From NCBI GenBank assembly GCA_028821405.1, contig JAPPGK010000061.1:1-61586 (forward strand): a stretch of 61,586 nt of DNA, in the 5' to 3' direction. Shown here piece by piece: positions 1 to 61,586 of this stretch. The notes under the pieces are model-generated. The model was not told the DNA's origin. It made no database searches and saw only the letters and a list, made by a program, of their open reading frames with translations. The stretch comes from Gammaproteobacteria bacterium (GTDB lineage: Bacteria > Pseudomonadota > Gammaproteobacteria > Pseudomonadales > Azotimanducaceae). Position numbers and translations under genes: made by a program. Position 1 is the stretch's first letter. Every line of letters starts with the position of its first letter.

Positions 1-436
1 GGGCCGGCGGGCCCGGGGAGCGAAGCGGACGAAGTAGGAACGGCAGGTTGTCGGCCGGGCCAGCGGAGCGCCACGCGCGTCGGCCGCCCGGCACGGAAGG
101 CGGCCTTGCGAACCACGGTCGGCGCGAACGGTTGGCTGGTAACCACCGGTGGGGCGACCAGTACGACTCGGCCACGTACGCCTCGCACCGGTCGCCGTTG
201 GCGTCGTTGACGACAACCGCTCCCGCGAGCAGCGTCGGCTCGAATGCGGCGTCCCGGCCCATGCTGACGCAAAGTGTAGCGTTTGTTGCCTGGCGGTCGG
301 CGGCGCTTTCCCGCCGGGGGAACTCGCGTGGCGAGACTCTCGGGGCGATCGCGAAGCGGTCTCCCATGGACCAATTGCGCCCGGTCGCTTACGCTCCCGT
401 TCGCGTTTGTTCCTGGCCGGGGTTGTTGGAGGCATC
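1..436. other. Left-edge stretch without a confident gene
   Basis: No protein family was recognised here. On the minus strand a frame stays open from about position 264 to the window edge and includes an Asn-Asp-Ala-Asn-Gly-Asp stretch, so the 5' part of a gene running off the left edge is possible, but no ribosome binding site is evident. A hairpin repeat lies at 364-416 and is listed separately. Confidence 0.3.
364..416. repeat. Long imperfect hairpin repeat, family B, copy 1
   Basis: This is an approximately 53-base imperfect palindrome. The left arm begins CCATGGACCAA and the right arm ends TTTGTTCCTGG. The core GCGCCCGGTCGC followed by ACGCTCCCGTTCGC recurs almost unchanged at 61488-61546. 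It lies just upstream of the lipoprotein gene that starts at 437. It looks like a REP-type intergenic element; whether it affects transcription is unknown. Confidence 0.6.
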
Positions 437-880
437 TTGATTCACCCTGCGAATGTTCGTTGGGGCGCGTTGGCGGCCATCGTCGTGCTTGCTCTCCCGC
501 TCGGGGCGTGTTCCGAGACCAACCCCGAGGCCGAACGGGCGGCGCGGGAGGCCACCAAGCCGTGGCTGGAGATGATGGACGAGGGCGAGTACGAGAAGTG
601 CTGGGATGAGGCAGCGCCCTGGTTTCGGGAGAACGTGGGGTCGCGGGAGATGTGGCTCGCCAAGGCCCACGAAACCCGGAATCCCCTGGGCGAGATGAAT
701 TTTCGGGAACTCAATCACACGACCTACGCGACCAATCCGATCGGCGCGCCGGACGGCGAGTACACGGTCGTCGTCTACAGTTCGAGTTGGGACGCCGGGA
801 ACATCTATGAGACCGTCTCGATGCAGCGCCAGCCCGATGGCTCATGGGGTGTGGTCGGCTACCACGTGAAGCAGCAGTAG
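437..880 (+). CDS. DUF4019-like lipoprotein
   Basis: The protein has 147 residues. A TTG start at 437 is preferred because GGAGG lies at 428-432 and the product then opens with a short signal peptide ending in a lipobox (Leu-Gly-Ala-Cys). A longer frame upstream adds only low-complexity residues. The mature part has the DUF4019 pattern: an opening helix with Trp and Glu-Tyr, a Trp-Phe-Arg-Glu-Asn block, then the motif APDGEYTVVVY and a C-terminal GSWGVVGYHVK. Family members are small envelope proteins of unknown role. It is probably anchored in a membrane facing the periplasm. The next gene starts 2 bases after its stop. Confidence 0.7.
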   Translation: MIHPANVRWGALAAIVVLALPLGACSETNPEAERAAREATKPWLEMMDEGEYEKCWDEAAPWFRENVGSREMWLAKAHETRNPLGEMNFRELNHTTYATNPIGAPDGEYTVVVYSSSWDAGNIYETVSMQRQPDGSWGVVGYHVKQQ

Positions 881-882
881 CA

Positions 883-1995
883 GTGTCTTTCTCCAACTCG
901 GTTGCCATTGTCGGCGTCGGCGAAACCGACTACTCCCGGGCGAGCGGGCGCACCGAACTCGCCCTGTCCCTGCAGGCGATTCGCGCTGCTCTGGACGATG
1001 CCGGCATCGAGCCGGACGATGTGGACGGCCTGATGAAATGGTGGGTGGACACCAGCACCGAGGCGGAGGTGGCGGCCAACATGGGCATCCGGGATCTCGC
1101 ATGGTGGGGTGAAATCAGCCAGGCGGGGAATGTCGGCGCACCGCTCGTCGCCCACGCGGCGGCGGCGATCCATGCGGGCCTGGCCAACGTCGTCGTCATA
1201 TACCGGGGTGTCAACGGTCGCTCGGGCCGGCGCTACGGTCGTGGCGACGTGACCGGGCAGGGGGGCCGTGGCGGCGGCGCTTTCACGGAACCCTTCGGCC
1301 TGCTCACGCCACAGCATGGGCTCGCCATGGTTGCGCGGCGCCGCATGTACGAGACGGGGATCACCAGCCGGCATTTCGGGATGCAGGCAGTCGCGCAGCG
1401 TCGCCACGCCAACCGGAATCCGCGCGCGACGTTCTACGAGCGGACGCTTACCCTCGCGGAACACCAGTCGTCGCGGCTCATCGTCGATCCATTCCACCTG
1501 TTCGACTGCTGCCTGGAGACCGATGGGGCCGGCGCCCTGGTGCTCGCATCCGCTGACTTCGCTCGGGAACTGGGCAAGCCCGCCGCGCTCATCCGCGCCG
1601 CCGCACAGTCCGGACCGGGCGTGGGCTCGCCGGCCGCCCGGGGCGCAAAGCGGCTGTTCGCGATGGCCGGCGTCGAGCGCGACGACATCGACGTCATCCA
1701 GATCTACGACCACTTCGGACCGTTCGTCCTGTTCGCGTTGGAAGACTACGGATTCGTCGAGGACGCCGGAAGACTCGTCGAGGAAGGCGGTACGGACTTC
1801 GACGGCGGTCGGCGGCCGGTGAATACATCGGGCGGGCACCTCTCGGAGGCGTACCTGCAGGGCATCAACCATCTCATCGAGGCGACCCGCCAGGTGCGCG
1901 GGGAATCCACCGCCCAGGTCCCGAATGTCACCTTCTCGTTCTGCGACACGGGGATCGGTACGGGATCGGTGATTCTCGAGCGGGGCGAGTCGTGA
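883..1995 (+). CDS. Thiolase-like (SCP-x type) acyl-CoA enzyme
   Basis: The GTG at 883 is chosen because family members begin at the SFSNSVAIVGVGETDYSR stretch; an upstream frame only adds non-homologous residues. The 370-residue product has the thiolase fold pattern of the lipid-transfer/SCP-x subgroup: NVGAPLVAHAAAAIHAG, a CCLETDGAGALVLAS block, IYDHFGPFVLFALEDYGF, and the NTSGGHLSEAYLQG motif carrying the conserved His. The nucleophilic Cys of classical thiolases is not evident in the usual N-terminal position, as is common in this subgroup. It overlaps the DUF35 gene by 4 bases; such pairs act together in side-chain or fatty acyl-CoA metabolism in studied bacteria. The substrate here is unknown. 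Confidence 0.8.
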   Translation: MSFSNSVAIVGVGETDYSRASGRTELALSLQAIRAALDDAGIEPDDVDGLMKWWVDTSTEAEVAANMGIRDLAWWGEISQAGNVGAPLVAHAAAAIHAGLANVVVIYRGVNGRSGRRYGRGDVTGQGGRGGGAFTEPFGLLTPQHGLAMVARRRMYETGITSRHFGMQAVAQRRHANRNPRATFYERTLTLAEHQSSRLIVDPFHLFDCCLETDGAGALVLASADFARELGKPAALIRAAAQSGPGVGSPAARGAKRLFAMAGVERDDIDVIQIYDHFGPFVLFALEDYGFVEDAGRLVEEGGTDFDGGRRPVNTSGGHLSEAYLQGINHLIEATRQVRGESTAQVPNVTFSFCDTGIGTGSVILERGES

Positions 1996-2417
1996 ACGAT
2001 TGGCGGTTCGAGCGTCCGCCGGGTTTGCCGCTGCCGCAGCCCGCCGAGGAGGCGCGGCCGTTCTTCGATGCGCTGCTCGAAGGTCGTCTCGCCATCCAGT
2101 GTTGCGTGGCCTGCGGTCTGCTTCTGCATCCGCCTCGCGCGGTGTGCAGCGCCTGCCAGTCCACGGACTTCGATTGGCAGGAGACGAGCGGCAAGGGCGT
2201 CGTGTACTCCTACGTCGTCACGCACCAGGCCGTGCATCCCGCCTTGGCGGGCCATACGCCGTTGGCAACCGTCGAGGTCGAGTTGGCCGAGGGTCCGCAC
2301 ATCACGTCCAACCTGATCGACGTGCCGCCGGAGTCGGTGGAGATCGGCATGGCCGTGACCGTGGTATTCGAAGAGGTGTCCGACGGCGTCGTGCTGCCGC
2401 TGTTCCGCCACCACTAG
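1992..2417 (+). CDS. Zn-ribbon/OB-fold (DUF35) partner of thiolase-like protein
   Basis: The protein has 141 residues. The GTG start at 1992 overlaps the thiolase stop (GTGA), which implies translational coupling. A rubredoxin-like zinc ribbon is visible as CVACG followed by CSACQ around residues 35-55. An OB-fold follows with GKGVVYSYVVTHQAVHP and a C-terminal VFEEVSDGVVLPLF. DUF35 proteins bind acyl-CoA and form complexes with thiolase-like or hydratase partners, which fits this two-gene unit. Confidence 0.85.
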   Translation: MNDWRFERPPGLPLPQPAEEARPFFDALLEGRLAIQCCVACGLLLHPPRAVCSACQSTDFDWQETSGKGVVYSYVVTHQAVHPALAGHTPLATVEVELAEGPHITSNLIDVPPESVEIGMAVTVVFEEVSDGVVLPLFRHH

Positions 2418-2522
2418 GGGCTGGTGCCGTCGTCGCGTGATTTTGAAACTGAGGCGGCCATTTGGCGATCGCTGGGCCAAGCCATATGGCACACTGCCCT
2501 TGGATTGTGTGGAGGATTTGCC

Positions 2523-2981
2523 ATGTCTCGTTACCTATCACTGGCAGTTGCCGGATTGGCCGTTCTCGGTTCGCAGGGAGCATTGGCGAAGTCGGTCACC
2601 TGCACCATGGCATCGCTCGAACGAACGGTCGAACTACGCTACGAAAATCCGGGCGAGGCCGTGCCCTGCGAGGTCCGTTACGCCAAACCGACGGAGGGTT
2701 GGGGGGAGCAGGTGCTCTGGCGGGCCGAACACGAAGCGGGCTATTGCGAAGCGCGATTCGACGAGTTCGTCAATAAGCTCGAAGGGTTCGGTTGGTCCTG
2801 CGGGGCGCCGGCGGCGGAGATCCCGGATACCGTGACCGACGACGATGCCGATGCAGGCGAGCCCGAATCGGTGCCCGCGGAACCGGCCGCCGAGACGGAG
2901 ACCGCCGAAGACACCCCCGAGGAGACGGAGGCCCCCGGAGACACCGCCGACGAGGCTGCCGAGGACGAACCGGAACCGTAG
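2523..2981 (+). CDS. Secreted acidic-tail protein
   Basis: The protein has 152 residues and no recognised family. The ATG at 2523 has GGAGGA at 2511-2516 and gives a clear signal peptide (MSRYLSLAVAGLAVLGSQGALA). The compact central part, residues 23 to about 95, contains four Cys (VTCTM, VPCEVRYAKP, GYCEARF, WSCGAP), suggesting two disulfides in the periplasm. The C-terminal 55 residues are a low-complexity tail rich in Glu, Asp, Thr, Ala and Pro. Similar short Cys-containing periplasmic proteins are common in proteobacteria, without a defined role. Confidence 0.7.
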   Translation: MSRYLSLAVAGLAVLGSQGALAKSVTCTMASLERTVELRYENPGEAVPCEVRYAKPTEGWGEQVLWRAEHEAGYCEARFDEFVNKLEGFGWSCGAPAAEIPDTVTDDDADAGEPESVPAEPAAETETAEDTPEETEAPGDTADEAAEDEPEP

Positions 2982-3012
2982 GGCCGACCCAGGGGTGCGT
3001 CTGCGGTCGCCC
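2981..3012. repeat. Intergenic hairpin repeat, family A
   Basis: The left arm GGGCCGACC pairs with the right arm GGTCGCCC with one bulged C, and the sequence before the right arm (CTGC) matches the loops of the other family A copies. It begins at the stop codon of the acidic-tail protein, so it may help end transcription or protect the transcript. There is no T-tract. Confidence 0.5.
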
Positions 3013-3045
3013 GCGCTCGAAGCCACGTGGGGCCGAATCGGACGG

Positions 3046-3092
3046 GCTGGCGTTTTGGTACTGGGAACATCGAAGTGCTGCCAGTTCGCTGT
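3046..3092 (-). pseudogene. Short remnant resembling an internal pmbA segment
   Basis: About 48 bases match positions 4927-4975 inside pmbA at roughly three quarters identity and in the same orientation. Read on the minus strand they encode an Ala-Thr-Ala...His-Phe-Asp-Val-Pro-x-Thr pattern like the pmbA product. This could be a scrap of a duplicated pmbA left when the 3.1-4.5 kb patch was inserted. The match is short and could be chance. Confidence 0.3.
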
Positions 3093-3228
3093 TGCCGGTC
3101 GCAACAATCCGCTGTAGTGAACGTCTCTAGCTTTGGTAGCCGTGCGGCCCGGCGACCGTCATCGAATCTTGACGTTTCCTCACCGATGAGCGTCTAATCC
3201 GACCTGATCAATCGCGAACGGAGGCACC

Positions 3229-3681
3229 GTGAGCGAGGGAATCCTCACCTACGTTGAACTGGACTGGAAGACCACAAGAGTCGCCGCTGCCGCACAGCGC
3301 GTCAGGCTAACTCTTGCACGCAGTTCGCTCGGAATCGCGGGATCGATTCTCCTCTCGTACGCCTTACGTGCCGCCCGTCAAATGCGCAACGCTATCGAGA
3401 CTGCGGATGTGCGCTCCAACGATGATCGGGCAAGCATGGCTCAAATCGCAACCATTCTAGGACAACATGCTGCCCTGTTGGACGCGGCTTGCGACCAGGT
3501 GGCGCTCGCTAGTCTGACTTGGTTGGAGCGCAAAGTCCTGGACCGAGCGAAGCGGCTCTACGACGAAATGGAGGAGATTGCGGAGACGGCGGCACTGGCC
3601 TCGAGCGCGTCGTTCGCACAGCTTGTCGAACAGGATTTGAGGGAGTCACTCGTCGAGGCGGAGCCCGATCAAGGAAGTTAG
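3229..3681 (+). CDS. Hypothetical helical protein, possible antitoxin partner
   Basis: The protein has 150 residues and no family that I recognise. The GTG start at 3229 is preceded by GGAGG at 3220-3224. It is almost wholly alpha-helical by composition, with one weakly hydrophobic stretch (SSLGIAGSILLSYALRA, about residues 32-48) and no helix-turn-helix. The C-terminal section (LYDEMEEIAETAALASS then LVEQDLRESLVEAE) is reminiscent of the toxin-binding tails of Phd/RelB-type antitoxins. Its last 14 bases overlap the toxin-like frame that follows. An antitoxin role is inference from position. Codon use looks less G+C-biased than in neighbouring genes, consistent with acquired DNA. Confidence 0.5.
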   Translation: MSEGILTYVELDWKTTRVAAAAQRVRLTLARSSLGIAGSILLSYALRAARQMRNAIETADVRSNDDRASMAQIATILGQHAALLDAACDQVALASLTWLERKVLDRAKRLYDEMEEIAETAALASSASFAQLVEQDLRESLVEAEPDQGS

Positions 3682-4045
3682 ACGTTCGCCTCGCTTTGCG
3701 AAGGATCTGAAGGGGCTTGCGCGGAAACACCGCGAGCTACGTGGCGAGGTTTGTGCGGAGCTGCATCGAATTGCTGTTGGCAATGTGACAGGGGGCATGA
3801 GAATCCCTGGTTTGGATGGTCAACCGGTCTTTAAGGTACGCCTCCCGCTTGTTGGTCAAGGCAAAAGAGGTGGTGCACGTATGATCTATTACTGCTCCGA
3901 CGAGCTTGTCATGCCCATGTACATCTTTGTCAAGAGCGCTAGAGCGGACATTCCGGTAAGCGAAATACGGGATGCCCTTCGACAGCTAACGGCGGAACGA
4001 ACCACCCCGCCCGCTGCGAGCGAAGAATCCGACGTAATGCCGTAG
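3668..4045 (+). CDS. HigB2/RelE-family toxin homologue without a canonical start codon
   Basis: The reading frame carries a complete RelE/HigB2-like toxin: SPRFAKDLKGLARKHREL at the N-terminus, then GGMRIPGLDGQPVFKVRLPL, GQGKRGGARMIYYC and a C-terminal MYIFVKSARADIP. Such toxins are usually ribosome-dependent mRNA interferases. The frame is open from 3641, but no ATG, GTG or TTG occurs before a GTG at 3785, which would delete the first third of the fold. The natural family start (MKEV...) falls on an ATC at 3668. It is either initiated at a rare codon, or translated by coupling with the overlapping upstream gene, or silenced by loss of its ATG. No HTH antitoxin follows it, as would be expected for a higBA pair. 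Confidence 0.6.
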   Translation: MKEVRRSPRFAKDLKGLARKHRELRGEVCAELHRIAVGNVTGGMRIPGLDGQPVFKVRLPLVGQGKRGGARMIYYCSDELVMPMYIFVKSARADIPVSEIRDALRQLTAERTTPPAASEESDVMP

Positions 4046-4159
4046 GGATGGAATCCTAAGCGCCCAACCACTGCGTGTGCTGACGGCAGGTTCTGATGGT
4101 CTCGGGCTGATTCAAGGATGTGTGGTCGTGTTCGGCGGGCGACCGGAGCGTAGCTACTC

Positions 4160-4543
4160 TTGACGTATGTGGATTGGATCATCTTTGGCGCGGTCGCAGC
4201 GTGGGCCGCCGTTGCCACGTTTGCGGCGTTCTACTGTGAGCGGAAACGACGGCAGGTTCGATCGATCTGGTGGCAGCAGGTTCAGGAGCGTTCGGCCGTC
4301 AGCGATGCACTCCTCAGGTATGCAGTGCTTAACCATACGATGGTGGTAGGACGATTGTTCGAGGCACAGGAGCTCACCGTTCCGGCAAGCGACCCACCGG
4401 AAAGTTGGAGCGACCTGGCGACGCTTATAGAGCGCGACGCTGCCGTTCTCGAAGCGACAGCCGACGCGACTGACAACGATGTGCGCGAGCTTGTGGACGT
4501 ACTGCGCAACAATGCCAAGATCCTAGACGACTTTGGATGGTGA
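4160..4543 (+). CDS. Small membrane-anchored hypothetical protein
   Basis: The protein has 127 residues from a TTG at 4160; a GTG at 4169 is an alternative. One N-terminal transmembrane helix (IIFGAVAAWAAVATFAAFY) is followed by a basic stretch (CERKRRQVRS), so the C-terminal helical part should lie in the cytoplasm. The segment LATLIERDAAVLEATADA loosely resembles IATILGQHAALLDAACDQ in the protein encoded at 3229-3681. No family was recognised. It belongs to the same lower-G+C accessory patch as the toxin frame. Confidence 0.5.
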   Translation: MTYVDWIIFGAVAAWAAVATFAAFYCERKRRQVRSIWWQQVQERSAVSDALLRYAVLNHTMVVGRLFEAQELTVPASDPPESWSDLATLIERDAAVLEATADATDNDVRELVDVLRNNAKILDDFGW

Positions 4544-4577
4544 CCTAGAGTAGCTGGCGAGAAGAGCCGCGTGGTAC

Positions 4578-5912
4578 CTAGCCCGATACGGCCACGTCGG
4601 CGAACCGGATGCGGGCCATCAACGCCGAGCGCTCCGGGTTCCAATGCTGCTTGTCGCCGATGGCGGCGATCTTCTCGAGCATCTCGAAGAAGTTGCCCGC
4701 CACGGTGATGTTGCGCACCGGGCGGATACGCTCGCCGTCCCGGCAAAGAAAGCCCGCGGCGCCAAAGCTGAAGTCCCCGGAAACCGGGTTCCCGCCCGAG
4801 TGCAAGCCGGCGAGATCGACGATCTCTACGTATTCTCCGCCGGTGAGCGTCCCCTCGTCGACATCCCCGACGGCGACCTCGAGTTGGTGCAGGCCGACGC
4901 CCAGCGAGGATCGGGGGGACCGGAGGGCGTTGTGGGTGTTGGGAACATCGAAATGCGCGGCGGTGGCGCTGTTGTGGATCAGCGTCCGAAGGACTCCGCC
5001 ATCGACGAGCGTCGTCGCGGCGGTGGCGAGGCCCTCGTCGTCGAACAGCGCGTAGCCAAGGCCGTTCGCGTCGAGGGGCGCGTCGCGAATGGTTAGCGTG
5101 TCCACGGCAATGCGCTCGCCCACCTTGTCGCGCAGCGGATTGATGCCGTCCCTCGCGGTCTTCGCGGAGAACATGTCGTGGAACACCGCGAACAGGTCCG
5201 CCTGGTGTTCGACGTCGAACAGCACGTCGTAGTGTTTGCTCGGCAGTGCTTCGCCGTGGAGCATCGCGACGCAACGCTGGTAGGTCTCGTCGACAATCCA
5301 GGCGGTGTCGATCTCGTGGAATCGGCGGGCGTGTCGCTGCGTGCCTTCGAGCGCGTCCTTCTCCCCGTCGCTCATGAGGGCGTAGGCGAAGGCGCTGCAG
5401 ACCCGGTTTCGACTGTTTGCGGTGCGCCCGGTCGTCGCGAACACGTGCCGCTCGGCCCTGAGGTCCTGGACACCGTTGTAGGGTACGTTGCGGACGTTGT
5501 CGCGGGCGGTGAGTTCCCGCTCCAGGTAGAGAGCCGCCTCGATCTTGGCCTCCACGGACGTGGGATCCTCGGGGCAGAGGATGGCGTCGTCGGTCGCCAG
5601 CGTCGTGTCGCCGGCGGCGACCGCCTCGGCGGGGTCGACTCGCGCGAAGGCGGCGTTGACGACCGCTTGCTCCACCATGGAGTCCAGGGCCGCGGCATCG
5701 CCGGCTTCGCTATACGCAATGCCCGCGCGATCATCCCGGACCACCCGGACACCGTAGACTCGGGTCGAGGTCACCTTGTGCTCTTCAAGTTCGCCGTTGT
5801 GGGCCTTGAGAGACAGCGACGACTGCTCCTGGACCACGAGATCCCCGGTCGCGCCGGCCGCGCTGACCCGGTCGAGGATTCGCTCGGCGTTGGCTTCGAC
5901 GGTGCCGGCCAT
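4578..5912 (-). CDS. pmbA: TldE/PmbA, inactive partner subunit of the TldD metalloprotease
   Basis: The protein has 444 residues and begins MAGTVEANAERIL. It shows the family pattern: an N-terminal alpha/beta domain, a CSAFAYALMSDGEKDA region, NGLGYALFDDEGLAT, then HFDVPNTHNALRSPRSSLG and a C-terminal GGNPVSGDFSFGAAGFLCRDGE. It lacks the HExxxH zinc motif that its partner TldD carries. TldD and TldE form a heterodimeric protease that degrades unfolded peptides and, in E. coli, matures microcin B17 and affects CcdA. Its start and the tldD stop share one base (TGATG), so the two are translationally coupled. Confidence 0.92.
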   Translation of the reverse strand: MAGTVEANAERILDRVSAAGATGDLVVQEQSSLSLKAHNGELEEHKVTSTRVYGVRVVRDDRAGIAYSEAGDAAALDSMVEQAVVNAAFARVDPAEAVAAGDTTLATDDAILCPEDPTSVEAKIEAALYLERELTARDNVRNVPYNGVQDLRAERHVFATTGRTANSRNRVCSAFAYALMSDGEKDALEGTQRHARRFHEIDTAWIVDETYQRCVAMLHGEALPSKHYDVLFDVEHQADLFAVFHDMFSAKTARDGINPLRDKVGERIAVDTLTIRDAPLDANGLGYALFDDEGLATAATTLVDGGVLRTLIHNSATAAHFDVPNTHNALRSPRSSLGVGLHQLEVAVGDVDEGTLTGGEYVEIVDLAGLHSGGNPVSGDFSFGAAGFLCRDGERIRPVRNITVAGNFFEMLEKIAAIGDKQHWNPERSALMARIRFADVAVSG

Positions 5913-7297
5913 CACGCGTTCCCTCCCACGAGGATGTCGTCGACCTTCAGCGTCGCCTGACCCACGGTGGTCGGCACCATGCCGGAAACCGAGCCGCACA
6001 TCCCGGTGGCCAGGGCGAAGTCGCCGCCGACCATCGATATGCGTTGAAGGACGTCGGGGCCGGTACTGATCAAGGTCGCCGCCTTGACGGGATGGCGAAT
6101 CCTGCCGTCCTCGACGTAGTAGCCCTCGGTCACCGCGAAATTGAACTCGCCCGTGCCGGGCTGTACCGAACCGCCGCCCATGTGCGAGGCATACACGCCG
6201 CGGTCGATGGACGCGATCATGTCGTCGAAGCTCGCCGCGCCGGGTTCGATGAACGTGTTGCGCATCCGGGAGGCGGGTGCGAACTGGTAGCTCTGGCGGC
6301 GGCCGGAGCCCGTGCGGGGCAGTCCCGTCTGGGCGGCTCCGACGCGGTCGGCGAGGAAGTTGACGAGCTTGCCGTCCTTGATGAGCTGGGTGCGCTCGGT
6401 GGGCATCCCCTCGTCGTCGATGTTGATGGAGCCCCACTCCCGGAGAAGCGTGCCGTCGTCGACGGCATTGACCACCGGGTTGGCGATCATCTCGCCGAGC
6501 TTGTCGTGGAACACGGATGCTCGCTTGGCGACCGACGTCGTCTCCAGAAGATGCCCGCAGGCCTCGTGGAAGATCACGCCGCCGAAGCCGTTGCCGATGA
6601 CCACGGGCATCCGACCGGAAGGACACGGCTTCGCGGACAGGTTGACCAACGCCTGGCGGGCCGCTTCGGCGCCGCTCTCGGCGGGATCGAGAGTCTCGAC
6701 GATCTCCCAGCCGAGGAGGCCCCCGTCGGTCTGCATGCCGGTGGCCTGTTCGGTGCCGTTGGACGCCACGGCCTGGATCCGGGTACGGGTGTAGTGGCGC
6801 GTGTCCCGTATGTGCAGGCCCTCGCTGTTGAATATCTCGACGGCCTGTTCGCGCTGCCCGCAGGCACCCTGGGTCTGGGAGATCATGTTGCTCGCGGCGC
6901 GCGCCGCGCGGTCGGCCGCGAACAGATAGCCCACCTTGTCGCGCACTTCCGAGTCCTTGGCTAGGGTCCGTTCCGCCTGGTGGATATCCGTCGTGGTGCG
7001 GAAGTCGAACGCCTCCGCGGCGCTCACCTGGTCGCGGCGGTCCTTGGCCGCGAGTTCGGAGACGATGCGTTTGAGTTCCTCCGCATCCGTGCGGTTGGTG
7101 TAGCCGTAGAGCACCTTGGCACCGTAGACCAGCCGGACACCGACGCCGAAGTCGATGCCGGAGGCGATGTCGCGGACCTGGTTCGAGAGGGTGGCGATGT
7201 TGTTGACCTGGTTGCGCTCGACGAACACCTCGGCGAAGTCGGCGCCAAGCGCGATGGCGTGGTCGATGGCGGATTGCGCGACGCGGCTGTCGAGCAC
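5912..7297 (-). CDS. tldD: TldD zinc metalloprotease subunit
   Basis: A GTG at 7297 is chosen because AAGGAG lies just upstream and homologues start at this point; a longer upstream frame adds unrelated sequence. The product has 461 residues. The zinc-binding HEACGH motif is at residues 244-249 in GVIFHEACGHLLE, followed by KLGEMIANPVVNAVDDGT and GVYASHMGGGSVQPGTGEF, all typical of TldD. It acts with PmbA in the cytoplasm as a peptidase. No microcin or other ribosomal peptide precursor was found beside it. Confidence 0.93.
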   Translation of the reverse strand: MLDSRVAQSAIDHAIALGADFAEVFVERNQVNNIATLSNQVRDIASGIDFGVGVRLVYGAKVLYGYTNRTDAEELKRIVSELAAKDRRDQVSAAEAFDFRTTTDIHQAERTLAKDSEVRDKVGYLFAADRAARAASNMISQTQGACGQREQAVEIFNSEGLHIRDTRHYTRTRIQAVASNGTEQATGMQTDGGLLGWEIVETLDPAESGAEAARQALVNLSAKPCPSGRMPVVIGNGFGGVIFHEACGHLLETTSVAKRASVFHDKLGEMIANPVVNAVDDGTLLREWGSINIDDEGMPTERTQLIKDGKLVNFLADRVGAAQTGLPRTGSGRRQSYQFAPASRMRNTFIEPGAASFDDMIASIDRGVYASHMGGGSVQPGTGEFNFAVTEGYYVEDGRIRHPVKAATLISTGPDVLQRISMVGGDFALATGMCGSVSGMVPTTVGQATLKVDDILVGGNA

Positions 7298-7537
7298 GGC
7301 GGTTCTCCTTGTCAGATCTGCGTGTAGATGGCCAAGCCATCGACCCTCGCGCGGAGACGGTGGTGTGTACGCGGTCGAGAACAACGCTGGCTGGCGGGAG
7401 GGAAGTTTGTCACAAGCGGGCGCGATGCTCGACCCTCGAATTTGGGACTGTCGTGCGGTCGCGCGGTTGCACTTCGGGCGGATGGACCAGAAACCTGCAA
7501 ATCAGGAATCTCATGCCCGTTTTGCAAGTTACGCCAG

Positions 7538-7822
7538 AACGTGCTTCGCATCGCACCCGAGCGCACCGAGGCAAGCTTCTATGGAACGGCGACCAAGGTA
7601 GAGGTCGACCTCGTCCTGGAACTGCCCAGCGGTCAACGATGGGCCATCGAGATCAAACGCGGTCTGGCCACGATGGACCGGGCACTCCGAGTCGCGTTCG
7701 ACGACATCCGTCCCGATCGCGCCATCATCGTACATGGTCGCGAGGGACGCTTTCCCAAGGGGGGCAACGTCGAAGCGATGGACCTAGCCATGCTGCTGCA
7801 GGACTTGAGGACTGCGACCTGA
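7538..7822 (+). pseudogene. Remnant of a DUF4143-domain AAA ATPase (C-terminus only)
   Basis: From about residue 71 of an open frame beginning at 7328, the sequence matches the extreme C-terminus of DUF4143 proteins: LRIAPERTEASFYGTATK, VEVDLVLELPSGQRWAIEIK, then FDDIRPDRAIIVHGREGRFP and a closing LAMLLQDL. These proteins are normally about 400 residues with an N-terminal AAA+ ATPase; only the nuclease-like tail is present. The preceding 210 bases encode nothing recognisable. It is the scar of a lost or replaced gene between tldD and the hydroxyproline genes. Confidence 0.65.
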
Positions 7823-7839
7823 CGCACTAGTGTGCCCTC

Positions 7840-8787
7840 ATGGCCGACATGGAATCCGTTTTCTCCGGCTGCCTGCCGGCGCTCATGACGCCCTGCGATG
7901 CCGGCGGCGAGCCGGATTTCATTGCGCTCGGGGAAAAGGGCGGGGAACTCGTCGATGCCGGGATGCGGGGCGTCGTCTACTGCGGATCCATGGGCGAATG
8001 GCCGCTGCTGTCCGACGAAGAGCGCCGGGAAGGCGTCGAAGTACTGGTGGATGAGGACGTTCCCGTGGTCGTTGGCACCGGGGCTCAGAACACCGCGCGG
8101 GCGTGCGCCTTGGCGAGCCATGCCCGGGAAGTCGGCGCCGACGGCCTCATGATCATTCCCCGAGTGCTTTCCCGGGGAACTTCCGCCGCAGCCCAACGCG
8201 CCCACTTCGCCGCAGTGCTGCGAGCCGGGGGCGAACTTCCCGCCGTTATCTACAACAGCCCCTACTACGGCTTCGAGACTAAGGCCGAGTTGTTCTTCGA
8301 CCTGGCGGAGGAGTTCGACAACCTGGTTGGTTTCAAGGAGTTCGGGGGTGCGGCATCCCTCGACTACGCCGCCGAGCACATCACCTCGGGTCGGGAGGAT
8401 CTGCAGTTGGTCGTGGGCGTCGACACCCAGGTGGTCCACGGCATCATCCGGTGCGGGGCGAGCGGCGTGATCACCGGTATCGGCAACGTGTTTCCCCGGG
8501 CGGTCCTGCGCCTGATCGAGCTTTGCGAGGATGCTGCGGACGGCGACCGAGATGCCGGGTTTCGGGCCCATGATCTCGACGAAGCGCTCTCGGTGCTGGC
8601 CAGGTTCGACGAAGGACCCGACCTGGTGCTCTACTTCAAGCGTCTGATGGTCCTCGAGGGGAACCCCGAATACGCGAACGCCCTCAATCCCGACGATGAG
8701 CTGAGCCCGTCGCAGCGGGCGCATGTCGATCGGCATTGGGCGCGGTTTCGGCAATGGTGGGACTCTTGGGGTGGGAAGGACCGGTGA
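7840..8787 (+). CDS. DapA-superfamily lyase, probable 1-pyrroline-4-hydroxy-2-carboxylate deaminase
   Basis: The 315-residue protein is a DHDPS/N-acetylneuraminate-lyase family TIM barrel. The catalytic Tyr is in VIYNSPYYGF (Tyr138) and the Schiff-base Lys in VGFKEFGG (Lys166). It stands directly before a hydroxyproline epimerase and a D-amino-acid dehydrogenase. In known trans-4-hydroxy-L-proline pathways exactly this family supplies the deaminase that makes 2-oxoglutarate semialdehyde. The function is therefore inferred from family plus neighbours. The next gene begins inside its stop codon (GTGA). The final enzyme of the route, a semialdehyde dehydrogenase, is not in this window. Confidence 0.85.
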   Translation: MADMESVFSGCLPALMTPCDAGGEPDFIALGEKGGELVDAGMRGVVYCGSMGEWPLLSDEERREGVEVLVDEDVPVVVGTGAQNTARACALASHAREVGADGLMIIPRVLSRGTSAAAQRAHFAAVLRAGGELPAVIYNSPYYGFETKAELFFDLAEEFDNLVGFKEFGGAASLDYAAEHITSGREDLQLVVGVDTQVVHGIIRCGASGVITGIGNVFPRAVLRLIELCEDAADGDRDAGFRAHDLDEALSVLARFDEGPDLVLYFKRLMVLEGNPEYANALNPDDELSPSQRAHVDRHWARFRQWWDSWGGKDR

Positions 8788-9734
8788 GCAAACTCAGGGT
8801 GATCGACTCCCACACCGCCGGCGAACCGACGCGGGTGGTGGTCAGCGGTGGACCGGATCTCGGCGACGGTCCGCTCGCACGACGACTCGGACGCCTCAAG
8901 GCCCATCACGACGACTTCCGGCGTTCGGTGATCCTCGAGCCCCGGGGCTCCGACGCGCTGGTGGGGGCCCTCCTGTGCGCGCCCACCGATCCGGGCTGCG
9001 CCGCGGCCGTGATCTTCTTCAACAACGTGGGCTATCTCAACATGTGCGGCCACGGCGCCATCGGCGTCGCGGTCACGTTGGCGTACCTCGGGCGGGTTGA
9101 AGCTGGCGAGTTGCGCCTGGAAACCCCCGTCGGCGACGTCGCCGTCACCTTGCGGACACCAAACGAAGCGACCATCGAGAACGTCCCGAGCTACCGGTTC
9201 CGATCGAGCGTCGCCGTTGACGTCGAAGGTGTCGGTACGGTGCGAGGCGATGTCGCCTGGGGCGGCAACTGGTTCTTTCTCGTCGACGCGACATCGATCG
9301 CCGGTCTGTCGAGCATCTCGCTCGAAGCCGAACCCGACCTCACCGAGACCTCGAAGCGCATCAAGGCGGCCCTGGCCCGCGAAGGTGTCACGGGTCGCGA
9401 CGGCGCGGAAGTCGACCATATCGAGTTGTTTGGCCCGCCGGTTGCGCCGGACGCGGACGGACGGAACTTCGTGCTTTGCCCCGGGGCTGCCTACGACCGC
9501 TCGCCCTGCGGCACCGGAAGCAGTGCGAAGGTTGCCTGCCTGGCGGCCGATGGCAAGTTGCGACCGGGCGAGGACTGGGTGCAGGAAAGCGTCATCGGAT
9601 CGCGGTTTGTGGCCGGCTACCGGCGCGGCCCCAACGGCGAGATCATTCCCCGTATCACTGGCGAAGCGTTCGTCTGTGGCGACAACACGCTGATCCGGAA
9701 TCCGCAGGACCCGTTTCGCAACGGCATCGGCTGA
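8784..9734 (+). CDS. 4-hydroxyproline 2-epimerase (proline racemase family)
   Basis: The GTG at 8784 is chosen because GGAAGGA precedes it and homologues start MSKLRVIDSHTAGEPTRVV. The product has 316 residues. Both catalytic cysteines of the racemase/epimerase group are present: Cys88 in NMCGHG and Cys242 in SPCGTGSS. This separates it from the dehydratase branch, in which the first Cys is replaced. It interconverts trans-4-hydroxy-L-proline and cis-4-hydroxy-D-proline, the entry step of hydroxyproline catabolism. It overlaps the deaminase gene by 4 bases and is followed at one base by the dehydrogenase gene. Confidence 0.9.
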   Translation: MSKLRVIDSHTAGEPTRVVVSGGPDLGDGPLARRLGRLKAHHDDFRRSVILEPRGSDALVGALLCAPTDPGCAAAVIFFNNVGYLNMCGHGAIGVAVTLAYLGRVEAGELRLETPVGDVAVTLRTPNEATIENVPSYRFRSSVAVDVEGVGTVRGDVAWGGNWFFLVDATSIAGLSSISLEAEPDLTETSKRIKAALAREGVTGRDGAEVDHIELFGPPVAPDADGRNFVLCPGAAYDRSPCGTGSSAKVACLAADGKLRPGEDWVQESVIGSRFVAGYRRGPNGEIIPRITGEAFVCGDNTLIRNPQDPFRNGIG

Positions 9735-9735
9735 G

Positions 9736-10983
9736 GTGGCCGAGCGAGTCGTTGTCGTTGGCGGAGGCGTCGTTGGCATCGCCTGCGCCCACTACCTGTC
9801 ATGCGGCGGCTACGATGTCACCGTCGTTGACCAGGATCGCATCGGCGGCGGTTGTTCGCACGGCAATTGCGGGCACATCTGCGCCAGCCACGTGCTACCC
9901 CTGAACGAGCCGGCGAATCTCCTGGCGGGGTTTTCATCGCTGGTGAATCCCCGTGCGCCGTTCCGGGTAAGACCGCAGTGGCGCCCAGCGCTCCTGCGGT
10001 GGCTGTGGGAGTTCGCGCGTCGCTGCAACCATCGGCACGCTCTGTCGGCTGGAAGCGCGATGAAATCGATCCTCGATGCCTCGCTCCGGGAATACGAGGC
10101 GTTGTTCCGGACGCGTGAGTTCGAGGCGGAATGGCAGCCCCTCGGACTGCTCTACGTGCTCCGCACCGGCCGCGGCATGGATCGCTTCGCAGCCCAGGAT
10201 GCGATGCTTCGCGACACCTTCGGCGTTGCAGCGACGCGGATCGAGGGAAGTGAACTGCCAGAGTTCGAGCCTGCGCTCCGAGCGGGCCTTGCGGGGGGGT
10301 TCCTGTACGAAGGCGATGCTTTTCTGCGTCCCGATGCGCTGACCGGCAGCTGGCGACGTTGGCTCGCGCGGCGTGGCGTGCGCTTCGAGGAAAACCGTCG
10401 CGTGCGGGGCGTCGAGACGACAGCCGGGGAGATCGCGCGGCTCCGCACCGACGCGGGCGAGGTCACCGCCGACCACTACGTCTTCGCCAGCGGTGCCTGG
10501 AGTGGGGCGCTGGCGGCGGATCTCGGCTGCCCGCTTCCCATCGAACCGGGGAAGGGGTACTCGATCACCACCACGAGGCCCCGCAACTGTCCGCGCCACG
10601 CCATGCTGTTCACCGAGCACCGGGTTGGTGCCACACCGTTCGACGACGGATTTCGCTTGGGCTCGATGATGGAGTTCGCCGGATTCGACGCGACGCTCCC
10701 ACCATGGCGGATCCGCCAGCTGACCGACGCTGCGCGGTACTATCTCCATGAACCGACGGGCGATGAGGTCCTCGAGACCTGGTGCGGCTGGCGGCCCATG
10801 ACCTGGGACAGCCTTCCCGTCATCGGCCGGGTGCCGGGCCTCGCGAACGGGGTGTTGGCCACCGGGCATCACATGCTAGGAATGACAATGGCGCCGGCCA
10901 CCGGACGGCTCGTCTCGGACATCATCGCGGAAGAAGCCACGCACATCGACGCCGCACCGTTCTCGCCGGCGCGTTTCGCGTAA
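9736..10983 (+). CDS. FAD-dependent D-amino-acid dehydrogenase, probably for D-hydroxyproline
   Basis: The 415-residue protein begins at a GTG one base after the epimerase stop. It opens with a dinucleotide-binding fold (VVVVGGGVVGIACAHYL) and continues with SHGNCGHICASHVLPL, a DadA-like FAD region. The C-terminus has GWRPMTWDSLPVIGRVPG and ATGHHMLGMTMAPATGRL, typical of the DadA family. It probably oxidises cis-4-hydroxy-D-proline to the pyrroline used by the upstream deaminase, passing electrons to the respiratory chain at the inner membrane. General D-amino-acid oxidation is the alternative. Confidence 0.87.
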   Translation: MAERVVVVGGGVVGIACAHYLSCGGYDVTVVDQDRIGGGCSHGNCGHICASHVLPLNEPANLLAGFSSLVNPRAPFRVRPQWRPALLRWLWEFARRCNHRHALSAGSAMKSILDASLREYEALFRTREFEAEWQPLGLLYVLRTGRGMDRFAAQDAMLRDTFGVAATRIEGSELPEFEPALRAGLAGGFLYEGDAFLRPDALTGSWRRWLARRGVRFEENRRVRGVETTAGEIARLRTDAGEVTADHYVFASGAWSGALAADLGCPLPIEPGKGYSITTTRPRNCPRHAMLFTEHRVGATPFDDGFRLGSMMEFAGFDATLPPWRIRQLTDAARYYLHEPTGDEVLETWCGWRPMTWDSLPVIGRVPGLANGVLATGHHMLGMTMAPATGRLVSDIIAEEATHIDAAPFSPARFA

Positions 10984-11063
10984 AGTGACACGGTCGGGCG
11001 AGGTGTCGCTTTCGGTTAAGGTATGTCTGGTGCCAGGGGTGATAACAGGGGGGCTCGTTCGAC

Positions 11064-12155
11064 GTGGGTAGGTATGTAGCCCGCCGGATTCTGCTGCTGT
11101 TCCCGACCCTCATCGGGATCATCACCATCAACTTCTTCATCGTCCAGCTCGCACCGGGCGGGCCTGTGGACCAGATGATCGCGACCCTCACCGGCCAGGA
11201 TGCGGGGGCCGCGAGTCGCATCGCCGGCGCAGATGCCGGACGCCAGGCCATGGACGCCACCACCGCCGAGAGCCAGCTTGCCGGCGCCCAGGGTCTCGAT
11301 CCCGAACTGATCGAGATGATCGAGAAGCAGTTCGGGTTCGACAAGCCGCTCCACGTGCGCTACTTCAAGATGATCGGCGACTACCTGACTTTCGATCTCG
11401 GCACCAGCTACTACCAGGATCGGCCGGTCGTCGATCTCATCGTCGAACGCCTGCCGGTGTCGATCTCGCTGGGCCTGTGGTCCATGCTGCTCATCTATTC
11501 GATCTCGATTCCGTTGGGTGTCGCAAAGGCAGTGCGCGACGGCACGCGTTTCGACGCCTGGACCAGCGGGCTCATATTCGTCGGCTACGCGGTGCCGAGT
11601 TTCCTGTTCGCGATCTTTCTGATCGTGCTGTTCGCCGGCGGGTCGTATCTCGACCTGTTCCCCTTGAAGGGGCTGACCTCGAACAATTTCGACGACCTGT
11701 CCGTCATCGGCAAGGTCGGCGACTACTTCTGGCACCTCGCCCTGCCGGTGACGGCGCTGACCATCGGCGGCTTTGCGACGCTCACCATGCTCACCAAGAA
11801 TTCGTTCCTGGACGAGATCGCCAAGCAGTACGTGCTCACCGCCCGGGCGATGGGGCTCAACCAGCGCCGGGTGCTCTACGGCCACGTGTTCCGTAACGCG
11901 ATGTTGATCGTAATCGCCGGGTTTCCGGCGGCACTGGTCGGCATCCTGTTCACCGGTGCATTGCTGATCGAGGTCATCTTCTCGCTGGATGGCCTCGGGC
12001 TCCTCGGCTTCGAGGCCGTCCTCCGACGCGACTACCCGATCATGTTCGGCACGCTGTTCGTGTTCACCTTCGTCGGCCTCGCCATGACACTGATCGGCGA
12101 CATCGTCTACACCCTCGTCGACCCCCGTATCGACTTCGAGACGCGGGAAACCTGA
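11064..12155 (+). CDS. yejB: Peptide ABC transporter permease YejB
   Basis: The protein has 363 residues from a GTG at 11064. Its first transmembrane helix is [21 protein letters not shown] long periplasmic insert containing [21 protein letters not shown] and [20 protein letters not shown] is diagnostic of YejB among OppB-type permeases. The permease loop is in [20 protein letters not shown]. YejABEF imports oligopeptides, including microcin C in E. coli. Start and stop codons overlap through yejB, yejE and yejF. It follows the hydroxyproline genes by 80 bases on the same strand, so import of hydroxyproline-containing peptides is plausible but unproven. Confidence 0.88.
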
Positions 12156-13261
12156 TGGCCACCACCTTGCCGGGAACGATGGCGCCGACGGATGGCTACG
12201 TTGTGGACGAGAAGGGCGCGCCGCCCAAACCGGGCCGGATCTCCCCGCTGACGCGCCGCAGGTGGGCGAACTTCAAGGCCAACCGTCGCGGCTACGTGAG
12301 CCTGTGGATCATCTCCATCTTGATCGTCCTGTCCCTGTTCGCGGAGTTCATCGCCAACGACAAGCCGATCATCATGGGCTACAAGGGCGAACTCTATGCG
12401 CCGGTTTTATTCTTCTATCCAGAGACCCAATTCGGCGGCGTGTTCGAGACGGAGGCGGTCTACACGTCCCACCACGTCAAGGAGATGATCGAAGCCGGCG
12501 ACGGCTGGATGGTTTGGCCGCCGATCCCGTTCAGCTACGACACCATCGACTTCTACACCGAAGGCGCGGTGCCGGAACCGCCGAGCCTGCGCCACTGGCT
12601 CGGTACAGACGACGTCGCCCGTGACGTGACCGCGAGGATCATCTACGGGTTCCGGCTGTCGGTGCTGTTCGGCCTCGGGCTGACGTTCCTGTCGGCCATT
12701 ATCGGGATCGCGGTGGGGGCGACCCAGGGTTATTTCGGAGGCTTGATCGACCTCATTGGCCAGCGCCTGGTGGAGATCTGGGCCGGGCTGCCGGTGCTGT
12801 TCGTGATCATTATCCTGACCAGCCTCATCGAGCCGAACCCGATCGCGCTCCTGCTGCTGCTGCTGCTCTTCAACTGGATGGCGCTGGTAGCCGTCGTGCG
12901 CGCGGAGTTCCTGCGTACGCGCAACTTCGACTATGTGAATGCGGCGCGGGCACTCGGGGAGAAGAACCTGACGATCATGACCCGCTACGTATTGCCCAAC
13001 GCCATGGTGGCGACGCTCACCTACCTGCCTTTCATCCTCAACGGCTCCATCACGACGCTGACGTCGTTGGACTTCCTGGGCTTCGGGCTGCCCGCCGGCT
13101 ACCCGTCCCTCGGCGAACTGCTCGCCCAGGGCAAGGCCAATATCCAGGCGCCTTGGCTGGGACTCGCCGGCTTCTTCACGTTGGCCATCATGCTTACCCT
13201 ATTGGTGTTCGTCGGCGAAGCGGTCCGCGACGCCTTCGACCCGAGGCGATCCGCGGTATGA
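12155..13261 (+). CDS. yejE: Peptide ABC transporter permease YejE
   Basis: The protein has 368 residues; its ATG shares one base with the yejB stop. The N-terminal helix SLWIISILIVLSLFAEFIA is followed by the long YejE-specific periplasmic region (KPIIMGYKGELYAPVLFFYP, WPPIPFSYDTIDF, HWLGTDDVARDV). Five further helices and the coupling motif NAARALGEKNLTIMTRYVLP follow. It pairs with YejB to form the channel of the importer. The C-terminus overlaps the start of yejF. Confidence 0.88.
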   Translation: MATTLPGTMAPTDGYVVDEKGAPPKPGRISPLTRRRWANFKANRRGYVSLWIISILIVLSLFAEFIANDKPIIMGYKGELYAPVLFFYPETQFGGVFETEAVYTSHHVKEMIEAGDGWMVWPPIPFSYDTIDFYTEGAVPEPPSLRHWLGTDDVARDVTARIIYGFRLSVLFGLGLTFLSAIIGIAVGATQGYFGGLIDLIGQRLVEIWAGLPVLFVIIILTSLIEPNPIALLLLLLLFNWMALVAVVRAEFLRTRNFDYVNAARALGEKNLTIMTRYVLPNAMVATLTYLPFILNGSITTLTSLDFLGFGLPAGYPSLGELLAQGKANIQAPWLGLAGFFTLAIMLTLLVFVGEAVRDAFDPRRSAV

Positions 13262-14856
13262 ACCGGATACTGGAAGTCGACGATCTCGCGGTGGCGTTCC
13301 GCGACGAGGAGGTCGTCACCGGCGCGAGCTTTTGCATCGACCGCGGCGAGACGCTAGCGCTGGTCGGAGAATCGGGATCCGGCAAGTCCGTAACGGCGCT
13401 GTCGGTGATGCAGCTTTTGCCCTACCAGTACGCGAGCCATCCCCGGGGGTCGGTTCGGGTAGACGGCCAAGAGGTGATCGGCGCGTCCGAGGACGACATG
13501 CTGAAGATCCGCGGCGAACGCGTCGGCATGGTGTTCCAGGAGCCGATGACCTCGCTCAATCCGCTGCACACCATCGAACAGCAACTCGGCGAGATCCTTT
13601 TCGTCCACCGGGGCATGGGCAAGCGTATCGCCCGTGAACGCGCCCTCGAACTGTTGGACTTGGTGGCGCTGCCCAACGCGACGGAGCGCCTTGGCGCCTA
13701 CCCCCACGAACTCTCCGGAGGCCAACGCCAGCGGGTCATGATCGCCATGGCGCTTGCCAACGAACCGGATCTCCTCATCGCGGACGAACCGACGACCGCC
13801 CTGGACGTCACCGTCCAGGCACAGATTCTCGAGCTGCTGAACGAGCTCAAGGAGCGTCTCAACATGGCGCTCATGTTGATCACGCACGACCTCGGCGTGG
13901 TGCGCAAGATGGCAGACCGGGTCTGCGTCATGACCCAGGGCGAGATCGTCGAGCAGGGACGCGCCGAGCGCGTGTTCAACGCACCCCGCCACGACTACAC
14001 GCGGGCCCTGCTGGCCGCGGAACCGAGCGGCGACCCGGTGGATGCACGCGCCGACGCCCCGGTGGTCATGGACGCGGATCAGCTAACCGTCAAGTACCCC
14101 TTGGGCCGGGGCTGGTTTGCGGCGAAACGGTTTCTGACCGCCGTGGACGATGTCACCGTGCAGATCCGTCGCGGCCAGACCCTCGGCATCGTCGGCGAGT
14201 CCGGCTCGGGCAAGACCACGTTGGCGATGGCGATGCTGCGGCTCGTGGCGAGCGAAGGCGGGATCCGCTTGGGCGACGACTCGATCCAAGGTTGGCAGGC
14301 CAAGGCGCTGCGGCCGTTGCGGCACCAGATGCAGATCGTCTTCCAGGATCCCTACGGCAGCCTGTCGCCGCGCTCCTCCGTCAACCAGATCATCGAAGCG
14401 GGGCTCAAGATCCATCGACCGGAGCTTTCCGCCGCCGACCGGCGCCAGGAGGTCGCGCGCGTGCTCGTCGATGTCGGACTCGATCCCGACGCCCAGGACC
14501 GCTACCCCCACGAGTTCTCCGGGGGACAGCGCCAGCGCGTCGCCATCGCCCGCGCGGTGATCCTCAATCCCGCAGTCGTGGTGCTCGACGAACCCACGTC
14601 GGCCCTCGACCTGTCGGTGCAGGCGCAGATTGTCGACTTGCTGCGGGATCTGCAGCGTCGGCATGGGCTCGCGTATCTCTTCATCAGCCACGACCTCAAG
14701 GTGGTGCGGGCGTTGGCGCACGAACTCGTGGTCATGAAGGACGGCGTGATCGTCGAACAGGGCAGTGCCGATCAGGTCTTCGAAGCGCCGAAGACGGACT
14801 ACACGAAGGCGCTGATGGCGGCGGCGTTCGAGTTGGAGGCCGTCTCCGGCGAGTAG
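13258..14856 (+). CDS. yejF: Duplicated-domain ABC ATPase YejF
   Basis: The ATG at 13258 overlaps the yejE stop (ATGA), which fixes the start; the product has 532 residues. It holds two complete ABC cassettes. The first has GESGSGKS, LSGGQRQRVMIAMA and LLIADEPTTALD. The second has GESGSGKTT, FSGGQRQRVAIARA and VVLDEPTSALD. Fused tandem ATPases are the rule for YejF and GsiA-type importers. No substrate-binding protein (YejA) is encoded in the window, so it must be supplied elsewhere. Confidence 0.9.
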   Translation: MNRILEVDDLAVAFRDEEVVTGASFCIDRGETLALVGESGSGKSVTALSVMQLLPYQYASHPRGSVRVDGQEVIGASEDDMLKIRGERVGMVFQEPMTSLNPLHTIEQQLGEILFVHRGMGKRIARERALELLDLVALPNATERLGAYPHELSGGQRQRVMIAMALANEPDLLIADEPTTALDVTVQAQILELLNELKERLNMALMLITHDLGVVRKMADRVCVMTQGEIVEQGRAERVFNAPRHDYTRALLAAEPSGDPVDARADAPVVMDADQLTVKYPLGRGWFAAKRFLTAVDDVTVQIRRGQTLGIVGESGSGKTTLAMAMLRLVASEGGIRLGDDSIQGWQAKALRPLRHQMQIVFQDPYGSLSPRSSVNQIIEAGLKIHRPELSAADRRQEVARVLVDVGLDPDAQDRYPHEFSGGQRQRVAIARAVILNPAVVVLDEPTSALDLSVQAQIVDLLRDLQRRHGLAYLFISHDLKVVRALAHELVVMKDGVIVEQGSADQVFEAPKTDYTKALMAAAFELEAVSGE

Positions 14857-14956
14857 GTTGACGCAAGGCTCATTCGCGAACCCGTACGGTGTTCGTCGCC
14901 ACGGTGTTACGCTCCGGCGAATCGCGCAGATGCATGATCGACGGGAACGGCGAGAG

Positions 14957-15337
14957 ATGGGGACTGCCAGCCGATCTACTCTTGTGGCCGGGTTGCTGGT
15001 CGTGCTCGCGTCGATGGTGGGCTGCACGACGCTACAGTCGACGCGACTCCCCCCCGAGGAGATACGCTACGGGATACGCAGTGGCTCGCTCGTACAGACC
15101 GGCGACGAGATCAGCGTCGTCACGAACGATGGCAAAGAGAGAGTCCTGAAAGTGCGCGAGGTGGAAGCGGATGCCATTCGAGGTGCATTGAAGGGGGGCG
15201 AAGAAACAGAGGTAGCCATCGATGACGTGGTTGCGTTGAGCACGCATCAATTGGAGCCGGTGCGAACGGTGTTTTATGCCTTCGGGGCATCGATGGGGAC
15301 CCTCTACCTACTGGCGTTGTTGGCCTTTTATCTTTGA
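14957..15337 (+). CDS. Small lipoprotein, first of a tandem related pair
   Basis: The ATG at 14957 is preferred over a TTG at 14858 because it places a signal peptide (LVAGLLVVLASMVGC) at the N-terminus with Cys as the lipid-modified residue. The product has 126 residues. The core (PPEEIRYGIRSGSLVQTGDE, then ISVVTNDGKERVL) ends with VDDVVALSTHQ-like strands, and a hydrophobic C-terminal helix (ASMGTLYLLALLAFYL) closes the protein. It is about 40 percent similar by eye to the next gene product. Function is unknown; the beta-rich core resembles small envelope proteins with a C-terminal anchor. Confidence 0.65.
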   Translation: MGTASRSTLVAGLLVVLASMVGCTTLQSTRLPPEEIRYGIRSGSLVQTGDEISVVTNDGKERVLKVREVEADAIRGALKGGEETEVAIDDVVALSTHQLEPVRTVFYAFGASMGTLYLLALLAFYL

Positions 15338-15345
15338 GGAATGTC

Positions 15346-15762
15346 ATGATGCGAACCGTATTCCACCGAAAGGGTCCGGTGTTCAACAATCCGAACCGCC
15401 TTGTCTCAATACTAGCGCTCGGCATTGCCGTCGTTACGATGCACGGGTGCATGTCGGTGCAGAAGGTCCATCAACCGCCCGAAGCGCTCCGGGAAAACAT
15501 CCGCAGTGGCGAGCTCGTAGGACCGGGTGATCGTATAGTCGTCGTCACGGCGACTGAAGGCGAAAAGACCCTTGTCGTCACCGAAATCGATCAGGACACG
15601 ATATTCGGCGACGGGGTAGAGGTGCCCATCGACGAGGTCGTGACATTGGAGAAGCGAAGGATCTCGCCGGCGCGTACTGGACTGGCGGTCTACGGAGGAC
15701 TCGCTCTCCTTCCGTACGCTTTTTGGGGCCTCGTGATCGTGGGAAGCATGCTGGGGCTCTAG
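15346..15762 (+). CDS. Small lipoprotein, second of the tandem related pair
   Basis: The start is taken as the ATG at 15346, with GAGGA just upstream; the frame is open from a TTG at 15334 that overlaps the previous gene. The product has 138 residues. A signal peptide ending in MHGC suggests a lipoprotein. PPEALRENIRSGELVGPGDR, a VEVPIDEVVTLEKRR block and a C-terminal hydrophobic segment align with the upstream protein, so the pair arose by tandem duplication. No function was recognised. Confidence 0.65.
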   Translation: MMRTVFHRKGPVFNNPNRLVSILALGIAVVTMHGCMSVQKVHQPPEALRENIRSGELVGPGDRIVVVTATEGEKTLVVTEIDQDTIFGDGVEVPIDEVVTLEKRRISPARTGLAVYGGLALLPYAFWGLVIVGSMLGL

Positions 15763-15974
15763 GAAAACCGTGAGTTTGGGAGCCCCGTCGCTCGTCCGCA
15801 GCGGCTTCAACCGGGACTGGTTGCCGACCATGAACCGCGCAGTTAGAGCCTTCCTACTCACCCCGTTTTTTGGGCAATCGGATCGCTTGCCGAAGATCCT
15901 CTGGAGGTATTAGCCGCTACCCGGGGGTGCTAACGAAGTCTTCGCAACACCAGGCAGCGAGAACCGGCGCGGCC
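15763..15974. other. Convergent intergenic gap
   Basis: This 212-base gap separates the small lipoprotein pair from acnA, which reads towards it. Short inverted sequences are present near 15895-15935, but no clear terminator with a T-tract was found and no coding sequence was recognised. Confidence 0.3.
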
Positions 15975-18644
15975 CTACGCCGCTTCGATACGCCGGTTTA
16001 GCACGTACTGAAGGATGCCCCCGCACCGGAAGTAGTCGATCTCCGTCTCCGTATCGAGGCAGGCGTGCACCGTAGTCTCGATCACCGAGTCGTCGGCCCG
16101 GTGGACTCTCAGCACCAGTCCCTGTCGCGGCTTGGTCTCATGGACACCTTCCGGGAAGGCGATGTCGACGATCTCGTCGCCGTTGAGCCCGAGCGTTTCG
16201 CGGCTCTCGCCGGGTTCGAATACGAGCGGAAGCACGCCCATGCCGATCAGATTAGAGCGGTGGATGCGCTCGAAGCTCTCGGCGACGACCGCCTTCACGC
16301 CGAGCAGGCGGGTGCCCTTGGCAGCCCAGTCACGGCTCGATCCCGTTCCGTATTCCTTGCCGGCGAACACGACCAACGGTGTGCCGACGCCTTGGTAGCG
16401 TACGGCCGCGTCGTAGATCGCCAGCTCGTCGCCGGTGGGTATGTGGCGCGTGTAGCCGCCCTCCCGGTGCGGGGTCATCTCGTTCCTGATGCGGATGTTG
16501 CCGAACGTGCCGCGCATCATCACCTCGTGGTTGCCGCGCCGCGACCCGTAGGAGTTGAACGTCGCAACATCGACGCCGTGCTGCTGCAGGTATTCGCCGG
16601 CCGGGCTCGCGGGTTGGATCGCGCCGGCGGGCGAAATGTGGTCGGTGGTCACCGAGTCGCCTAGCAGGGCGAGTATTCGGGCGCCGCTCACCTCGACGGA
16701 CTGGTCGAGGTCGGCGCCGGCGGAGAAGAACGGCGGCTCCTTGATGTAGGTGGAGTTCTCCCAGGCGTAGGTGGCGGTTTCGTCCACCTCGATGGCTTGC
16801 CAGGCCTCGGGCCCGGTGAACACGTCCGCGTATTGACGGTCGAACATGGCCGGCGAGACTTTGGCCACCGCATCCTGGATTTCCGCGTTGCTTGGCCAGA
16901 TATCCCGGAGGAAGACATCGTTGCCGTCTCGATCCCGGCCGATGGGATCCGCGTCGAGGTTGATGCGGGTTGTACCCGCGAGTGCATACGCAACCACGAG
17001 CGGTGGTGACGCCAGCCAGTTCGTGCGCACTTCCTGGTGGACGCGCCCCTCGAAGTTGCGATTGCCCGAGAGCACCGAGGCGACGACGAGGTCGGCATCC
17101 CGAATGGCCGCCGAGACGGGCTCGGGCAAGGGGCCGGAGTTGCCGATGCAGGTCGTACAGCCGTAGCCGACAAGGTTGAAACCGATCCGGTCGAGGTACC
17201 CCTGCAGACCCGTGGCTTCGAGATACTCGGTGACGACCTTCGACCCTGGCGCCAATGAAGTCTTTACCCACGGCTTGACGCTGAGGCCACGTTCCACGGC
17301 CTTCTTGGCCACCAGGCCCGCGCCCAGCATCACGGCGGGGTTAGACGTGTTCGTACAGGACGTGATCGCCGCGATGACTACGTCGCCGTGACCCAGGTCG
17401 TAGTTCGTGCCGTTGACGGGCACGCGTCGGTTGTCGCGCCCGCCGGCGAGTTCCAGCGCCTCGTCGAAGGCCCGGCCCACCTCGGCGATGTCGACCCGGT
17501 CCTGGGGTCGCTTCGGGCCTGCGAGGGAAGGCCGCACGGAACCCAGGTCGAGGTCGAGGGTTGAGGAATAGGCGGCTTCCACCGCGGTGTCGCGCCACAG
17601 GCCCTGCGCCTTGGCATAGTGTTCCACCAGGGCCACCGTCTCGGCCGGGCGCCCCGACAGTTCGAGATAGCGCACGGTCTCGGCGTCCACGGGGAAGAAG
17701 CCGCAGGTCGCGCCGTACTCGGGTGCCATGTTGGCGATCGTTGCCCGGTCCGCGAGCGGCAAGTGGTCGAGGCCGTCGCCGTAGAACTCGACGAACTTTC
17801 CGACAACGCCGTGCTCGCGCAGCATCTGCACCACGCGCAACACCAGGTCCGTCGCGGTGATGCCTTCGGCTAGCTCACCGTCGAGGCGAAAGCCGACCAC
17901 TTCGGGAATCAGCATCGAGATGGGCTGTCCGAGCATCGCCGCTTCGGCCTCGATGCCGCCGACGCCCCAGCCGAGCACGCCCAAGCCGTTGACCATGGTG
18001 GTGTGGCTGTCGGTGCCCACGAGGGTGTCTGGGTAGGCGACGTTGCGTCCGTTTTCGGTCTTTGTCCAGACCGTACGGGCCAAGTACTCGAGGTTCACCT
18101 GGTGGCAGATGCCCGTGCCCGGCGGCACTAGGCGGAAGTTGTCGAAGGCGCCCTGGCCCCAGCGCAGGAACCGGTAGCGTTCGGTGTTGCGTTCCATCTC
18201 GATGGCGACGTTTTCGTCGAACGCGGCGTCATTGCCGAACCGGTCGACCATCACCGAGTGGTCGATGACCAGGTCCACGGGCGAGAGCGGGTTGATGATG
18301 GCCGGATCCTTGCCCGCGCCGACGACCGCGCTGCGCATGGCGGCCAGGTCCGCAACACCCGGTACGCCCGTGAAGTCCTGCATGAGGACCCGCGCTGGCC
18401 GGTAGGCTATTTCGCGCGCTTCGGGCGCATCGTCCGCCCAATTCGCCAAGGCCTCGATGTCCTCGCGGCCGACGGTGACCCCGTCCTCGAACCGGAGCAG
18501 GTTCTCGAGCAGTATCTTCAAGGACATCGGCAGCCGGCCCACATCGCCGGCCCCCGCTTCGGCCGCCTTGGGCAGGCTGAAGTAGTCGTAGTCGACGTTG
18601 TCGACATGCAGGGCGGTGCGGGTGGCGAAGCTATCGCGGCTCAT
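15975..18644 (-). CDS. acnA: Aconitate hydratase A
   Basis: The 889-residue protein is a full-length AcnA/IRP-type aconitase converting citrate to isocitrate in the TCA cycle. The three [4Fe-4S] ligands are Cys430 in [10 protein letters not shown] and Cys496 and Cys499 in [11 protein letters not shown]. The N-terminal [20 protein letters not shown], the central [14 protein letters not shown] and the swivel-domain [15 protein letters not shown] are all present. It is a stand-alone gene followed at its 5' side by a family A hairpin and hsp20. Confidence 0.96.
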
Positions 18645-18697
18645 TCGGGATCCGGGGTTGGTCGTGGCGAGGGGTTGCGTATCTTACACGCAACCTG

Positions 18698-18722
18698 AGG
18701 GGCGACCCTCGCGGTCGGTGAG
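18698..18722. repeat. Intergenic hairpin repeat, family A
   Basis: GGGCGACC, loop CTCGC and GGTCG match the family A consensus; the outer right arm is degenerate. It lies between acnA and hsp20, upstream of the acnA start and downstream of the hsp20 stop. Confidence 0.55.
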
Positions 18723-18815
18723 GACTCGTGACGCGCGGCGTCAGTCCGGCGACGGGACGAACCCGCCGCCGACGGTTCCTGCCGCACCCGGTGTGATCCG
18801 GGTGCGGCGAACCGG

Positions 18816-19253
18816 TCAGGCCAGTTCAACCTCGATTTCCCGGGCCGTGGCCTTCTCGCTCTTGGCGATGGCGATGGTAATCACGCCGTCCTTGGCGGTG
18901 GCGCGGATGGCGTCGGCATCGGCGTCCTCGGGCAGTCGGAAACTGCGCGTGAACCTGCCGTAGCGACGCTCGCTCCGATGCACGCGTCCGGATTCGTCCT
19001 CGTTGGCGGATCGGCGTTCGCCGGCGACGCTCAAGACGCCGTCCTTGAAGGTGATGCTCACGTCCTTGGGATCGATGGCGGGCAGTTCGAGGTCGACGTT
19101 GTAGGCGTCGTCGGTTTCCCGGATGTCCACCAAGGGTCGCCAGTCGTGACCGTCTGCAATGAACGAGCCGGGTACCGGCCGGACATAGCGATCGAAGACC
19201 TGGTCGATTTCGCGCCTTCCGAAGGGAAAGGCATTCCAGCGCACGATGTTCAT
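18816..19253 (-). CDS. Hsp20/alpha-crystallin small heat-shock protein
   Basis: The protein has 145 residues, and AGGAGA lies just before the ATG. The alpha-crystallin domain spans about residues 40-140: WRPLVDIRETDDAYNVDLEL, then a DVSITFKDGVLSVAGER strand pair and YGRFTRSFRLPEDADADAIR, ending in the conserved ATAKDGVITIAIAK. It acts as an ATP-independent holdase in the cytoplasm. The AT-rich 140-base upstream region could carry a stress promoter, but no convincing one was found reading in this direction. Confidence 0.93.
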   Translation of the reverse strand: MNIVRWNAFPFGRREIDQVFDRYVRPVPGSFIADGHDWRPLVDIRETDDAYNVDLELPAIDPKDVSITFKDGVLSVAGERRSANEDESGRVHRSERRYGRFTRSFRLPEDADADAIRATAKDGVITIAIAKSEKATAREIEVELA

Positions 19254-19393
19254 TCGATTTCTCCTATTTCAGCTTGCGTGGTCAATCGTTGATGGACCGA
19301 GAAATAGGGCCGAAAAACAGGAAAAAAAGGCCTTGAAAACGGGCGCCATTGCCCCACGCAGGCGAAAAAATCGGAGTATTGGATGGGGGGCGA

Positions 19394-21118
19394 CTAGTAC
19401 GCGGCGGCCCCACCCGCGCTGCGTGGGTCGGAACGGGCGATGATCTCGTCGCCCACGCGCATGACCGAGTTGGCATCTCCGATGGCTCTTGCCTCGATGA
19501 AGTCGACATGGCCCATCGCCCGTAGTTCGCCCAATACGTCGAGTGCAAGAGCGCCGGGTTCGTAGCGGATCTGGTTCGGCAGCCATTGGTGGTGGAAGCG
19601 TGGGGCCGCGACCGCGTCCGCGACATCCATCCCGTGGTCGATCACGTTCGTCACGACCTGAAGGACGGTAGTGATGATGGTGCTGCCTCCCGGCGAGCCG
19701 GTGACCAGGACCGTCTCACCGTCCTTCAGGACCAGGGTGGGTGTCATGGAACTCAGCATGCGTTTGCCGGGCTCGATGGCGTTCGCTTCGGCGCCGATCA
19801 GGCCGAAGGAGTTGGGGGTGCCCGGCTTGCTCGAGAAGTCGTCCATTTCGTTGTTGAGCAGGAATCCGGCACCGGTCACCACGATCTTCGAGCCGTAGCC
19901 GAAATTCAGCGTCGTGGTGTAGGCCACCGCGTTGCCGGCACCGTCCATTACGGATACGTGGGTGGTGTCAGGGCTCTCGGCCGGCCAGCGACCCGCGCCG
20001 ATGGCTTGGGAACGCGATGCGGCGGCGGGGTCGAAGTCGGCGAACCGGTGACGCGCGTAGTCCTTGTCGATCAGCATCCCGAGCGGCACGTCGTAGAAGT
20101 CGGTGTCGCCCATGTGCTCCGCGCGGTCGGCGTAGGCGCGGCGCTCGGATTCCACCATGAGATGCACCGCGTCCCGACTACCGCGGCCGAGCGTCGCGAG
20201 GTCGTAGGGTTCCAGCATGTTCAGCATCTGGATCAGCAGTGCGCCGCCGGACGAAGGGGGCGGCATGGACACGATCTGGTGGCCCCGATAGGTGCCAAGG
20301 ACAGGTGTGCGCCAGACGGCGCGGTATTCCGCGAGATCCGTTCGGCTGACGAGCCCGCCGCCGCGTGCCATCTCGGCAACGATGAGATCCGCCGTGACCC
20401 CCTCGTAGAAACCCGCCCGCCCACGCTCGGAAATGCGCTCAAGGGTTGTCGCGAGGTCCGGTTGGCGGAATACGTCGCCGGCCTCGAAGGAACTTCCGTC
20501 GGCTCGGGTGAACTTGGCGAGGCTCGCCGGATAGCGCTCGAAGCCCCTTCGGTTGCTGACAAACTGCCGGGCAAGGTCCGCGGGCAGGGCAAACCCGTTC
20601 CGGGCAAGGGCGATGGCGGGGGCGATGATCTCTTGGCGAGACAGCGTGCCGTAGCGGGCGAGTATTCGGAGCAGGCCGTCCACGCTGCCGGGTACGCCCA
20701 CAGCGAGATGCGACGCGGTGGACAATCCGTCCACGATCTCGTTGTCGTCGTCCAGAAACATGTCGCGATGGGCTCTCAATGGGGCCTTTTCGCGGTGGTC
20801 GTTGGCCACGAGTTCGCCGTTGGCCAACCGGATCACCATGAAGCCGCCGCCGCCGAGGTTGCCCGCCGAGGGATGGGTCACGGCGAGAGCGAAGCCGACA
20901 GCCACCGCCGCGTCGATGGCGTTGCCGCCTTGACGGAGCACGTCGACGCCCACAGCCGTCGCGAGCGGCGAACGGGAAGCGACCGCACCCGACTTGCCAC
21001 GGGCTTCCTGAGCTCCCTGTAGCGGTAGGCCTGCGAAGGCAACAAGCGCCAGTGCGGCGAGTGCCGCGCCGACTCGTCGCCCCAATCGAGAACTTGCCGG
21101 CGATCCTGCTGTCGACAT
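19394..21118 (-). CDS. ggt: Gamma-glutamyltransferase
   Basis: The start is placed at the ATG at 21118, giving 574 residues with an N-terminal export signal (VGAALAALALVAFAGLPLQG); a longer frame reaches 21241. The self-cleaving site and nucleophile are in SPDTTHVSVMDG (Thr385, first residue of the small subunit). The GGGGFMVIRLANGE and TGSPGGSTIITTVLQV motifs, the latter shaping the gamma-glutamyl pocket, are intact. It hydrolyses or transfers the gamma-glutamyl group of glutathione in the periplasm. Confidence 0.94.
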   Translation of the reverse strand: MSTAGSPASSRLGRRVGAALAALALVAFAGLPLQGAQEARGKSGAVASRSPLATAVGVDVLRQGGNAIDAAVAVGFALAVTHPSAGNLGGGGFMVIRLANGELVANDHREKAPLRAHRDMFLDDDNEIVDGLSTASHLAVGVPGSVDGLLRILARYGTLSRQEIIAPAIALARNGFALPADLARQFVSNRRGFERYPASLAKFTRADGSSFEAGDVFRQPDLATTLERISERGRAGFYEGVTADLIVAEMARGGGLVSRTDLAEYRAVWRTPVLGTYRGHQIVSMPPPSSGGALLIQMLNMLEPYDLATLGRGSRDAVHLMVESERRAYADRAEHMGDTDFYDVPLGMLIDKDYARHRFADFDPAAASRSQAIGAGRWPAESPDTTHVSVMDGAGNAVAYTTTLNFGYGSKIVVTGAGFLLNNEMDDFSSKPGTPNSFGLIGAEANAIEPGKRMLSSMTPTLVLKDGETVLVTGSPGGSTIITTVLQVVTNVIDHGMDVADAVAAPRFHHQWLPNQIRYEPGALALDVLGELRAMGHVDFIEARAIGDANSVMRVGDEIIARSDPRSAGGAAAY

Positions 21119-21324
21119 GCCTTCAACCGATGGTTGTCGAAGACCGCACATTGAGAATGGATCGGCTCTCATTGCCATCGCGCTGCCTGCGACCCTCTCT
21201 ACATCTGCCTGGGACCGAACTCTAAGGTAACCTATGGTCATTCTGCGAGCGCTGGCGAAGAAGGTCGGGACTAGAACGACGTGATCCGCATCGCGATCCG
21301 AGCTGACTGCGCCACCGTTGCGCC

Positions 21325-21505
21325 ATGCCCCACTGGTACTTGAAGGCCGCGATACAGGGCGCGCTGTCCCGGTTTCCCGAGCCGCAGCGCTACAACCGCC
21401 TCTTTCAGCGCCATGTGACGCGCGTTCGCTCCACCTTGGCGACGATCACTTCTTAGGCAAGTGGCGGCAATGCGAACGACATATCGCCACCTTTCAGGAA
21501 GCCGG
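21325..21505 (+). pseudogene. Frameshifted N-terminal remnant of a SAM methyltransferase-like gene
   Basis: From the ATG at 21325 the frame reads MPHWYLKAAIQGALSRFPEP and a YNRLFQRHVTR stretch, then soon hits a stop. In a second frame from about 21430 it resumes with LGDDHFLGKWRQCERHIATF. Read together, these resemble the opening of class I methyltransferases that begin MPxWYxKAxxQ. The SAM-binding domain is missing. I therefore call it a decayed, frameshifted and truncated gene. The family match is from memory of the motif and is moderate at best. Confidence 0.45.
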
Positions 21506-21509
21506 CGGC

Positions 21510-21834
21510 GCCACGGAAGATTTTGTCGTTGCTGAGTGGATGATCTCGCGACCGTCCCGCGACCTAGCAGCCCGTCGGGCTTGTTAGCGTTAGCCGAAAG
21601 GTCGGGCTGGGTGCTAAGGCGGCTTGGGCTGGGGAAAAAGGCGGCGCCGCCAGGCAACAGCGTTTGTGGCGCTAGCCATCCAAAAAATCAGGCTGGCGAT
21701 TGTCGTCGACCTAAATCGGTCTGGCCAGTGTGCCGAGACTTCATCACTCAGGGCGTTGCCCGGCAACCCTGTTCAGTTTGGGTTCACGTAGACCCAACTA
21801 AGCTTTGGCGGTGTACTACCCGGTGGAGGCGGAG
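21510..21834. other. Non-coding stretch downstream of the methyltransferase remnant
   Basis: No protein-coding potential was recognised. The segment contains short self-complementary runs (AGCCCGTCGGGCT near 21570, GGCGGCGCCGCC near 21640) and short AT-rich tracts. It probably holds the promoter of the Arg-rich lipoprotein gene and decayed sequence. Confidence 0.3.
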
Positions 21835-24006
21835 ATGAACTGGACGAGTGTGTTCGGCGCTACGATTGCCCTCGGTTGCCTTGCCGCCTGTGCGGGGTAC
21901 GACGGTACGGAGGCGCATTACGACAGCGCTGCGGCAGACGTCGAAGCCGCCGGCGAGACCCCCGAAGCAGCGGCCGTCGGGGTGACACCGGGAACAGACG
22001 CAGACGACATCGCGACGCCGGAGACCGATCCCGAACAGTACCGGATCAGCGTCGAGATTCCTGTCGACGACGTCACGATTGACCGGGGCGAGAATCTCGA
22101 TGTGGACGCCCTGCTCGACGAGCGGACCTCCTTCATGGCCGCCGACTTTCACCTTCGCGAGGTCATTCTCGTTGCCCGTTCCCGGCGCGGTGGCAGCGCC
22201 GAGCTGATCGTCGACCAGTGGGCATCCGGCGTAGTCGATATTCCACACGGCGATGCCGAGTCCTGGTACGAGGTGCGCATTCCCGCCCCCGATGTTGGCG
22301 AAGGCGGCACCGACTGGGTGGTGGATTTCAGCGGCGCCCTGGATCTCAACCTTCTCGTCGTGGTCCTCGAACCCCGCGAGGGAATGCTTGGTGCGGACAC
22401 CGCAACGGTACGCGAGGTGGTGGTCGACGACGGCGTCGGCATCGATCCGCCCGCGGCGGTCGAAGTCGTGCCTGCCGAAGTGGTGCAGGCGGTGGAGTTG
22501 GTCGAGCCCGGGGCCGAGGTCCAGACGATTGTCAACGAGGTGACCGTGGAACGGCCGGTCTACCGAACGAGCACGGTGTACCGGTACGTGGACCGTCCAA
22601 TCTATAGCTACCGGGTGTCATGGATCTACGATCCGGCACGCTACTACGTGTTCCGGGACTACTACGGCTGGACCTATCGGTACTTCCCCGGCACGTGGGA
22701 TTGGCGCTGCTACGACGTGAGCTTCCGACTGCCGCGTCATCACCATCATCATCGCGACCGCCACCGGCATCGCGCCGACCGACACGACGGGCGTCGCTTT
22801 GATCGACGCGACGGCGACCGCCGGGGCGATCGGGACCGCCGCCGGGACGACCGCGATGGGCGCGACCGTCGCGACCGAGACCGGGATCGCCGGGGCGAGG
22901 GGCACCAGGACAACGAGGCCCGGGCGGTTGTTTCGCGTCCTAGCGCGTTTCGACGTCGCGTGGATTCCGCGAATGTCCGCGCTCGAATCGCCAGTCAACG
23001 CGACGTGGCGCCACGAGGCAGGGATCTTGTCAACACGGCCCGTGGGCGTCCCGCGAACCCGCAACGGACTGAACAGCCGACGAACCGTGGAGGAGCCAGC
23101 AGTGGCCTAGGTTCCGCCAACCCGCGCCCGAACCCGTTTCAGCGTCGGGATTCCGGGGTCGCGGCGAGCTCACGGGGAACCATCGCTTCGCGCCCAGGGC
23201 GCCGAGAAGGTGGTGGAGCGGACGCCGCGAACCCGACGGTGACCGTCACCAATGTCCGTCCCCGGTCCTTCGAGCGCCGGGAGGTCCGGCAAGGCGGTCA
23301 ACGGACCATGTCGACCGAGACCCCCCAACGTCCCACCCAGTACCGTCCCCCGGTCTCGACGCGTGCCACGACTGCCGAACCGCGCCAGGAGCACAGTCCG
23401 AATCCGAGAATCCGGACATACCAGCGTCGTCCGGAGCAACTCGAACCGACGCGGACCGGGGCTCTGAACGCGAGGACGGTGCGCCCACCCCGGCCCGTGT
23501 CGGACGGCGGTTCGCGGGCTCGGGAGGAAAGCCGCCCTTCGAACGCGCGTACGCGAACATTCCAGCGGGAGACGGACAGTCGAACCGTGCGGAGTGGATC
23601 GCGGCCGGCGGAACCAAGGCGGACGCCAACATATCGGACTACGGCCCCGTCCAACACGACCGAGCGACCCTCGGCCGATACGACCCGTTCCAATGCGCGC
23701 ACGCGCACCTTCCAACGACAGGCGGCGCCGCGGGCGGTCGAACCGACCCGGCCCCGAACGGTACCGTCACGCCCCGCGACCCGGCCGCGCGTTTCCACGC
23801 CGGTCCGGTCGGTTCCGCCCAGACAGGCAACCCCCCAGACACGACCGCAGCGCGCGACACCGACGCGGAATACGTCCCGACCGGCACCGCAGCGGGAACG
23901 ACCCGTGCAGCGGCCGCCGGCACAGCCGAAGAGCGACTCCGGAAGTGATGCCCGGCCGGAGGAGGGGCGCTCGAACGCGCGGACACGCACATTCGAGCGT
24001 CGTTGA
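21835..24006 (+). CDS. Large lipoprotein with Arg/Asp-rich and degenerate NARTRTFQR-repeat regions
   Basis: The ATG at 21835 follows GGAGGCGGAG and gives 723 residues. The signal peptide ends in a lipobox (Leu-Ala-Ala-Cys19). Residues to about 250 form an acidic, folded-looking part; the next segment is Tyr- and Arg-rich (VERPVYRTSTVYRYVDRP, YYVFRDYYGWTYRYFPGTW). About residues 300-360 are a His-rich then Arg-Asp repeat tract. The remaining half is Arg/Pro/Thr-rich and disordered, with a motif of the form (S)NARTRTFQR repeated several times, the last copy (NARTRTFERR) being the C-terminus. No family was recognised. It may bind polyanions such as LPS, nucleic acid or peptidoglycan; that is inference. 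Confidence 0.75.
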   Translation: MNWTSVFGATIALGCLAACAGYDGTEAHYDSAAADVEAAGETPEAAAVGVTPGTDADDIATPETDPEQYRISVEIPVDDVTIDRGENLDVDALLDERTSFMAADFHLREVILVARSRRGGSAELIVDQWASGVVDIPHGDAESWYEVRIPAPDVGEGGTDWVVDFSGALDLNLLVVVLEPREGMLGADTATVREVVVDDGVGIDPPAAVEVVPAEVVQAVELVEPGAEVQTIVNEVTVERPVYRTSTVYRYVDRPIYSYRVSWIYDPARYYVFRDYYGWTYRYFPGTWDWRCYDVSFRLPRHHHHHRDRHRHRADRHDGRRFDRRDGDRRGDRDRRRDDRDGRDRRDRDRDRRGEGHQDNEARAVVSRPSAFRRRVDSANVRARIASQRDVAPRGRDLVNTARGRPANPQRTEQPTNRGGASSGLGSANPRPNPFQRRDSGVAASSRGTIASRPGRREGGGADAANPTVTVTNVRPRSFERREVRQGGQRTMSTETPQRPTQYRPPVSTRATTAEPRQEHSPNPRIRTYQRRPEQLEPTRTGALNARTVRPPRPVSDGGSRAREESRPSNARTRTFQRETDSRTVRSGSRPAEPRRTPTYRTTAPSNTTERPSADTTRSNARTRTFQRQAAPRAVEPTRPRTVPSRPATRPRVSTPVRSVPPRQATPQTRPQRATPTRNTSRPAPQRERPVQRPPAQPKSDSGSDARPEEGRSNARTRTFERR

Positions 24007-24026
24007 CGTACGCCACAACGTGTGTT

Positions 24027-24047
24027 GGGCGACCCTTGCGGTCACCC
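24027..24047. repeat. Intergenic hairpin repeat, family A
   Basis: GGGCGACC, loop CTTGC and GGTCACCC form an 8-base stem with one mismatch and a 5-base loop. It lies 20 bases after the stop of the Arg-rich lipoprotein gene and between two convergent genes, so a transcript-end role is possible. Confidence 0.6.
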
Positions 24048-24174
24048 GGAAGCGCCCAAAGCCGGCCCGGCACTTCGCTCCACCGGTCGGGCGGGCCAAG
24101 CACCGCCCCCACGGGCCCGTCTGCCGTTGCCCCCATTCACCGGACGGCGGCCCCGGCCACGGTGTGGAAACTCG

Positions 24175-25415
24175 CTAGAAAAAGTACACGAGGCGCAGGT
24201 AGGCCCGGGAACCACCCCCGACGGTTAGGTCGTCCTCCACGTCGAGGCGGCCGAACTCGTCGCCTTCGCCGCCGAGCGTCTTGATCCACCCCACCTGCAG
24301 CCGTGCGGCATCGCTCGCGTCGTAGCCGATGGAGGTCTGCAGGACCTTGGACGCATCGGCCAGATTGCCGATCATGCTGATGCTCTGGCTTACCAGGGCA
24401 TGCCAACGGAACTGGGCGCCGAGGGCCACGTAGTCCCGCATCAGCGTGAAGGTCTCGCCGCGGCTCAAGCGGTCGGTCAGCGTTGTCGGAAGCGCGTCGA
24501 GGTCGTCGGGAAGCCGACCTACGCCGAAGCCGTTGTGGAAGAACTCGGCAAAGACGTAGACGGAACTTTGCGCAACGGGGAAGCTGTAGTCGACGTTGAC
24601 GACACCCGACAACGTCCAGCGGTCTTCGTTTTCGACCGCCACCAGGTCGGATCGGACCAGGGCGCCGCCGACGGGAACCCGGACACCGAACCCCGCAACG
24701 CCGCCCCCGTAGTGCCGTCCGGCCAGAAGGTCGACTTCGCGGTCACCGGCGAGGGCGCGGTATTTGAAAGCGACGCTTGCCGTGTCGCCGCCGATCTCAC
24801 CATGTCGGGCGACGGCCAGGACCTCTAGGTCGGAACCGTCGTCGAACAGGCGTTCGATCCGGATCAGGTCGTCGCCCGCCTTGTAGTCCTGGTCCACGGT
24901 GGTGGGGGCGAACGGGTTGAAGAGATCCATCGGGTGGAACACCAGGCCGCTGCCCCAACTGACCGCGTCCCGCCCGACCGTCACTGCCCATCGGGGCGTG
25001 CGGTACTTCAATGCGAGACGGTCAAAGCGGTGCAGCAGGCGGTGGCGCTCGCCCCGGTCGACCTCCCAGGTCACGTCGAGGAGGCGGCGCTCGTCCCCCG
25101 TCGGCGTTTGGTCGAAGGTCGGTCCCGAGTCGGCGGCGGACCCCACGGTGTCGCCGACGAGGTAGGTGCTGGCGTGGTCGACGACGACGGTCACCCGAGA
25201 GAAGCTCTGGCGCCAGAGGAGGCGTACATCGGCACCGTGGTCGAGGGGTCTCGACTCGCCGGTCACGTCGCTCGCGGGTAGCCACTGCGCGGTCGAGTGC
25301 CACTTGATGCGTGCGTCGAACTCGGTGGCGAGGCCGGCTGCCGCCACGAGGGCGATTAGCGCGCCCAAGACGGGTTGCGTGCCAAATGGCTGCTTGTTGG
25401 CTCGTCGAGGCCCGG

Positions 25416-25419
<4 letters not shown>
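24175..25419 (-). CDS. Outer-membrane beta-barrel protein of the LolCDE-like cassette
   Basis: The protein has 414 residues from a TTG whose bases overlap the stop of the upstream ATPase gene (TTGA). A signal-like helix (VLGALIALVAAAGLA) lies at about residues 17-31. The rest alternates polar and hydrophobic residues as in beta-barrels and ends in the aromatic YFF expected for Bam recognition. VGRDAVSWGSGLVFHPMDLF and NPFAPTTVDQDYKAGDDLIR recall DUF1302-like barrels. It is the last gene of an operon with an ABC transporter and a LolA-like carrier, so it may be the outer-membrane terminus of that system. Confidence 0.75.
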
Positions 25420-26102
<683 letters not shown>

Positions 26103-26152
26103 GGCCTTTGCCTCCAGCCTGCACCGCCTAGGATCGACGCTAACGCTCCCGA

Positions 26153-26172
26153 AGGGGCGCGCGGCCGCCCCT
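26153..26172. repeat. Perfect hairpin inside the ABC operon
   Basis: AGGGGCG and CGCCCCT form a perfect 7-base stem around CGCGGC, in the only sizeable gap of the operon, between the permease and ATPase genes. It could act as an mRNA processing or stability element. No T-tract follows. Confidence 0.45.
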
Positions 26173-26213
26173 GTTGAACAACCGGGGACCCCATGGTCGC
26201 CCTCTACGAAAGT

Positions 26214-27422
26214 CTAGCGTCTAAGGGCCTCCAGCGGTTTGATCTTCACTGCACGACGCGCGGGGTAGAAGCTCGAGATGGCACCCAAGATCAGGCTGAG
26301 CACCGCTACCAGCACGACGTCGCGGAAGTCGAAGACCGGCACGAATGTCGGACGCATGCCGAACGATGCCAGGCTGTCGTCGAAGGCCGTCAAGTCGATT
26401 CCGTCGGCGACAAGCGCGAAAATGCCCGCGGCCATCGTCAATCCCGTCGTCACTCCCATGGCCATGATGGCGCTCGATTCCACCACGACCTGCGCCACAA
26501 CGACGCGCGGTCGCATGCCGATGGCACGCAGCATGCCGAGCTCGCGCAGTCGTTCCATGACGGCGGTCACCAGGGTATTGACCAGGCCGAAGGTGAGTGC
26601 GCCCATCACGATCACGAATAGAATGTAGATGGTGATGTCGCTGACCTCCACCATCGACGCGGCCTGCGGCTCAAGCTGGCGCCAACTCATGACGTCTTGA
26701 TCGCGAAAGCTCCCGGCGAGCCCGGCGGTGGTCGCAGCTTCGAACTCGTCACCGTCGAGACGAATGGAGATCTCGGTGATCTCGTCCGTACCCAGCAATC
26801 GCTGTAGCGCACCGAGGCCGGTGAAAACGAACGCCTTTTCCAGGCCCGCGATCTCGGCCCGGTAGACGCCCGCGATGCGGAATCCGGCCTCCCGGGTACG
26901 CCCATCCGCGCCCTGGGTGACCAGCACCAGTCGTCGTCCAGCGGCGGTGTCGAGCGCTTCGGCGAGCAACCCCCCGATGAGCAGCCGGGAATCCCCGGGC
27001 CCGGACAGGCGTTGACCGGAAACCGCCGCGTCACCGAGAAACGAGATGGATTCTCGCGCCGGATCCACGCCGACGAGTTGGATTCCCCGGGTTTCACGCT
27101 CACTCGTGACCACGGCGGGAACCCGGATCCGCATGGCCCAACCCCGCACGTGGTCGGGAAGCGCGCTCTGCCACCCGTCTGCCACCTCGAACCCCCGCTC
27201 GATTCCGGGGTCGTCCAGGTAGCCTGGGTCGAGAACCTTCACGTGTCCGGTCAGGTTCTCGATGGCGGTGTTCATCAGGTCCTGCTGCATGCCCCGCATC
27301 ATCGTGTTCAGGAGCATGACGCCCGCGACGGCGATGGCGATGGCAGACAGGAGGATGGCGTTGCGGCGACGATGTCGCCAGATGTTGCGCCACGATAGCT
27401 GTAGCAACATTCCTACCGGCAT
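26214..27422 (-). CDS. FtsX-family ABC permease (LolC/E-like), second permease
   Basis: The protein has 402 residues; GGGAGGAGG precedes its ATG. The N-terminus LSWRNIWRHRRRNAILLSAI begins the first transmembrane helix. A periplasmic MacB-PCD-like domain occupies about residues 45-260, and three C-terminal helices carry the FtsX signature (LVNTLVTAVMERLRELGMLR, AIGMRPRVVVAQV). The C-terminus ends KPLEALRR. The topology, one plus three helices, matches LolC, LolE and MacB. It starts 13 bases after the stop of the first permease gene. Confidence 0.88.
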   Translation of the reverse strand: MPVGMLLQLSWRNIWRHRRRNAILLSAIAIAVAGVMLLNTMMRGMQQDLMNTAIENLTGHVKVLDPGYLDDPGIERGFEVADGWQSALPDHVRGWAMRIRVPAVVTSERETRGIQLVGVDPARESISFLGDAAVSGQRLSGPGDSRLLIGGLLAEALDTAAGRRLVLVTQGADGRTREAGFRIAGVYRAEIAGLEKAFVFTGLGALQRLLGTDEITEISIRLDGDEFEAATTAGLAGSFRDQDVMSWRQLEPQAASMVEVSDITIYILFVIVMGALTFGLVNTLVTAVMERLRELGMLRAIGMRPRVVVAQVVVESSAIMAMGVTTGLTMAAGIFALVADGIDLTAFDDSLASFGMRPTFVPVFDFRDVVLVAVLSLILGAISSFYPARRAVKIKPLEALRR

Positions 27423-27435
27423 GCCTCCTCCCGGG

Positions 27436-28689
27436 TCATTCCTCTTCCCGCAGCGATTCGACGACCTGCATCCGCCGGACCCTGAGCGCGGGGATCAGCG
27501 CGGCGATCAGGGTGCCGAGCAACATCCACAGCGGCGACTCGGTAAGGACCTCGACATTGAGGGCCGGGTAGAGCCGTTCCGGCATCATGAGTTGCCCCGC
27601 CAGGGATTCCATGCCCTCGATGTTGGAGATGTCGATGCCGAGAAGACCTAGGGGCACCACGACGACGAGGCAAAGCAGAATCCCGATCACGGTGCCCATG
27701 GCCCACACGCAGACGGCTTCGATGCACAACATGCCGATGATCGAGTTGGGGCGCATGCCGATGGCGAGCAGCATGCCGAACTCGCGAGTGCGTTCGAATA
27801 CGGTCATGATGAAGGCGTTGACGACGGACATCGCCACGACGACGAGCAGCAGCCAATAGGTCATGGCAGCCGTGGTCCTGTCGATCTGAATGGCCTGTTC
27901 CAGTTCCGGCAGCAGTTCGTTCCAATCCAGGAGCCGCCCGCCGGCCGGCATTGCCGCCTGCAGGGCCGGGCGCATCCCGGTGACGCCGCGGGCATCGCCG
28001 GTCTTGATGACCACGCGGTGGACGGCGTCGCCGAGTTCGAACCCCGCTTGCATCGCCGCAAGCCCGACCTGCAGGACGCTGCGGTCGACTTCCGCACGCC
28101 CCGTCTCGAACAAGCCGTCGACCTGGGATACGAGGGCGGCCACACCTCCTTCAACCGCGGAACCGAGAACGACGATCTCGTCACCTACGTCGATGCCAAG
28201 GTTCGTGGCCAGTGCGGTGCCGACGAAGGCGCTGTCGGGTCGGGGCAGGTACTTGCCCGCCGCGAGGTGGGTCGACAGATCCGACAGGGCCGCGTCCCGC
28301 ACGGGGTCGACGCCGATGACCATGGCGCCGAAGCTGCGCTCGCCGGCGGAGACCAGCGCGAACGCCTCCGCCCTGGGTGCGACGGCAACGACACCCGGGA
28401 CGCCTTCGAAGCGGCTGGTCAGTTCCGTCCCCTCGGCCAGGTTGTAGCGCACCTCCGGATTGTCGAAATACGCTGGATGCTGAACCTGAGCGTGTCCGGA
28501 CATCAGACCGGTGGCGGTCTCGATCCAGGCATCGTAGGTGCCCGCCTGGAACGACATCCCGACGGTGACGAGAAAGATCGCGAAGCCGATGCCGCAGGCC
28601 GACATCCAGGTGCGTAGGCGCCGCCGCCAGAGATTCCGCCACGCAACACGCGCGAACAGCGCGCGGGTTCGTGTAGGACCCTCGGCCAC
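27436..28689 (-). CDS. FtsX-family ABC permease (LolC/E-like), first permease
   Basis: The protein has 417 residues from a GTG start one base after the stop of the LolA-like gene. It has the same layout as its neighbour: ARVAWRNLWRRRLRTWMS before helix 1, a large periplasmic domain and three C-terminal helices with NAFIMTVFERTREFGMLLAI and GMRPNSIIGMLCIEAV. The two permeases are diverged relatives and probably form a heterodimer as LolC and LolE do. The canonical LolCDE would be expected elsewhere, so this is likely a second, specialised exporter. Confidence 0.88.
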   Translation of the reverse strand: MAEGPTRTRALFARVAWRNLWRRRLRTWMSACGIGFAIFLVTVGMSFQAGTYDAWIETATGLMSGHAQVQHPAYFDNPEVRYNLAEGTELTSRFEGVPGVVAVAPRAEAFALVSAGERSFGAMVIGVDPVRDAALSDLSTHLAAGKYLPRPDSAFVGTALATNLGIDVGDEIVVLGSAVEGGVAALVSQVDGLFETGRAEVDRSVLQVGLAAMQAGFELGDAVHRVVIKTGDARGVTGMRPALQAAMPAGGRLLDWNELLPELEQAIQIDRTTAAMTYWLLLVVVAMSVVNAFIMTVFERTREFGMLLAIGMRPNSIIGMLCIEAVCVWAMGTVIGILLCLVVVVPLGLLGIDISNIEGMESLAGQLMMPERLYPALNVEVLTESPLWMLLGTLIAALIPALRVRRMQVVESLREEE

Positions 28690-28690
28690 C

Positions 28691-29416
28691 TCAACGCCCC
28701 CGGAGGGCGAACGTGGTAAAGAGAGTGGCGTCGACGTCGGCGTCGAAATCGGCCGCCAGGTAGCGGATCTCGGTCCAGCTACCCGCCTTTTCCACGGACT
28801 GCATGCGCATTGCCATGGCGATCGTACGTCCCCCGAGGTCGCCGACCTCCAGGGTCTCCATGCGTTTGACCGGCTCTAGCTCCTGGTCGTAGAAGGTCTG
28901 GCTCAGTGTCACGTAGTCGTCGCGGAGCACCAGCGTCTCCTTGCCCCAGACCACCGGCGCGTCGTCGTGGGGAATCAGGTCAAGGGTGTAGACGGTGTGT
29001 CCGTCGCGTTCCTCGGCGTGGACGATCTCGAAGTCGTAGTAGCGCAGGTACTTGTCGGTGCGCGACAGGTCGTTGTACGAGAAGTCCGAGCCCGCCCACT
29101 GCTGCGACATCATGCTCGACGGCAGGCGGATTTCGCGGCCGATCTTCGGCGCGTACGTCCACATGCGTTCGCCCTTCTTGAGCGTTGCCGTGCCGGCGTC
29201 CTTGGGGGGCGCCGTGAACCGGATGAGGGCATCCTCCCGGCCCTGGGTCCAGGCAGTGAGCGAGAGCGTGCGCTTCCAACCCGGCCTTTGGATGGTCATG
29301 GTCATCTCGGTGTAGGACGCCTGACCGCGGGTGAGATCCAGCGCACCCTCGATGAGGCTTTGCGCGGTAACCTCCGCCGCCGGTCGCGCGGCGGTACCGG
29401 CCGCCGCGATCAGCAC
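28691..29416 (-). CDS. LolA-like outer-membrane lipoprotein-sorting protein
   Basis: The COG2834-type sorting domain is clear: LIEGALDLTRGQASYTEMTM, WTQGREDALIRFTAPPKDAG, MWTYAPKIGREIRLPSSMM and YDFEIVHAEERDGHTVYTLD. It belongs to the subgroup often encoded with ABC or RND envelope exporters. The start is uncertain. The GTG at 29416 gives 241 residues and a bare hydrophobic N-terminus. The only other candidate is an ATG at 29581, giving 296 residues but overlapping the divergent tetR gene by 74 bases. It would act as a periplasmic carrier of lipid or lipoprotein between the permeases and the outer membrane. Confidence 0.8.
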   Translation of the reverse strand: MLIAAAGTAARPAAEVTAQSLIEGALDLTRGQASYTEMTMTIQRPGWKRTLSLTAWTQGREDALIRFTAPPKDAGTATLKKGERMWTYAPKIGREIRLPSSMMSQQWAGSDFSYNDLSRTDKYLRYYDFEIVHAEERDGHTVYTLDLIPHDDAPVVWGKETLVLRDDYVTLSQTFYDQELEPVKRMETLEVGDLGGRTIAMAMRMQSVEKAGSWTEIRYLAADFDADVDATLFTTFALRGR

Positions 29417-29507
29417 GGCGAGAACGGCCGCGCGTTGTCCGGGTCGAGCCGGCGTGCGATAGTGCCGGCCAATGCCCTGACGACGCGCGAGCTGCCTTCG
29501 GTCTGGA

Positions 29508-30101
29508 ATGGCGACCTCTCTCCGGGAGAAGAAAAAGCACCGTACGCGCAGCGAAATCCTCGCGGCGGCGGCCGAGTGCATCGAACGCGAAGGTTACCGC
29601 AACGCGAACATGCGCGACATCGCGGCCATCGCCGAGGTCGCGTACCAGACGCTTTACAACTATTTCCCCTCCAAGGCGCGGATCGCCTTGGCGCTACTCG
29701 GTCGCGACGATGCGCAGGACGGTCGGGTACCCGACGGTGATACCGACCTGGTCGGGGCGTTGTGCGCGCTCGCCGAGTCGATGAGCACGCGAGTGGCCGA
29801 GCGCGAACGGGAGTTCGCCCTGGAGGCGATCATCGAGGCCCTCCGAGATGCCGAAAGGTCGATCATCCGGTGCCTCGAGCCAGGCATCGGCGAGTACCTC
29901 CACGAAATGCTCGTCTCGGCCCAGCAGCGCGGCCAGCTCGATGTCTATGTCGACCCGACGGCGATGGCTAGCGTGATCGAGTCGATCCTGAATGCGGCGT
30001 TGCTGGATCGCCTGACCGGGCACTTTGAGGAGGAGGAAACGTCTGCGGTGGCCGCGCGCATCGAATTGGTGCTGAATCCCTACCTGCGAGACACGCCGTA
30101 G
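29508..30101 (+). CDS. TetR-family transcriptional regulator
   Basis: The protein has 197 residues. The N-terminal helix-turn-helix reads [20 protein letters not shown], then [20 protein letters not shown] and [13 protein letters not shown], all as in TetR DNA-binding domains. The C-terminal ligand domain is family-typical but not diagnostic. It is divergent from the LolA-like/ABC/barrel operon and probably represses it; the operator should lie in the shared region near 29420-29507. Confidence 0.9.
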
Positions 30102-30123
30102 GGGTGACCTTTGCGGTCGGGGC
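30101..30123. repeat. Intergenic hairpin repeat, family A
   Basis: GGGTGACC, loop TTTGC and GGTCGGGG fit the family A core, with a G-T pair and degenerate outer arm. It starts at the tetR stop codon. Confidence 0.5.
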
Positions 30124-30226
30124 GGCACCCGCACCTTACGCGTTGGTGTTTCCGTTGACCCGGTCGACGTATCGGCGTGATCGCGATCCCAACGTGAACG
30201 GAACGGCCTTGCCCTATACTTCGGAC

Positions 30227-31837
30227 ATGGCCGTGCTCGAATCGCGAATTGACGTCCGAAGCGAGGCGTTCGAGACCAATGCGCGCCATCACCGGGCTTT
30301 GGCGCAGCAATTGCGCGACCTATCGGCCCGGGTGGCATTGGGGGGCGACGAACGATCCCGGGAGCGACACCTTCGGCGCGGCAAACTGCTGCCCCGCGAC
30401 CGGGTCCAGGGGTTGCTCGACACGGGTGCCCCGTTCCTCGAAATCGGCCAACTTGCCGGCCACGAGTTGTACGACGACGTCATCCCGGCGGCCGGTCTCA
30501 TCGCGGGTATCGGCCGAGTCAGCGGCTTGGAGTGCGTCGTCATCGCGAACGACGCCACGGTGAAGGGAGGCACCTACTACCCCATTACCGTGAAGAAGCA
30601 CCTTCGGGCGCAGGAGGTTGCCCGGGAAAACGGCTTGGCGTGCATCTACCTCGTCGACTCCGGCGGCGCGTTCCTGCCGATGCAGGCGGGCGTGTTCCCC
30701 GACAAGGAGCATTTCGGGCGCATCTTCTACAACCAGGCCAACCTGTCGGCGGCCGGGATTCCCCAGATTGCCGTGGTGATGGGTTCCTGCACGGCGGGCG
30801 GGGCATACGTCCCCGCGATGTGCGACCAGGCGATCATCGTGCAGAACCAGGGCACGATTTTCCTCGGCGGCCCTCCCCTGGTTAAGGCGGCGACGGGCGA
30901 GGAAGTCGATGCCGAGGCCTTGGGCGGTGGCGACGTCCATTCCCGGCGGTCCGGGGTGACGGACTACCTGGCGGTGGACGACGAACATGCGCTGGCACTG
31001 GCCCGGGAAGCGGTGGCGGCGAGTCCGGTTCGCTACCGGACCACCGTGGACACCCGCGCGCCAACCGAGCCGCGCTATGCGGCGGAGGAGATCTACGGCG
31101 TCGTCCCCACCGATACGCGCCAACCCTACGACGTACGGGAAGTCGTCGCGCGCTTGGTGGACGGTTCCGACTTCCACGAATTCAAGGCGTTGTACGGCGA
31201 CACCCTCGTATGCGGGTTCGCGCGGATATTCGGAATTCCGGTCGGGATACTCGCCAACAACGGCATCCTGTTTTCCGAGTCCGCCCTTAAGGGTGCGCAT
31301 TTCATCCAACTCGCCGATCGCCGCGGCGTGCCGCTCCTCTTCCTGCAGAACATCACCGGCTTCATGGTGGGCCGGAAGTACGAGAACGCCGGGATCGCCA
31401 AGGACGGCGCCAAGATGGTCACCGCAGTCGCCTGCGCTCGGGTGCCCAAGTTCACGGTGGTGATCGGAGGCTCGTTCGGGGCCGGAAACTACGCCATGTG
31501 CGGACGCGCGTACGGGGCGCGAATGCTCTGGACGTGGCCGAATGCCCGGGTGTCGGTGATGGGTGGCGAGCAAGCTGCCCACGTGCTCGCGACCGTACGC
31601 CACGATTCCCTTGCGGCCCGGGGGCAGGAATGGCCGCAACCGGAACAGGATGCCTTCATGGACGAGATCCGCGACCAGTACGAGACCGAAGGCCACCCCT
31701 ATTTCGCCAGCGCCCGGCTGTGGGACGACGGGGTCATCGATCCCGTGGACACCCGTCGGATCCTGGGTCTGGCCCTGGCCGTGGCGGGACGCGAGCTCGA
31801 GACGCCGCCGGGACGGTTCGGCATCTTCAGAATGTAG
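30227..31837 (+). CDS. mccB: Acyl-CoA carboxylase carboxyltransferase subunit, methylcrotonyl-CoA type
   Basis: The protein has 536 residues from ATG 30227 ([15 protein letters not shown]). It shows the MccB layout: [39 protein letters not shown], a [20 protein letters not shown] block typical of methylcrotonyl-CoA carboxylase, and a second crotonase-like half with [20 protein letters not shown] and [19 protein letters not shown]. It transfers carboxylate from biotin in leucine/isovalerate breakdown. A TATACT box lies only 6 bases before the ATG and there is no clear Shine-Dalgarno. Isovaleryl-CoA dehydrogenase and HMG-CoA lyase genes are not in the window. Confidence 0.92.
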
Positions 31838-31856
31838 CGATTCGCCGTGTGGCCCC

Positions 31857-33800
31857 ATGTTTGATTCCCTGCTGATCGCCAATCGCGGCGAGATCGCCGT
31901 GCGCGTGATTCGCACTGCACGGCGCATGGGTCTCGGCACCATCGCCGTCTACTCGGACGCGGATGCCGACGCGATGCATGTCGACGAAGCCGACCGGGCG
32001 GTGCGCATCGGACGCGCACCGGTAGCGGACAGCTACCTCAACCAGGACGCGCTGCTCACCGCGGTCATCGAGAGCGGTGCCGAAGCCGTTCATCCCGGAT
32101 ACGGCTTTCTCTCGGAGAACCCCGCCTTCGCAGCGGCGGTCGCCGATGCCGGTGCGACCTTCGTGGGGCCATCGCCGGAAGCCATTCGCGCGATGGGCTC
32201 GAAGATCGAGGCAAAACGGCGGGTGGCCGCGGCCGGCGCGCCCGTTGTGCCGGGCTATACCGGAGGCGACCAGTCCGCAACCGGCCTCGCGGTCCATGCC
32301 GGCGAGATCGGCTACCCCGTGCTCATCAAGGCTTCCATGGGCGGGGGCGGGCGGGGCATGCGCATCGTCTCGCGCGCCGAGGACTTCGACGCGGCGCTCG
32401 CGGCCGCGAAGCGCGAAGCGGCGGCGGCCTTCGGGGACGACACGGTGCTGCTGGAACGCTACCTCGTCTCGCCCAAGCACATCGAGATTCAGGTTCTTGC
32501 GGACACGAGCGGCAAGACGCTGTCGCTCTTCGAGCGCGACTGTTCCGTGCAGCGGCGCCACCAGAAGGTGATCGAGGAAGCGCCGGCGCCCGGGGTGGAC
32601 GAACCGACCCGACGGGCGATGGGCGAGGCGGCAATCCGCGCCGCGCAGGCCGTCGGCTACGTGGGTGCCGGGACCGTGGAGTTCGTCGTCGGCGACGGCG
32701 GGTTCTACTTCCTGGAGATGAACACCCGCCTGCAGGTCGAGCACCCGGTGACGGAGGCCGTCACGGGCCTGGACCTGGTGGAATGGCAGTTGCGGATCGC
32801 GGCGGGCGAGCCGCTCTCGCTCGATGCCCACGATCTCGCGATCGACGGCCATGCCGTCGAGGCGCGGATCTACGCGGAGAACCCCCGGCGGAATTTCCTG
32901 CCGTCCACGGGAACACTGCATCGGGTGTCGTTTCCGACCACGGTGCGAGTGGACAGCGGCGTTCGCACAGGGTCCGAGGTGAGCGCCCACTACGACCCGA
33001 TGATCGCCAAGGTCGTTGCGCACGGGGCTGATCGTTCGCGGGCGGTCGCGATACTGCGCGCCGCGTTGCACCAGATCGAACTCGCGGGCGTGGAACACAA
33101 CGTGGCGTGGCTCGGCAACATCCTCGGCCACCCCGAGTTCACCGACGGCACCTACACCACGGCAACCGTCGAGGAGTCGGCGAACGTATTGGCGCCCCCT
33201 GCGGACCCGCAGGCCGTGGCCATCGCCGCCGTGGCGAGGGTGCTCGGAAGACGTCGGGGCGATCCCTGGTCCCTTGGGGACGGATTCCAGGTCAACCTGC
33301 CCCACGAGCAAGTCCTTCGGGCGCGCCGGGCAAGGGATCGTCTCGAACTGCGCGTCGTCTCGGAGCACGACCGCTTCCGCGTCCTCGATGCCGATACGGA
33401 GACCGTAGTGGGGGCCGCGCGATTGGACGGCCACGGTCGTTTCCAGGCGATCATTGAGGATCGGCTCGTGGTGGCGCGGGTTCTGGTGGTGGCCGATGAA
33501 GTGTTCGTCATCCGCGATGGGGCAACCGAACGCCTTGCATTCGTCGAGCCCGATGCGGGTGCCTTCACCGATGTGGTGGAGAGCGGTGGGCGGGTCGTGG
33601 CGCCGATGCCTGGCCAGGTCGTGTCGGTAGCCGTTTCGGAGGGCGACCGGGTCCGTGCCGGGCAGGTGCTCGTGGTTGTCGAGGCGATGAAAATGGAGCA
33701 CGAAGTGCGCGCGCCCGGACCCGGCAAGGTAACCGCCGTCCGGTTCGTGCCCGGTGACCGGGTGGCGGAAGGGGCGGAGCTCGTCAGTCTCGACGGTTGA
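31857..33800 (+). CDS. mccA: Biotin carboxylase/biotin carrier subunit of the acyl-CoA carboxylase
   Basis: The ATG at 31857 gives 647 residues; it lies 19 bases after the mccB stop. The N-terminal biotin carboxylase domain (LLIANRGEIAVRVIRTARRM, GYPVLIKASMGGGGRGMRIV, FLEMNTRLQVEHPVTE) fills residues 1-450. The carrier domain at the C-terminus has the biotinylated Lys in EAMKMEH at about residue 612. Together with the preceding subunit it carboxylates 3-methylcrotonyl-CoA, or possibly another short acyl-CoA, using bicarbonate and ATP. Confidence 0.93.
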   Translation: MFDSLLIANRGEIAVRVIRTARRMGLGTIAVYSDADADAMHVDEADRAVRIGRAPVADSYLNQDALLTAVIESGAEAVHPGYGFLSENPAFAAAVADAGATFVGPSPEAIRAMGSKIEAKRRVAAAGAPVVPGYTGGDQSATGLAVHAGEIGYPVLIKASMGGGGRGMRIVSRAEDFDAALAAAKREAAAAFGDDTVLLERYLVSPKHIEIQVLADTSGKTLSLFERDCSVQRRHQKVIEEAPAPGVDEPTRRAMGEAAIRAAQAVGYVGAGTVEFVVGDGGFYFLEMNTRLQVEHPVTEAVTGLDLVEWQLRIAAGEPLSLDAHDLAIDGHAVEARIYAENPRRNFLPSTGTLHRVSFPTTVRVDSGVRTGSEVSAHYDPMIAKVVAHGADRSRAVAILRAALHQIELAGVEHNVAWLGNILGHPEFTDGTYTTATVEESANVLAPPADPQAVAIAAVARVLGRRRGDPWSLGDGFQVNLPHEQVLRARRARDRLELRVVSEHDRFRVLDADTETVVGAARLDGHGRFQAIIEDRLVVARVLVVADEVFVIRDGATERLAFVEPDAGAFTDVVESGGRVVAPMPGQVVSVAVSEGDRVRAGQVLVVVEAMKMEHEVRAPGPGKVTAVRFVPGDRVAEGAELVSLDG

Positions 33801-33817
33801 CGCCAGCCTGGCTCCGG

Positions 33818-34330
33818 TCAGGCCGGACTGGCCTCGAGCGGCAACGCGGTCGTGTACTTGACCTGTCGGAGCGCGAACGTCGAGGTCAGGTTCCCGACCT
33901 CGGGCAGATGCACCAGCGTTGCCTTGAGCAGTTGCTCGTAGGCGCTGACGTCGGACACCACCACGCGCAGCATGAAGTCGGTCTCCCCGGAGACTGTGTA
34001 GCACTCGACGATTTCCGGCACGTCCTGGACGGCTTCTTCGAAACGGGTGAGGGCGTTCTCCTGGTGCCGCCTCAGGTTGACGTTGACGAAGACGTTGACC
34101 GCGAGATCGAGCCGGTTGCCATCGAGCAGCGTAACCCGCCGGGTGATGTAGCCCCGTTCCTCCAGTCGCCGCACGCGGCGCCAGCAGGGCGTATGCGAAA
34201 GCCCGACCCGGTCGCCGAGTTCCTGCATGGTAAGGTCGGCGGCCTCCTGCAGCGTGGCGAGGATGCGCCGGTCGATGGCATCCAACTCGCCGGCTGCGCC
34301 CCGCTTCGCTCGCGTCGATTCGGAACTCAT
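33818..34330 (-). CDS. Lrp/AsnC-family regulator
   Basis: The ATG at 34330 is chosen (MSSESTRAKRGAAGELDAID), giving 170 residues. The helix-turn-helix is in ILATLQEAADLTMQELGDRV followed by GLSHTPCWRRVRRLEERGYI, which is the classic Lrp/AsnC DNA-binding domain. The RAM effector-binding domain follows, with VPEIVECYTVSGETDFMLRV. Such regulators sense amino acids. It is divergent from the indolepyruvate oxidoreductase gene, which degrades amino-acid-derived 2-oxoacids, so it very likely controls that gene. Confidence 0.93.
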   Translation of the reverse strand: MSSESTRAKRGAAGELDAIDRRILATLQEAADLTMQELGDRVGLSHTPCWRRVRRLEERGYITRRVTLLDGNRLDLAVNVFVNVNLRRHQENALTRFEEAVQDVPEIVECYTVSGETDFMLRVVVSDVSAYEQLLKATLVHLPEVGNLTSTFALRQVKYTTALPLEASPA

Positions 34331-34382
34331 CGCCGCACCTTCGAATCGCTTAGTCAAGGTCGGCACCATAACCGCAAGATTG

Positions 34383-34407
34383 TCCTAATGGAAGTGCCAT
34401 TTTAGGA
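34383..34407. promoter_or_regulatory. Candidate Lrp-type operator in the divergent promoter region
   Basis: TCCTAATGG and CCATTTTAGGA form a near-perfect AT-rich inverted repeat around AAGTG, between the lrp-like gene and the ior gene. Its size and composition suit a dimeric Lrp-family site. No other copy was noticed nearby. Confidence 0.5.
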
Positions 34408-34483
34408 ACGTTTTCTGGCCTACGTCGGCACAGCCGGAAAATCGCAACACATTTCCTCACCTGCACCGCATAGGATTCAAACC

Positions 34484-37400
34484 ATGAGCAAAGGCATGGA
34501 GGTGACGATGCTGGACGACACGCCCGCCGCCATGACACGCTCGCTCGGCGACTCCCGTTACGCGACCAGGACGGGCGCGGCGTTTCTCACCGGAATCCAG
34601 GCGCTAGCCCGACTACCTCTCGACCAACGTCGTCTGGACGCTGCTGCCGGCCTCGACACCGCCGGGTTCGTCTCGGGGTACCGCGGTTCTCCGCTCGGAG
34701 GCCTGGACCAGGAGCTTTGGCGCAACGCGACCCGGCTTGACGAACACCGGGTCGTCTTCCAGCCGGGGATCAACGAGGATCTCGCGGCCACCGCCGTCTG
34801 GGGAAGCCAGCAGGTCGGATTGTTCCCCGGGGCTCGTCACGATGGCGTGTTCGGCATGTGGTACGGCAAGGCCCCCGGCCTCGACCGGTCATCCGATGCC
34901 ATTCGCCACGCCAACGCGGCGGGAACGAACCCCCTAGGAGGCGTCCTGCTCGTGGTCGGCGACGACCACGGCTGCAAGTCCTCGACCTTGCCGTGTGCCA
35001 GCGAGTTCGCCTTGCGGGACCTCGGCGTCCCGGCGCTCGCGCCGGCCGATGTCCAGGACGTGCTCGATTTCGGCCTTGCCGGCTGGGCGCTGTCGCGCTA
35101 CGCCGGGTGTTGGGCCGGGCTCATCGCCCTCACGGACATCATGGACAGCGCGCTCACCGTGGATGTCGATCTCGCCCGTCACGGTTTCGTCCTGCCGCCG
35201 CTGGGCGACGCGACCGCACAGCCCTCGCCCCGAGATTTCGCTTTCGGAAATCTCGACCCCGCCCGACAAGGCGTGCATATCCGGCTCAACGACTCGCCAG
35301 TCGAGCAGGAGGCCCGCCTGGAGTTGAAACTGCGCCTGGCCCGGGCGTTCGCATCCGCGAACGCCATCGACCGAATCGTCGCATCCCCCTCACGCCCCCG
35401 GTTGGTGGTCGTCACTGCCGGAAAAGCGTATGCGGACGTCCGGGAGGCGTTGGACAAGCTCGACCTGCGCTCGGCGGCGTCGATCGCTGATGGCGGCATT
35501 CGCTTGGTCAAGCTCGGCATGACCTGGCCGCTCGATCCCGTGTCGGTGCGCGAGTTTTGTCGAGGCGCAGACCGCGTGCTCGTGGTCGAGGAGAAACGGT
35601 CGTTCGTCGAGGATCAACTCAAGACGATCCTGTTCGACGCGTCCGTGGAAGTGCTGGGCAAGCGGCTTCCACAAGCGACGGATGGGGATGGGACGGCGGC
35701 ATTCTCCCCGGGGTTCCCGTCGAGCGGTGAACTCGACGTGCCGACCATCGCCGCGACGCTGGCGGACATTCTGAAGCGGGTCACGGACACGGGCTACCTG
35801 GGCGAGGTGGCGGTGACGTCCGCGGCTTTGCCCGACGATGCCCTCCACGCCAAGGCGGCGCGGCGGCCCATCTATTGCGCCGGGTGCCCCCACAACACCT
35901 CGACGCGGGTTCCGGAAGGTAGCCGCGCGGCGGCCGGAATCGGTTGCCACTACATGGCGCAGTGGATGGACCGAAGCACCGCGACGGTGACCCACATGGG
36001 TGCCGAAGGCGTCAACTGGATTGGCCACGCGCCGTTCACCGACGAGCAGCACATATTCGCCAATCTCGGCGACGGCACCTATTTCCACTCGGGGATACTC
36101 GCCATCCGCGCCGCCGTCGCGGCCGGCGTGAACATCACCTACAAGATTCTCGTCAACGATGCCGTCGCGATGACCGGTGGCCAACCCGTGGAAGGCGGCC
36201 TGGCGGTGGCGGACGTCGTCACCCAGGTTCGTGCCGAAGGGGTCGCGGACGTGCGCGTGCTCAGCGACGACCCCGGCCGCCATCGGAAAAGCGGGTTCCC
36301 GGTGTTGGCCCGTCGCAAGCTGGACGCGGTGCAGCGAGCGTTTCGGAGCACGCCGGGCTGCACCGTGATCGTCTACGAGCAAACCTGCGCAGCGGAACTG
36401 CGCCGCCGCCGAAAGCGCGGCTTGGCGCCCGACCCGGATGTGCGGGTGGTCATCAATGACGCCGTCTGCGAAGGCTGCGGGGACTGCTCGGTGCAATCCA
36501 ACTGCGTGGCCGTGGAGCCACTTCAGACCGAGTTCGGCGTGAAACGCGCCATCAACCAGACCGCGTGCAACAAGGACCTGTCCTGTCTTGACGGGTTTTG
36601 CCCGGCCCTGGTGACGGTCTCGGGCGCGAGGTCCAGGATCGCGAAGCGAACGCATGACGACGTCGCGGCAAGGATCCCCGACCCCGTCATCGGTCACGGG
36701 TCGGCCAATATCCTGATTGCGGGCGTCGGCGGAACGGGCATCGTCACCGTCTCGCAACTGCTGGGCACGGCGGCCCACTTGGATGGCCGGTACGCTTCTA
36801 CGCTCGACATGACCGGCTTGGCGCAGAAGGGTGGCGCGGTACTCAGCCACGTCCGCATCTCGCCGATTCACGAGCCACATCCGCCGACCCGGATCCCGGC
36901 GGTCTCGGTCGACATGCTGATCGGGGCCGATGCGGTCACCGCGGGCAGCCGGGACGTGCTCCCGCTGATCTCCGCACAGCGGACGACCGTGGTCCTGAAC
37001 ACCCACGTCGCGCCCACGTCGGAATTCGTGCTCCGCCAGCACGACGACGTCGACCTCGTGAGACTCGAAGCGAGATTGCGTGACCGCGCGAGCGACACGG
37101 CGACGGTGGATGCGGACTCCGCAACCCGGGCACTGTTCGCCTCGACGGCAACGGCCAACGTGTTCCTGCTCGGCTATGCCTACCAGACCGGTTCGGTTCC
37201 GGTTTCGGTGGCTGCGTTGGAACGGGCCATCACCCTGAACGGGGTGGCGGTCGACGACAACCTGGCCGCGTTCCATCATGGACGTTTGGCCGCCCACCTC
37301 GAGGCGGAGGGAACCGGGGGAGCCGAACGGACTCTGCCGCAGGCGGGTCCCGATGCGATGCAGCCCCGCCGCTCGCAGACGCTTGCCCAACGCATCGCCG

Positions 37401-38080
37401 TTCGCCGCTCGTTCCTCGTCGACTACCAGGACGAGTCCCTCGCACAACGATACGACCGTCTGGTCGAACGCGTGCGCGCTGCCGAGCTGCGCGTGCGCCC
37501 GACAAAGGATTCGCTTGTCGCCGCCGTCGCCGAGAGCTACTTCAAGCTGCTCGCGGTCAAGGACGAGTACGAGGTGGCGAGGCTCTTTTCCCGACGCCCG
37601 GCGGGCGTTGCCATGGACTTCGCCGGCAAACTGGCCAGCCAGTTCGAGCCGGGTTCCAAGACCACGTACCACTTCGCGCCGCCGCTTTTGGCACGCCGTG
37701 ATGCCCGGGGCCGCCCCGCAAAAATCGCCGTCGGCGCCTGGTTTGGCCCGGTGCTCCGGATGCTCGCGGGGTTGCGCTGGCTGCGTGGCAAGGCGATGGA
37801 CCCGTTCCGACACACGGCGGAACGCCGGCTCGAACGGGAGATGTTGGCGACCTTCGAAGCCGACGTGGTGACGATTGTCGAGACGCTCGACGCGACCAAC
37901 CACGCGACCTGCGTCGCGCTGGCCAAGCTGCCCGCTGGCGTAAAGGGCTTCGGGCCCGTGAAGGAAGCCTCCGCCCGTGCAGCCTTGGCGAGCCGCGAAC
38001 GTTACCTGGCCGACCTCCTGGCACAACCCGTTCCGGCACCGGCTGACAACGGCCACGCCTTGCCGTCGGAAGCCGCGTAG
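34484..38080 (+). CDS. Indolepyruvate ferredoxin oxidoreductase, fused alpha-beta form
   Basis: The protein has 1198 residues, the length of the fused aerobic-type enzyme. Residues 1-650 contain the thiamine-diphosphate parts (SGYRGSPLGGLDQELWRNAT, LGDGTYFHSGILAIRAAVAA, and a VNDAVAMTGGQPVEGG block). A [4Fe-4S]-type Cys cluster follows at about residue 660 (DAVCEGCGDCSVQSNC, then CNKDLSCLDGFCPA). The gamma-like oxidoreductase domain begins ILIAGVGGTGIVTVSQLLG at about 745. It oxidatively decarboxylates arylpyruvates to acyl-CoA. The divergent Lrp-family gene is its probable regulator. Confidence 0.93.
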   Translation: MSKGMEVTMLDDTPAAMTRSLGDSRYATRTGAAFLTGIQALARLPLDQRRLDAAAGLDTAGFVSGYRGSPLGGLDQELWRNATRLDEHRVVFQPGINEDLAATAVWGSQQVGLFPGARHDGVFGMWYGKAPGLDRSSDAIRHANAAGTNPLGGVLLVVGDDHGCKSSTLPCASEFALRDLGVPALAPADVQDVLDFGLAGWALSRYAGCWAGLIALTDIMDSALTVDVDLARHGFVLPPLGDATAQPSPRDFAFGNLDPARQGVHIRLNDSPVEQEARLELKLRLARAFASANAIDRIVASPSRPRLVVVTAGKAYADVREALDKLDLRSAASIADGGIRLVKLGMTWPLDPVSVREFCRGADRVLVVEEKRSFVEDQLKTILFDASVEVLGKRLPQATDGDGTAAFSPGFPSSGELDVPTIAATLADILKRVTDTGYLGEVAVTSAALPDDALHAKAARRPIYCAGCPHNTSTRVPEGSRAAAGIGCHYMAQWMDRSTATVTHMGAEGVNWIGHAPFTDEQHIFANLGDGTYFHSGILAIRAAVAAGVNITYKILVNDAVAMTGGQPVEGGLAVADVVTQVRAEGVADVRVLSDDPGRHRKSGFPVLARRKLDAVQRAFRSTPGCTVIVYEQTCAAELRRRRKRGLAPDPDVRVVINDAVCEGCGDCSVQSNCVAVEPLQTEFGVKRAINQTACNKDLSCLDGFCPALVTVSGARSRIAKRTHDDVAARIPDPVIGHGSANILIAGVGGTGIVTVSQLLGTAAHLDGRYASTLDMTGLAQKGGAVLSHVRISPIHEPHPPTRIPAVSVDMLIGADAVTAGSRDVLPLISAQRTTVVLNTHVAPTSEFVLRQHDDVDLVRLEARLRDRASDTATVDADSATRALFASTATANVFLLGYAYQTGSVPVSVAALERAITLNGVAVDDNLAAFHHGRLAAHLEAEGTGGAERTLPQAGPDAMQPRRSQTLAQRIAVRRSFLVDYQDESLAQRYDRLVERVRAAELRVRPTKDSLVAAVAESYFKLLAVKDEYEVARLFSRRPAGVAMDFAGKLASQFEPGSKTTYHFAPPLLARRDARGRPAKIAVGAWFGPVLRMLAGLRWLRGKAMDPFRHTAERRLEREMLATFEADVVTIVETLDATNHATCVALAKLPAGVKGFGPVKEASARAALASRERYLADLLAQPVPAPADNGHALPSEAA

Positions 38081-38083
38081 TAG

Positions 38084-38104
38084 GGGAGACCCCTGCGGTC
38101 TCCC
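38084..38104. repeat. Intergenic hairpin repeat, family A (perfect stem)
   Basis: GGGAGACC, loop CCTGC and GGTCTCCC form a perfect 8-base stem. The fourth stem position is A-T here and C-G or a wobble in other copies, so base pairing rather than sequence seems conserved. It lies four bases after the ior stop codon. Confidence 0.65.
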
Positions 38105-38212
38105 GGATCGACGAACCAAGGCCGTTTCTTGCATGAACGCGGCGCGGGCGGCCGGCTCGTAGGCGCGAGGCTTGACCCCGCCCGGATCACAACGGTGCGT
38201 CGTGCATTCGTC

Positions 38213-38233
38213 GGGCGACCACGAGGGTCGCCC
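38213..38233. repeat. Intergenic hairpin repeat, family A (inverted copy)
   Basis: GGGCGACC, loop ACGAG and GGTCGCCC form a perfect 8-base stem. The loop reads as CTCGT on the other strand, close to CTCGC in the 18698 copy, so this copy is probably inverted. It lies downstream of the macB operon remnant. Confidence 0.6.
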
Positions 38234-38283
38234 CTAGGACGCCCGTCGATGGTGGCGCCCCACGACGCTAGCAGCGACGTTGG

Positions 38284-38430
38284 CTATTCCGCCGCAAGCG
38301 CCATCACCGGATCGACTTGCGCCGCTCGGCGGGCGGGCACGATGCCCGCAACCAGGCCTGTCGCAACGCCGCCGCCCAGCGCGACCGGGACGAACCATGA
38401 AGCGAAGGCGACCGGGGCCGCAAAGGGCCT
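38284..38430 (-). pseudogene. C-terminal remnant of a third MacB-type permease
   Basis: On the minus strand this segment encodes APVAFASWFVPVALGGGVAT and GLVAGIVPARRAAQVDPVMA before a TAG stop. It aligns with the last 45 residues of both MacB proteins encoded at 38546-40546 and 43248-45245. The upstream part of the gene is missing. It is presumably what is left after recombination or deletion among tandem macB copies. Confidence 0.7.
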
Positions 38431-38545
38431 GCGTACGCCGTCGTCGTATTCGAAACGCGGTCTACGCCCCGAAGCGCGATCAACGGCGGCATCGACTTAT
38501 CCTCATGGGTATCCACGAATGCCCACCAACCCCGACCCCGCTCCG

Positions 38546-40546
38546 CTACCTGTCCGGGGATAGCGCCGCCACCGGGTCGAGGCGCGCGCCCCGTAGTGCC
38601 GGGACGACGGCGAAGATCATGCCCGTGGCCACTGCGCATGCGAGCGCTGCGGGTACAAACCAGGGCGCGAACCCAACCGTCGCGGATACGAGGTTGGACA
38701 ACAACGGTCCGCCCGCGAATACCAGCAGGACACCACAAGCGCCTCCCACCGCGGTCAGCACGCTGGTCTCGACCAGGAACTGCCACAGGATGTCGCGGCG
38801 CCGGGCACCCATTGCCCTGCGGATCCCGATCTCGCGCCGGCGCTGATTCACCGAGGTCAGCGTGACCGACATGACGCCGAGCCCGCCGACGAGCAGCGCG
38901 ACCACACTGAGCGCACTCACGATCGTCGCCTGCGTGGCGGAGAGCTTCGTGTAGGCTGCAAGCCGCAGCGCGTCGTTCTCGACGGTGTAGCCCTCGACAC
39001 CGTGACGCCGGAACATCAGGTCCTTGATCTCCGATGCCGTCTCATCCAACCGGGACACGTCCCGCACCAGGACATCGAGTCGCCACAGGTTTTCGGTGCC
39101 GAACAGCATGTCCCGGCCGGTCGCGAAGGGAACGTAGACAACCATGCCGAAATACTTGAGGCCCGCATCGGTGACCCGAACAAGCCGTAGCTCTTTCTCG
39201 TTGCGCGGATAGGTGGCGAGAACCCCCTTGACCTCGAAGGGTACCCCGCCGACGTGGATGTGCTGGCCTACCGGGTCGACTCCCTGCGCAAACAGTTGCT
39301 TGCGAACGGTCGGTCCGATGACGGCCACCTGCGCACCACGGTCCTGGTCCCGCTGATCGAGATACACGCCACTCGTTAGGGGCCAGGCGACGGCGTCGGC
39401 GGTTCTCGGCTCGGTGAGAGGCGTTCCACGAACGTCGACGTCTTCCATGTGCTCGCCTTCGAACTGCACGTCGAGGGGCTTTCTCATCGCCGGAATGACC
39501 GTCTGGACATTGGGAATCTCCTCGGCGATAGCCCGCGCGTCCGCCATGGTCTTCGGCAGAAACCGCACCTGGTTGCCCACCACGTCGATGCCGCCGACGC
39601 TCAGTCGGTTTGCTCCCATGCGCTCCACCGCCGACATGACGTCCCTGCGTGCCCCTTCGACCAGGCTGAGCACGGCACCGGCCAGCCAAATTCCAAGCGC
39701 GATGCTCACGACGGTGAGCCCCGCGCGCAGACGACCGCCCCGCCACGAGGCCAATCCGCCGCGCACCGCGGCCAGCCACGGCAATCCGGCACGTCCGGGC
39801 GGCCTCGGTGGCTGGACGGCATCCGTTGCGGGCGCGGGTCCCGAGTCCGCGACGACGCGTCCGTCGCGGAGCTCGATCCGGCGGCGGGCGCGGTTGGCCA
39901 CGGCCGCGTCGTGGGAGACGAGGACTACCGCGCGACCCCGTTCGGCGAGCTGTTCGAGCAAGGCCAACACCTGGCCGCCCTGTTCGGTGTCGAGCGCGCC
40001 GGTGGGTTCGTCGGCGAGGATCACGCTCGGGCCATTCATCAAGGCCCGCGCGATGGCAACGCGCTGCTGCTCGCCGCCGGACAACTCGGCGGGGCTGTAG
40101 CCGGATCGCTCCTTCAGGCCGAAGGATTGCAGAAGCTGGTGGGCCCTTTTGCGACCATTGGATGCACCGGCCACGTACGTCGCCGGGAGTTCGACGTTGT
40201 CGCGCGCCGTGAGCGCCTCCAGCAGGTTGTAGGACTGGAACACGAAGCCGAAGGACTCGCGCCGCAGGGCGGCAAGACCGTCGTCGTCGAGTTCCGCGAT
40301 GTCGGTTCCGGCGATGCGACATTCGCCTGACGTCGCGCGGTCCAGGCCGCCCATGATGTGCATCATCGTGGTCTTGCCGGATCCGGACGGGCCGGTCACG
40401 CAGACGAACTCGCCGGCATCGATCCGCAACGAGACCCCGTCAAGCGCCTGTACCCGCTCGCCGCCTTCCTCTTCGAACACCCGTGTGACGCCGACGAGTT
40501 CGATCAGGGGCGCGGCTTGCGCCTCTCCGGGCGGCGGTTGTCCCAT
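38546..40546 (-). CDS. MacB-type ABC efflux ATPase-permease, copy 1
   Basis: The ATG at 40546, preceded by AAGGAG, gives 666 residues; an upstream extension of the frame is spurious. The N-terminal ATPase has GPSGSGKTT, LSGGEQQRVAIARA and VILADEPTGALD. A linker leads to one transmembrane helix (LTVVSIALGIWLAGAVLSLV), a periplasmic MacB-PCD domain and three C-terminal helices with NQRRREIGIRRAMGARRRD. It is the last intact gene of the macB-macA-nodT-macB operon and presumably exports drugs, peptides or metabolites. Confidence 0.92.
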   Translation of the reverse strand: MGQPPPGEAQAAPLIELVGVTRVFEEEGGERVQALDGVSLRIDAGEFVCVTGPSGSGKTTMMHIMGGLDRATSGECRIAGTDIAELDDDGLAALRRESFGFVFQSYNLLEALTARDNVELPATYVAGASNGRKRAHQLLQSFGLKERSGYSPAELSGGEQQRVAIARALMNGPSVILADEPTGALDTEQGGQVLALLEQLAERGRAVVLVSHDAAVANRARRRIELRDGRVVADSGPAPATDAVQPPRPPGRAGLPWLAAVRGGLASWRGGRLRAGLTVVSIALGIWLAGAVLSLVEGARRDVMSAVERMGANRLSVGGIDVVGNQVRFLPKTMADARAIAEEIPNVQTVIPAMRKPLDVQFEGEHMEDVDVRGTPLTEPRTADAVAWPLTSGVYLDQRDQDRGAQVAVIGPTVRKQLFAQGVDPVGQHIHVGGVPFEVKGVLATYPRNEKELRLVRVTDAGLKYFGMVVYVPFATGRDMLFGTENLWRLDVLVRDVSRLDETASEIKDLMFRRHGVEGYTVENDALRLAAYTKLSATQATIVSALSVVALLVGGLGVMSVTLTSVNQRRREIGIRRAMGARRRDILWQFLVETSVLTAVGGACGVLLVFAGGPLLSNLVSATVGFAPWFVPAALACAVATGMIFAVVPALRGARLDPVAALSPDR

Positions 40547-40559
40547 GTGCCGGTCTCCT

Positions 40560-41942
40560 TTAGTCCACGCGACGCCAGCCGCCGCCCAGCGAAGTATAGA
40601 GATCGACGACGGCGAGCAGCGTGGCGAGCTTGTTGTCGAGCACGGCGTTGCGTGTGCCGTACAGCGTGTCCTGGGCGCCGAGCAGCGCTTCGAATTCCTG
40701 CACGCCCTCGCGGTACCGCGCTTCGACGATGCGCAGCGACTCCTCGGCGAGCGCCACGTCCTCGGCAAGCACCTCGCCCAGCGAACCCAGCACCTCGATG
40801 TCCGCGAGTGCCACTTCGACATCATTGAACGCGCCAATCACCGCGATCCGGTAGTCGGCCAGCAGCGAATCCAGACGCAGTCTCGACGCCTCGAGGCAAC
40901 GGCCGCGGCGGTCGAGATCGAAGAGCTTGAGGGCCAGACCGGCCGTCGTTGCGACCGAGGCCGCCGTAGCGCCGGACGCCAGGGCGCCGCCGCCGGTGAG
41001 CGAGATGCGCGGCAGGAACGCGAGCCGCGCCAGGTCCACATCGGCCCGTGCTTCGCGCAGCGCCGCTTCCGCCTGCACGATGTCCGGCCGTCGGAGCAAC
41101 AGCTCCGACGGCAACCCCGGCGCCACCTCCGGTACGGCGAGATCGGCAAGGGTCTGCCCCTTTACATCGAAGTCCCAGACCGACTCGCCGACCATCAGGG
41201 CCAGCGACGCCCGGGCCCGCAGAACGTCAAGTTCCAGCGTGCGGAGCGCGTTGGCCTGGCGACGCACGACGATGCGCTGACGCAGACCCTCGCTGGCCAG
41301 CGCCGTGCCCGCGTCGACCCGCGCCCGCACGATTTGCCCGATTGCTTCGGCGTGGGCGAGATTTTGCCGTCCCGCTTCGATCCGGTCACGGAGCAGGAGG
41401 ATGCGGAAATAACCCGCAGCCGCCGCCGCGACGATGCGCAGACGGGCGTCGGCCGCTCGGGCTAGGCTCGACTCGTAGCGGGCGGTCGCTGCGGCGAAGC
41501 GTGGCTGCCTCGAAAGCACGTCCGAATAGTCGACCGAGAGCGTCAGGTCGACGGTGTCGGTTCCCCCGTCCCGGTACTCACCGTCGCGCGGACGGGTGCC
41601 GGCGTAGCTCTGGCTCGCCCCAGCATCGAGCGTCGGCGAGGGAAAACGGTCAAGGCCCGCGTCGATGAGCGCAAGTTCGGCCGTGCGCAGGGTGCGTTCG
41701 GTGTTGGCAAGTTCGAGATTGTTCGCCCGGACGCGCTCGATCAGATCGATCAATTCACTGCTGTCGAACGCGGGCCACCAGTGGGCAGCGGGCCACGCCT
41801 GGTCGCGGCTGGCCCCGCGCCACCCGTCCGGCACATCGTCTGGGGGCAGTTCGGGCAGCGGCGTGCTTTCGCACCCGGCGAGCCAGGCGCCCAGAAACAC
41901 CGGCGCGGTCCACTTGCCCAACCGCAAGGCCGGCACGGCCAC
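40560..41942 (-). CDS. NodT/OprM-type outer-membrane efflux lipoprotein
   Basis: The 460-residue protein has a lipobox (Leu-Ala-Gly-Cys24). Two outer-membrane efflux repeats are present, with long coiled-coil helices (LIERVRANNLELANTERTLR, YRIAVIGAFNDVEVALADIE, then EESLRIVEARYREGVQEFEA). LPSELLLRRPDIVQAEAALR is the standard motif of NodT-family channels. It forms the trimeric outer-membrane duct of the tripartite pump with the adjacent MacA and MacB proteins. It lies 13 bases upstream of macB copy 1 and 2 bases after macA. Confidence 0.93.
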   Translation of the reverse strand: MAVPALRLGKWTAPVFLGAWLAGCESTPLPELPPDDVPDGWRGASRDQAWPAAHWWPAFDSSELIDLIERVRANNLELANTERTLRTAELALIDAGLDRFPSPTLDAGASQSYAGTRPRDGEYRDGGTDTVDLTLSVDYSDVLSRQPRFAAATARYESSLARAADARLRIVAAAAAGYFRILLLRDRIEAGRQNLAHAEAIGQIVRARVDAGTALASEGLRQRIVVRRQANALRTLELDVLRARASLALMVGESVWDFDVKGQTLADLAVPEVAPGLPSELLLRRPDIVQAEAALREARADVDLARLAFLPRISLTGGGALASGATAASVATTAGLALKLFDLDRRGRCLEASRLRLDSLLADYRIAVIGAFNDVEVALADIEVLGSLGEVLAEDVALAEESLRIVEARYREGVQEFEALLGAQDTLYGTRNAVLDNKLATLLAVVDLYTSLGGGWRRVD

Positions 41943-41944
41943 CC

Positions 41945-43117
41945 CTACTCCGGTGCCACGACGCGGTCGCCTTCCGCCAAGCCGGAGAGCACCTCGGCAT
42001 AGGTGTGGCTGGTCTCACCGATCGCGACCTCCCGGATTTCAACCTGGCCGTCGGGATACTGGACGCGGACCTGCGCCGGCGTCCCCGTCTCCGGATCGCG
42101 CTCGCCGAAATCCGTCAACATCTCCAGGGGGACGGCGAGAATCTGGCGCGGCGCGGTCAGCTCGAAGAACACCTGCACGGTCATGTCGGCGCGCAGCGCG
42201 CCGTCGGCGTTGTCCACATCGAACAGGGCGGTGTAGGTCACGACGTTGCCGTCGGTCTGGGCACGGGGCAGGATCTGGTCGAGGGTGCCGTGCCAGCGCC
42301 GCCCGCGGCCGCCGAGGGTCGTGAAGTGGACCCCCATGCCGGGTTCGAGCTTGCCGATGTTGGCTTCGGCCACCTTCGCTTCCACGGTCAACGTCGACAA
42401 GTCGGCCAGGTGCAGGATCACCGGTGTCACGTAGGTCGCGGTCAGCGTCTGTCCTTCGGTCGCGAGCACTTGCAGGACGGTGCCGTGCGCCGGCGCATAG
42501 ATGGAGCTGTAGCCGAGGGCCGCCTCGTCGCTGGTCAGCCGAGCGCGCTGGGACGCGATCTGCGACTCGAGCTGCACCATGGCGCCCCGCGCGCGAACAA
42601 GGGCGTCCTGCGCCCGTTCGTATTCGACCTCGGTCGTCGCCCGGTTCGCCCTGAGGCGCTCCTGGCGCGCCGCTTCCGCTTCCGCCAGTCCGAGCGCCGA
42701 ACGCTGCACCTCGAGTTGGGCTTCCTGGGCGCGGAGCGAAGCCCGGCTCGCCTCCACGAGGTTGCGCTGGATGGTCGCGTCGATCTCGGCGAGAAGGTCC
42801 CCCTTCGCCACCACGTCGCCCACGTTCACGTGGAGCTTCTGGAGCTGCCCGGACACCTGTGCCCCCACCTCGACCAGCCGGCTTGGCTTCAAGGTGCCCG
42901 AAGCGGTGACCAGGTCGCCGAGGCTGCGGTGACCGATGGTCGCCGAGCGGCGGGGTGCCTGGTCTTCGGACGCGCCGCCCGGAATCGCAAACAGGAAATA
43001 CCAGCCGCCCGCCGCCAGGAGCACCACGACGAGCACCCAGACCCAAGGTCGGCGGAGGACCGGGCGCCGTTCCGCGGCGGGTTCGTCGAGGCGGTCAAGC
43101 CCGGAAAGATCAGTCAC
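41945..43117 (-). CDS. MacA/HlyD-type periplasmic adaptor
   Basis: The 390-residue protein has one N-terminal membrane anchor (WVLVVVLLAAGGWYFLFAIP). The split biotinyl-lipoyl domain reads LVEVGAQVSGQLQKLHVNVG and DVVAKGDLLAEIDATIQRN, and an alpha-hairpin coiled coil follows (RASLRAQEAQLEVQRSALGL). Beta-barrel and membrane-proximal domains complete the MacA layout. It links the MacB pump to the NodT channel. The gene starts 130 bases downstream of the upstream macB copy. Confidence 0.92.
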   Translation of the reverse strand: MTDLSGLDRLDEPAAERRPVLRRPWVWVLVVVLLAAGGWYFLFAIPGGASEDQAPRRSATIGHRSLGDLVTASGTLKPSRLVEVGAQVSGQLQKLHVNVGDVVAKGDLLAEIDATIQRNLVEASRASLRAQEAQLEVQRSALGLAEAEAARQERLRANRATTEVEYERAQDALVRARGAMVQLESQIASQRARLTSDEAALGYSSIYAPAHGTVLQVLATEGQTLTATYVTPVILHLADLSTLTVEAKVAEANIGKLEPGMGVHFTTLGGRGRRWHGTLDQILPRAQTDGNVVTYTALFDVDNADGALRADMTVQVFFELTAPRQILAVPLEMLTDFGERDPETGTPAQVRVQYPDGQVEIREVAIGETSHTYAEVLSGLAEGDRVVAPE

Positions 43118-43247
43118 GAGGAGTACCTGTCCGTCGTTTGCTACCTTGGGCTCGCGGCGTGTCTACTACTCTTGGCATATGGGGCCGCGAGTGTAGCGCC
43201 GCCGAAGGCGACTGTCGCAGCAGCCTTCACGCCGATTGGACAGCAAC

Positions 43248-45245
43248 CTAGTCCGTCGCCAGGGCCGTTACCGGCTTGAGCCCCGCCGCGCGCCGGGCGG
43301 GAACGATTCCGAATCCCAGTCCGGTCGCTATCGCGCAACCTAGGGCGACGAGCACGAACCAGGGCTCGAATCCCACCGGGGCCCCGGTCACCTGGGCCAG
43401 CAGAGAACCTCCCGCGAAGCTCGAGAGCGCGCCGATCGCGCCGCCGAGCGTGGTGGCAACCCCCGTCTCCACCACGAACTGGGCCGTGATGTCGCGCCGG
43501 CGGGCGCCGACGGCCCTGCGGATGCCGATCTCCCGCCTGCGCTGGCTCACGCCGGCCAGGGACACCGCGACGATGGTCATCCCCCCGAGGCAGAGTGCGA
43601 TGGCGCCGATGGCGCCGAAGAGCGCCAGGTGGATTGCCTTGAGCTTTTTCCCGGAGGTCCAGATCAGCGCCTCGTTCGTCACGTCGTATTCCGCGCCATG
43701 GCGACGGAACAGGAGGTCCCTGATGTCCCCGGCAGTCTCGTCGATCCGTTCGATATCCGAGATGAGTATGTCGAGTCCATTCAGGTTCTCCCGCCCAAAA
43801 ACGAGATCCGCGCCGGTCTCGAACGGTATGTGGATGACCGTTCCCAGCCAGTCGTAGGCGTTCGGCGCCAGCCACATCATCTCGCCGTCGCCGATCTGTC
43901 GGGGATGCCGCGCCAGGACCCCCTTGACCACGAACGGCAAGGCGTCGATTTCCACGTGCTGGCCCAGGGCAGATTCGCCCGGCGAGAACAGGCGGTCTCG
44001 TATCGTCGGGCCGATCACGGCGACTTGGGCGACGGTGTCCCTGTCGTCTTCCGACAGATAGGTTCCCTCGGCAAGCGACCACGGCGCGTTCTGCGTCGTG
44101 CGCGGCTCGTATTCGGACAAGGCCCGCACGATCACCGGGTCTATCGACTCGCCACTGCGGCTGACCGGCAGTCGCTCCCACATGCCCGGCAGCACCGAAC
44201 TGACGTTAGCCGTCTGTTCGGCGATGGCGTCGGCGTCCGCCAGGGTCAGAGGTGGCAGCGCCGTCGCTCCGGGTCGTATTGTCATGCTCCCGACAGTGAG
44301 CCGGTTCGCCCCCATTTTCACCATGGCGTCGGCGATATCGAGGCGGACGCCTTCCGAGAGGCCTAGGAGCGCGAGCACCGACCACGTCCCCAGGGAAACG
44401 CTGAAGACGGTCAGCGCACCGCGGAGTCCGGCGGTCCGCAACGCTGTCAGCCCGTGACGAACCGCCGCCAGCCACGGGATTGTGCTTCGACGAGGAACCT
44501 GCGGCTTCGGGGTCTCGGGTGCGGAACCGTGAGAGGCCGCACGCGATGCCCCGGAATCCCCGACGATGCGCCCGTCGACAAGATCGACCACGCGGTGCGC
44601 ACGGCTGGCCACCGTCCGATCATGGGAGACTACGATGACGGCATGCCCCCGCTCCGCCAGGGCTGCGAGCAGATCCAGCACTTCGGCGCCCTGTTCGGTG
44701 TCGATGGCCCCGGTCGGTTCGTCCGCGAGGATGACCCTTGCGCCGTTCATCAGCGCCCTGGCGATGGCGACCCGTTGCTGTTCGCCACCGGACAGTTCCG
44801 TCGGCCGGTGATCGAGGCGGTCGCCGAGACCGAGTGTTGTGAGTAGTTCGCGCGCCCGGTCGTGGCGATGTCCGGCCCGAAGCCCGGCATACGTCGCCGG
44901 CAGTTCGACATTGGCCGCGGCGGACAACGACTCCAGCAGGTTGTAGGACTGGAACACGAACCCGAAAGCATGCCGGCGCAGGACGGCAAGCCCGTCGTCG
45001 TCGAGGGTCTCGACATCGGTACCCGCGATCCGGCAACCACCCTCGGTGGCGCGGTCAAGGCAGCCGATGATGTGCATCAACGTGGACTTGCCCGACCCCG
45101 ACGGACCGGTGATGCAGACGAACTCGCCACCGTGGACGTCCAACGAGATTCCGTCCAGGGCGCATACCCGTTCGCCGCCCTCTTCTTCGAACACCCGGCT
45201 GACGCCGGACAGTTCGACCAGCGGCGACGGGGCCGTCCGATCCAT
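43248..45245 (-). CDS. MacB-type ABC efflux ATPase-permease, copy 2
   Basis: The ATG at 45245 (MDRTAPSPLVELSGVSRVFE) gives 665 residues, almost the same as copy 1; a GTG at 45260 with AGGG upstream is an alternative. The ATPase has GPSGSGKST, LSGGEQQRVAIARA and VILADEPTGAIDTE; the permease has VSQRRREIGIRRAVGARRRD. It is the first gene of the operon and sits behind a palindromic promoter region. Two MacB subunits with one MacA suggest either a heterodimeric pump or two pumps sharing an adaptor. Confidence 0.92.
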   Translation of the reverse strand: MDRTAPSPLVELSGVSRVFEEEGGERVCALDGISLDVHGGEFVCITGPSGSGKSTLMHIIGCLDRATEGGCRIAGTDVETLDDDGLAVLRRHAFGFVFQSYNLLESLSAAANVELPATYAGLRAGHRHDRARELLTTLGLGDRLDHRPTELSGGEQQRVAIARALMNGARVILADEPTGAIDTEQGAEVLDLLAALAERGHAVIVVSHDRTVASRAHRVVDLVDGRIVGDSGASRAASHGSAPETPKPQVPRRSTIPWLAAVRHGLTALRTAGLRGALTVFSVSLGTWSVLALLGLSEGVRLDIADAMVKMGANRLTVGSMTIRPGATALPPLTLADADAIAEQTANVSSVLPGMWERLPVSRSGESIDPVIVRALSEYEPRTTQNAPWSLAEGTYLSEDDRDTVAQVAVIGPTIRDRLFSPGESALGQHVEIDALPFVVKGVLARHPRQIGDGEMMWLAPNAYDWLGTVIHIPFETGADLVFGRENLNGLDILISDIERIDETAGDIRDLLFRRHGAEYDVTNEALIWTSGKKLKAIHLALFGAIGAIALCLGGMTIVAVSLAGVSQRRREIGIRRAVGARRRDITAQFVVETGVATTLGGAIGALSSFAGGSLLAQVTGAPVGFEPWFVLVALGCAIATGLGFGIVPARRAAGLKPVTALATD

Positions 45246-45278
45246 CGGTTCTGCTGTCACGACGACCCTCGAATGGAA

Positions 45279-45313
45279 TGCACAATTATGTACATGATGC
45301 CCATAATTGTGCA
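45279..45313 (-). promoter_or_regulatory. Perfect 12-base inverted repeat overlapping the efflux operon promoter
   Basis: TGCACAATTATG at 45279-45290 is repeated inverted as CATAATTGTGCA at 45302-45313, with 11 bases between. It is very AT-rich against a G+C-rich background. On the minus strand a -35-like TTGCAC (45316-45311) and a -10-like TACATA, 16 bases apart, lie within it. This is the expected layout for a repressor operator controlling macB-macA-nodT-macB. An ATGTACAT core resembles PadR-type sites, but no regulator gene is adjacent. Confidence 0.65.
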
Positions 45314-45431
45314 ATAGCGATCCTGGTCTTGCGACTGCGCTCGGCACCCGACGACAAGACCGCCCCGGCATGAAACGTCACGACAGGCCCTGTAGGCCGC
45401 AAGCGTGCCACCCATGGTGGGAAGCGTTGCG

Positions 45432-45437
45432 TATAAT
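45432..45437 (+). promoter_or_regulatory. Candidate -10 box of the cytochrome gene
   Basis: A perfect TATAAT lies 28 bases before the GTG start of the cytochrome c gene. No good -35 was found at the usual distance. Confidence 0.4.
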
Positions 45438-45464
45438 CGCCCGCTGTTGCATGAAGGGTCGCGC

Positions 45465-45914
45465 GTGGTGTCCAACGTCAAGAGATTGGTTTGCGGTTTC
45501 GGCCTCGTTCTCGTCGCCGTCGGGGCCGTTGGCGATAGCGTCCCGGCGGGAACCGTGGCCGATATCGAGGATCGCACCCGGCCCTTCGGCGAGCTTTGTC
45601 TCGAAGGCGACGACTGCGGCGGGGTCGGGGACGCCCCGGCAGCCGTCCAGGTCGTGGAACGGACCGGGAGCGAGATCTACGCGAAACACTGCCAAGTTTG
45701 CCACCTGGGCGGGCTCAACAATGCGCCGAAGTTCGGCGATGCCGAAGCCTGGGAACCGCGCCTCGCGAAGGGTATGGACGAACTGTTCCGGAACACCAAG
45801 GAGGGGTTCAACAACGGGACGATGCCACCGATGGGAACCTGCATGGATTGCACCGACGCGGAGTTGCGCGCCGCCCTCGAGTACACGATCGGGGCTTCTG
45901 GCGACGACGGCTAG
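45465..45914 (+). CDS. Cytochrome c5-like monoheme protein
   Basis: The GTG at 45465 (a second GTG follows) has GAAGGG upstream and gives 149 residues with a signal peptide (LVCGFGLVLVAVGAVGDS). The heme attachment site is CQVCH, followed by LGGLNNAPKFGDAEAWEPRL. The axial Met is expected in GTMPPMGTCMDCTD, whose Cys pair is typical of the c5 subgroup. It is a periplasmic electron carrier; the partner cannot be told from context. Confidence 0.9.
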   Translation: MVSNVKRLVCGFGLVLVAVGAVGDSVPAGTVADIEDRTRPFGELCLEGDDCGGVGDAPAAVQVVERTGSEIYAKHCQVCHLGGLNNAPKFGDAEAWEPRLAKGMDELFRNTKEGFNNGTMPPMGTCMDCTDAELRAALEYTIGASGDDG

Positions 45915-46015
45915 GAGAAGCTGCAACAGGGAAAGCTGCACTCGAAGGCACCGTTGTGGTACGACGAGCTGCGGTGACGGCGCCCACGTAGCCCTGGCGC
46001 GAGCTGCAATGCCCG

Positions 46016-47521
46016 TCAGTCGTCCGCCGCCGACTCTTCATCGAACGCCCGGAAGGTGAGCGCTTCGGCGACATGGGCTGAGGCGGTTTCGTCTTTCCCG
46101 GCCAAATCGGCGATTGTCAACGCGACCTTTCGCAATCGGTGCACCGCCCGGGCGGACAACCGGAAACGTTTCGCGGCACGCCGCAAGAGCGTTGCGGCGG
46201 GGGCGGCCAACGTGGAATAGCGCTCGATTTCCCGCCCGGCAAGGTGGGCGTTCATCTTGCCGGCACGTGTCATCTGACGGGCCCAGGCCGTCGAGACCTT
46301 CGCGCGCACGTCGGCATCTTGGCTTGCAGGCGGTGGCGCACCCCAAAGGTCTTGTTCCGGTACAGGTCCCACCTCCACGCGGATGTCGATGCGGTCGAGC
46401 AGGGGACCCGAGATGCGACTGCTGTATTGACGGACCTGGTGGGGCGTGCAACGGCAGTGCGCCTCGTCGCAGATATATCCTGCGGGGCACGGGTTCATGG
46501 CCGCCACCAGTTGGAAGCGGGCGGGATAGCGCACTGTCTGCTTGACCCGGGCGACGGCCACGTCGCCGGCTTCCAGGGGTTCCCGCAGGGCTTCGAGCAC
46601 GTTGCGCTGGAACTCCGGCAGTTCGTCGAGGAACAGAACGCCGCGGTGGGCGAGCGTGATCTCGCCCGGCGCGATCGGGTTTCCGCCGCCAACCATTGCC
46701 GCCAGCGATGCCGTGTGATGCGGGTCGCAGAAGGGACGCAGACCGAATGCGGGCGCCTTGCGCGTCGAGACCGAGTAGACATTGGCCACCTCGATGGCCT
46801 CGTCGTCCCCGAGCCTTGGCAGCAGCCCGGCGAGCCGACGTGCGAGCATGGTCTTGCCCGTCCCGGGCGGCCCGGTCATCAAGAGGTGGTGGCCACCGGC
46901 CGCGGCAACGGCAAGCGCCCGTTTCGCCTTGGCTTGACCACGCACGTCGGACAATGACTCCCCGGGGTGGTGGGAAGGCAGGGGAAGGATGAGCGGTTGT
47001 GTCTCGGGCAACTCCGGCGCCTGCAACAGGCGAAAGACATCCTTGAGCGTTGCGGCCGGATAGATGTTGACACCGGCCAACGGCGCGAGCTCTTGGCGTT
47101 GGCTTGACGCGACGACCAAACCACGGTCGCGGCCGTTTAGCTTGGTCGCCGCGCAGAACGCGCCCTGAATGGCACGCACCTCGCCGTAGAGCGACAGTTC
47201 CCCGAGAAATTCGAGACGGTCGAGGTGTCGGGAATCGACCTGCTTGGTCGTGGCGAGAATGGCGACTGCGATGGCCAGGTCGTATCGACCGCCGTGCTTG
47301 GCGAGATCCGCAGGTGCGAGGTTCACGACTAGCCGGCCTTGCGGAAACTTGAGGCCGACATTCCTGATGGCGCTGCGCACCCGGTCCCGGGCCTCGCGTA
47401 CGGCGGTCTGCGCCATCCCCACGAGCGTGAACGATGGCGTTCCCGGCAGGCAATGGGCTTCGACGAGGACTGGCGGCGCTTCGATGCCCACTTGCGCGCG
47501 AGTCCGGACAGTAACCGACAT
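46016..47521 (-). CDS. comM: ComM/YifB family AAA+ protein (Mg-chelatase-like)
   Basis: The 501-residue protein has an N-terminal Lon-protease-like domain (TRAQVGIEAPPVLVEAHCLP). The AAA+ domain has Walker A GPPGTGKT at residues 217-224, GVLFLDELPEFQRNVLEALR and VAAMNPCPAGYICDEAHCRC with the family's Cys residues. ComM is a helicase that promotes branch migration during natural transformation in Vibrio and relatives. It is divergent from the torF-glnK-amtB operon. Confidence 0.94.
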   Translation of the reverse strand: MSVTVRTRAQVGIEAPPVLVEAHCLPGTPSFTLVGMAQTAVREARDRVRSAIRNVGLKFPQGRLVVNLAPADLAKHGGRYDLAIAVAILATTKQVDSRHLDRLEFLGELSLYGEVRAIQGAFCAATKLNGRDRGLVVASSQRQELAPLAGVNIYPAATLKDVFRLLQAPELPETQPLILPLPSHHPGESLSDVRGQAKAKRALAVAAAGGHHLLMTGPPGTGKTMLARRLAGLLPRLGDDEAIEVANVYSVSTRKAPAFGLRPFCDPHHTASLAAMVGGGNPIAPGEITLAHRGVLFLDELPEFQRNVLEALREPLEAGDVAVARVKQTVRYPARFQLVAAMNPCPAGYICDEAHCRCTPHQVRQYSSRISGPLLDRIDIRVEVGPVPEQDLWGAPPPASQDADVRAKVSTAWARQMTRAGKMNAHLAGREIERYSTLAAPAATLLRRAAKRFRLSARAVHRLRKVALTIADLAGKDETASAHVAEALTFRAFDEESAADD

Positions 47522-47632
47522 ACCCCGGAGTGTAGGTTTTGGTTCGGTCGAGGGTTAGCGCGAATGGCCCGACCCCGTGTCGGCCATTGACGTTGAAGCG
47601 CGTGCGAAATCTCTCAAGCACAGACGCCCGCA

Positions 47633-47649
47633 TGCACCAATACGGTGCT
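47633..47649 (+). promoter_or_regulatory. Predicted NtrC-binding site
   Basis: TGCACC, five bases and GGTGCT match the NtrC consensus TGCACC-N5-GGTGCA at all but the last position. It is centred about 95 bases upstream of the sigma54 -24/-12 element, a normal enhancer distance, and points to nitrogen control of torF-glnK-amtB. Confidence 0.75.
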
Positions 47650-47730
47650 TGGTCCGTTCGGCGTGCCCAACAAATGAGCGGGCAGGACGTTAGCATTTTG
47701 TAATCTATTGAATCTAATAATAAAAATTTC

Positions 47731-47746
47731 TGGCACAGTCCGTGCT
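47731..47746 (+). promoter_or_regulatory. Sigma54 (RpoN) -24/-12 promoter of torF-glnK-amtB
   Basis: TGGCACAGTCCGTGCT has the invariant GG and GC dinucleotides with the exact 12-base spacing of sigma54 promoters. It lies 77 bases before the torF start in an AT-rich segment, downstream of the NtrC-like site. Confidence 0.8.
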
Positions 47747-47822
47747 GTTCGAGCATCATATGCGCAAGGCGCGTCCCATCCGATGCGCCGCGTCGACAAC
47801 GGTTCAACCAAGGGGACAAAAG

Positions 47823-48512
47823 ATGAAGAGGCTTCTGACCATAGTGACCGCTGCGGCTGCGATGCAGTTGGCCGTGAATACGGCAATGGCGGCGGAAGCG
47901 AGCGCAAACGTAACGCTGGCATCGGACTATTCGTTTCGCGGCTGGTCCCAGACCGGTCGTGACCCGGCGATTCAGGGCGGTTTCGATGTGTCCTTCGAGA
48001 GTGGATTCTCGTTGGGCACCTGGGCATCCAACGTGAACTACGGCGATGGTGGCACCTCCATGGAATGGGACCTCTACGCAGGTTGGGGCGGCGAGATCGC
48101 TGACGGCATCAACCTCGGCGTGTCGTTGATCCATTTCCAGTATCCGGGTGACACGGATCTGAACTACCAGGAAGTCAACCTCGACCTGTCCGTAGGAGAC
48201 TTCGGGTTGGGATTCAACTACTCGCCGAGTTACCTCGGCGTCTCCGGCGAGACCTTTTTCTACCCATACGCGAACTACAGCTACGCGCTCACCGAGGAGA
48301 TCAGCCTCGACTTCGCCGTGGGGCTGAACATCGCCAAGAGCGATGACTTCTTCGGGGACGACAACGAGTACATCGACTATTCGGCGACGGCAGGCCTCCC
48401 GTTGGGCGGCGTGAACTTCGGCATCGGAATCGTGGGCACGAACATCGATGAAGACTCGTGTGGACGCGACTGCGAAGCCAGGGTCTTGGTAACGTTGTCG
48501 AAGGACCTGTAG
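47823..48512 (+). CDS. TorF-family putative porin
   Basis: The ATG at 47823 gives 229 residues. A signal peptide ends at AMA before AEASANVTLASDYSFRGWSQ, and that YSFRGWSQ segment is the hallmark of the TorF (TIGR02001) family. The rest is beta-strand rich with many Gly and aromatic residues, and the protein ends in TLSKDL. A pair of Cys near the C-terminus (SCGRDC) could form a disulfide. It is the first gene of a nitrogen-regulated operon with glnK and amtB, which suggests a role in outer-membrane uptake of small nitrogen compounds. Confidence 0.9.
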   Translation: MKRLLTIVTAAAAMQLAVNTAMAAEASANVTLASDYSFRGWSQTGRDPAIQGGFDVSFESGFSLGTWASNVNYGDGGTSMEWDLYAGWGGEIADGINLGVSLIHFQYPGDTDLNYQEVNLDLSVGDFGLGFNYSPSYLGVSGETFFYPYANYSYALTEEISLDFAVGLNIAKSDDFFGDDNEYIDYSATAGLPLGGVNFGIGIVGTNIDEDSCGRDCEARVLVTLSKDL

Positions 48513-48947
<435 letters not shown>

Positions 48948-48975
48948 CCCAGCCCACTTCTAGGAGCAACTGATC

Positions 48976-50235
48976 GTGGAAGATCTGCTAACCCAAACCA
49001 ACTACGCCATCGACACCTTCTACTTCCTGGTGATGGGAGTACTCGTGATGTTCATGGCGTGTGGCTTCTCGATGCTCGAGGCGGGGATGATCCGGGCCAA
49101 GAACACCTCGGAAATCCTCACCAAGAACGTCGCGCTGTACTCCATTTCCTGCATCATGTACCTGCTGTTCGGGTACTACATCATGTATATCGATGGCACC
49201 GAGGGGGCGTGGCTGCCCAGCTTCGGTTGGCTGATCGGTGTTGAGAACACGGCCGAGGAGATCGTAGCCGGGACCGCGGGTGGCGTGGCGACAGACCACT
49301 CCGAACGTTCGGACTACTTCTTCCAGGTCGTGTTCGTGGCGACGGCCATGTCCATCGTGTCCGGCGCTGTCGCCGAGCGCATGAAGCTTTGGGCCTTCCT
49401 GCTCTTCGCGGTTGTCATGACCGGGCTGATCTATCCCGTGCAGGGCATGTGGACCTGGGGCGGTGGCTGGCTGAGTGCCGCTGGCTATTCGGACTTCGCC
49501 GGTTCGGGCATTGTCCACATGTGCGGTGCGGCCGCAGCGCTTGCAGGGGTACTTCTGCTTGGACCGCGGGCCGGCAAGTACGGGCCCAGTGGCCATGTGA
49601 ACGCCATTCCGGGCTGCAACATGCCGCTCGCGACGCTGGGCATGTTCGTCCTCTGGTTCGGTTGGTTCGGGTTCAACGGTGGGTCCGAACTCAAACTCTC
49701 CAACGTGGATGAAGCCAACGCGGTGGCGGAGGTCTTCGTCAATACCAACATCGCCGCCTGCGGCGGATTGGTGGCGGCGCTCATCCTCGCGCGGGCGTGG
49801 TTCGGCAAGGCGGACCTGACCATGGCGTTGAACGGGGCGCTTGCCGGGCTGGTCGCGATCACCGCCGACCCTCTCTCGCCGCATCCGTTCTGGGCGATGA
49901 TCATCGGCGGTGGCGGGGGTCTGCTCGTGGTGGTCTCGATCGTCATGTTGGACAAGATCAGGATCGATGACCCCGTCGGTGCCATCAGCGTTCACGGCAC
50001 ATGCGGCATCTGGGGCATCATCGCGGTGACGTTCAACAACGCCGATGCGACAATCCTCGGACAGTTGCTCGGCATCGTGGGCATCTTCGCTTGGGTATTC
50101 GCGGCGTCGTTCGTGGTCTGGTTGGTTCTCAAGGCGACCATGGGCATCCGGGTTTCGGAAGAAGATGAGATGTCCGGTGTCGATCTCGCGGAGACCGGCA
50201 TCGAGGCCTACCCGGAGTTTCAGCAAGCCGCCTAA
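48976..50235 (+). CDS. amtB: Ammonium transporter AmtB
   Basis: The protein has 419 residues from a GTG preceded by AGGAG. It has eleven predicted membrane segments, starting with YFLVMGVLVMFMACGFSMLE. The twin pore histidines fall in GIVHMCGAAAA (about residue 180) and ISVHGTCGIWG (about 340). It lacks a cleavable signal peptide; residue usage in the first helix matches the Amt subgroup without a leader. It conducts ammonium across the inner membrane under GlnK control. Confidence 0.97.
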   Translation: MEDLLTQTNYAIDTFYFLVMGVLVMFMACGFSMLEAGMIRAKNTSEILTKNVALYSISCIMYLLFGYYIMYIDGTEGAWLPSFGWLIGVENTAEEIVAGTAGGVATDHSERSDYFFQVVFVATAMSIVSGAVAERMKLWAFLLFAVVMTGLIYPVQGMWTWGGGWLSAAGYSDFAGSGIVHMCGAAAALAGVLLLGPRAGKYGPSGHVNAIPGCNMPLATLGMFVLWFGWFGFNGGSELKLSNVDEANAVAEVFVNTNIAACGGLVAALILARAWFGKADLTMALNGALAGLVAITADPLSPHPFWAMIIGGGGGLLVVVSIVMLDKIRIDDPVGAISVHGTCGIWGIIAVTFNNADATILGQLLGIVGIFAWVFAASFVVWLVLKATMGIRVSEEDEMSGVDLAETGIEAYPEFQQAA

Positions 50236-50255
50236 CGGTTGGCAGTGCTTGAGGA

Positions 50256-50281
50256 GGGCGCCCGACGGGCGCCCTTTTTTT
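50256..50281 (+). terminator. Rho-independent terminator after amtB
   Basis: GGGCGCCC, a GAC loop and GGGCGCCC form a perfect 8-base stem followed directly by seven T. It lies 20 bases after the amtB stop and is the clearest terminator in the window. Confidence 0.93.
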
Positions 50282-50326
50282 GTCCGATTGCCCCTCCGGG
50301 AACGCGCCTGGGTCCGGCAGCCCGAA

Positions 50327-50346
50327 GGGCGACCCGTGTGGTCGCA
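50327..50346. repeat. Intergenic hairpin repeat, family A
   Basis: GGGCGACC, loop CGTGT and GGTCGC form the family A stem with the outer two bases of the right arm lost. It lies between the amtB terminator and hemA. Confidence 0.55.
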
Positions 50347-50505
50347 TAGCGTTCGATGGATTGCTCGTCGGCCCTGACCACGGGCTACGGAAGGACCGTT
50401 GGCGGGAGGGTGGCAAGCGGCTGGTGAGCCATACGGGCTCTTGCCGCACGTCTACGCTGACAAACCCGTGACACTAAGTGCCGTTGAACCGGCTAAGGTG
50501 ACGCG

Positions 50506-51855
50506 ATGCTGGATGAACTGGGAATCGTCGGCATTTCTTGGCGCCGCCTCGGCAGCGAAGCGCTCGCCGACTATTCGCTCCCAACCGAGCAGCGCGACGC
50601 CCGATTGGAGCGGTTTGCCCGCACCGAAGCGCTCGCCGAGCTCGCCTACGTCGAGACCTGCAACCGCGTCGAGATCGTCTTCGCGGGGAGTGACGAAGCG
50701 GCGGCACGGGATCTGCGCGCACCTGCCTTCGAACTGCTAACCGGTGCCAAGCCGTCGCCTGGCGAGGCGGAACGGACGCTCAAGGCATGGCGGGGCGAGG
50801 GTGCTTGCGAGCACCTGTTCCTGGTTGCCGCAGGTCTCGACTCGGCAGCCGTCGGCGAAGTGGAGATTGCCGGCCAGGTCCGCCTCGCCCATGATCGTGC
50901 CCGGGCATCGGGACTTTGCGGTGCGCGACTGTCTCTGCTGTTCGAGGAGGCGGGCCGGATCGCGGCTACGGTCCGCCATGGCACCTCCTTGGGAGAGGGC
51001 TCCGTATCCTTGGCCGAGGTGGCGATGGCCCACGTTCGACGTCGGCTCGCCCGAACTTCGGGAACGGTGGCCTTGATCGGCGTCTCGGCGATGACCGAAC
51101 GCGCGGCGCTGTCGTTGGCCAAGGAGAAGGTGCCGTTCCTGGTGGTCAACCGTACCCCGGCCAATGCACGGGAATTCACCGAACGCTTCGATGTGCCGAG
51201 TGTTTCGCTTGCCGACTTCCGGCAATCACCGCCGCCGGTCGAAGTTTTTCTGTCGGCTACGGGATCCCCCGAACCGGTGATCGATGCTCCGACTCTCGGT
51301 CGCCTCGCCGGCGCGGCGGGGTCGGGTGAGCTACCCCTCGGAATCGACATGGCGGTGCCGGCGGACATCGATGCGGAAGCGTCCCGCAAGCTCGGCATCA
51401 GGCGCATCGGCATGGACGAGATCGTGCACGAGGCCGAGTCGAACCGAGAGGCACGTCTGCTCGCCGCGGCGGACGCTCGGGCGTTGGTGGACGAAGCCCT
51501 GCCACGGCTCAAGGACAAGGTGGTCGATCAGGTCTACGGACCGTTGTTCGCGGCGCTGCAAAAGCACTACCAGGAGGCGGCGACAACGGCCGTGGCAAGG
51601 TTCGCGAAGCATCTCGGCGAACTGGACGCCGAGACTCGCCGACACCTCGACGCCTGGGCGAAGTCCTTAGGAAGGCGTATGGCGCACCTGCCGACCGTTG
51701 GACTCAAGGGTCTCATGCGGTACGGTCCCGAGGGCTCGCTGGACGCGTTCCTGAAGGGGCTCGATCCGAAGCGTCGTGACTTGCTGCGCAAAGCGGTCCA
51801 CGGCGGCGAGAGGCAGGCCAACACGAGCGAGGAAGCCGATGATCCTAAGGCGTGA
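50506..51855 (+). CDS. hemA: Glutamyl-tRNA reductase
   Basis: The 449-residue protein starts at an ATG with AAGGTG upstream. The catalytic Cys52 lies in VETCNRVEI; the NADPH domain contains VALIGVSAMTERAALSLAKE, and a C-terminal dimerisation helix follows EIVHEAESN. It makes glutamate-1-semialdehyde, the first committed tetrapyrrole precursor. The N-terminus (MLDELGIVGISWRRLGSEAL) differs from the usual proteobacterial LxxLGxNHxTAP start, suggesting a separate lineage. It heads an operon of overlapping genes; the next start lies 17 bases inside its end. Confidence 0.93.
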   Translation: MLDELGIVGISWRRLGSEALADYSLPTEQRDARLERFARTEALAELAYVETCNRVEIVFAGSDEAAARDLRAPAFELLTGAKPSPGEAERTLKAWRGEGACEHLFLVAAGLDSAAVGEVEIAGQVRLAHDRARASGLCGARLSLLFEEAGRIAATVRHGTSLGEGSVSLAEVAMAHVRRRLARTSGTVALIGVSAMTERAALSLAKEKVPFLVVNRTPANAREFTERFDVPSVSLADFRQSPPPVEVFLSATGSPEPVIDAPTLGRLAGAAGSGELPLGIDMAVPADIDAEASRKLGIRRIGMDEIVHEAESNREARLLAAADARALVDEALPRLKDKVVDQVYGPLFAALQKHYQEAATTAVARFAKHLGELDAETRRHLDAWAKSLGRRMAHLPTVGLKGLMRYGPEGSLDAFLKGLDPKRRDLLRKAVHGGERQANTSEEADDPKA

Positions 51856-52960
51856 TCCAACCAAGGCGCTCCAGGTGGGGTTTCTCGCGGTACTTGTCGT
51901 CGCCACGGCTCAGGTGGCTTGGTGGATCCTCGACCAGCGCGCGCTGGCACGGGGCGAACAGGACCAACTCGTGGAGCTTTACGAGTCGGATGCGTCCGCG
52001 GTGACCGCCTTCGCCGAGTTGTGGAAGGTGACGCGCGGCGCGTCCCTTGACACCGAGGCCGTTGCATTGGCGGAGGCCGTCGCCGGTTTTCCCCATTTGA
52101 CCTTCGACCCCGACGCCGGCATTGCATCGGTGCGGCCGGGTGCCGTCGACAACCTGGCGGACGACGTCGCGTCCCGCATAAACCGCTATGCCTGGGAAGG
52201 TGGGTTCTTTCTGCTTGTGCTGCTCGTCGGCATGGGGGTGCTGACCCGTGCCATTCGCGACGACGCCCAATTGCGGCGGCGCCAGCAGAACTTCATTGCC
52301 GCTGTTTCGCACGAGTTCAAGAGCCCGTTGGCCAGCATGCGGCTCTCCGGTGAAACGTTGGCAACGCGGAGCACGGAACCGGACAGCCGTCGACTGGGCG
52401 AGCGCTTGGTGGAGGACGGTGATCGACTGTTGCGCATGGTGGACAACCTTCTCGACACGGCACGGATCGACGATGGCCGGATCAACCTGCGTCGAGAGTC
52501 CGTGCCGTTGCGCGAGGCCGTCGAAGGGGTGACCGCCGGACAAACCGCGCGCGCAGCACGGGAGGGGATCGCCATCCTTGCCGACGTACCGGCCGTCACG
52601 GTGGAAGCGGATCCCCTCGCCCTCGAGAGCGTGTTGGGCAACTTAATCGACAACGCCATCAAGGCGTGCAGCGCGGGGGATGGTCGGGAGATTTCCATTG
52701 CGGCACACCGAGCCGGAACCGAGGTTGTCGTCGAGATCAGCGACGATGGAATCGGCTTTCCGCCCAGGGATGCCGCAAGGATCTTCGAGAAGTTCTACCG
52801 GTCGGAGGACGAAGGTACGAACCCGATGCCCGGAACGGGCCTTGGCCTCTACGTGGTGCGCCGACTTGCGGAGATCTCGGATGCACGCGTTGTCGCAAGA
52901 AGCGCAGGACCGGGCAAGGGCGCAACCGTCACCGTGACTTGGCCTGCCCCTCGGACATGA
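51839..52960 (+). CDS. Sensor histidine kinase within the heme operon
   Basis: The ATG at 51839 lies inside the end of hemA and gives 373 residues. Two transmembrane helices (about 12-31 and 121-137) flank a periplasmic region of roughly 85 residues with no recognised sensor domain. The H-box is NFIAAVSHEFKSPLASMRLS with phospho-acceptor His158; the ATPase domain has NLIDNAIKA, DDGIGFPP and GTGLGLYVVRRLAE. No HAMP domain is evident. Its overlap with hemA and the regulator gene suggests control of, or by, heme synthesis. Confidence 0.9.
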   Translation: MILRRDPTKALQVGFLAVLVVATAQVAWWILDQRALARGEQDQLVELYESDASAVTAFAELWKVTRGASLDTEAVALAEAVAGFPHLTFDPDAGIASVRPGAVDNLADDVASRINRYAWEGGFFLLVLLVGMGVLTRAIRDDAQLRRRQQNFIAAVSHEFKSPLASMRLSGETLATRSTEPDSRRLGERLVEDGDRLLRMVDNLLDTARIDDGRINLRRESVPLREAVEGVTAGQTARAAREGIAILADVPAVTVEADPLALESVLGNLIDNAIKACSAGDGREISIAAHRAGTEVVVEISDDGIGFPPRDAARIFEKFYRSEDEGTNPMPGTGLGLYVVRRLAEISDARVVARSAGPGKGATVTVTWPAPRT

Positions 52961-53706
52961 GCGCACCCGATCTCTCGGCAAGGATTCTCGTCGTCGATGA
53001 CGAGGCGCACCTGGCGGCCGGGATTCGCGAGAACCTCCTCGCGGAAGGCTACGTGGCCGAGACGGCCCACAACGGGGCCGAGGGCCTTCGCGCGGCACGC
53101 GACGCGTCGTACGACCTGATCGTTCTGGACGTGGCCATGCCGGAGATGGATGGTCTCGAGATGTGCCGGGCCCTGCGCCGGGAGGGCATCGAAACACCGG
53201 TGCTGTTCCTCACGGTTCGCAGCGCGCCCGAAGACCGGATTGGCGGTCTCGAGGCGGGCGGCGACGACTACCTGGTCAAACCCTTCCATCTGAAGGAACT
53301 GCTGCTCAGGATCGTCGCCATCCTGCGCCGCACCAAGTGGTACAACGAAACCACGGCCAAGCTTCGCTTCGGTGGCAACGAGATCGACTTTCGCACGTAT
53401 CGAGCCTGCGCGTGGGACGGATCGGAACATGCGCTCACCCACAAGGAAGCGATGATCTTGAAGCTCCTGGCGGAACGCGGCGACGGCGTGGTGGGACGGG
53501 AGGATATCCTCGATAGGGTCTGGGGCTACGAGGTCTTTCCGTCCACGCGCACCATCGACAACTTCATCGTCCGACTGCGTCGGCGATTCGAACGCAACCC
53601 GGACGCCCCCGCCCACCTGCACACGGTCCGGGGCGTCGGCTATCGTTTCACGAAAGCGCCCCAAACCCCGGCCAGGGGCGACCGGCGGGATCGGGTGGCG
53701 CCATGA
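52957..53706 (+). CDS. OmpR-family response regulator within the heme operon
   Basis: The ATG at 52957 overlaps the kinase stop (ATGA); the product has 249 residues. The receiver domain has the acidic pair in ILVVDDEAHL, phospho-acceptor Asp58 in LIVLDVAMPEMDG, and Lys in DDYLVKPFHLKELL. The C-terminal winged helix (ALTHKEAMILKLLAERGDGV, RTIDNFIVRLRRRFE, VRGVGYRF) is OmpR/PhoB-like. It is the cognate partner of the kinase. The DNA target may include the region upstream of hemA. Confidence 0.94.
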   Translation: MSAPDLSARILVVDDEAHLAAGIRENLLAEGYVAETAHNGAEGLRAARDASYDLIVLDVAMPEMDGLEMCRALRREGIETPVLFLTVRSAPEDRIGGLEAGGDDYLVKPFHLKELLLRIVAILRRTKWYNETTAKLRFGGNEIDFRTYRACAWDGSEHALTHKEAMILKLLAERGDGVVGREDILDRVWGYEVFPSTRTIDNFIVRLRRRFERNPDAPAHLHTVRGVGYRFTKAPQTPARGDRRDRVAP

Positions 53707-54722
53707 GCGACAAGCTCCTGCTCAAGGCGCTCGCTCGCGAAGGCGTTCCGAGGCGCCCGCTGTGGATCATGCGCCAGGCAGGTCGCTGCCTCCCGGAATA
53801 CCGGGCCATGCGCGAGACCCATTCCTTCAAGGCCCTGTCCGGCAGTCCGGAACTGGCTGCCCAAGTGAGCTTGCTCCCCTTGCGGCGCTACCCCTTCGAC
53901 GCGGCCATCGTGTTCGCCGACATCATGAGCCCGCTTCCCGCGCTGGGCGTGCATTTCGACTTTGCGCCGGGACCGGTGGTGGCCGAACCGATCCGCAGCC
54001 AGGCGGGAGTCGATGCGCTGCATGACGCGCAAGTCGAGTGCCTCGCGCCGGAGGTGATCGAAACCGTCGCGCGGGTGCGTGAGGCCGCGCCCGACGACGT
54101 CGCGGTGCTCGGCTTCTGCGGCGCGCCGTGGACGTTGGCGGCGTACCTGGTCGAAGGACGCGGCGTCAAGGACTTCCCCACGCTGCGCACCTTCGCGGCG
54201 GCGGAACCCGCCGTTCTCGATGCCCTGCTTGCCAAGCTCTCGTCGGCGATGGCGGACTACCTCATCGCCCAGGCGAAGGCCGGGGCGGATGCCGTTCAGG
54301 TGTTCGATTCCTGGGCCGGGCTGCTTTCGCTGGCCGACTGGAACCGGTTGATCCGCCCCCATCTTCAAAGCTTGCTCGATACCGTTGGCGAGACCGGCGT
54401 CCCGAGGATTCTCTTCGTACAGAACGCGCCGCACCTGATGGACGCCTACGCCGAACTCCCGGCCCAGGCCATCAGCGTCGATTGGCGCACGGACATCGCC
54501 CGAGCGCAGCGGCGGTGGTCGGGGCATGCACTCCAGGGCAACATCGACCCCGCCGTCCTGCTCGGCGGGGAGGACGCCACGCGTCGCGCGGCTCGAGACC
54601 TGCTGGCGCGTGTCGAGCCCCGGGGCCACATCGTCAACCTGGGTCACGGTCTAATGCCCGAAACGCCGCTTGGGAGCATCGACGCGCTTGTCGAGGCCGT
54701 ACACAACGAGGTCGCGCCATGA
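53703..54722 (+). CDS. hemE: Uroporphyrinogen decarboxylase
   Basis: The 339-residue protein starts at an ATG overlapping the regulator stop. The N-terminal PLWIMRQAGRCLPEYRAMRE is the signature of the family; Asp in AAIVFADIMSPLPALG and the C-terminal GHIVNLGHGLMPETPLGSID complete the active-site pattern. It makes coproporphyrinogen III, the branch point between the classical and coproporphyrin-dependent routes. The following gene starts within its stop codon. Confidence 0.96.
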   Translation: MSDKLLLKALAREGVPRRPLWIMRQAGRCLPEYRAMRETHSFKALSGSPELAAQVSLLPLRRYPFDAAIVFADIMSPLPALGVHFDFAPGPVVAEPIRSQAGVDALHDAQVECLAPEVIETVARVREAAPDDVAVLGFCGAPWTLAAYLVEGRGVKDFPTLRTFAAAEPAVLDALLAKLSSAMADYLIAQAKAGADAVQVFDSWAGLLSLADWNRLIRPHLQSLLDTVGETGVPRILFVQNAPHLMDAYAELPAQAISVDWRTDIARAQRRWSGHALQGNIDPAVLLGGEDATRRAARDLLARVEPRGHIVNLGHGLMPETPLGSIDALVEAVHNEVAP

Positions 54723-55429
54723 GTGAGGAACAACGCCTCCCCGACATGAGCGAGAAGGGCCGCCGGGAGGGACGGGAGATCTCCCTCGACCGGCGTTTGT
54801 TCATGAAGTTCACGGCATTTGAGGGTTCCGCGTCGGAAGCGGCCCGGGCGCTCGCCGAGTCCGGGTTCGAGGGCGCGGTCTACCGCGACGTCAACGATCC
54901 CAAGGGCATCGGAACCCTCGTGCTGGCCGAGGATCCGACGGTCTTCGTCACGTCGCTACGCGAGAGGTTCAACGACGGGCCGTTCAGCGTCATGGCGCAC
55001 CAGCCGGCATACGACATGCTCGGCCGGACCTATTCCATCGGCTACGAAGGAGACCTTGAAGAGGTGCTCTTCGACCGACCTCGGCGTCGGATCCTCGACC
55101 CGGCGCTGTGCTGGGCGGTGTGGTATCCCCTGCAGCGCAGCAAGGCTTTCTACCGCCTCGACGACGACCGGCAACGTGCGATCCTCGGCGAACACGGCGG
55201 CATCGGCCGGCGCTACGGCGAGGCGGGGCTCGCCGCCGACGTGCGGCTCGCCTGCCACGGCCTGGACCGCAACGACAACGACTTCGTGATCGGCCTGCTG
55301 GGGCGTAGGCTGCATCCGCTGTCCGCGCTCGTGCGTGAGATGCGCGCCACGGAACAGACCTCGCAGTACCTCGACCGCTTGGGGCCGTTCTTCGTCGGAC
55401 ACGTTGTCTGGCAGTCGCCGCGTTCTTAG
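54719..55429 (+). CDS. Chlorite dismutase/HemQ-family protein, candidate coproheme decarboxylase
   Basis: The 236-residue product belongs to the chlorite dismutase superfamily: WYPLQRSKAFYRLDDDRQRA, ILGEHGGIGRRYGEAGLAAD, a CHGLDRNDNDFVIGLLGRR segment containing a likely proximal heme-ligand His at about residue 180, then LVREMRATEQTSQYLDRLGP and FFVGHVVW. The HGxIGRxY segment and the gene order, between hemE and hemH, favour HemQ/ChdC, which turns coproheme into heme b, over a true chlorite dismutase. Active-site residues need structural alignment. ATGA overlaps couple it to hemE, and hemH begins directly after its stop. Confidence 0.8.
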   Translation: MSEEQRLPDMSEKGRREGREISLDRRLFMKFTAFEGSASEAARALAESGFEGAVYRDVNDPKGIGTLVLAEDPTVFVTSLRERFNDGPFSVMAHQPAYDMLGRTYSIGYEGDLEEVLFDRPRRRILDPALCWAVWYPLQRSKAFYRLDDDRQRAILGEHGGIGRRYGEAGLAADVRLACHGLDRNDNDFVIGLLGRRLHPLSALVREMRATEQTSQYLDRLGPFFVGHVVWQSPRS

Positions 55430-56503
55430 ATGACGACTGCGGGTTTCGACGAGGGGGCGCGCAATTACGACGCCGTCCTCGTGGTCTCCTTCGGCGGCCC
55501 CGAGGGTGCCGACGAAGTAATGCCCTTCCTGGACCGCGTGCTCGCCGGCCGGCCGGTGCCGACGCCAGTAAAGGCCCGCATTGCCGAGCGCTACGCCCGG
55601 TTCGGCGGCGTCAGCCCCATCAACGCCCAGACACGCGAATTCATCGCGGCGCTCGAGGCCCGGTTGGCCGCCAAGGGACCACGACTGCCGGTGTACTGGG
55701 GCAACCGGAACTCGGCACCGTTGCTCGGCGATGCGATGCGGCGCATGGCCGGCGACGGCATCAGGAACGCCATCGCCTATGTCACGAGCGTGTTCAGTTC
55801 GTACAGCGGGTGCCGCCAGTACCGGGAGGACCTGTTCCGTGCGGCCGAAGGAGCGGAGGACGCGCCCCGGATCGACAAGCTGCGCGTCGCCTACAACCAC
55901 CCCGGCTTCATTGCGGCGATGGAGCACCGTGTGCGCGAGGCACAAGCGATGGCGCCCGAGGGGGCGGCGCTGCTATTCACCGCGCACAGCCTGCCGGTGG
56001 CCATGGCCGCGCGTGCTGACTACGAGGCGCAACTTGACGAAGCGTGCGGTCTGGTCGCGCAACGCCTAGGCGACGTTCACTGGCGGCTTGCATTCCAGAG
56101 CAACAACGCGCGAACGGGCGATCCGTGGCTCACGCCGACGGTCGAGGACGCGCTGGCTTTGATCGCGTCATCGGGCCGTCCGGCTGTCGTCGTGGTGCCC
56201 ATCGGTTTCGTCTGCGATCACATGGAAGTGGTCATGGATCTCGACGTCGAAGCCCGCACCTGCGCCGAAGGCCTGGGATTGGGCTACTTCCGCGCGCGCA
56301 CGGTCGGCACCCATCCGGCCTACGTTGACATGGTGCGGCAATTGGTCGTCGAGCGGATGTCCGCGAACCCGCTTCGACCGTACCTTGGCCGACGCGGTCC
56401 GAATCCCGACTACTGCATGCCGGACTGTTGCCTGTCGGGAAGACCCGGCGCGCCAGTGTCGACCGTGGGCGGTGTGGGCGACGTACAGCCGGCATCTCGA
56501 TGA
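55430..56503 (+). CDS. hemH: Ferrochelatase of the Gram-positive-like type (coproporphyrin or protoporphyrin)
   Basis: The 357-residue protein begins immediately after the preceding stop. VVSFGGPEGADEVMPFLDRV, FGGVSPINAQTREFI, PVYWGNRNSAPL and VTSVFSSYSGCRQYREDLF are motifs seen in actinobacterial-type ferrochelatases. The catalytic His is in LLFTAHSLPVAMA. Four Cys fall near the end, including CMPDCC at about residue 329, reminiscent of the [2Fe-2S] ligands of that lineage. With the HemQ-like neighbour it would insert iron into coproporphyrin III. The next gene overlaps its stop. Confidence 0.93.
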   Translation: MTTAGFDEGARNYDAVLVVSFGGPEGADEVMPFLDRVLAGRPVPTPVKARIAERYARFGGVSPINAQTREFIAALEARLAAKGPRLPVYWGNRNSAPLLGDAMRRMAGDGIRNAIAYVTSVFSSYSGCRQYREDLFRAAEGAEDAPRIDKLRVAYNHPGFIAAMEHRVREAQAMAPEGAALLFTAHSLPVAMAARADYEAQLDEACGLVAQRLGDVHWRLAFQSNNARTGDPWLTPTVEDALALIASSGRPAVVVVPIGFVCDHMEVVMDLDVEARTCAEGLGLGYFRARTVGTHPAYVDMVRQLVVERMSANPLRPYLGRRGPNPDYCMPDCCLSGRPGAPVSTVGGVGDVQPASR

Positions 56504-57861
56504 CCGCGGATCGTCGTCGAGACGTATTGGTCATCGGTGCCGGTCTTGCCGGCCTTGCCGCGGCGCTGCGCCTGCAGGAAAGCGGCTGCGACGTGGAAGT
56601 ATTGGAGGCGAAATCCCGGGTAGGCGGCCGGATCCGCTCGATCCGCCGCGGCGACGGCGTCGAGGAAGCGGGCGGCACGACCATCGGCGGAGGCTATCGA
56701 CGGGTGATTGACGCGGCGGCGCGCTACGGCGAGGAACTGATCGATGCGACCCCGATGCTCGCCTTCTTCCGCGAGCAGGACTTGGTGTTGCGTGGAGAGA
56801 TCATCCGTCAAGCCGAATGGCCGACACATCCTGCCAATCCGTTCCCGGCCCCGGACAAGGCACTGATGCCCTGGAACTTTTCTCGCGTGCTGACGGGGCG
56901 GGAGAATCCGCTGCGCGAACCGGGCACGTGGCTCGAACCGGGCTCAGCGCATCTCGACGTGTCGATGCACGAATGGATGACGGGACTCGGTTTCGACGAC
57001 GAGACGGTCGCCTTGGGTTACGGGCTCAACACGAGCTACGGCCACGATGCCCACGACATCTCCGCCTTGATGATGCTCGCCCGCGCCGCGTTCTCCACGG
57101 CCCAGCGCCGCCAGGTTCCCGAAGGGGTCGTCGGCTACACCGTGCGTGGCGGTGCGCAACGGATCCCGGAGGCGATGGCCAGGGCGTTGGTGAACGAGGT
57201 GCGGTTTGACAAGACAGCAACGGGAATCGAGGACGGCGCGTCCGAAGTGAGTGTTCACTGCGCCGACGGAACTTCGTATCGCGCGGATCGTGTGGTCTGC
57301 GCCGTGCCAACTCCGGCACTGCGGAGGCTAGCCTTGCGGCCCGCGTTGGCGGGACCGCAGGCGGAGGCGGTGGCCGGTCTACCCAGCCAGCCGATGACCC
57401 AGTTCTACTTCGCCACGAAGTCGGACTTCTGGAAGCATGACGGTTATGCGCCAAGCCTCTTCACCGACGGACCGGCGGGGATGGTCGCCGCTTCGCGGCG
57501 GGGCGAAGATCCCGAACGGGTGACTGGCCTGACAGCGTGGGTGATGGGACGCAACGCCCTGCGATTGGATGGCCTTTCCCCGGAACGCGCCGCTGCCACG
57601 GTCGTCGAAGAAATCGAGTCGGTACGGCCCGCCGCCCGCGGTCAGCTTGACTACATCGGTCGCCAAAGCTGGGCGGCGGATCCCTTTGCGGGTGGCGGCT
57701 GGGCCTATTTCCGGCCCGGCCAGGTCACCCGTTTCGGGTCGACCATGTCCGCGCCCCACGGTCGCATACACTTCTGCGGCGAGCATCTCGCTCGGATCGA
57801 CCGGGGCATGGAAGGTGCCATGGAGTCCGGCGAACGGGCGGCGGAGGAGATCATTTCGTGA
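56500..57861 (+). CDS. Flavin amine-oxidase superfamily protein, possible porphyrinogen oxidase
   Basis: The ATG at 56500 overlaps the hemH stop; the product has 453 residues. The FAD-binding VLVIGAGLAGLAAALRLQES starts at about residue 10, with VGGRIRS and a C-terminal IHFCGEHLARIDRGMEGAME, then SGERAAEEI, as in amine oxidases and HemY-like proteins. Its C-terminus looks closer to monoamine oxidases than to classical HemY. In this operon it is the best candidate for the coproporphyrinogen III oxidation step, but a different flavin reaction is possible. Confidence 0.8.
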   Translation: MTADRRRDVLVIGAGLAGLAAALRLQESGCDVEVLEAKSRVGGRIRSIRRGDGVEEAGGTTIGGGYRRVIDAAARYGEELIDATPMLAFFREQDLVLRGEIIRQAEWPTHPANPFPAPDKALMPWNFSRVLTGRENPLREPGTWLEPGSAHLDVSMHEWMTGLGFDDETVALGYGLNTSYGHDAHDISALMMLARAAFSTAQRRQVPEGVVGYTVRGGAQRIPEAMARALVNEVRFDKTATGIEDGASEVSVHCADGTSYRADRVVCAVPTPALRRLALRPALAGPQAEAVAGLPSQPMTQFYFATKSDFWKHDGYAPSLFTDGPAGMVAASRRGEDPERVTGLTAWVMGRNALRLDGLSPERAAATVVEEIESVRPAARGQLDYIGRQSWAADPFAGGGWAYFRPGQVTRFGSTMSAPHGRIHFCGEHLARIDRGMEGAMESGERAAEEIIS

Positions 57862-58277
57862 GCCTTCATCCAACCGCGGAGCGCATCGCCAAGGAGAGCT
57901 TCGCCTCGCTGATCGGCGTCGAGCTTGTCGAACACGACGAGGACCGGGTCGTCGTCAAACTTCCGTACCAGCGGAAACTCGGCGTCGGTCGGATCCACGG
58001 CGGTGCCATCAGCGCACTGGTGGACATCGCCGCCACGGCCGCTTTCTGGTCGTGTCCCAACGTGACGCCTACCTCCCAAGGGGCGACGGTGGGTTTCACC
58101 ATCAACTTCCTGAAGCTGGCCGTTGCGACGGATCTCGTGGCGACGGCGACCGTGCGGCGCCGGGGCGGCACACTGTGTACGGGCGATGTCAGCGTCCGAA
58201 ACGCCACGGGCGACGAAGTCGCGGCGGCGATGGTCACGTACAAGTTGACGGGGTATCGATCGAACACGGAACACTAG
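57858..58277 (+). CDS. PaaI-type hotdog thioesterase
   Basis: The 139-residue protein starts at a GTG overlapping the previous stop (GTGA). The hotdog fold is shown by KLGVGRIHGGAISALVDIAA, with the catalytic-type His-Gly-Gly, and GATVGFTINFLKLAVATDLV. Such enzymes hydrolyse acyl-CoA esters. Its tight coupling to the heme genes is unexplained; it may simply be a passenger. Confidence 0.88.
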   Translation: MSLHPTAERIAKESFASLIGVELVEHDEDRVVVKLPYQRKLGVGRIHGGAISALVDIAATAAFWSCPNVTPTSQGATVGFTINFLKLAVATDLVATATVRRRGGTLCTGDVSVRNATGDEVAAAMVTYKLTGYRSNTEH

Positions 58278-58548
58278 ACGCTCGTCCGGGTCGAGGGCGA
58301 ACCCCCATCCGGATTCCGGTAGGCGCGCAAGGCGTCGAGCACCGGGCTGCACTGGTCCGTCGTCGAACAGGAATGCGAACAGACGCCGGTCTAGCGGGGC
58401 GCCGAGTACCCGCGCAACGCGTCCCACACGGCGTTTCGCACCGCGCCGCTGTGCTTGCCACCTGTTCGTGAATGGATGCTAGCGTGTTTACCACAGGCGC
58501 CATGGCGCGTATGCTGTGTAGCACAGAACTCGTGAAACTGCATCGACG
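58278..58548. other. Intergenic region before vapBC
   Basis: The minus strand holds two short protein-like scraps of the form V-x-D-A-L-R-x-Y, one at about 58395-58440 and one, followed by RNPDGG, at about 58290-58345. They recall repeat motifs of prenyltransferase-like proteins. They are interrupted by stops and are too short to name. The vapBC operator candidate is at 58514-58526. Confidence 0.3.
58514..58526. promoter_or_regulatory. Candidate vapBC operator
   Basis: CTGTG and CACAG form a short perfect inverted repeat around TAG, 22 bases upstream of vapB. Ribbon-helix-helix antitoxins usually bind such sites to autoregulate their operon. Confidence 0.4.
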
Positions 58549-58854
58549 ATGAAGAACATCACGGTATCGGTGGACGAGGAAGTCCACCGGCTGGCACGAA
58601 TCCGGGCCGCAGAACGAGACACGTCGGTGTCCGCCCTCGTGCGGGACTTCCTTAGGCGCCTTGCGACGGGTCCCGTAGACGACACGACAGCCATCGAGGC
58701 AAGAATGGATGTGGACGAACTTCGTCGGAGGCGCCTGCGGGAGGTGCTCGCTGACATCCGCGCCACAACGGGGGGATTCAAGGCGGCGGACAACATTCCT
58801 CGTGATCAACTCTACGAACGCAACCGAGCAGATCACGACCCCGCAGGCGCGTAG
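58549..58854 (+). CDS. VapB-type ribbon-helix-helix antitoxin
   Basis: The protein has 101 residues. A ribbon-helix-helix DNA-binding domain occupies the first 45 residues (MKNITVSVDEEVHRLARIRA, then ERDTSVSALVRDFLRRL). The Arg-rich C-terminal tail (ELRRRRLREVLADI) would wrap the toxin. It is followed 5 bases later by the vapC gene, which is the expected order for an antitoxin-toxin operon. Confidence 0.88.
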   Translation: MKNITVSVDEEVHRLARIRAAERDTSVSALVRDFLRRLATGPVDDTTAIEARMDVDELRRRRLREVLADIRATTGGFKAADNIPRDQLYERNRADHDPAGA

Positions 58855-58859
58855 GGTTC

Positions 58860-59294
58860 GTGCGCTTCGTCGACACCAACGTTCTGATTTACGCGGCGAG
58901 TCCGGCACCCGACGAGGCGACCAAGCAGCGAAGCGCCCAACGCCTTCTCGAAGCAGGGGACTTGGCGCTGTCGGTGCAGGTGTTGCAGGAGTTCTATCAC
59001 CAGGTGACGCGCCCGACCCGTCCAACGCCGTTGACGCAGGATCACGCACTGCAGTTCATCGCCAGTCTGGGAGACTTCCCTGTTCAGGCCATAACCCTCG
59101 ACGTGTTTCGAAACGCCGTGGCGATCAGCCGTCGCTTTCGGCTGTCCTATTGGGACGGCGCGATTCTCGCTGCGGCAACCGCTGCGGGTTGCGATGCCGT
59201 GTATTCGGAGGACATGAACGCCGAGCAGGACTACGGCGGCGTGCGCGTGATCAATCCGTTCTCCGAACCGGATGGTGGGCCGCGCCCAAACTAG
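58860..59294 (+). CDS. VapC-type PIN-domain ribonuclease toxin
   Basis: The 144-residue PIN domain protein starts at GTG 58860. The acidic active-site residues are visible: Asp5 in FVDTNVLIY, Glu44 in VLQEFYHQV, Asp99 in SYWDGAIL and Asp118 in YSEDMN. VapC toxins cleave tRNA or rRNA. The toxin appears intact. Its end overlaps the convergent acetyltransferase gene by 4 bases. Confidence 0.9.
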   Translation: MRFVDTNVLIYAASPAPDEATKQRSAQRLLEAGDLALSVQVLQEFYHQVTRPTRPTPLTQDHALQFIASLGDFPVQAITLDVFRNAVAISRRFRLSYWDGAILAAATAAGCDAVYSEDMNAEQDYGGVRVINPFSEPDGGPRPN

Positions 59295-60136
59295 GTTGAT
59301 TCGGCTATCGTCTGGGAGCGAGGGATACCGGGACCTCCCGCAACGGCGTCGGCGCAACGAATGCAATGGTTCCGGTCGCAGCGAGTCCGCGCAGGGGACG
59401 CTTGAATCGCCTTGGTTGCGAGCGCGATGGCTGCTTGGGCCGGAAACGCGCGCCAGACACTGTTGGCCACGCGTTCACGCCGTTCGACGACGGCCAGCAC
59501 CTCGTCGAAAGCGCCGAAACCTCGAGAGCAACCGCCCACGGCAACAGCAGTCGCATTGCCGTCGGGTCCATTGGCCCAGCGTCGAAATGGCCGTCGGCCC
59601 GCAAGTTCTTCGGCTGCATGCAGCGCCGTCATCGCTTCAAGGCCGACGCCCATCAGGAGGATGTCGCCGCCACGCTGTGCGAGTTCTCGGATCGGCGCAT
59701 AGACGTCCAGCGCGGTCTGTCCATCCACGAGGGTTCTGGCATCCGGGCCGACAGCCGCGAACGAGTTGAGCGGGTGCATGCCTCTCACGGCACCATCCAT
59801 GTTGAGAAGCGCCGCTGGAACCGCGCCCATGTCACGGTCGATCTCCCCACACGTCGGCATGTACACGCGACCGATACCGGTCGTCGGGCCTTGGAAGCCG
59901 TCTTCGATCCCATTTCGGGCCATCGGCGTCTGGTCGTTGGGTCGGGGAACGCCGAATGTCGACGAAAAAGATGGCACAAGGATTGTCCCGCCACCTTCAA
60001 GCAACCCGCCTAGGACGGCTTGGGCACCTCCCCGTATCGGGCCGAAAGAGGAGAGGCTGCTGTGGACCATCAACGGGCGCGCACTAAACCCCATTCGCGT
60101 TGCCGCCGACGCGATGGTGCGTTGATCGACCGCCAT
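59291..60136 (-). CDS. Aminoglycoside N3-acetyltransferase family protein
   Basis: The 281-residue protein has the AAC(3)/YokD fold motifs: LMVHSSLSSFGPIRGGAQAV, a TILVPSFSSTFGVPRP block, and HPLNSFAAVGPDARTLVDGQ with the catalytic-type His. ILLMGVGLEAMTALHAAEEL follows. Family members acetylate amino groups, and only some give drug resistance, so I would not infer a resistance phenotype. Its 3' end overlaps vapC. Confidence 0.9.
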   Translation of the reverse strand: MAVDQRTIASAATRMGFSARPLMVHSSLSSFGPIRGGAQAVLGGLLEGGGTILVPSFSSTFGVPRPNDQTPMARNGIEDGFQGPTTGIGRVYMPTCGEIDRDMGAVPAALLNMDGAVRGMHPLNSFAAVGPDARTLVDGQTALDVYAPIRELAQRGGDILLMGVGLEAMTALHAAEELAGRRPFRRWANGPDGNATAVAVGGCSRGFGAFDEVLAVVERRERVANSVWRAFPAQAAIALATKAIQASPARTRCDRNHCIRCADAVAGGPGIPRSQTIAEST

Positions 60137-60151
60137 TGAACCCGAACGCGC

Positions 60152-61426
60152 CTAGCGCACGCGCTCGCTTGTTACTTGGGTCGCGACGAACTCGTCGATC
60201 TCGAAATCCGCGAAGTCGAGTTCTCGCAGGATCGTCCGGGTCTCGCTGGCGAACGGCGCCGTGGGTTCGCGGGACCGGAAGCCGTCGCCGTCGAGGGCGA
60301 CCGGCGGAGACAGCACCGTGAAGTCGCCGGCTTCGGGGTGACGCAGGCGGTGGAACATGCCATTCGCATGGGCCTGCGGGTCGTCGAACAGTTCCACCGG
60401 GAACTTCACCGGCGAGACGGGTATGCCGGCTTCGTTCAACCGGGCGATCCAATGGGTGGCCGGTTTTGCACCGATGATCGCCTCCACCTCGCCCTTCAAC
60501 CGATCGTAGTGGTCTCGGTGTCCTTCGCTCTCCGGCTTGTCGAGCAGCGAGTCCTCGATCTCGAGCACATCCAGGAACTTGCGCCGCAGGGAGTGACTGC
60601 CGCAGGCGATGGCGATCGGGGTGTCCGCCGTGTCGTAGGTGCGCAGATAGATCTTCAGCATCGGTGCCGTACGGGCACTCGTCATTCTGGTCGCCTGTTC
60701 GGCGAAGCCGGCACCGTCGCGTCGTAGGCCCGCGAGTTCACTCAAGACTCGTTCGTGACGGGGCGCGTCTTCGGCCTCGGATCGGATCAACTGGTTGTTC
60801 GCCAAGGTCATGGCGGCTTGCATGAGGGAGACATCGACGCTGCCGCCGGCACCGGTTCGCTCCCGCCGGAGCAGGGCAGCGGAGATGCCGAACGCCAAGG
60901 ACATGGCGCACATGTAGTCGGCGACCACGGGATCGCCGGAAGTCGGGCGACCCTCGTTCAGGCGTCCGTTCGCCGCCATCAACCCGGTACGCGCCTGGAC
61001 CACGGGGTCCATGGCCGCGAACGACGCCTCCGGTCCCTCGGTGCCGAATCCGGTCACCGAACCGACGATCAGGCGCTTGAACCGCCGGGTGAGCGTCGGT
61101 GCATCGAGTCCGAGTTGCCCGGCGAGACCGGGACGGAAGTTCATCAGCGCCACGTCCGCGCCCTCGATGAGCCGATCGATGATCGCGCCTGCGTCCGGGT
61201 GGCGGATGGCTAGCGGCAGCGACCGCTTGCCACGGTTGCGGGACAGGAAGATTCGCGTCTCGCCGGGAACGATCTGGCGCAGCTGGCGGGTGGGGTCGCC
61301 GGTCAGCGGCTCCACCTTGATGACCTCGGCGCCGCCCTCGGCTAGCAACTGGCCGCAGAACGGAGCCGACACGAACTGTCCGAACTCCACGACCCGGATA
61401 CCGGCGAAGGGTTGGTTAGGGTTCAT
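60152..61426 (-). CDS. CaiB/BaiF family (class III) CoA-transferase
   Basis: The ATG at 61426 gives 424 residues; a longer frame is open to 61501. The family motifs are RVVEFGQFVSAPFCGQLLAE, GGAEVIKVEPLTGDPTR, FLSRNRGKRSLPLAIRHPDA, a VTGFGTEGPEASFAAMDPVV block with the likely catalytic Asp, and ALLRRERTGAGGSVDVSLMQ. It moves CoA between organic acids; the substrate cannot be predicted here. It stands alone next to the acetyltransferase. Confidence 0.92.
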   Translation of the reverse strand: MNPNQPFAGIRVVEFGQFVSAPFCGQLLAEGGAEVIKVEPLTGDPTRQLRQIVPGETRIFLSRNRGKRSLPLAIRHPDAGAIIDRLIEGADVALMNFRPGLAGQLGLDAPTLTRRFKRLIVGSVTGFGTEGPEASFAAMDPVVQARTGLMAANGRLNEGRPTSGDPVVADYMCAMSLAFGISAALLRRERTGAGGSVDVSLMQAAMTLANNQLIRSEAEDAPRHERVLSELAGLRRDGAGFAEQATRMTSARTAPMLKIYLRTYDTADTPIAIACGSHSLRRKFLDVLEIEDSLLDKPESEGHRDHYDRLKGEVEAIIGAKPATHWIARLNEAGIPVSPVKFPVELFDDPQAHANGMFHRLRHPEAGDFTVLSPPVALDGDGFRSREPTAPFASETRTILRELDFADFEIDEFVATQVTSERVR

Positions 61427-61487
61427 GGCGAAAGATGATAATACCCCGGGTGTGCGCCGGGTGCGGCTCCGGCCCAGCCACGCCGAC

Positions 61488-61546
61488 CTCGCATGGACCA
61501 AACGCGCCCGGTCGCGTACGCTCCCGTTCGCTTTGTTCCATGCGAG
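61488..61546. repeat. Long imperfect hairpin repeat, family B, copy 2
   Basis: CTCGCATGGACCAAA and TTTGTTCCATGCGAG are 15-base arms with one mismatch. Inside them GCGCCCGGTCGCGTACGC continues the palindrome with a few mismatches. It matches the copy at 364-416. It lies upstream of the CoA-transferase gene, which reads away from it. Confidence 0.7.
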
Positions 61547-61586
61547 TTTCCATCCCGGGACCGGGCCGCGGACGGGCAGGGAACTG

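Follow-up and report, generated by a model that had tools for sequence, protein, structure and literature searches.

Gene content of the operon

The window, a 61,586-nucleotide stretch of DNA, belongs to the draft genome (97.6% complete) of an uncultured member of the Gammaproteobacteria. Positions 50506-58277 hold eight genes, all on the plus strand, whose refined coordinates place neighbours next to each other or in overlaps of 17 or 4 bases. The string opens with hemA (50506..51855), encoding glutamyl-tRNA reductase of the C5 route to ALA; its product has the GlutR_N, Shikimate_DH and GlutR_dimer domains and scores 188 bits with TIGR01035, below the cut-off of 209.6. A 17-base overlap leads into a sensor histidine kinase gene (51839..52960; HisKA and HATPase_c), presumed to regulate the cluster, and then an OmpR/PhoB-type response regulator gene (52957..53706; Response_reg and Trans_reg_C). 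These are followed by hemE (53703..54722), for uroporphyrinogen decarboxylase (TIGR01464, 358 bits, over the cut-off), a divergent ChdC/HemQ gene (54719..55429; PF06778) for a proposed coproheme decarboxylase, and hemH (55430..56503), whose product passes the TIGR00109 cut-off at 144 bits and is proposed to be the coproporphyrin ferrochelatase CpfC. Next comes the gene for an FAD oxidase of the monoamine-oxidase (MAO) family (56500..57861; PF01593), for which we propose the role of coproporphyrinogen III oxidase. The last gene of the overlapping string encodes a hotdog-fold thioesterase (57858..58277; TIGR00369, and PF03061 at 43 bits, over the cut-off) that is probably accessory and outside the heme pathway. 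The sequence-only reading had described eight overlapping or abutting genes of a heme operon, and the refined coordinates and family matches confirm this. Base composition gives no sign of a recent arrival (G+C 66.7% in the operon and 65.8% in the remainder), and no structured RNA was detected at the gathering threshold within the window.

Conservation of the cluster

The order kinase, regulator, hemE, HemQ-like gene, hemH and oxidase is identical in all nine genomes of the genus that carry the HemQ-like gene, and it recurs outside the genus as far as the contigs extend, so that it cannot be put down to chance. Within the genus, the kinase and response regulator are kept in 9/9 loci, hemA lies immediately 5' of the kinase in eight of nine, and a thioesterase gene follows the oxidase in six of nine. 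The cluster is also present in 20 genomes outside the genus, where the thioesterase has no match in any of the 20 loci. In all 17 outside loci that extend beyond hemH, the adjoining gene is the oxidase. In thirteen of the 20, hemC, hemD, hemB and hemL separate hemA from the kinase gene, so that the only step from glutamyl-tRNA to heme without a gene is the oxidation of coproporphyrinogen. These loci thus leave over one step, that oxidation, and one enzyme gene, the MAO-family oxidase, which is the only oxidase gene of the cluster.

Classical heme genes in the genome and its relatives

In profile searches of the window's genome, HemF, HemN (in its full form), HemJ, HemY/CgoX and HemG-type proteins all remained below the cut-off, leaving the coproporphyrin-dependent (CPD) pathway as the sole route with genes found. 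The genome has HemE, a ferrochelatase and ChdC with neither HemF/HemN nor a classical protoporphyrinogen oxidase, which is the gene content of the CPD pathway; it has no CgoX to serve as the coproporphyrinogen III oxidase. Formation of heme b via coproporphyrin III and coproheme is predicted from these genes.

Among 16 genomes of the genus, we found the ChdC/HemQ-like gene in nine, none of which has HemF, HemN or HemJ. Four others carry HemF, HemJ and another ferrochelatase, and the remaining three have none of ChdC, HemF, HemJ and that ferrochelatase. ChdC and the HemF-HemJ pair never co-occur in these 16 genomes, and the ferrochelatase is of the matching kind each time. The nine ChdC genomes are 90-100% complete; one (G013) is a single contig and the others are drafts. 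Gaps in draft assemblies as the reason for the missing classical genes were rejected because HemF and HemJ are jointly missing from all nine, the single-contig genome included, and jointly present in the four others. HemY, HemJ and HemG-type oxidases are likewise absent from the nine ChdC genomes. HemN and HemJ were searched for across 29 relatives. HemY/CgoX (TIGR00562) passed its cut-off in 0/29 relatives and 0/20 outside genomes, compared with 4/14 controls. One of the 20 outside genomes has HemF, on a 3.4-kb contig, and two have Flavodoxin_5 (HemG-type) over the cut-off.

A coproporphyrin-type operon in a proteobacterium, as the sequence-only reading had it, is thus supported by the gene content of the genome together with the HemQ-like residues described below, and the genome search for classical genes that it called for ended with HemF, HemN, HemG-type and HemY all below the cut-off. 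Its idea of an alternative pathway needs a qualification, since the CPD route seems to stand alone in this genome and not to be an addition to another. The same reading had named a complete classical route, found alongside a HemQ-like protein without the residues that bind coproheme, as the outcome that would speak against it; the genome has no complete classical route, and neither the catalytic Tyr nor the proximal His is missing from the protein.

The ferrochelatase and the ChdC-like protein

The cluster HemH was expected from the initial reading to be of a distinct type, and NF000689 bears this out, with 353 bits compared with 51-58 bits for the other ferrochelatase of the genus. A HemH profile built from 28 relatives scores 321 bits with 28wn, a structure named coproporphyrin III ferrochelatase, while the next match, 2ac2, has 174 bits and mitochondrial enzymes have at most 142. 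By sequence, HemH thus falls in the CpfC subfamily, and we propose that it is a CpfC, predicted to prefer coproporphyrin III to protoporphyrin IX.

The HemQ-like protein scores 55 bits with PF06778, over the cut-off of 25. All 29 members of the family match HemQ_actino at an E-value of 0.001 or better, yet the first member reaches 42 bits, short of the 235 that this curated HemQ model sets as its cut-off. The protein's predicted structure (pLDDT 80.8) is modelled with the chlorite-dismutase fold; the 50 matches listed have TMq of 0.62-0.68, the top ones among them are coproheme decarboxylases and HemQ, and the first chlorite dismutase (Nitrospira) stands at rank 29. Y136 and H159 are invariant in all 29 HemQ-like rows and align with Y135 and H158 of C. 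diphtheriae and Y147 and H174 of Listeria, of which we take Y135 and Y147 to be the catalytic Tyr and H158 the proximal His. PMC5157759 gives Listeria H174 as the proximal His. The two invariant residues correspond to the catalytic Tyr and proximal His in the HemQ-like protein.

The distal Gln is replaced by Asp, with D174 at the position of Listeria Q187 (the Thermus and Geobacillus alignments concur with that to Listeria), and an invariant Arg (R176) stands two residues further, at Listeria I189. This invariant Asp-x-Arg of the distal pocket brings to mind the Asp/Arg pair that dye-decolorising peroxidases have. According to PMC9751292, chlorite dismutases are defined by a distal Arg, and PMC5157759 aligns that Arg with Listeria Q187. 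The alignments suggest that this Arg is missing from the HemQ-like protein, although the nearby R176 may count as one. We do not favour a chlorite dismutase because an Asp stands at the distal Arg position and coproheme decarboxylases come first by fold. We propose that the protein is a very divergent ChdC, a putative H2O2-dependent coproheme decarboxylase.

The monoamine-oxidase-family flavoprotein

The oxidase is a member of the flavin-containing amine oxidoreductase family (209 bits with PF01593, over the cut-off). With TIGR00562, the HemY/CgoX model, it scores 38.7 bits against a cut-off of 97.85, over residues 30-96 only. Its AlphaFold model (pLDDT 90.6) matches amine oxidases; in a Foldseek search, the first row was 2bxs with a TMq of 0.80, the 50 matches listed ranged from 0.73 to 0.80, and no CgoX or protoporphyrinogen oxidase was among them. 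It scores 119 bits with human MAO-B, and amine and amino-acid oxidases are its nearest solved kin among the matches listed. A CgoX in disguise was rejected as to family, because TIGR00562 covers the nucleotide-binding part only and the nearest folds are amine oxidases.

An ortholog of the oxidase was found in all nine ChdC genomes, while the remaining 20 relatives lack one, apart from a single 32% match in G014. The cluster oxidases form a single clade with support of 100/100, in a tree with long branches, among them those of L047 in the cluster set and of several sequences from outside it. Left out of the tree were L011, with unknown bases, L041, cut by a contig end, and the re-found genus loci L026-L032 and L052. 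Oxidase divergence tracks that of ChdC, HemE, HemH, the kinase and the regulator (rho 0.70-0.83). Non-cluster relatives with 28-49% identity lie in hem-free surroundings in the genomes of other Gammaproteobacteria; in a survey that scored at most four candidates per genome, 8 of 368 other genomes of the class had the family with no hem genes in the neighbourhood examined.

Lys296, Cys397 and Tyr398 of MAO-B align with Gln, Gly and Trp in the oxidase, and Tyr435 aligns with a gap. We take Lys296 to be the MAO-type Lys, Cys397 the flavin-linking Cys and Tyr435 the second cage Tyr, all of which the oxidase would thus lack by alignment. As a mark of a heme oxidase, this loss is weakened: the relatives outside hem clusters have also lost several amine-oxidase residues, so that the loss alone does not point to a porphyrinogen substrate. 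Better marks of the cluster oxidases are 13 positions, including F89, F90, E92, Q93 and R129, whose residue is shared by at least 23 of 24 cluster rows but by at most two of 12 others. We propose that this protein is the missing coproporphyrinogen III oxidase. No canonical CgoX passes the cut-off in nine genus genomes and 20 outside genomes with the cluster; this gap, which the sequence-only reading had not noticed, is the most novel part of these results.

Proposed route to heme b and its rivals

We consider it quite likely that the operon serves to make heme b through the CPD route, with the MAO-family flavoprotein in place of CgoX, and that this is the only heme route with genes found. From the observed gene content, order and conservation, the absence of classical genes and of CgoX over the cut-off, the folds and the key residues, we infer the enzyme activities, the oxidase substrate and the kinase signal. 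HemA would start the C5 route and HemE would yield coproporphyrinogen III, from which the flavoprotein would take six electrons, probably passing them to O2, to give coproporphyrin III. HemH, as a CpfC, would insert iron to form coproheme, and the ChdC-like protein would decarboxylate two propionates with H2O2, perhaps supplied by the oxidase, and so form heme b. The two-component pair probably tunes the operon in response to heme, iron or oxidant. We lean, with less assurance, towards the joint reading of a new MAO-derived coproporphyrinogen III oxidase in a self-contained gammaproteobacterial CPD operon with a ChdC of invariant Asp-x-Arg distal pocket, in which the oxidase may feed H2O2 directly to ChdC, the two-component system may sense heme, and one of the two routes, CPD or classical, took the place of the other within a single genus.

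It would be rather unlikely, in our estimate, that the CPD route is real while the flavoprotein acts on another substrate and the oxidation of coproporphyrinogen III falls to some unrecognised enzyme elsewhere, to CgoN or to no enzyme at all. Amine oxidases are the closest proteins by both fold and sequence, the relatives away from hem genes could be read in the same way, and PMC10965808 presents CgoN as a known alternative oxidase of Bacillaceae. Against these points stand the strict pairing of the oxidase with ChdC in the nine genus genomes and 17 outside loci, the separate clade of cluster oxidases with all cluster genes diverging in step, and the lack of HemY, HemJ and HemG-type proteins in the nine ChdC genomes. 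Far less probable still is that heme comes from a classical or siroheme route, that the HemQ-like protein has another task, for example removing chlorite or protecting against peroxide, and that the classical genes are missing through incompleteness of the genomes. The draft state of every genome but G013 and the weak scores on HemQ models would fit such an account, but the joint absence of HemF and HemJ from nine of nine ChdC genomes and their joint presence in four of four genus genomes with the other ferrochelatase speak against it, and the distal Arg of chlorite dismutases (PMC9751292) is not at that position in the HemQ-like protein.

In this group of Gammaproteobacteria, the CPD route is the only heme route found. 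Reviews describe that route as Gram-positive, with a few diderm phyla, and our literature searches returned no paper that we recognised as describing such a gammaproteobacterial operon. Close species of one genus differ in having the CPD route, the classical one or none of the two, and thus offer a natural experiment on how one pathway replaces another. Should the oxidase act as proposed, which is open to direct test, a central pathway would have recruited, independently of CgoX and CgoN, yet another enzyme for one and the same step.

Comparison with known systems

The oxidase shares its fold over the full length with human MAO-B and bacterial putrescine and monoamine oxidases, but differs from MAO-B in having Gln, Gly, Trp and a gap for Lys296, Cys397, Tyr398 and Tyr435. 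CgoX/PgoX (HemY) is likewise FAD-dependent, of the wider amine-oxidase superfamily and encoded beside CpfC and ChdC, whereas the match here to TIGR00562 is limited to 67 N-terminal residues and the nearest folds are amine oxidases. CgoN (YtpQ) of Bacillaceae is a precedent for a non-CgoX enzyme at coproporphyrinogen III oxidation (PMC10965808); it belongs to the DUF1444 family, in contrast to Amino_oxidase PF01593 here. HrrSA and ChrSA of Corynebacterium are heme-responsive two-component systems similarly tied to heme synthesis, according to PMC10991733, while here the kinase-regulator pair, a presumed sensor system, lies inside the heme operon. According to the same 2024 review, the diderm phyla in which most genomes carry ChdC are Planctomycetota and Acidobacteria. 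With the CPD pathway of Actinomycetota and Bacillota (HemE, CgoX, CpfC and ChdC), the system has in common HemE, a CpfC-like and a ChdC-like protein and the lack of HemF, HemN and HemJ. It differs in occurring in Gammaproteobacteria, in having a MAO-family protein instead of a CgoX over the cut-off and, in 13 of the 20 outside loci, in gathering the whole route, along with a two-component system of its own, into one cluster.

Operon structure and heme gene content

The sequence-only reading had described a self-contained heme operon of the coproporphyrin-dependent (CPD) type, and its eight-gene string was borne out. On the forward strand at 50506-58277, hemA, a histidine kinase gene, an OmpR-type regulator gene, hemE, a PF06778 (chlorite dismutase/HemQ) gene at 54719-55429, hemH at 55430-56503, a PF01593 flavin amine oxidoreductase gene and a hotdog thioesterase gene follow one another, with neighbors that abut or overlap by 17 or 4 bases. 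HemA scores 188 bits, below the TIGR cut-off of 209.6, with all three GlutR domains present. Upstream, the gene at 48976-50235 encodes an ammonium transporter that matches the marine-subtype model TIGR03644 with 650 bits, and a transporter of this type lies upstream of the operon in five of nine genus loci, as far as these were fetched. On the 3' side, two small ORFs at 58549-59294 resemble, as judged by eye, a toxin-antitoxin pair whose toxin has a PIN domain; in some genomes of the genus, their kin also lie close to the operon.

The same reading had proposed searching the whole genome for hemF, hemN, hemG and hemY, and none was found over cut-off in the 4.77-Mb assembly (G000; 122 contigs, 97.56% complete; the window is its contig C2). 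HemF, HemJ and HemG-type flavodoxin had zero matches, HemN a single weak one (105 bits, where the cut-off is 325) that is probably HemW, and the HemY/CgoX model TIGR00562 gave short matches only, all under cut-off. The sole ferrochelatase match is the operon's hemH. We consider it very likely that this genome uses the CPD route.

Distribution among relatives

The HemQ-like gene is present in nine of the 16 genus genomes (G000, 2, 3, 4, 7, 8, 9, 11 and 13), in each of which the one ferrochelatase gene adjoins it and HemF, HemJ, HemN and HemG-type flavodoxin were not found over cut-off. Four others (G005, 10, 14 and 15) carry HemF and HemJ together with a different kind of ferrochelatase; the three of these ferrochelatases scanned with NF000689 scored 51-58 bits, versus 353 for the window's protein. 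In the remaining three (G001, 6 and 12), neither HemF, HemN over cut-off, HemJ, ferrochelatase nor the HemQ-like gene was found, G012 being a single contig; these three may be auxotrophic for heme or rely on a different route. With their differing heme gene sets, the 16 genomes form a natural experiment. All 13 relatives from the rest of the family or order lack the HemQ-like gene. One same-family genome, G018 (92% complete), has a ferrochelatase and HemJ, with no HemF, HemN over cut-off or HemQ-like gene found.

A species-genome scan with two motif patterns, whose reach is limited to close kin, identified 28 loci, eight of the genus and 20 outside it. The outside loci keep the order kinase-regulator-hemE-HemQ-like-hemH-oxidase as far as their contigs reach. 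Thirteen of the 20 carry hemC, hemD, hemB and hemL as a complete block in the interval from hemA to the kinase gene; part of this block is visible where L036, L041 and L051 begin, L043, L044, L046 and L050 begin downstream of its position, and none of the four genes was found in the nine genus loci or the window. In two of the outside loci, L033 and L053, profiles named hemC, hemB and hemL over a cut-off, and hemD best matched uroporphyrinogen-III synthase but below its cut-offs. HemF was found in one of the 20 outside genomes (G033, locus L037) as a full match on a 3,356-base contig (C16), which may be foreign or may mark a genome with both routes. One locus at 53-70% identity (L042) comes from a record titled Acidobacteria bacterium; either the record may be mistitled or the cluster may extend beyond one phylum.

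Reviews place the CPD route in Gram-positive bacteria, with coproheme decarboxylase (ChdC) also in most Planctomycetota and Acidobacteria genomes (PMC10991733), and describe Proteobacteria except Deltaproteobacteria as mainly using the classical route (PMC10740692). We recognized no description of such an operon in the portions of the literature returned by our search. In view of its patchy spread, the cluster may well have been acquired from another phylum.

Ferrochelatase and ChdC-like protein

A profile built from 28 hemH members finds 28wn, a chain named coproporphyrin III ferrochelatase, at 321 bits; the next chain follows at 174 bits, and mitochondrial ferrochelatases reach 142 at most. 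Cys 329, 333 and 334 are invariant (28/28 rows, alignment A4), and a fourth cysteine in the C-terminal tail, found in 19 of 28 rows, is absent from the window's protein, in which an iron-sulfur site may have been lost or altered.

HemQ_actino matches every one of the 29 ChdC-like members with an E-value of 0.001 or lower, but the window's protein reaches just 42 bits, the model's cut-off being 235. Its structural model (pLDDT 80.8, with lower confidence near residues 181-185) ranks HemQ and coproheme decarboxylases first, at 14-21% identity over the 50 matches listed. Y136 and H159, conserved without exception, occupy the positions of the catalytic Tyr and the proximal His. Listeria Q187 corresponds to the catalytic Arg in chlorite dismutases (PMC5157759); in our sequence alignment an invariant D174 takes the Q187 position and an invariant R176 that of Listeria I189, which suggests a new distal pocket, with Asp-x-Arg at 174/176.

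A candidate coproporphyrinogen oxidase

HemY/CgoX was not found over cut-off in any of the 29 relatives or 20 outside genomes, versus 4 of 14 controls; HemG-type flavodoxin exceeds its cut-off in two of the 20. Bacillaceae provide a precedent for an unrelated enzyme at this step, the coproporphyrinogen oxidase CgoN (PMC10965808). Clusters like L033 hold a gene for every route step but coproporphyrinogen oxidation, and their sole unassigned enzyme gene is the flavoprotein. It directly follows hemH in all 17 outside loci that continue past hemH (L038, L048 and L051 end before its position). The nine ChdC genus genomes all have an ortholog at 64-100% identity; among the other 20 relatives, only G014 yields a hit with an E-value of 1e-20 or lower (32% identity).

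Among 369 genomes drawn evenly from the class, nine, the window's own included, have homologs at E 1e-60 or better; the other eight hold 12 copies at 28-49% identity, and the stretches fetched around these copies, in some cases short contigs, showed no match to hemE, the HemQ-like gene or hemH. A tree of 36 oxidase rows places the 24 cluster rows on one side of a branch with 100/100 support, albeit with a long-branch warning from the tool, and 13 positions mark this clade. The regulator, kinase, HemE, ChdC, HemH and oxidase have correlated pairwise identities (rho 0.61-0.87 in 30 comparisons, in each of which none of 999 permutations reached the observed value), as would be expected of a cluster, oxidase included, passed on as a unit. 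We propose that the flavoprotein is quite probably the coproporphyrinogen oxidase of this route; the joint reading, a CPD route with the flavoprotein in that role, we also regard as likely.

The oxidase model (pLDDT 90.6) is closest, among the matches listed, to human MAO-A, putrescine oxidase and a bacterial monoamine oxidase. What speaks for a porphyrinogen substrate is gene content and pairing rather than these residues, since part of the changes relative to monoamine oxidase also occur in relatives outside hem clusters: in the alignment, where MAO-B has Lys296, Cys397 and Tyr398, the oxidase has Gln301, Gly and Trp401, and Tyr435 of MAO-B faces a gap.
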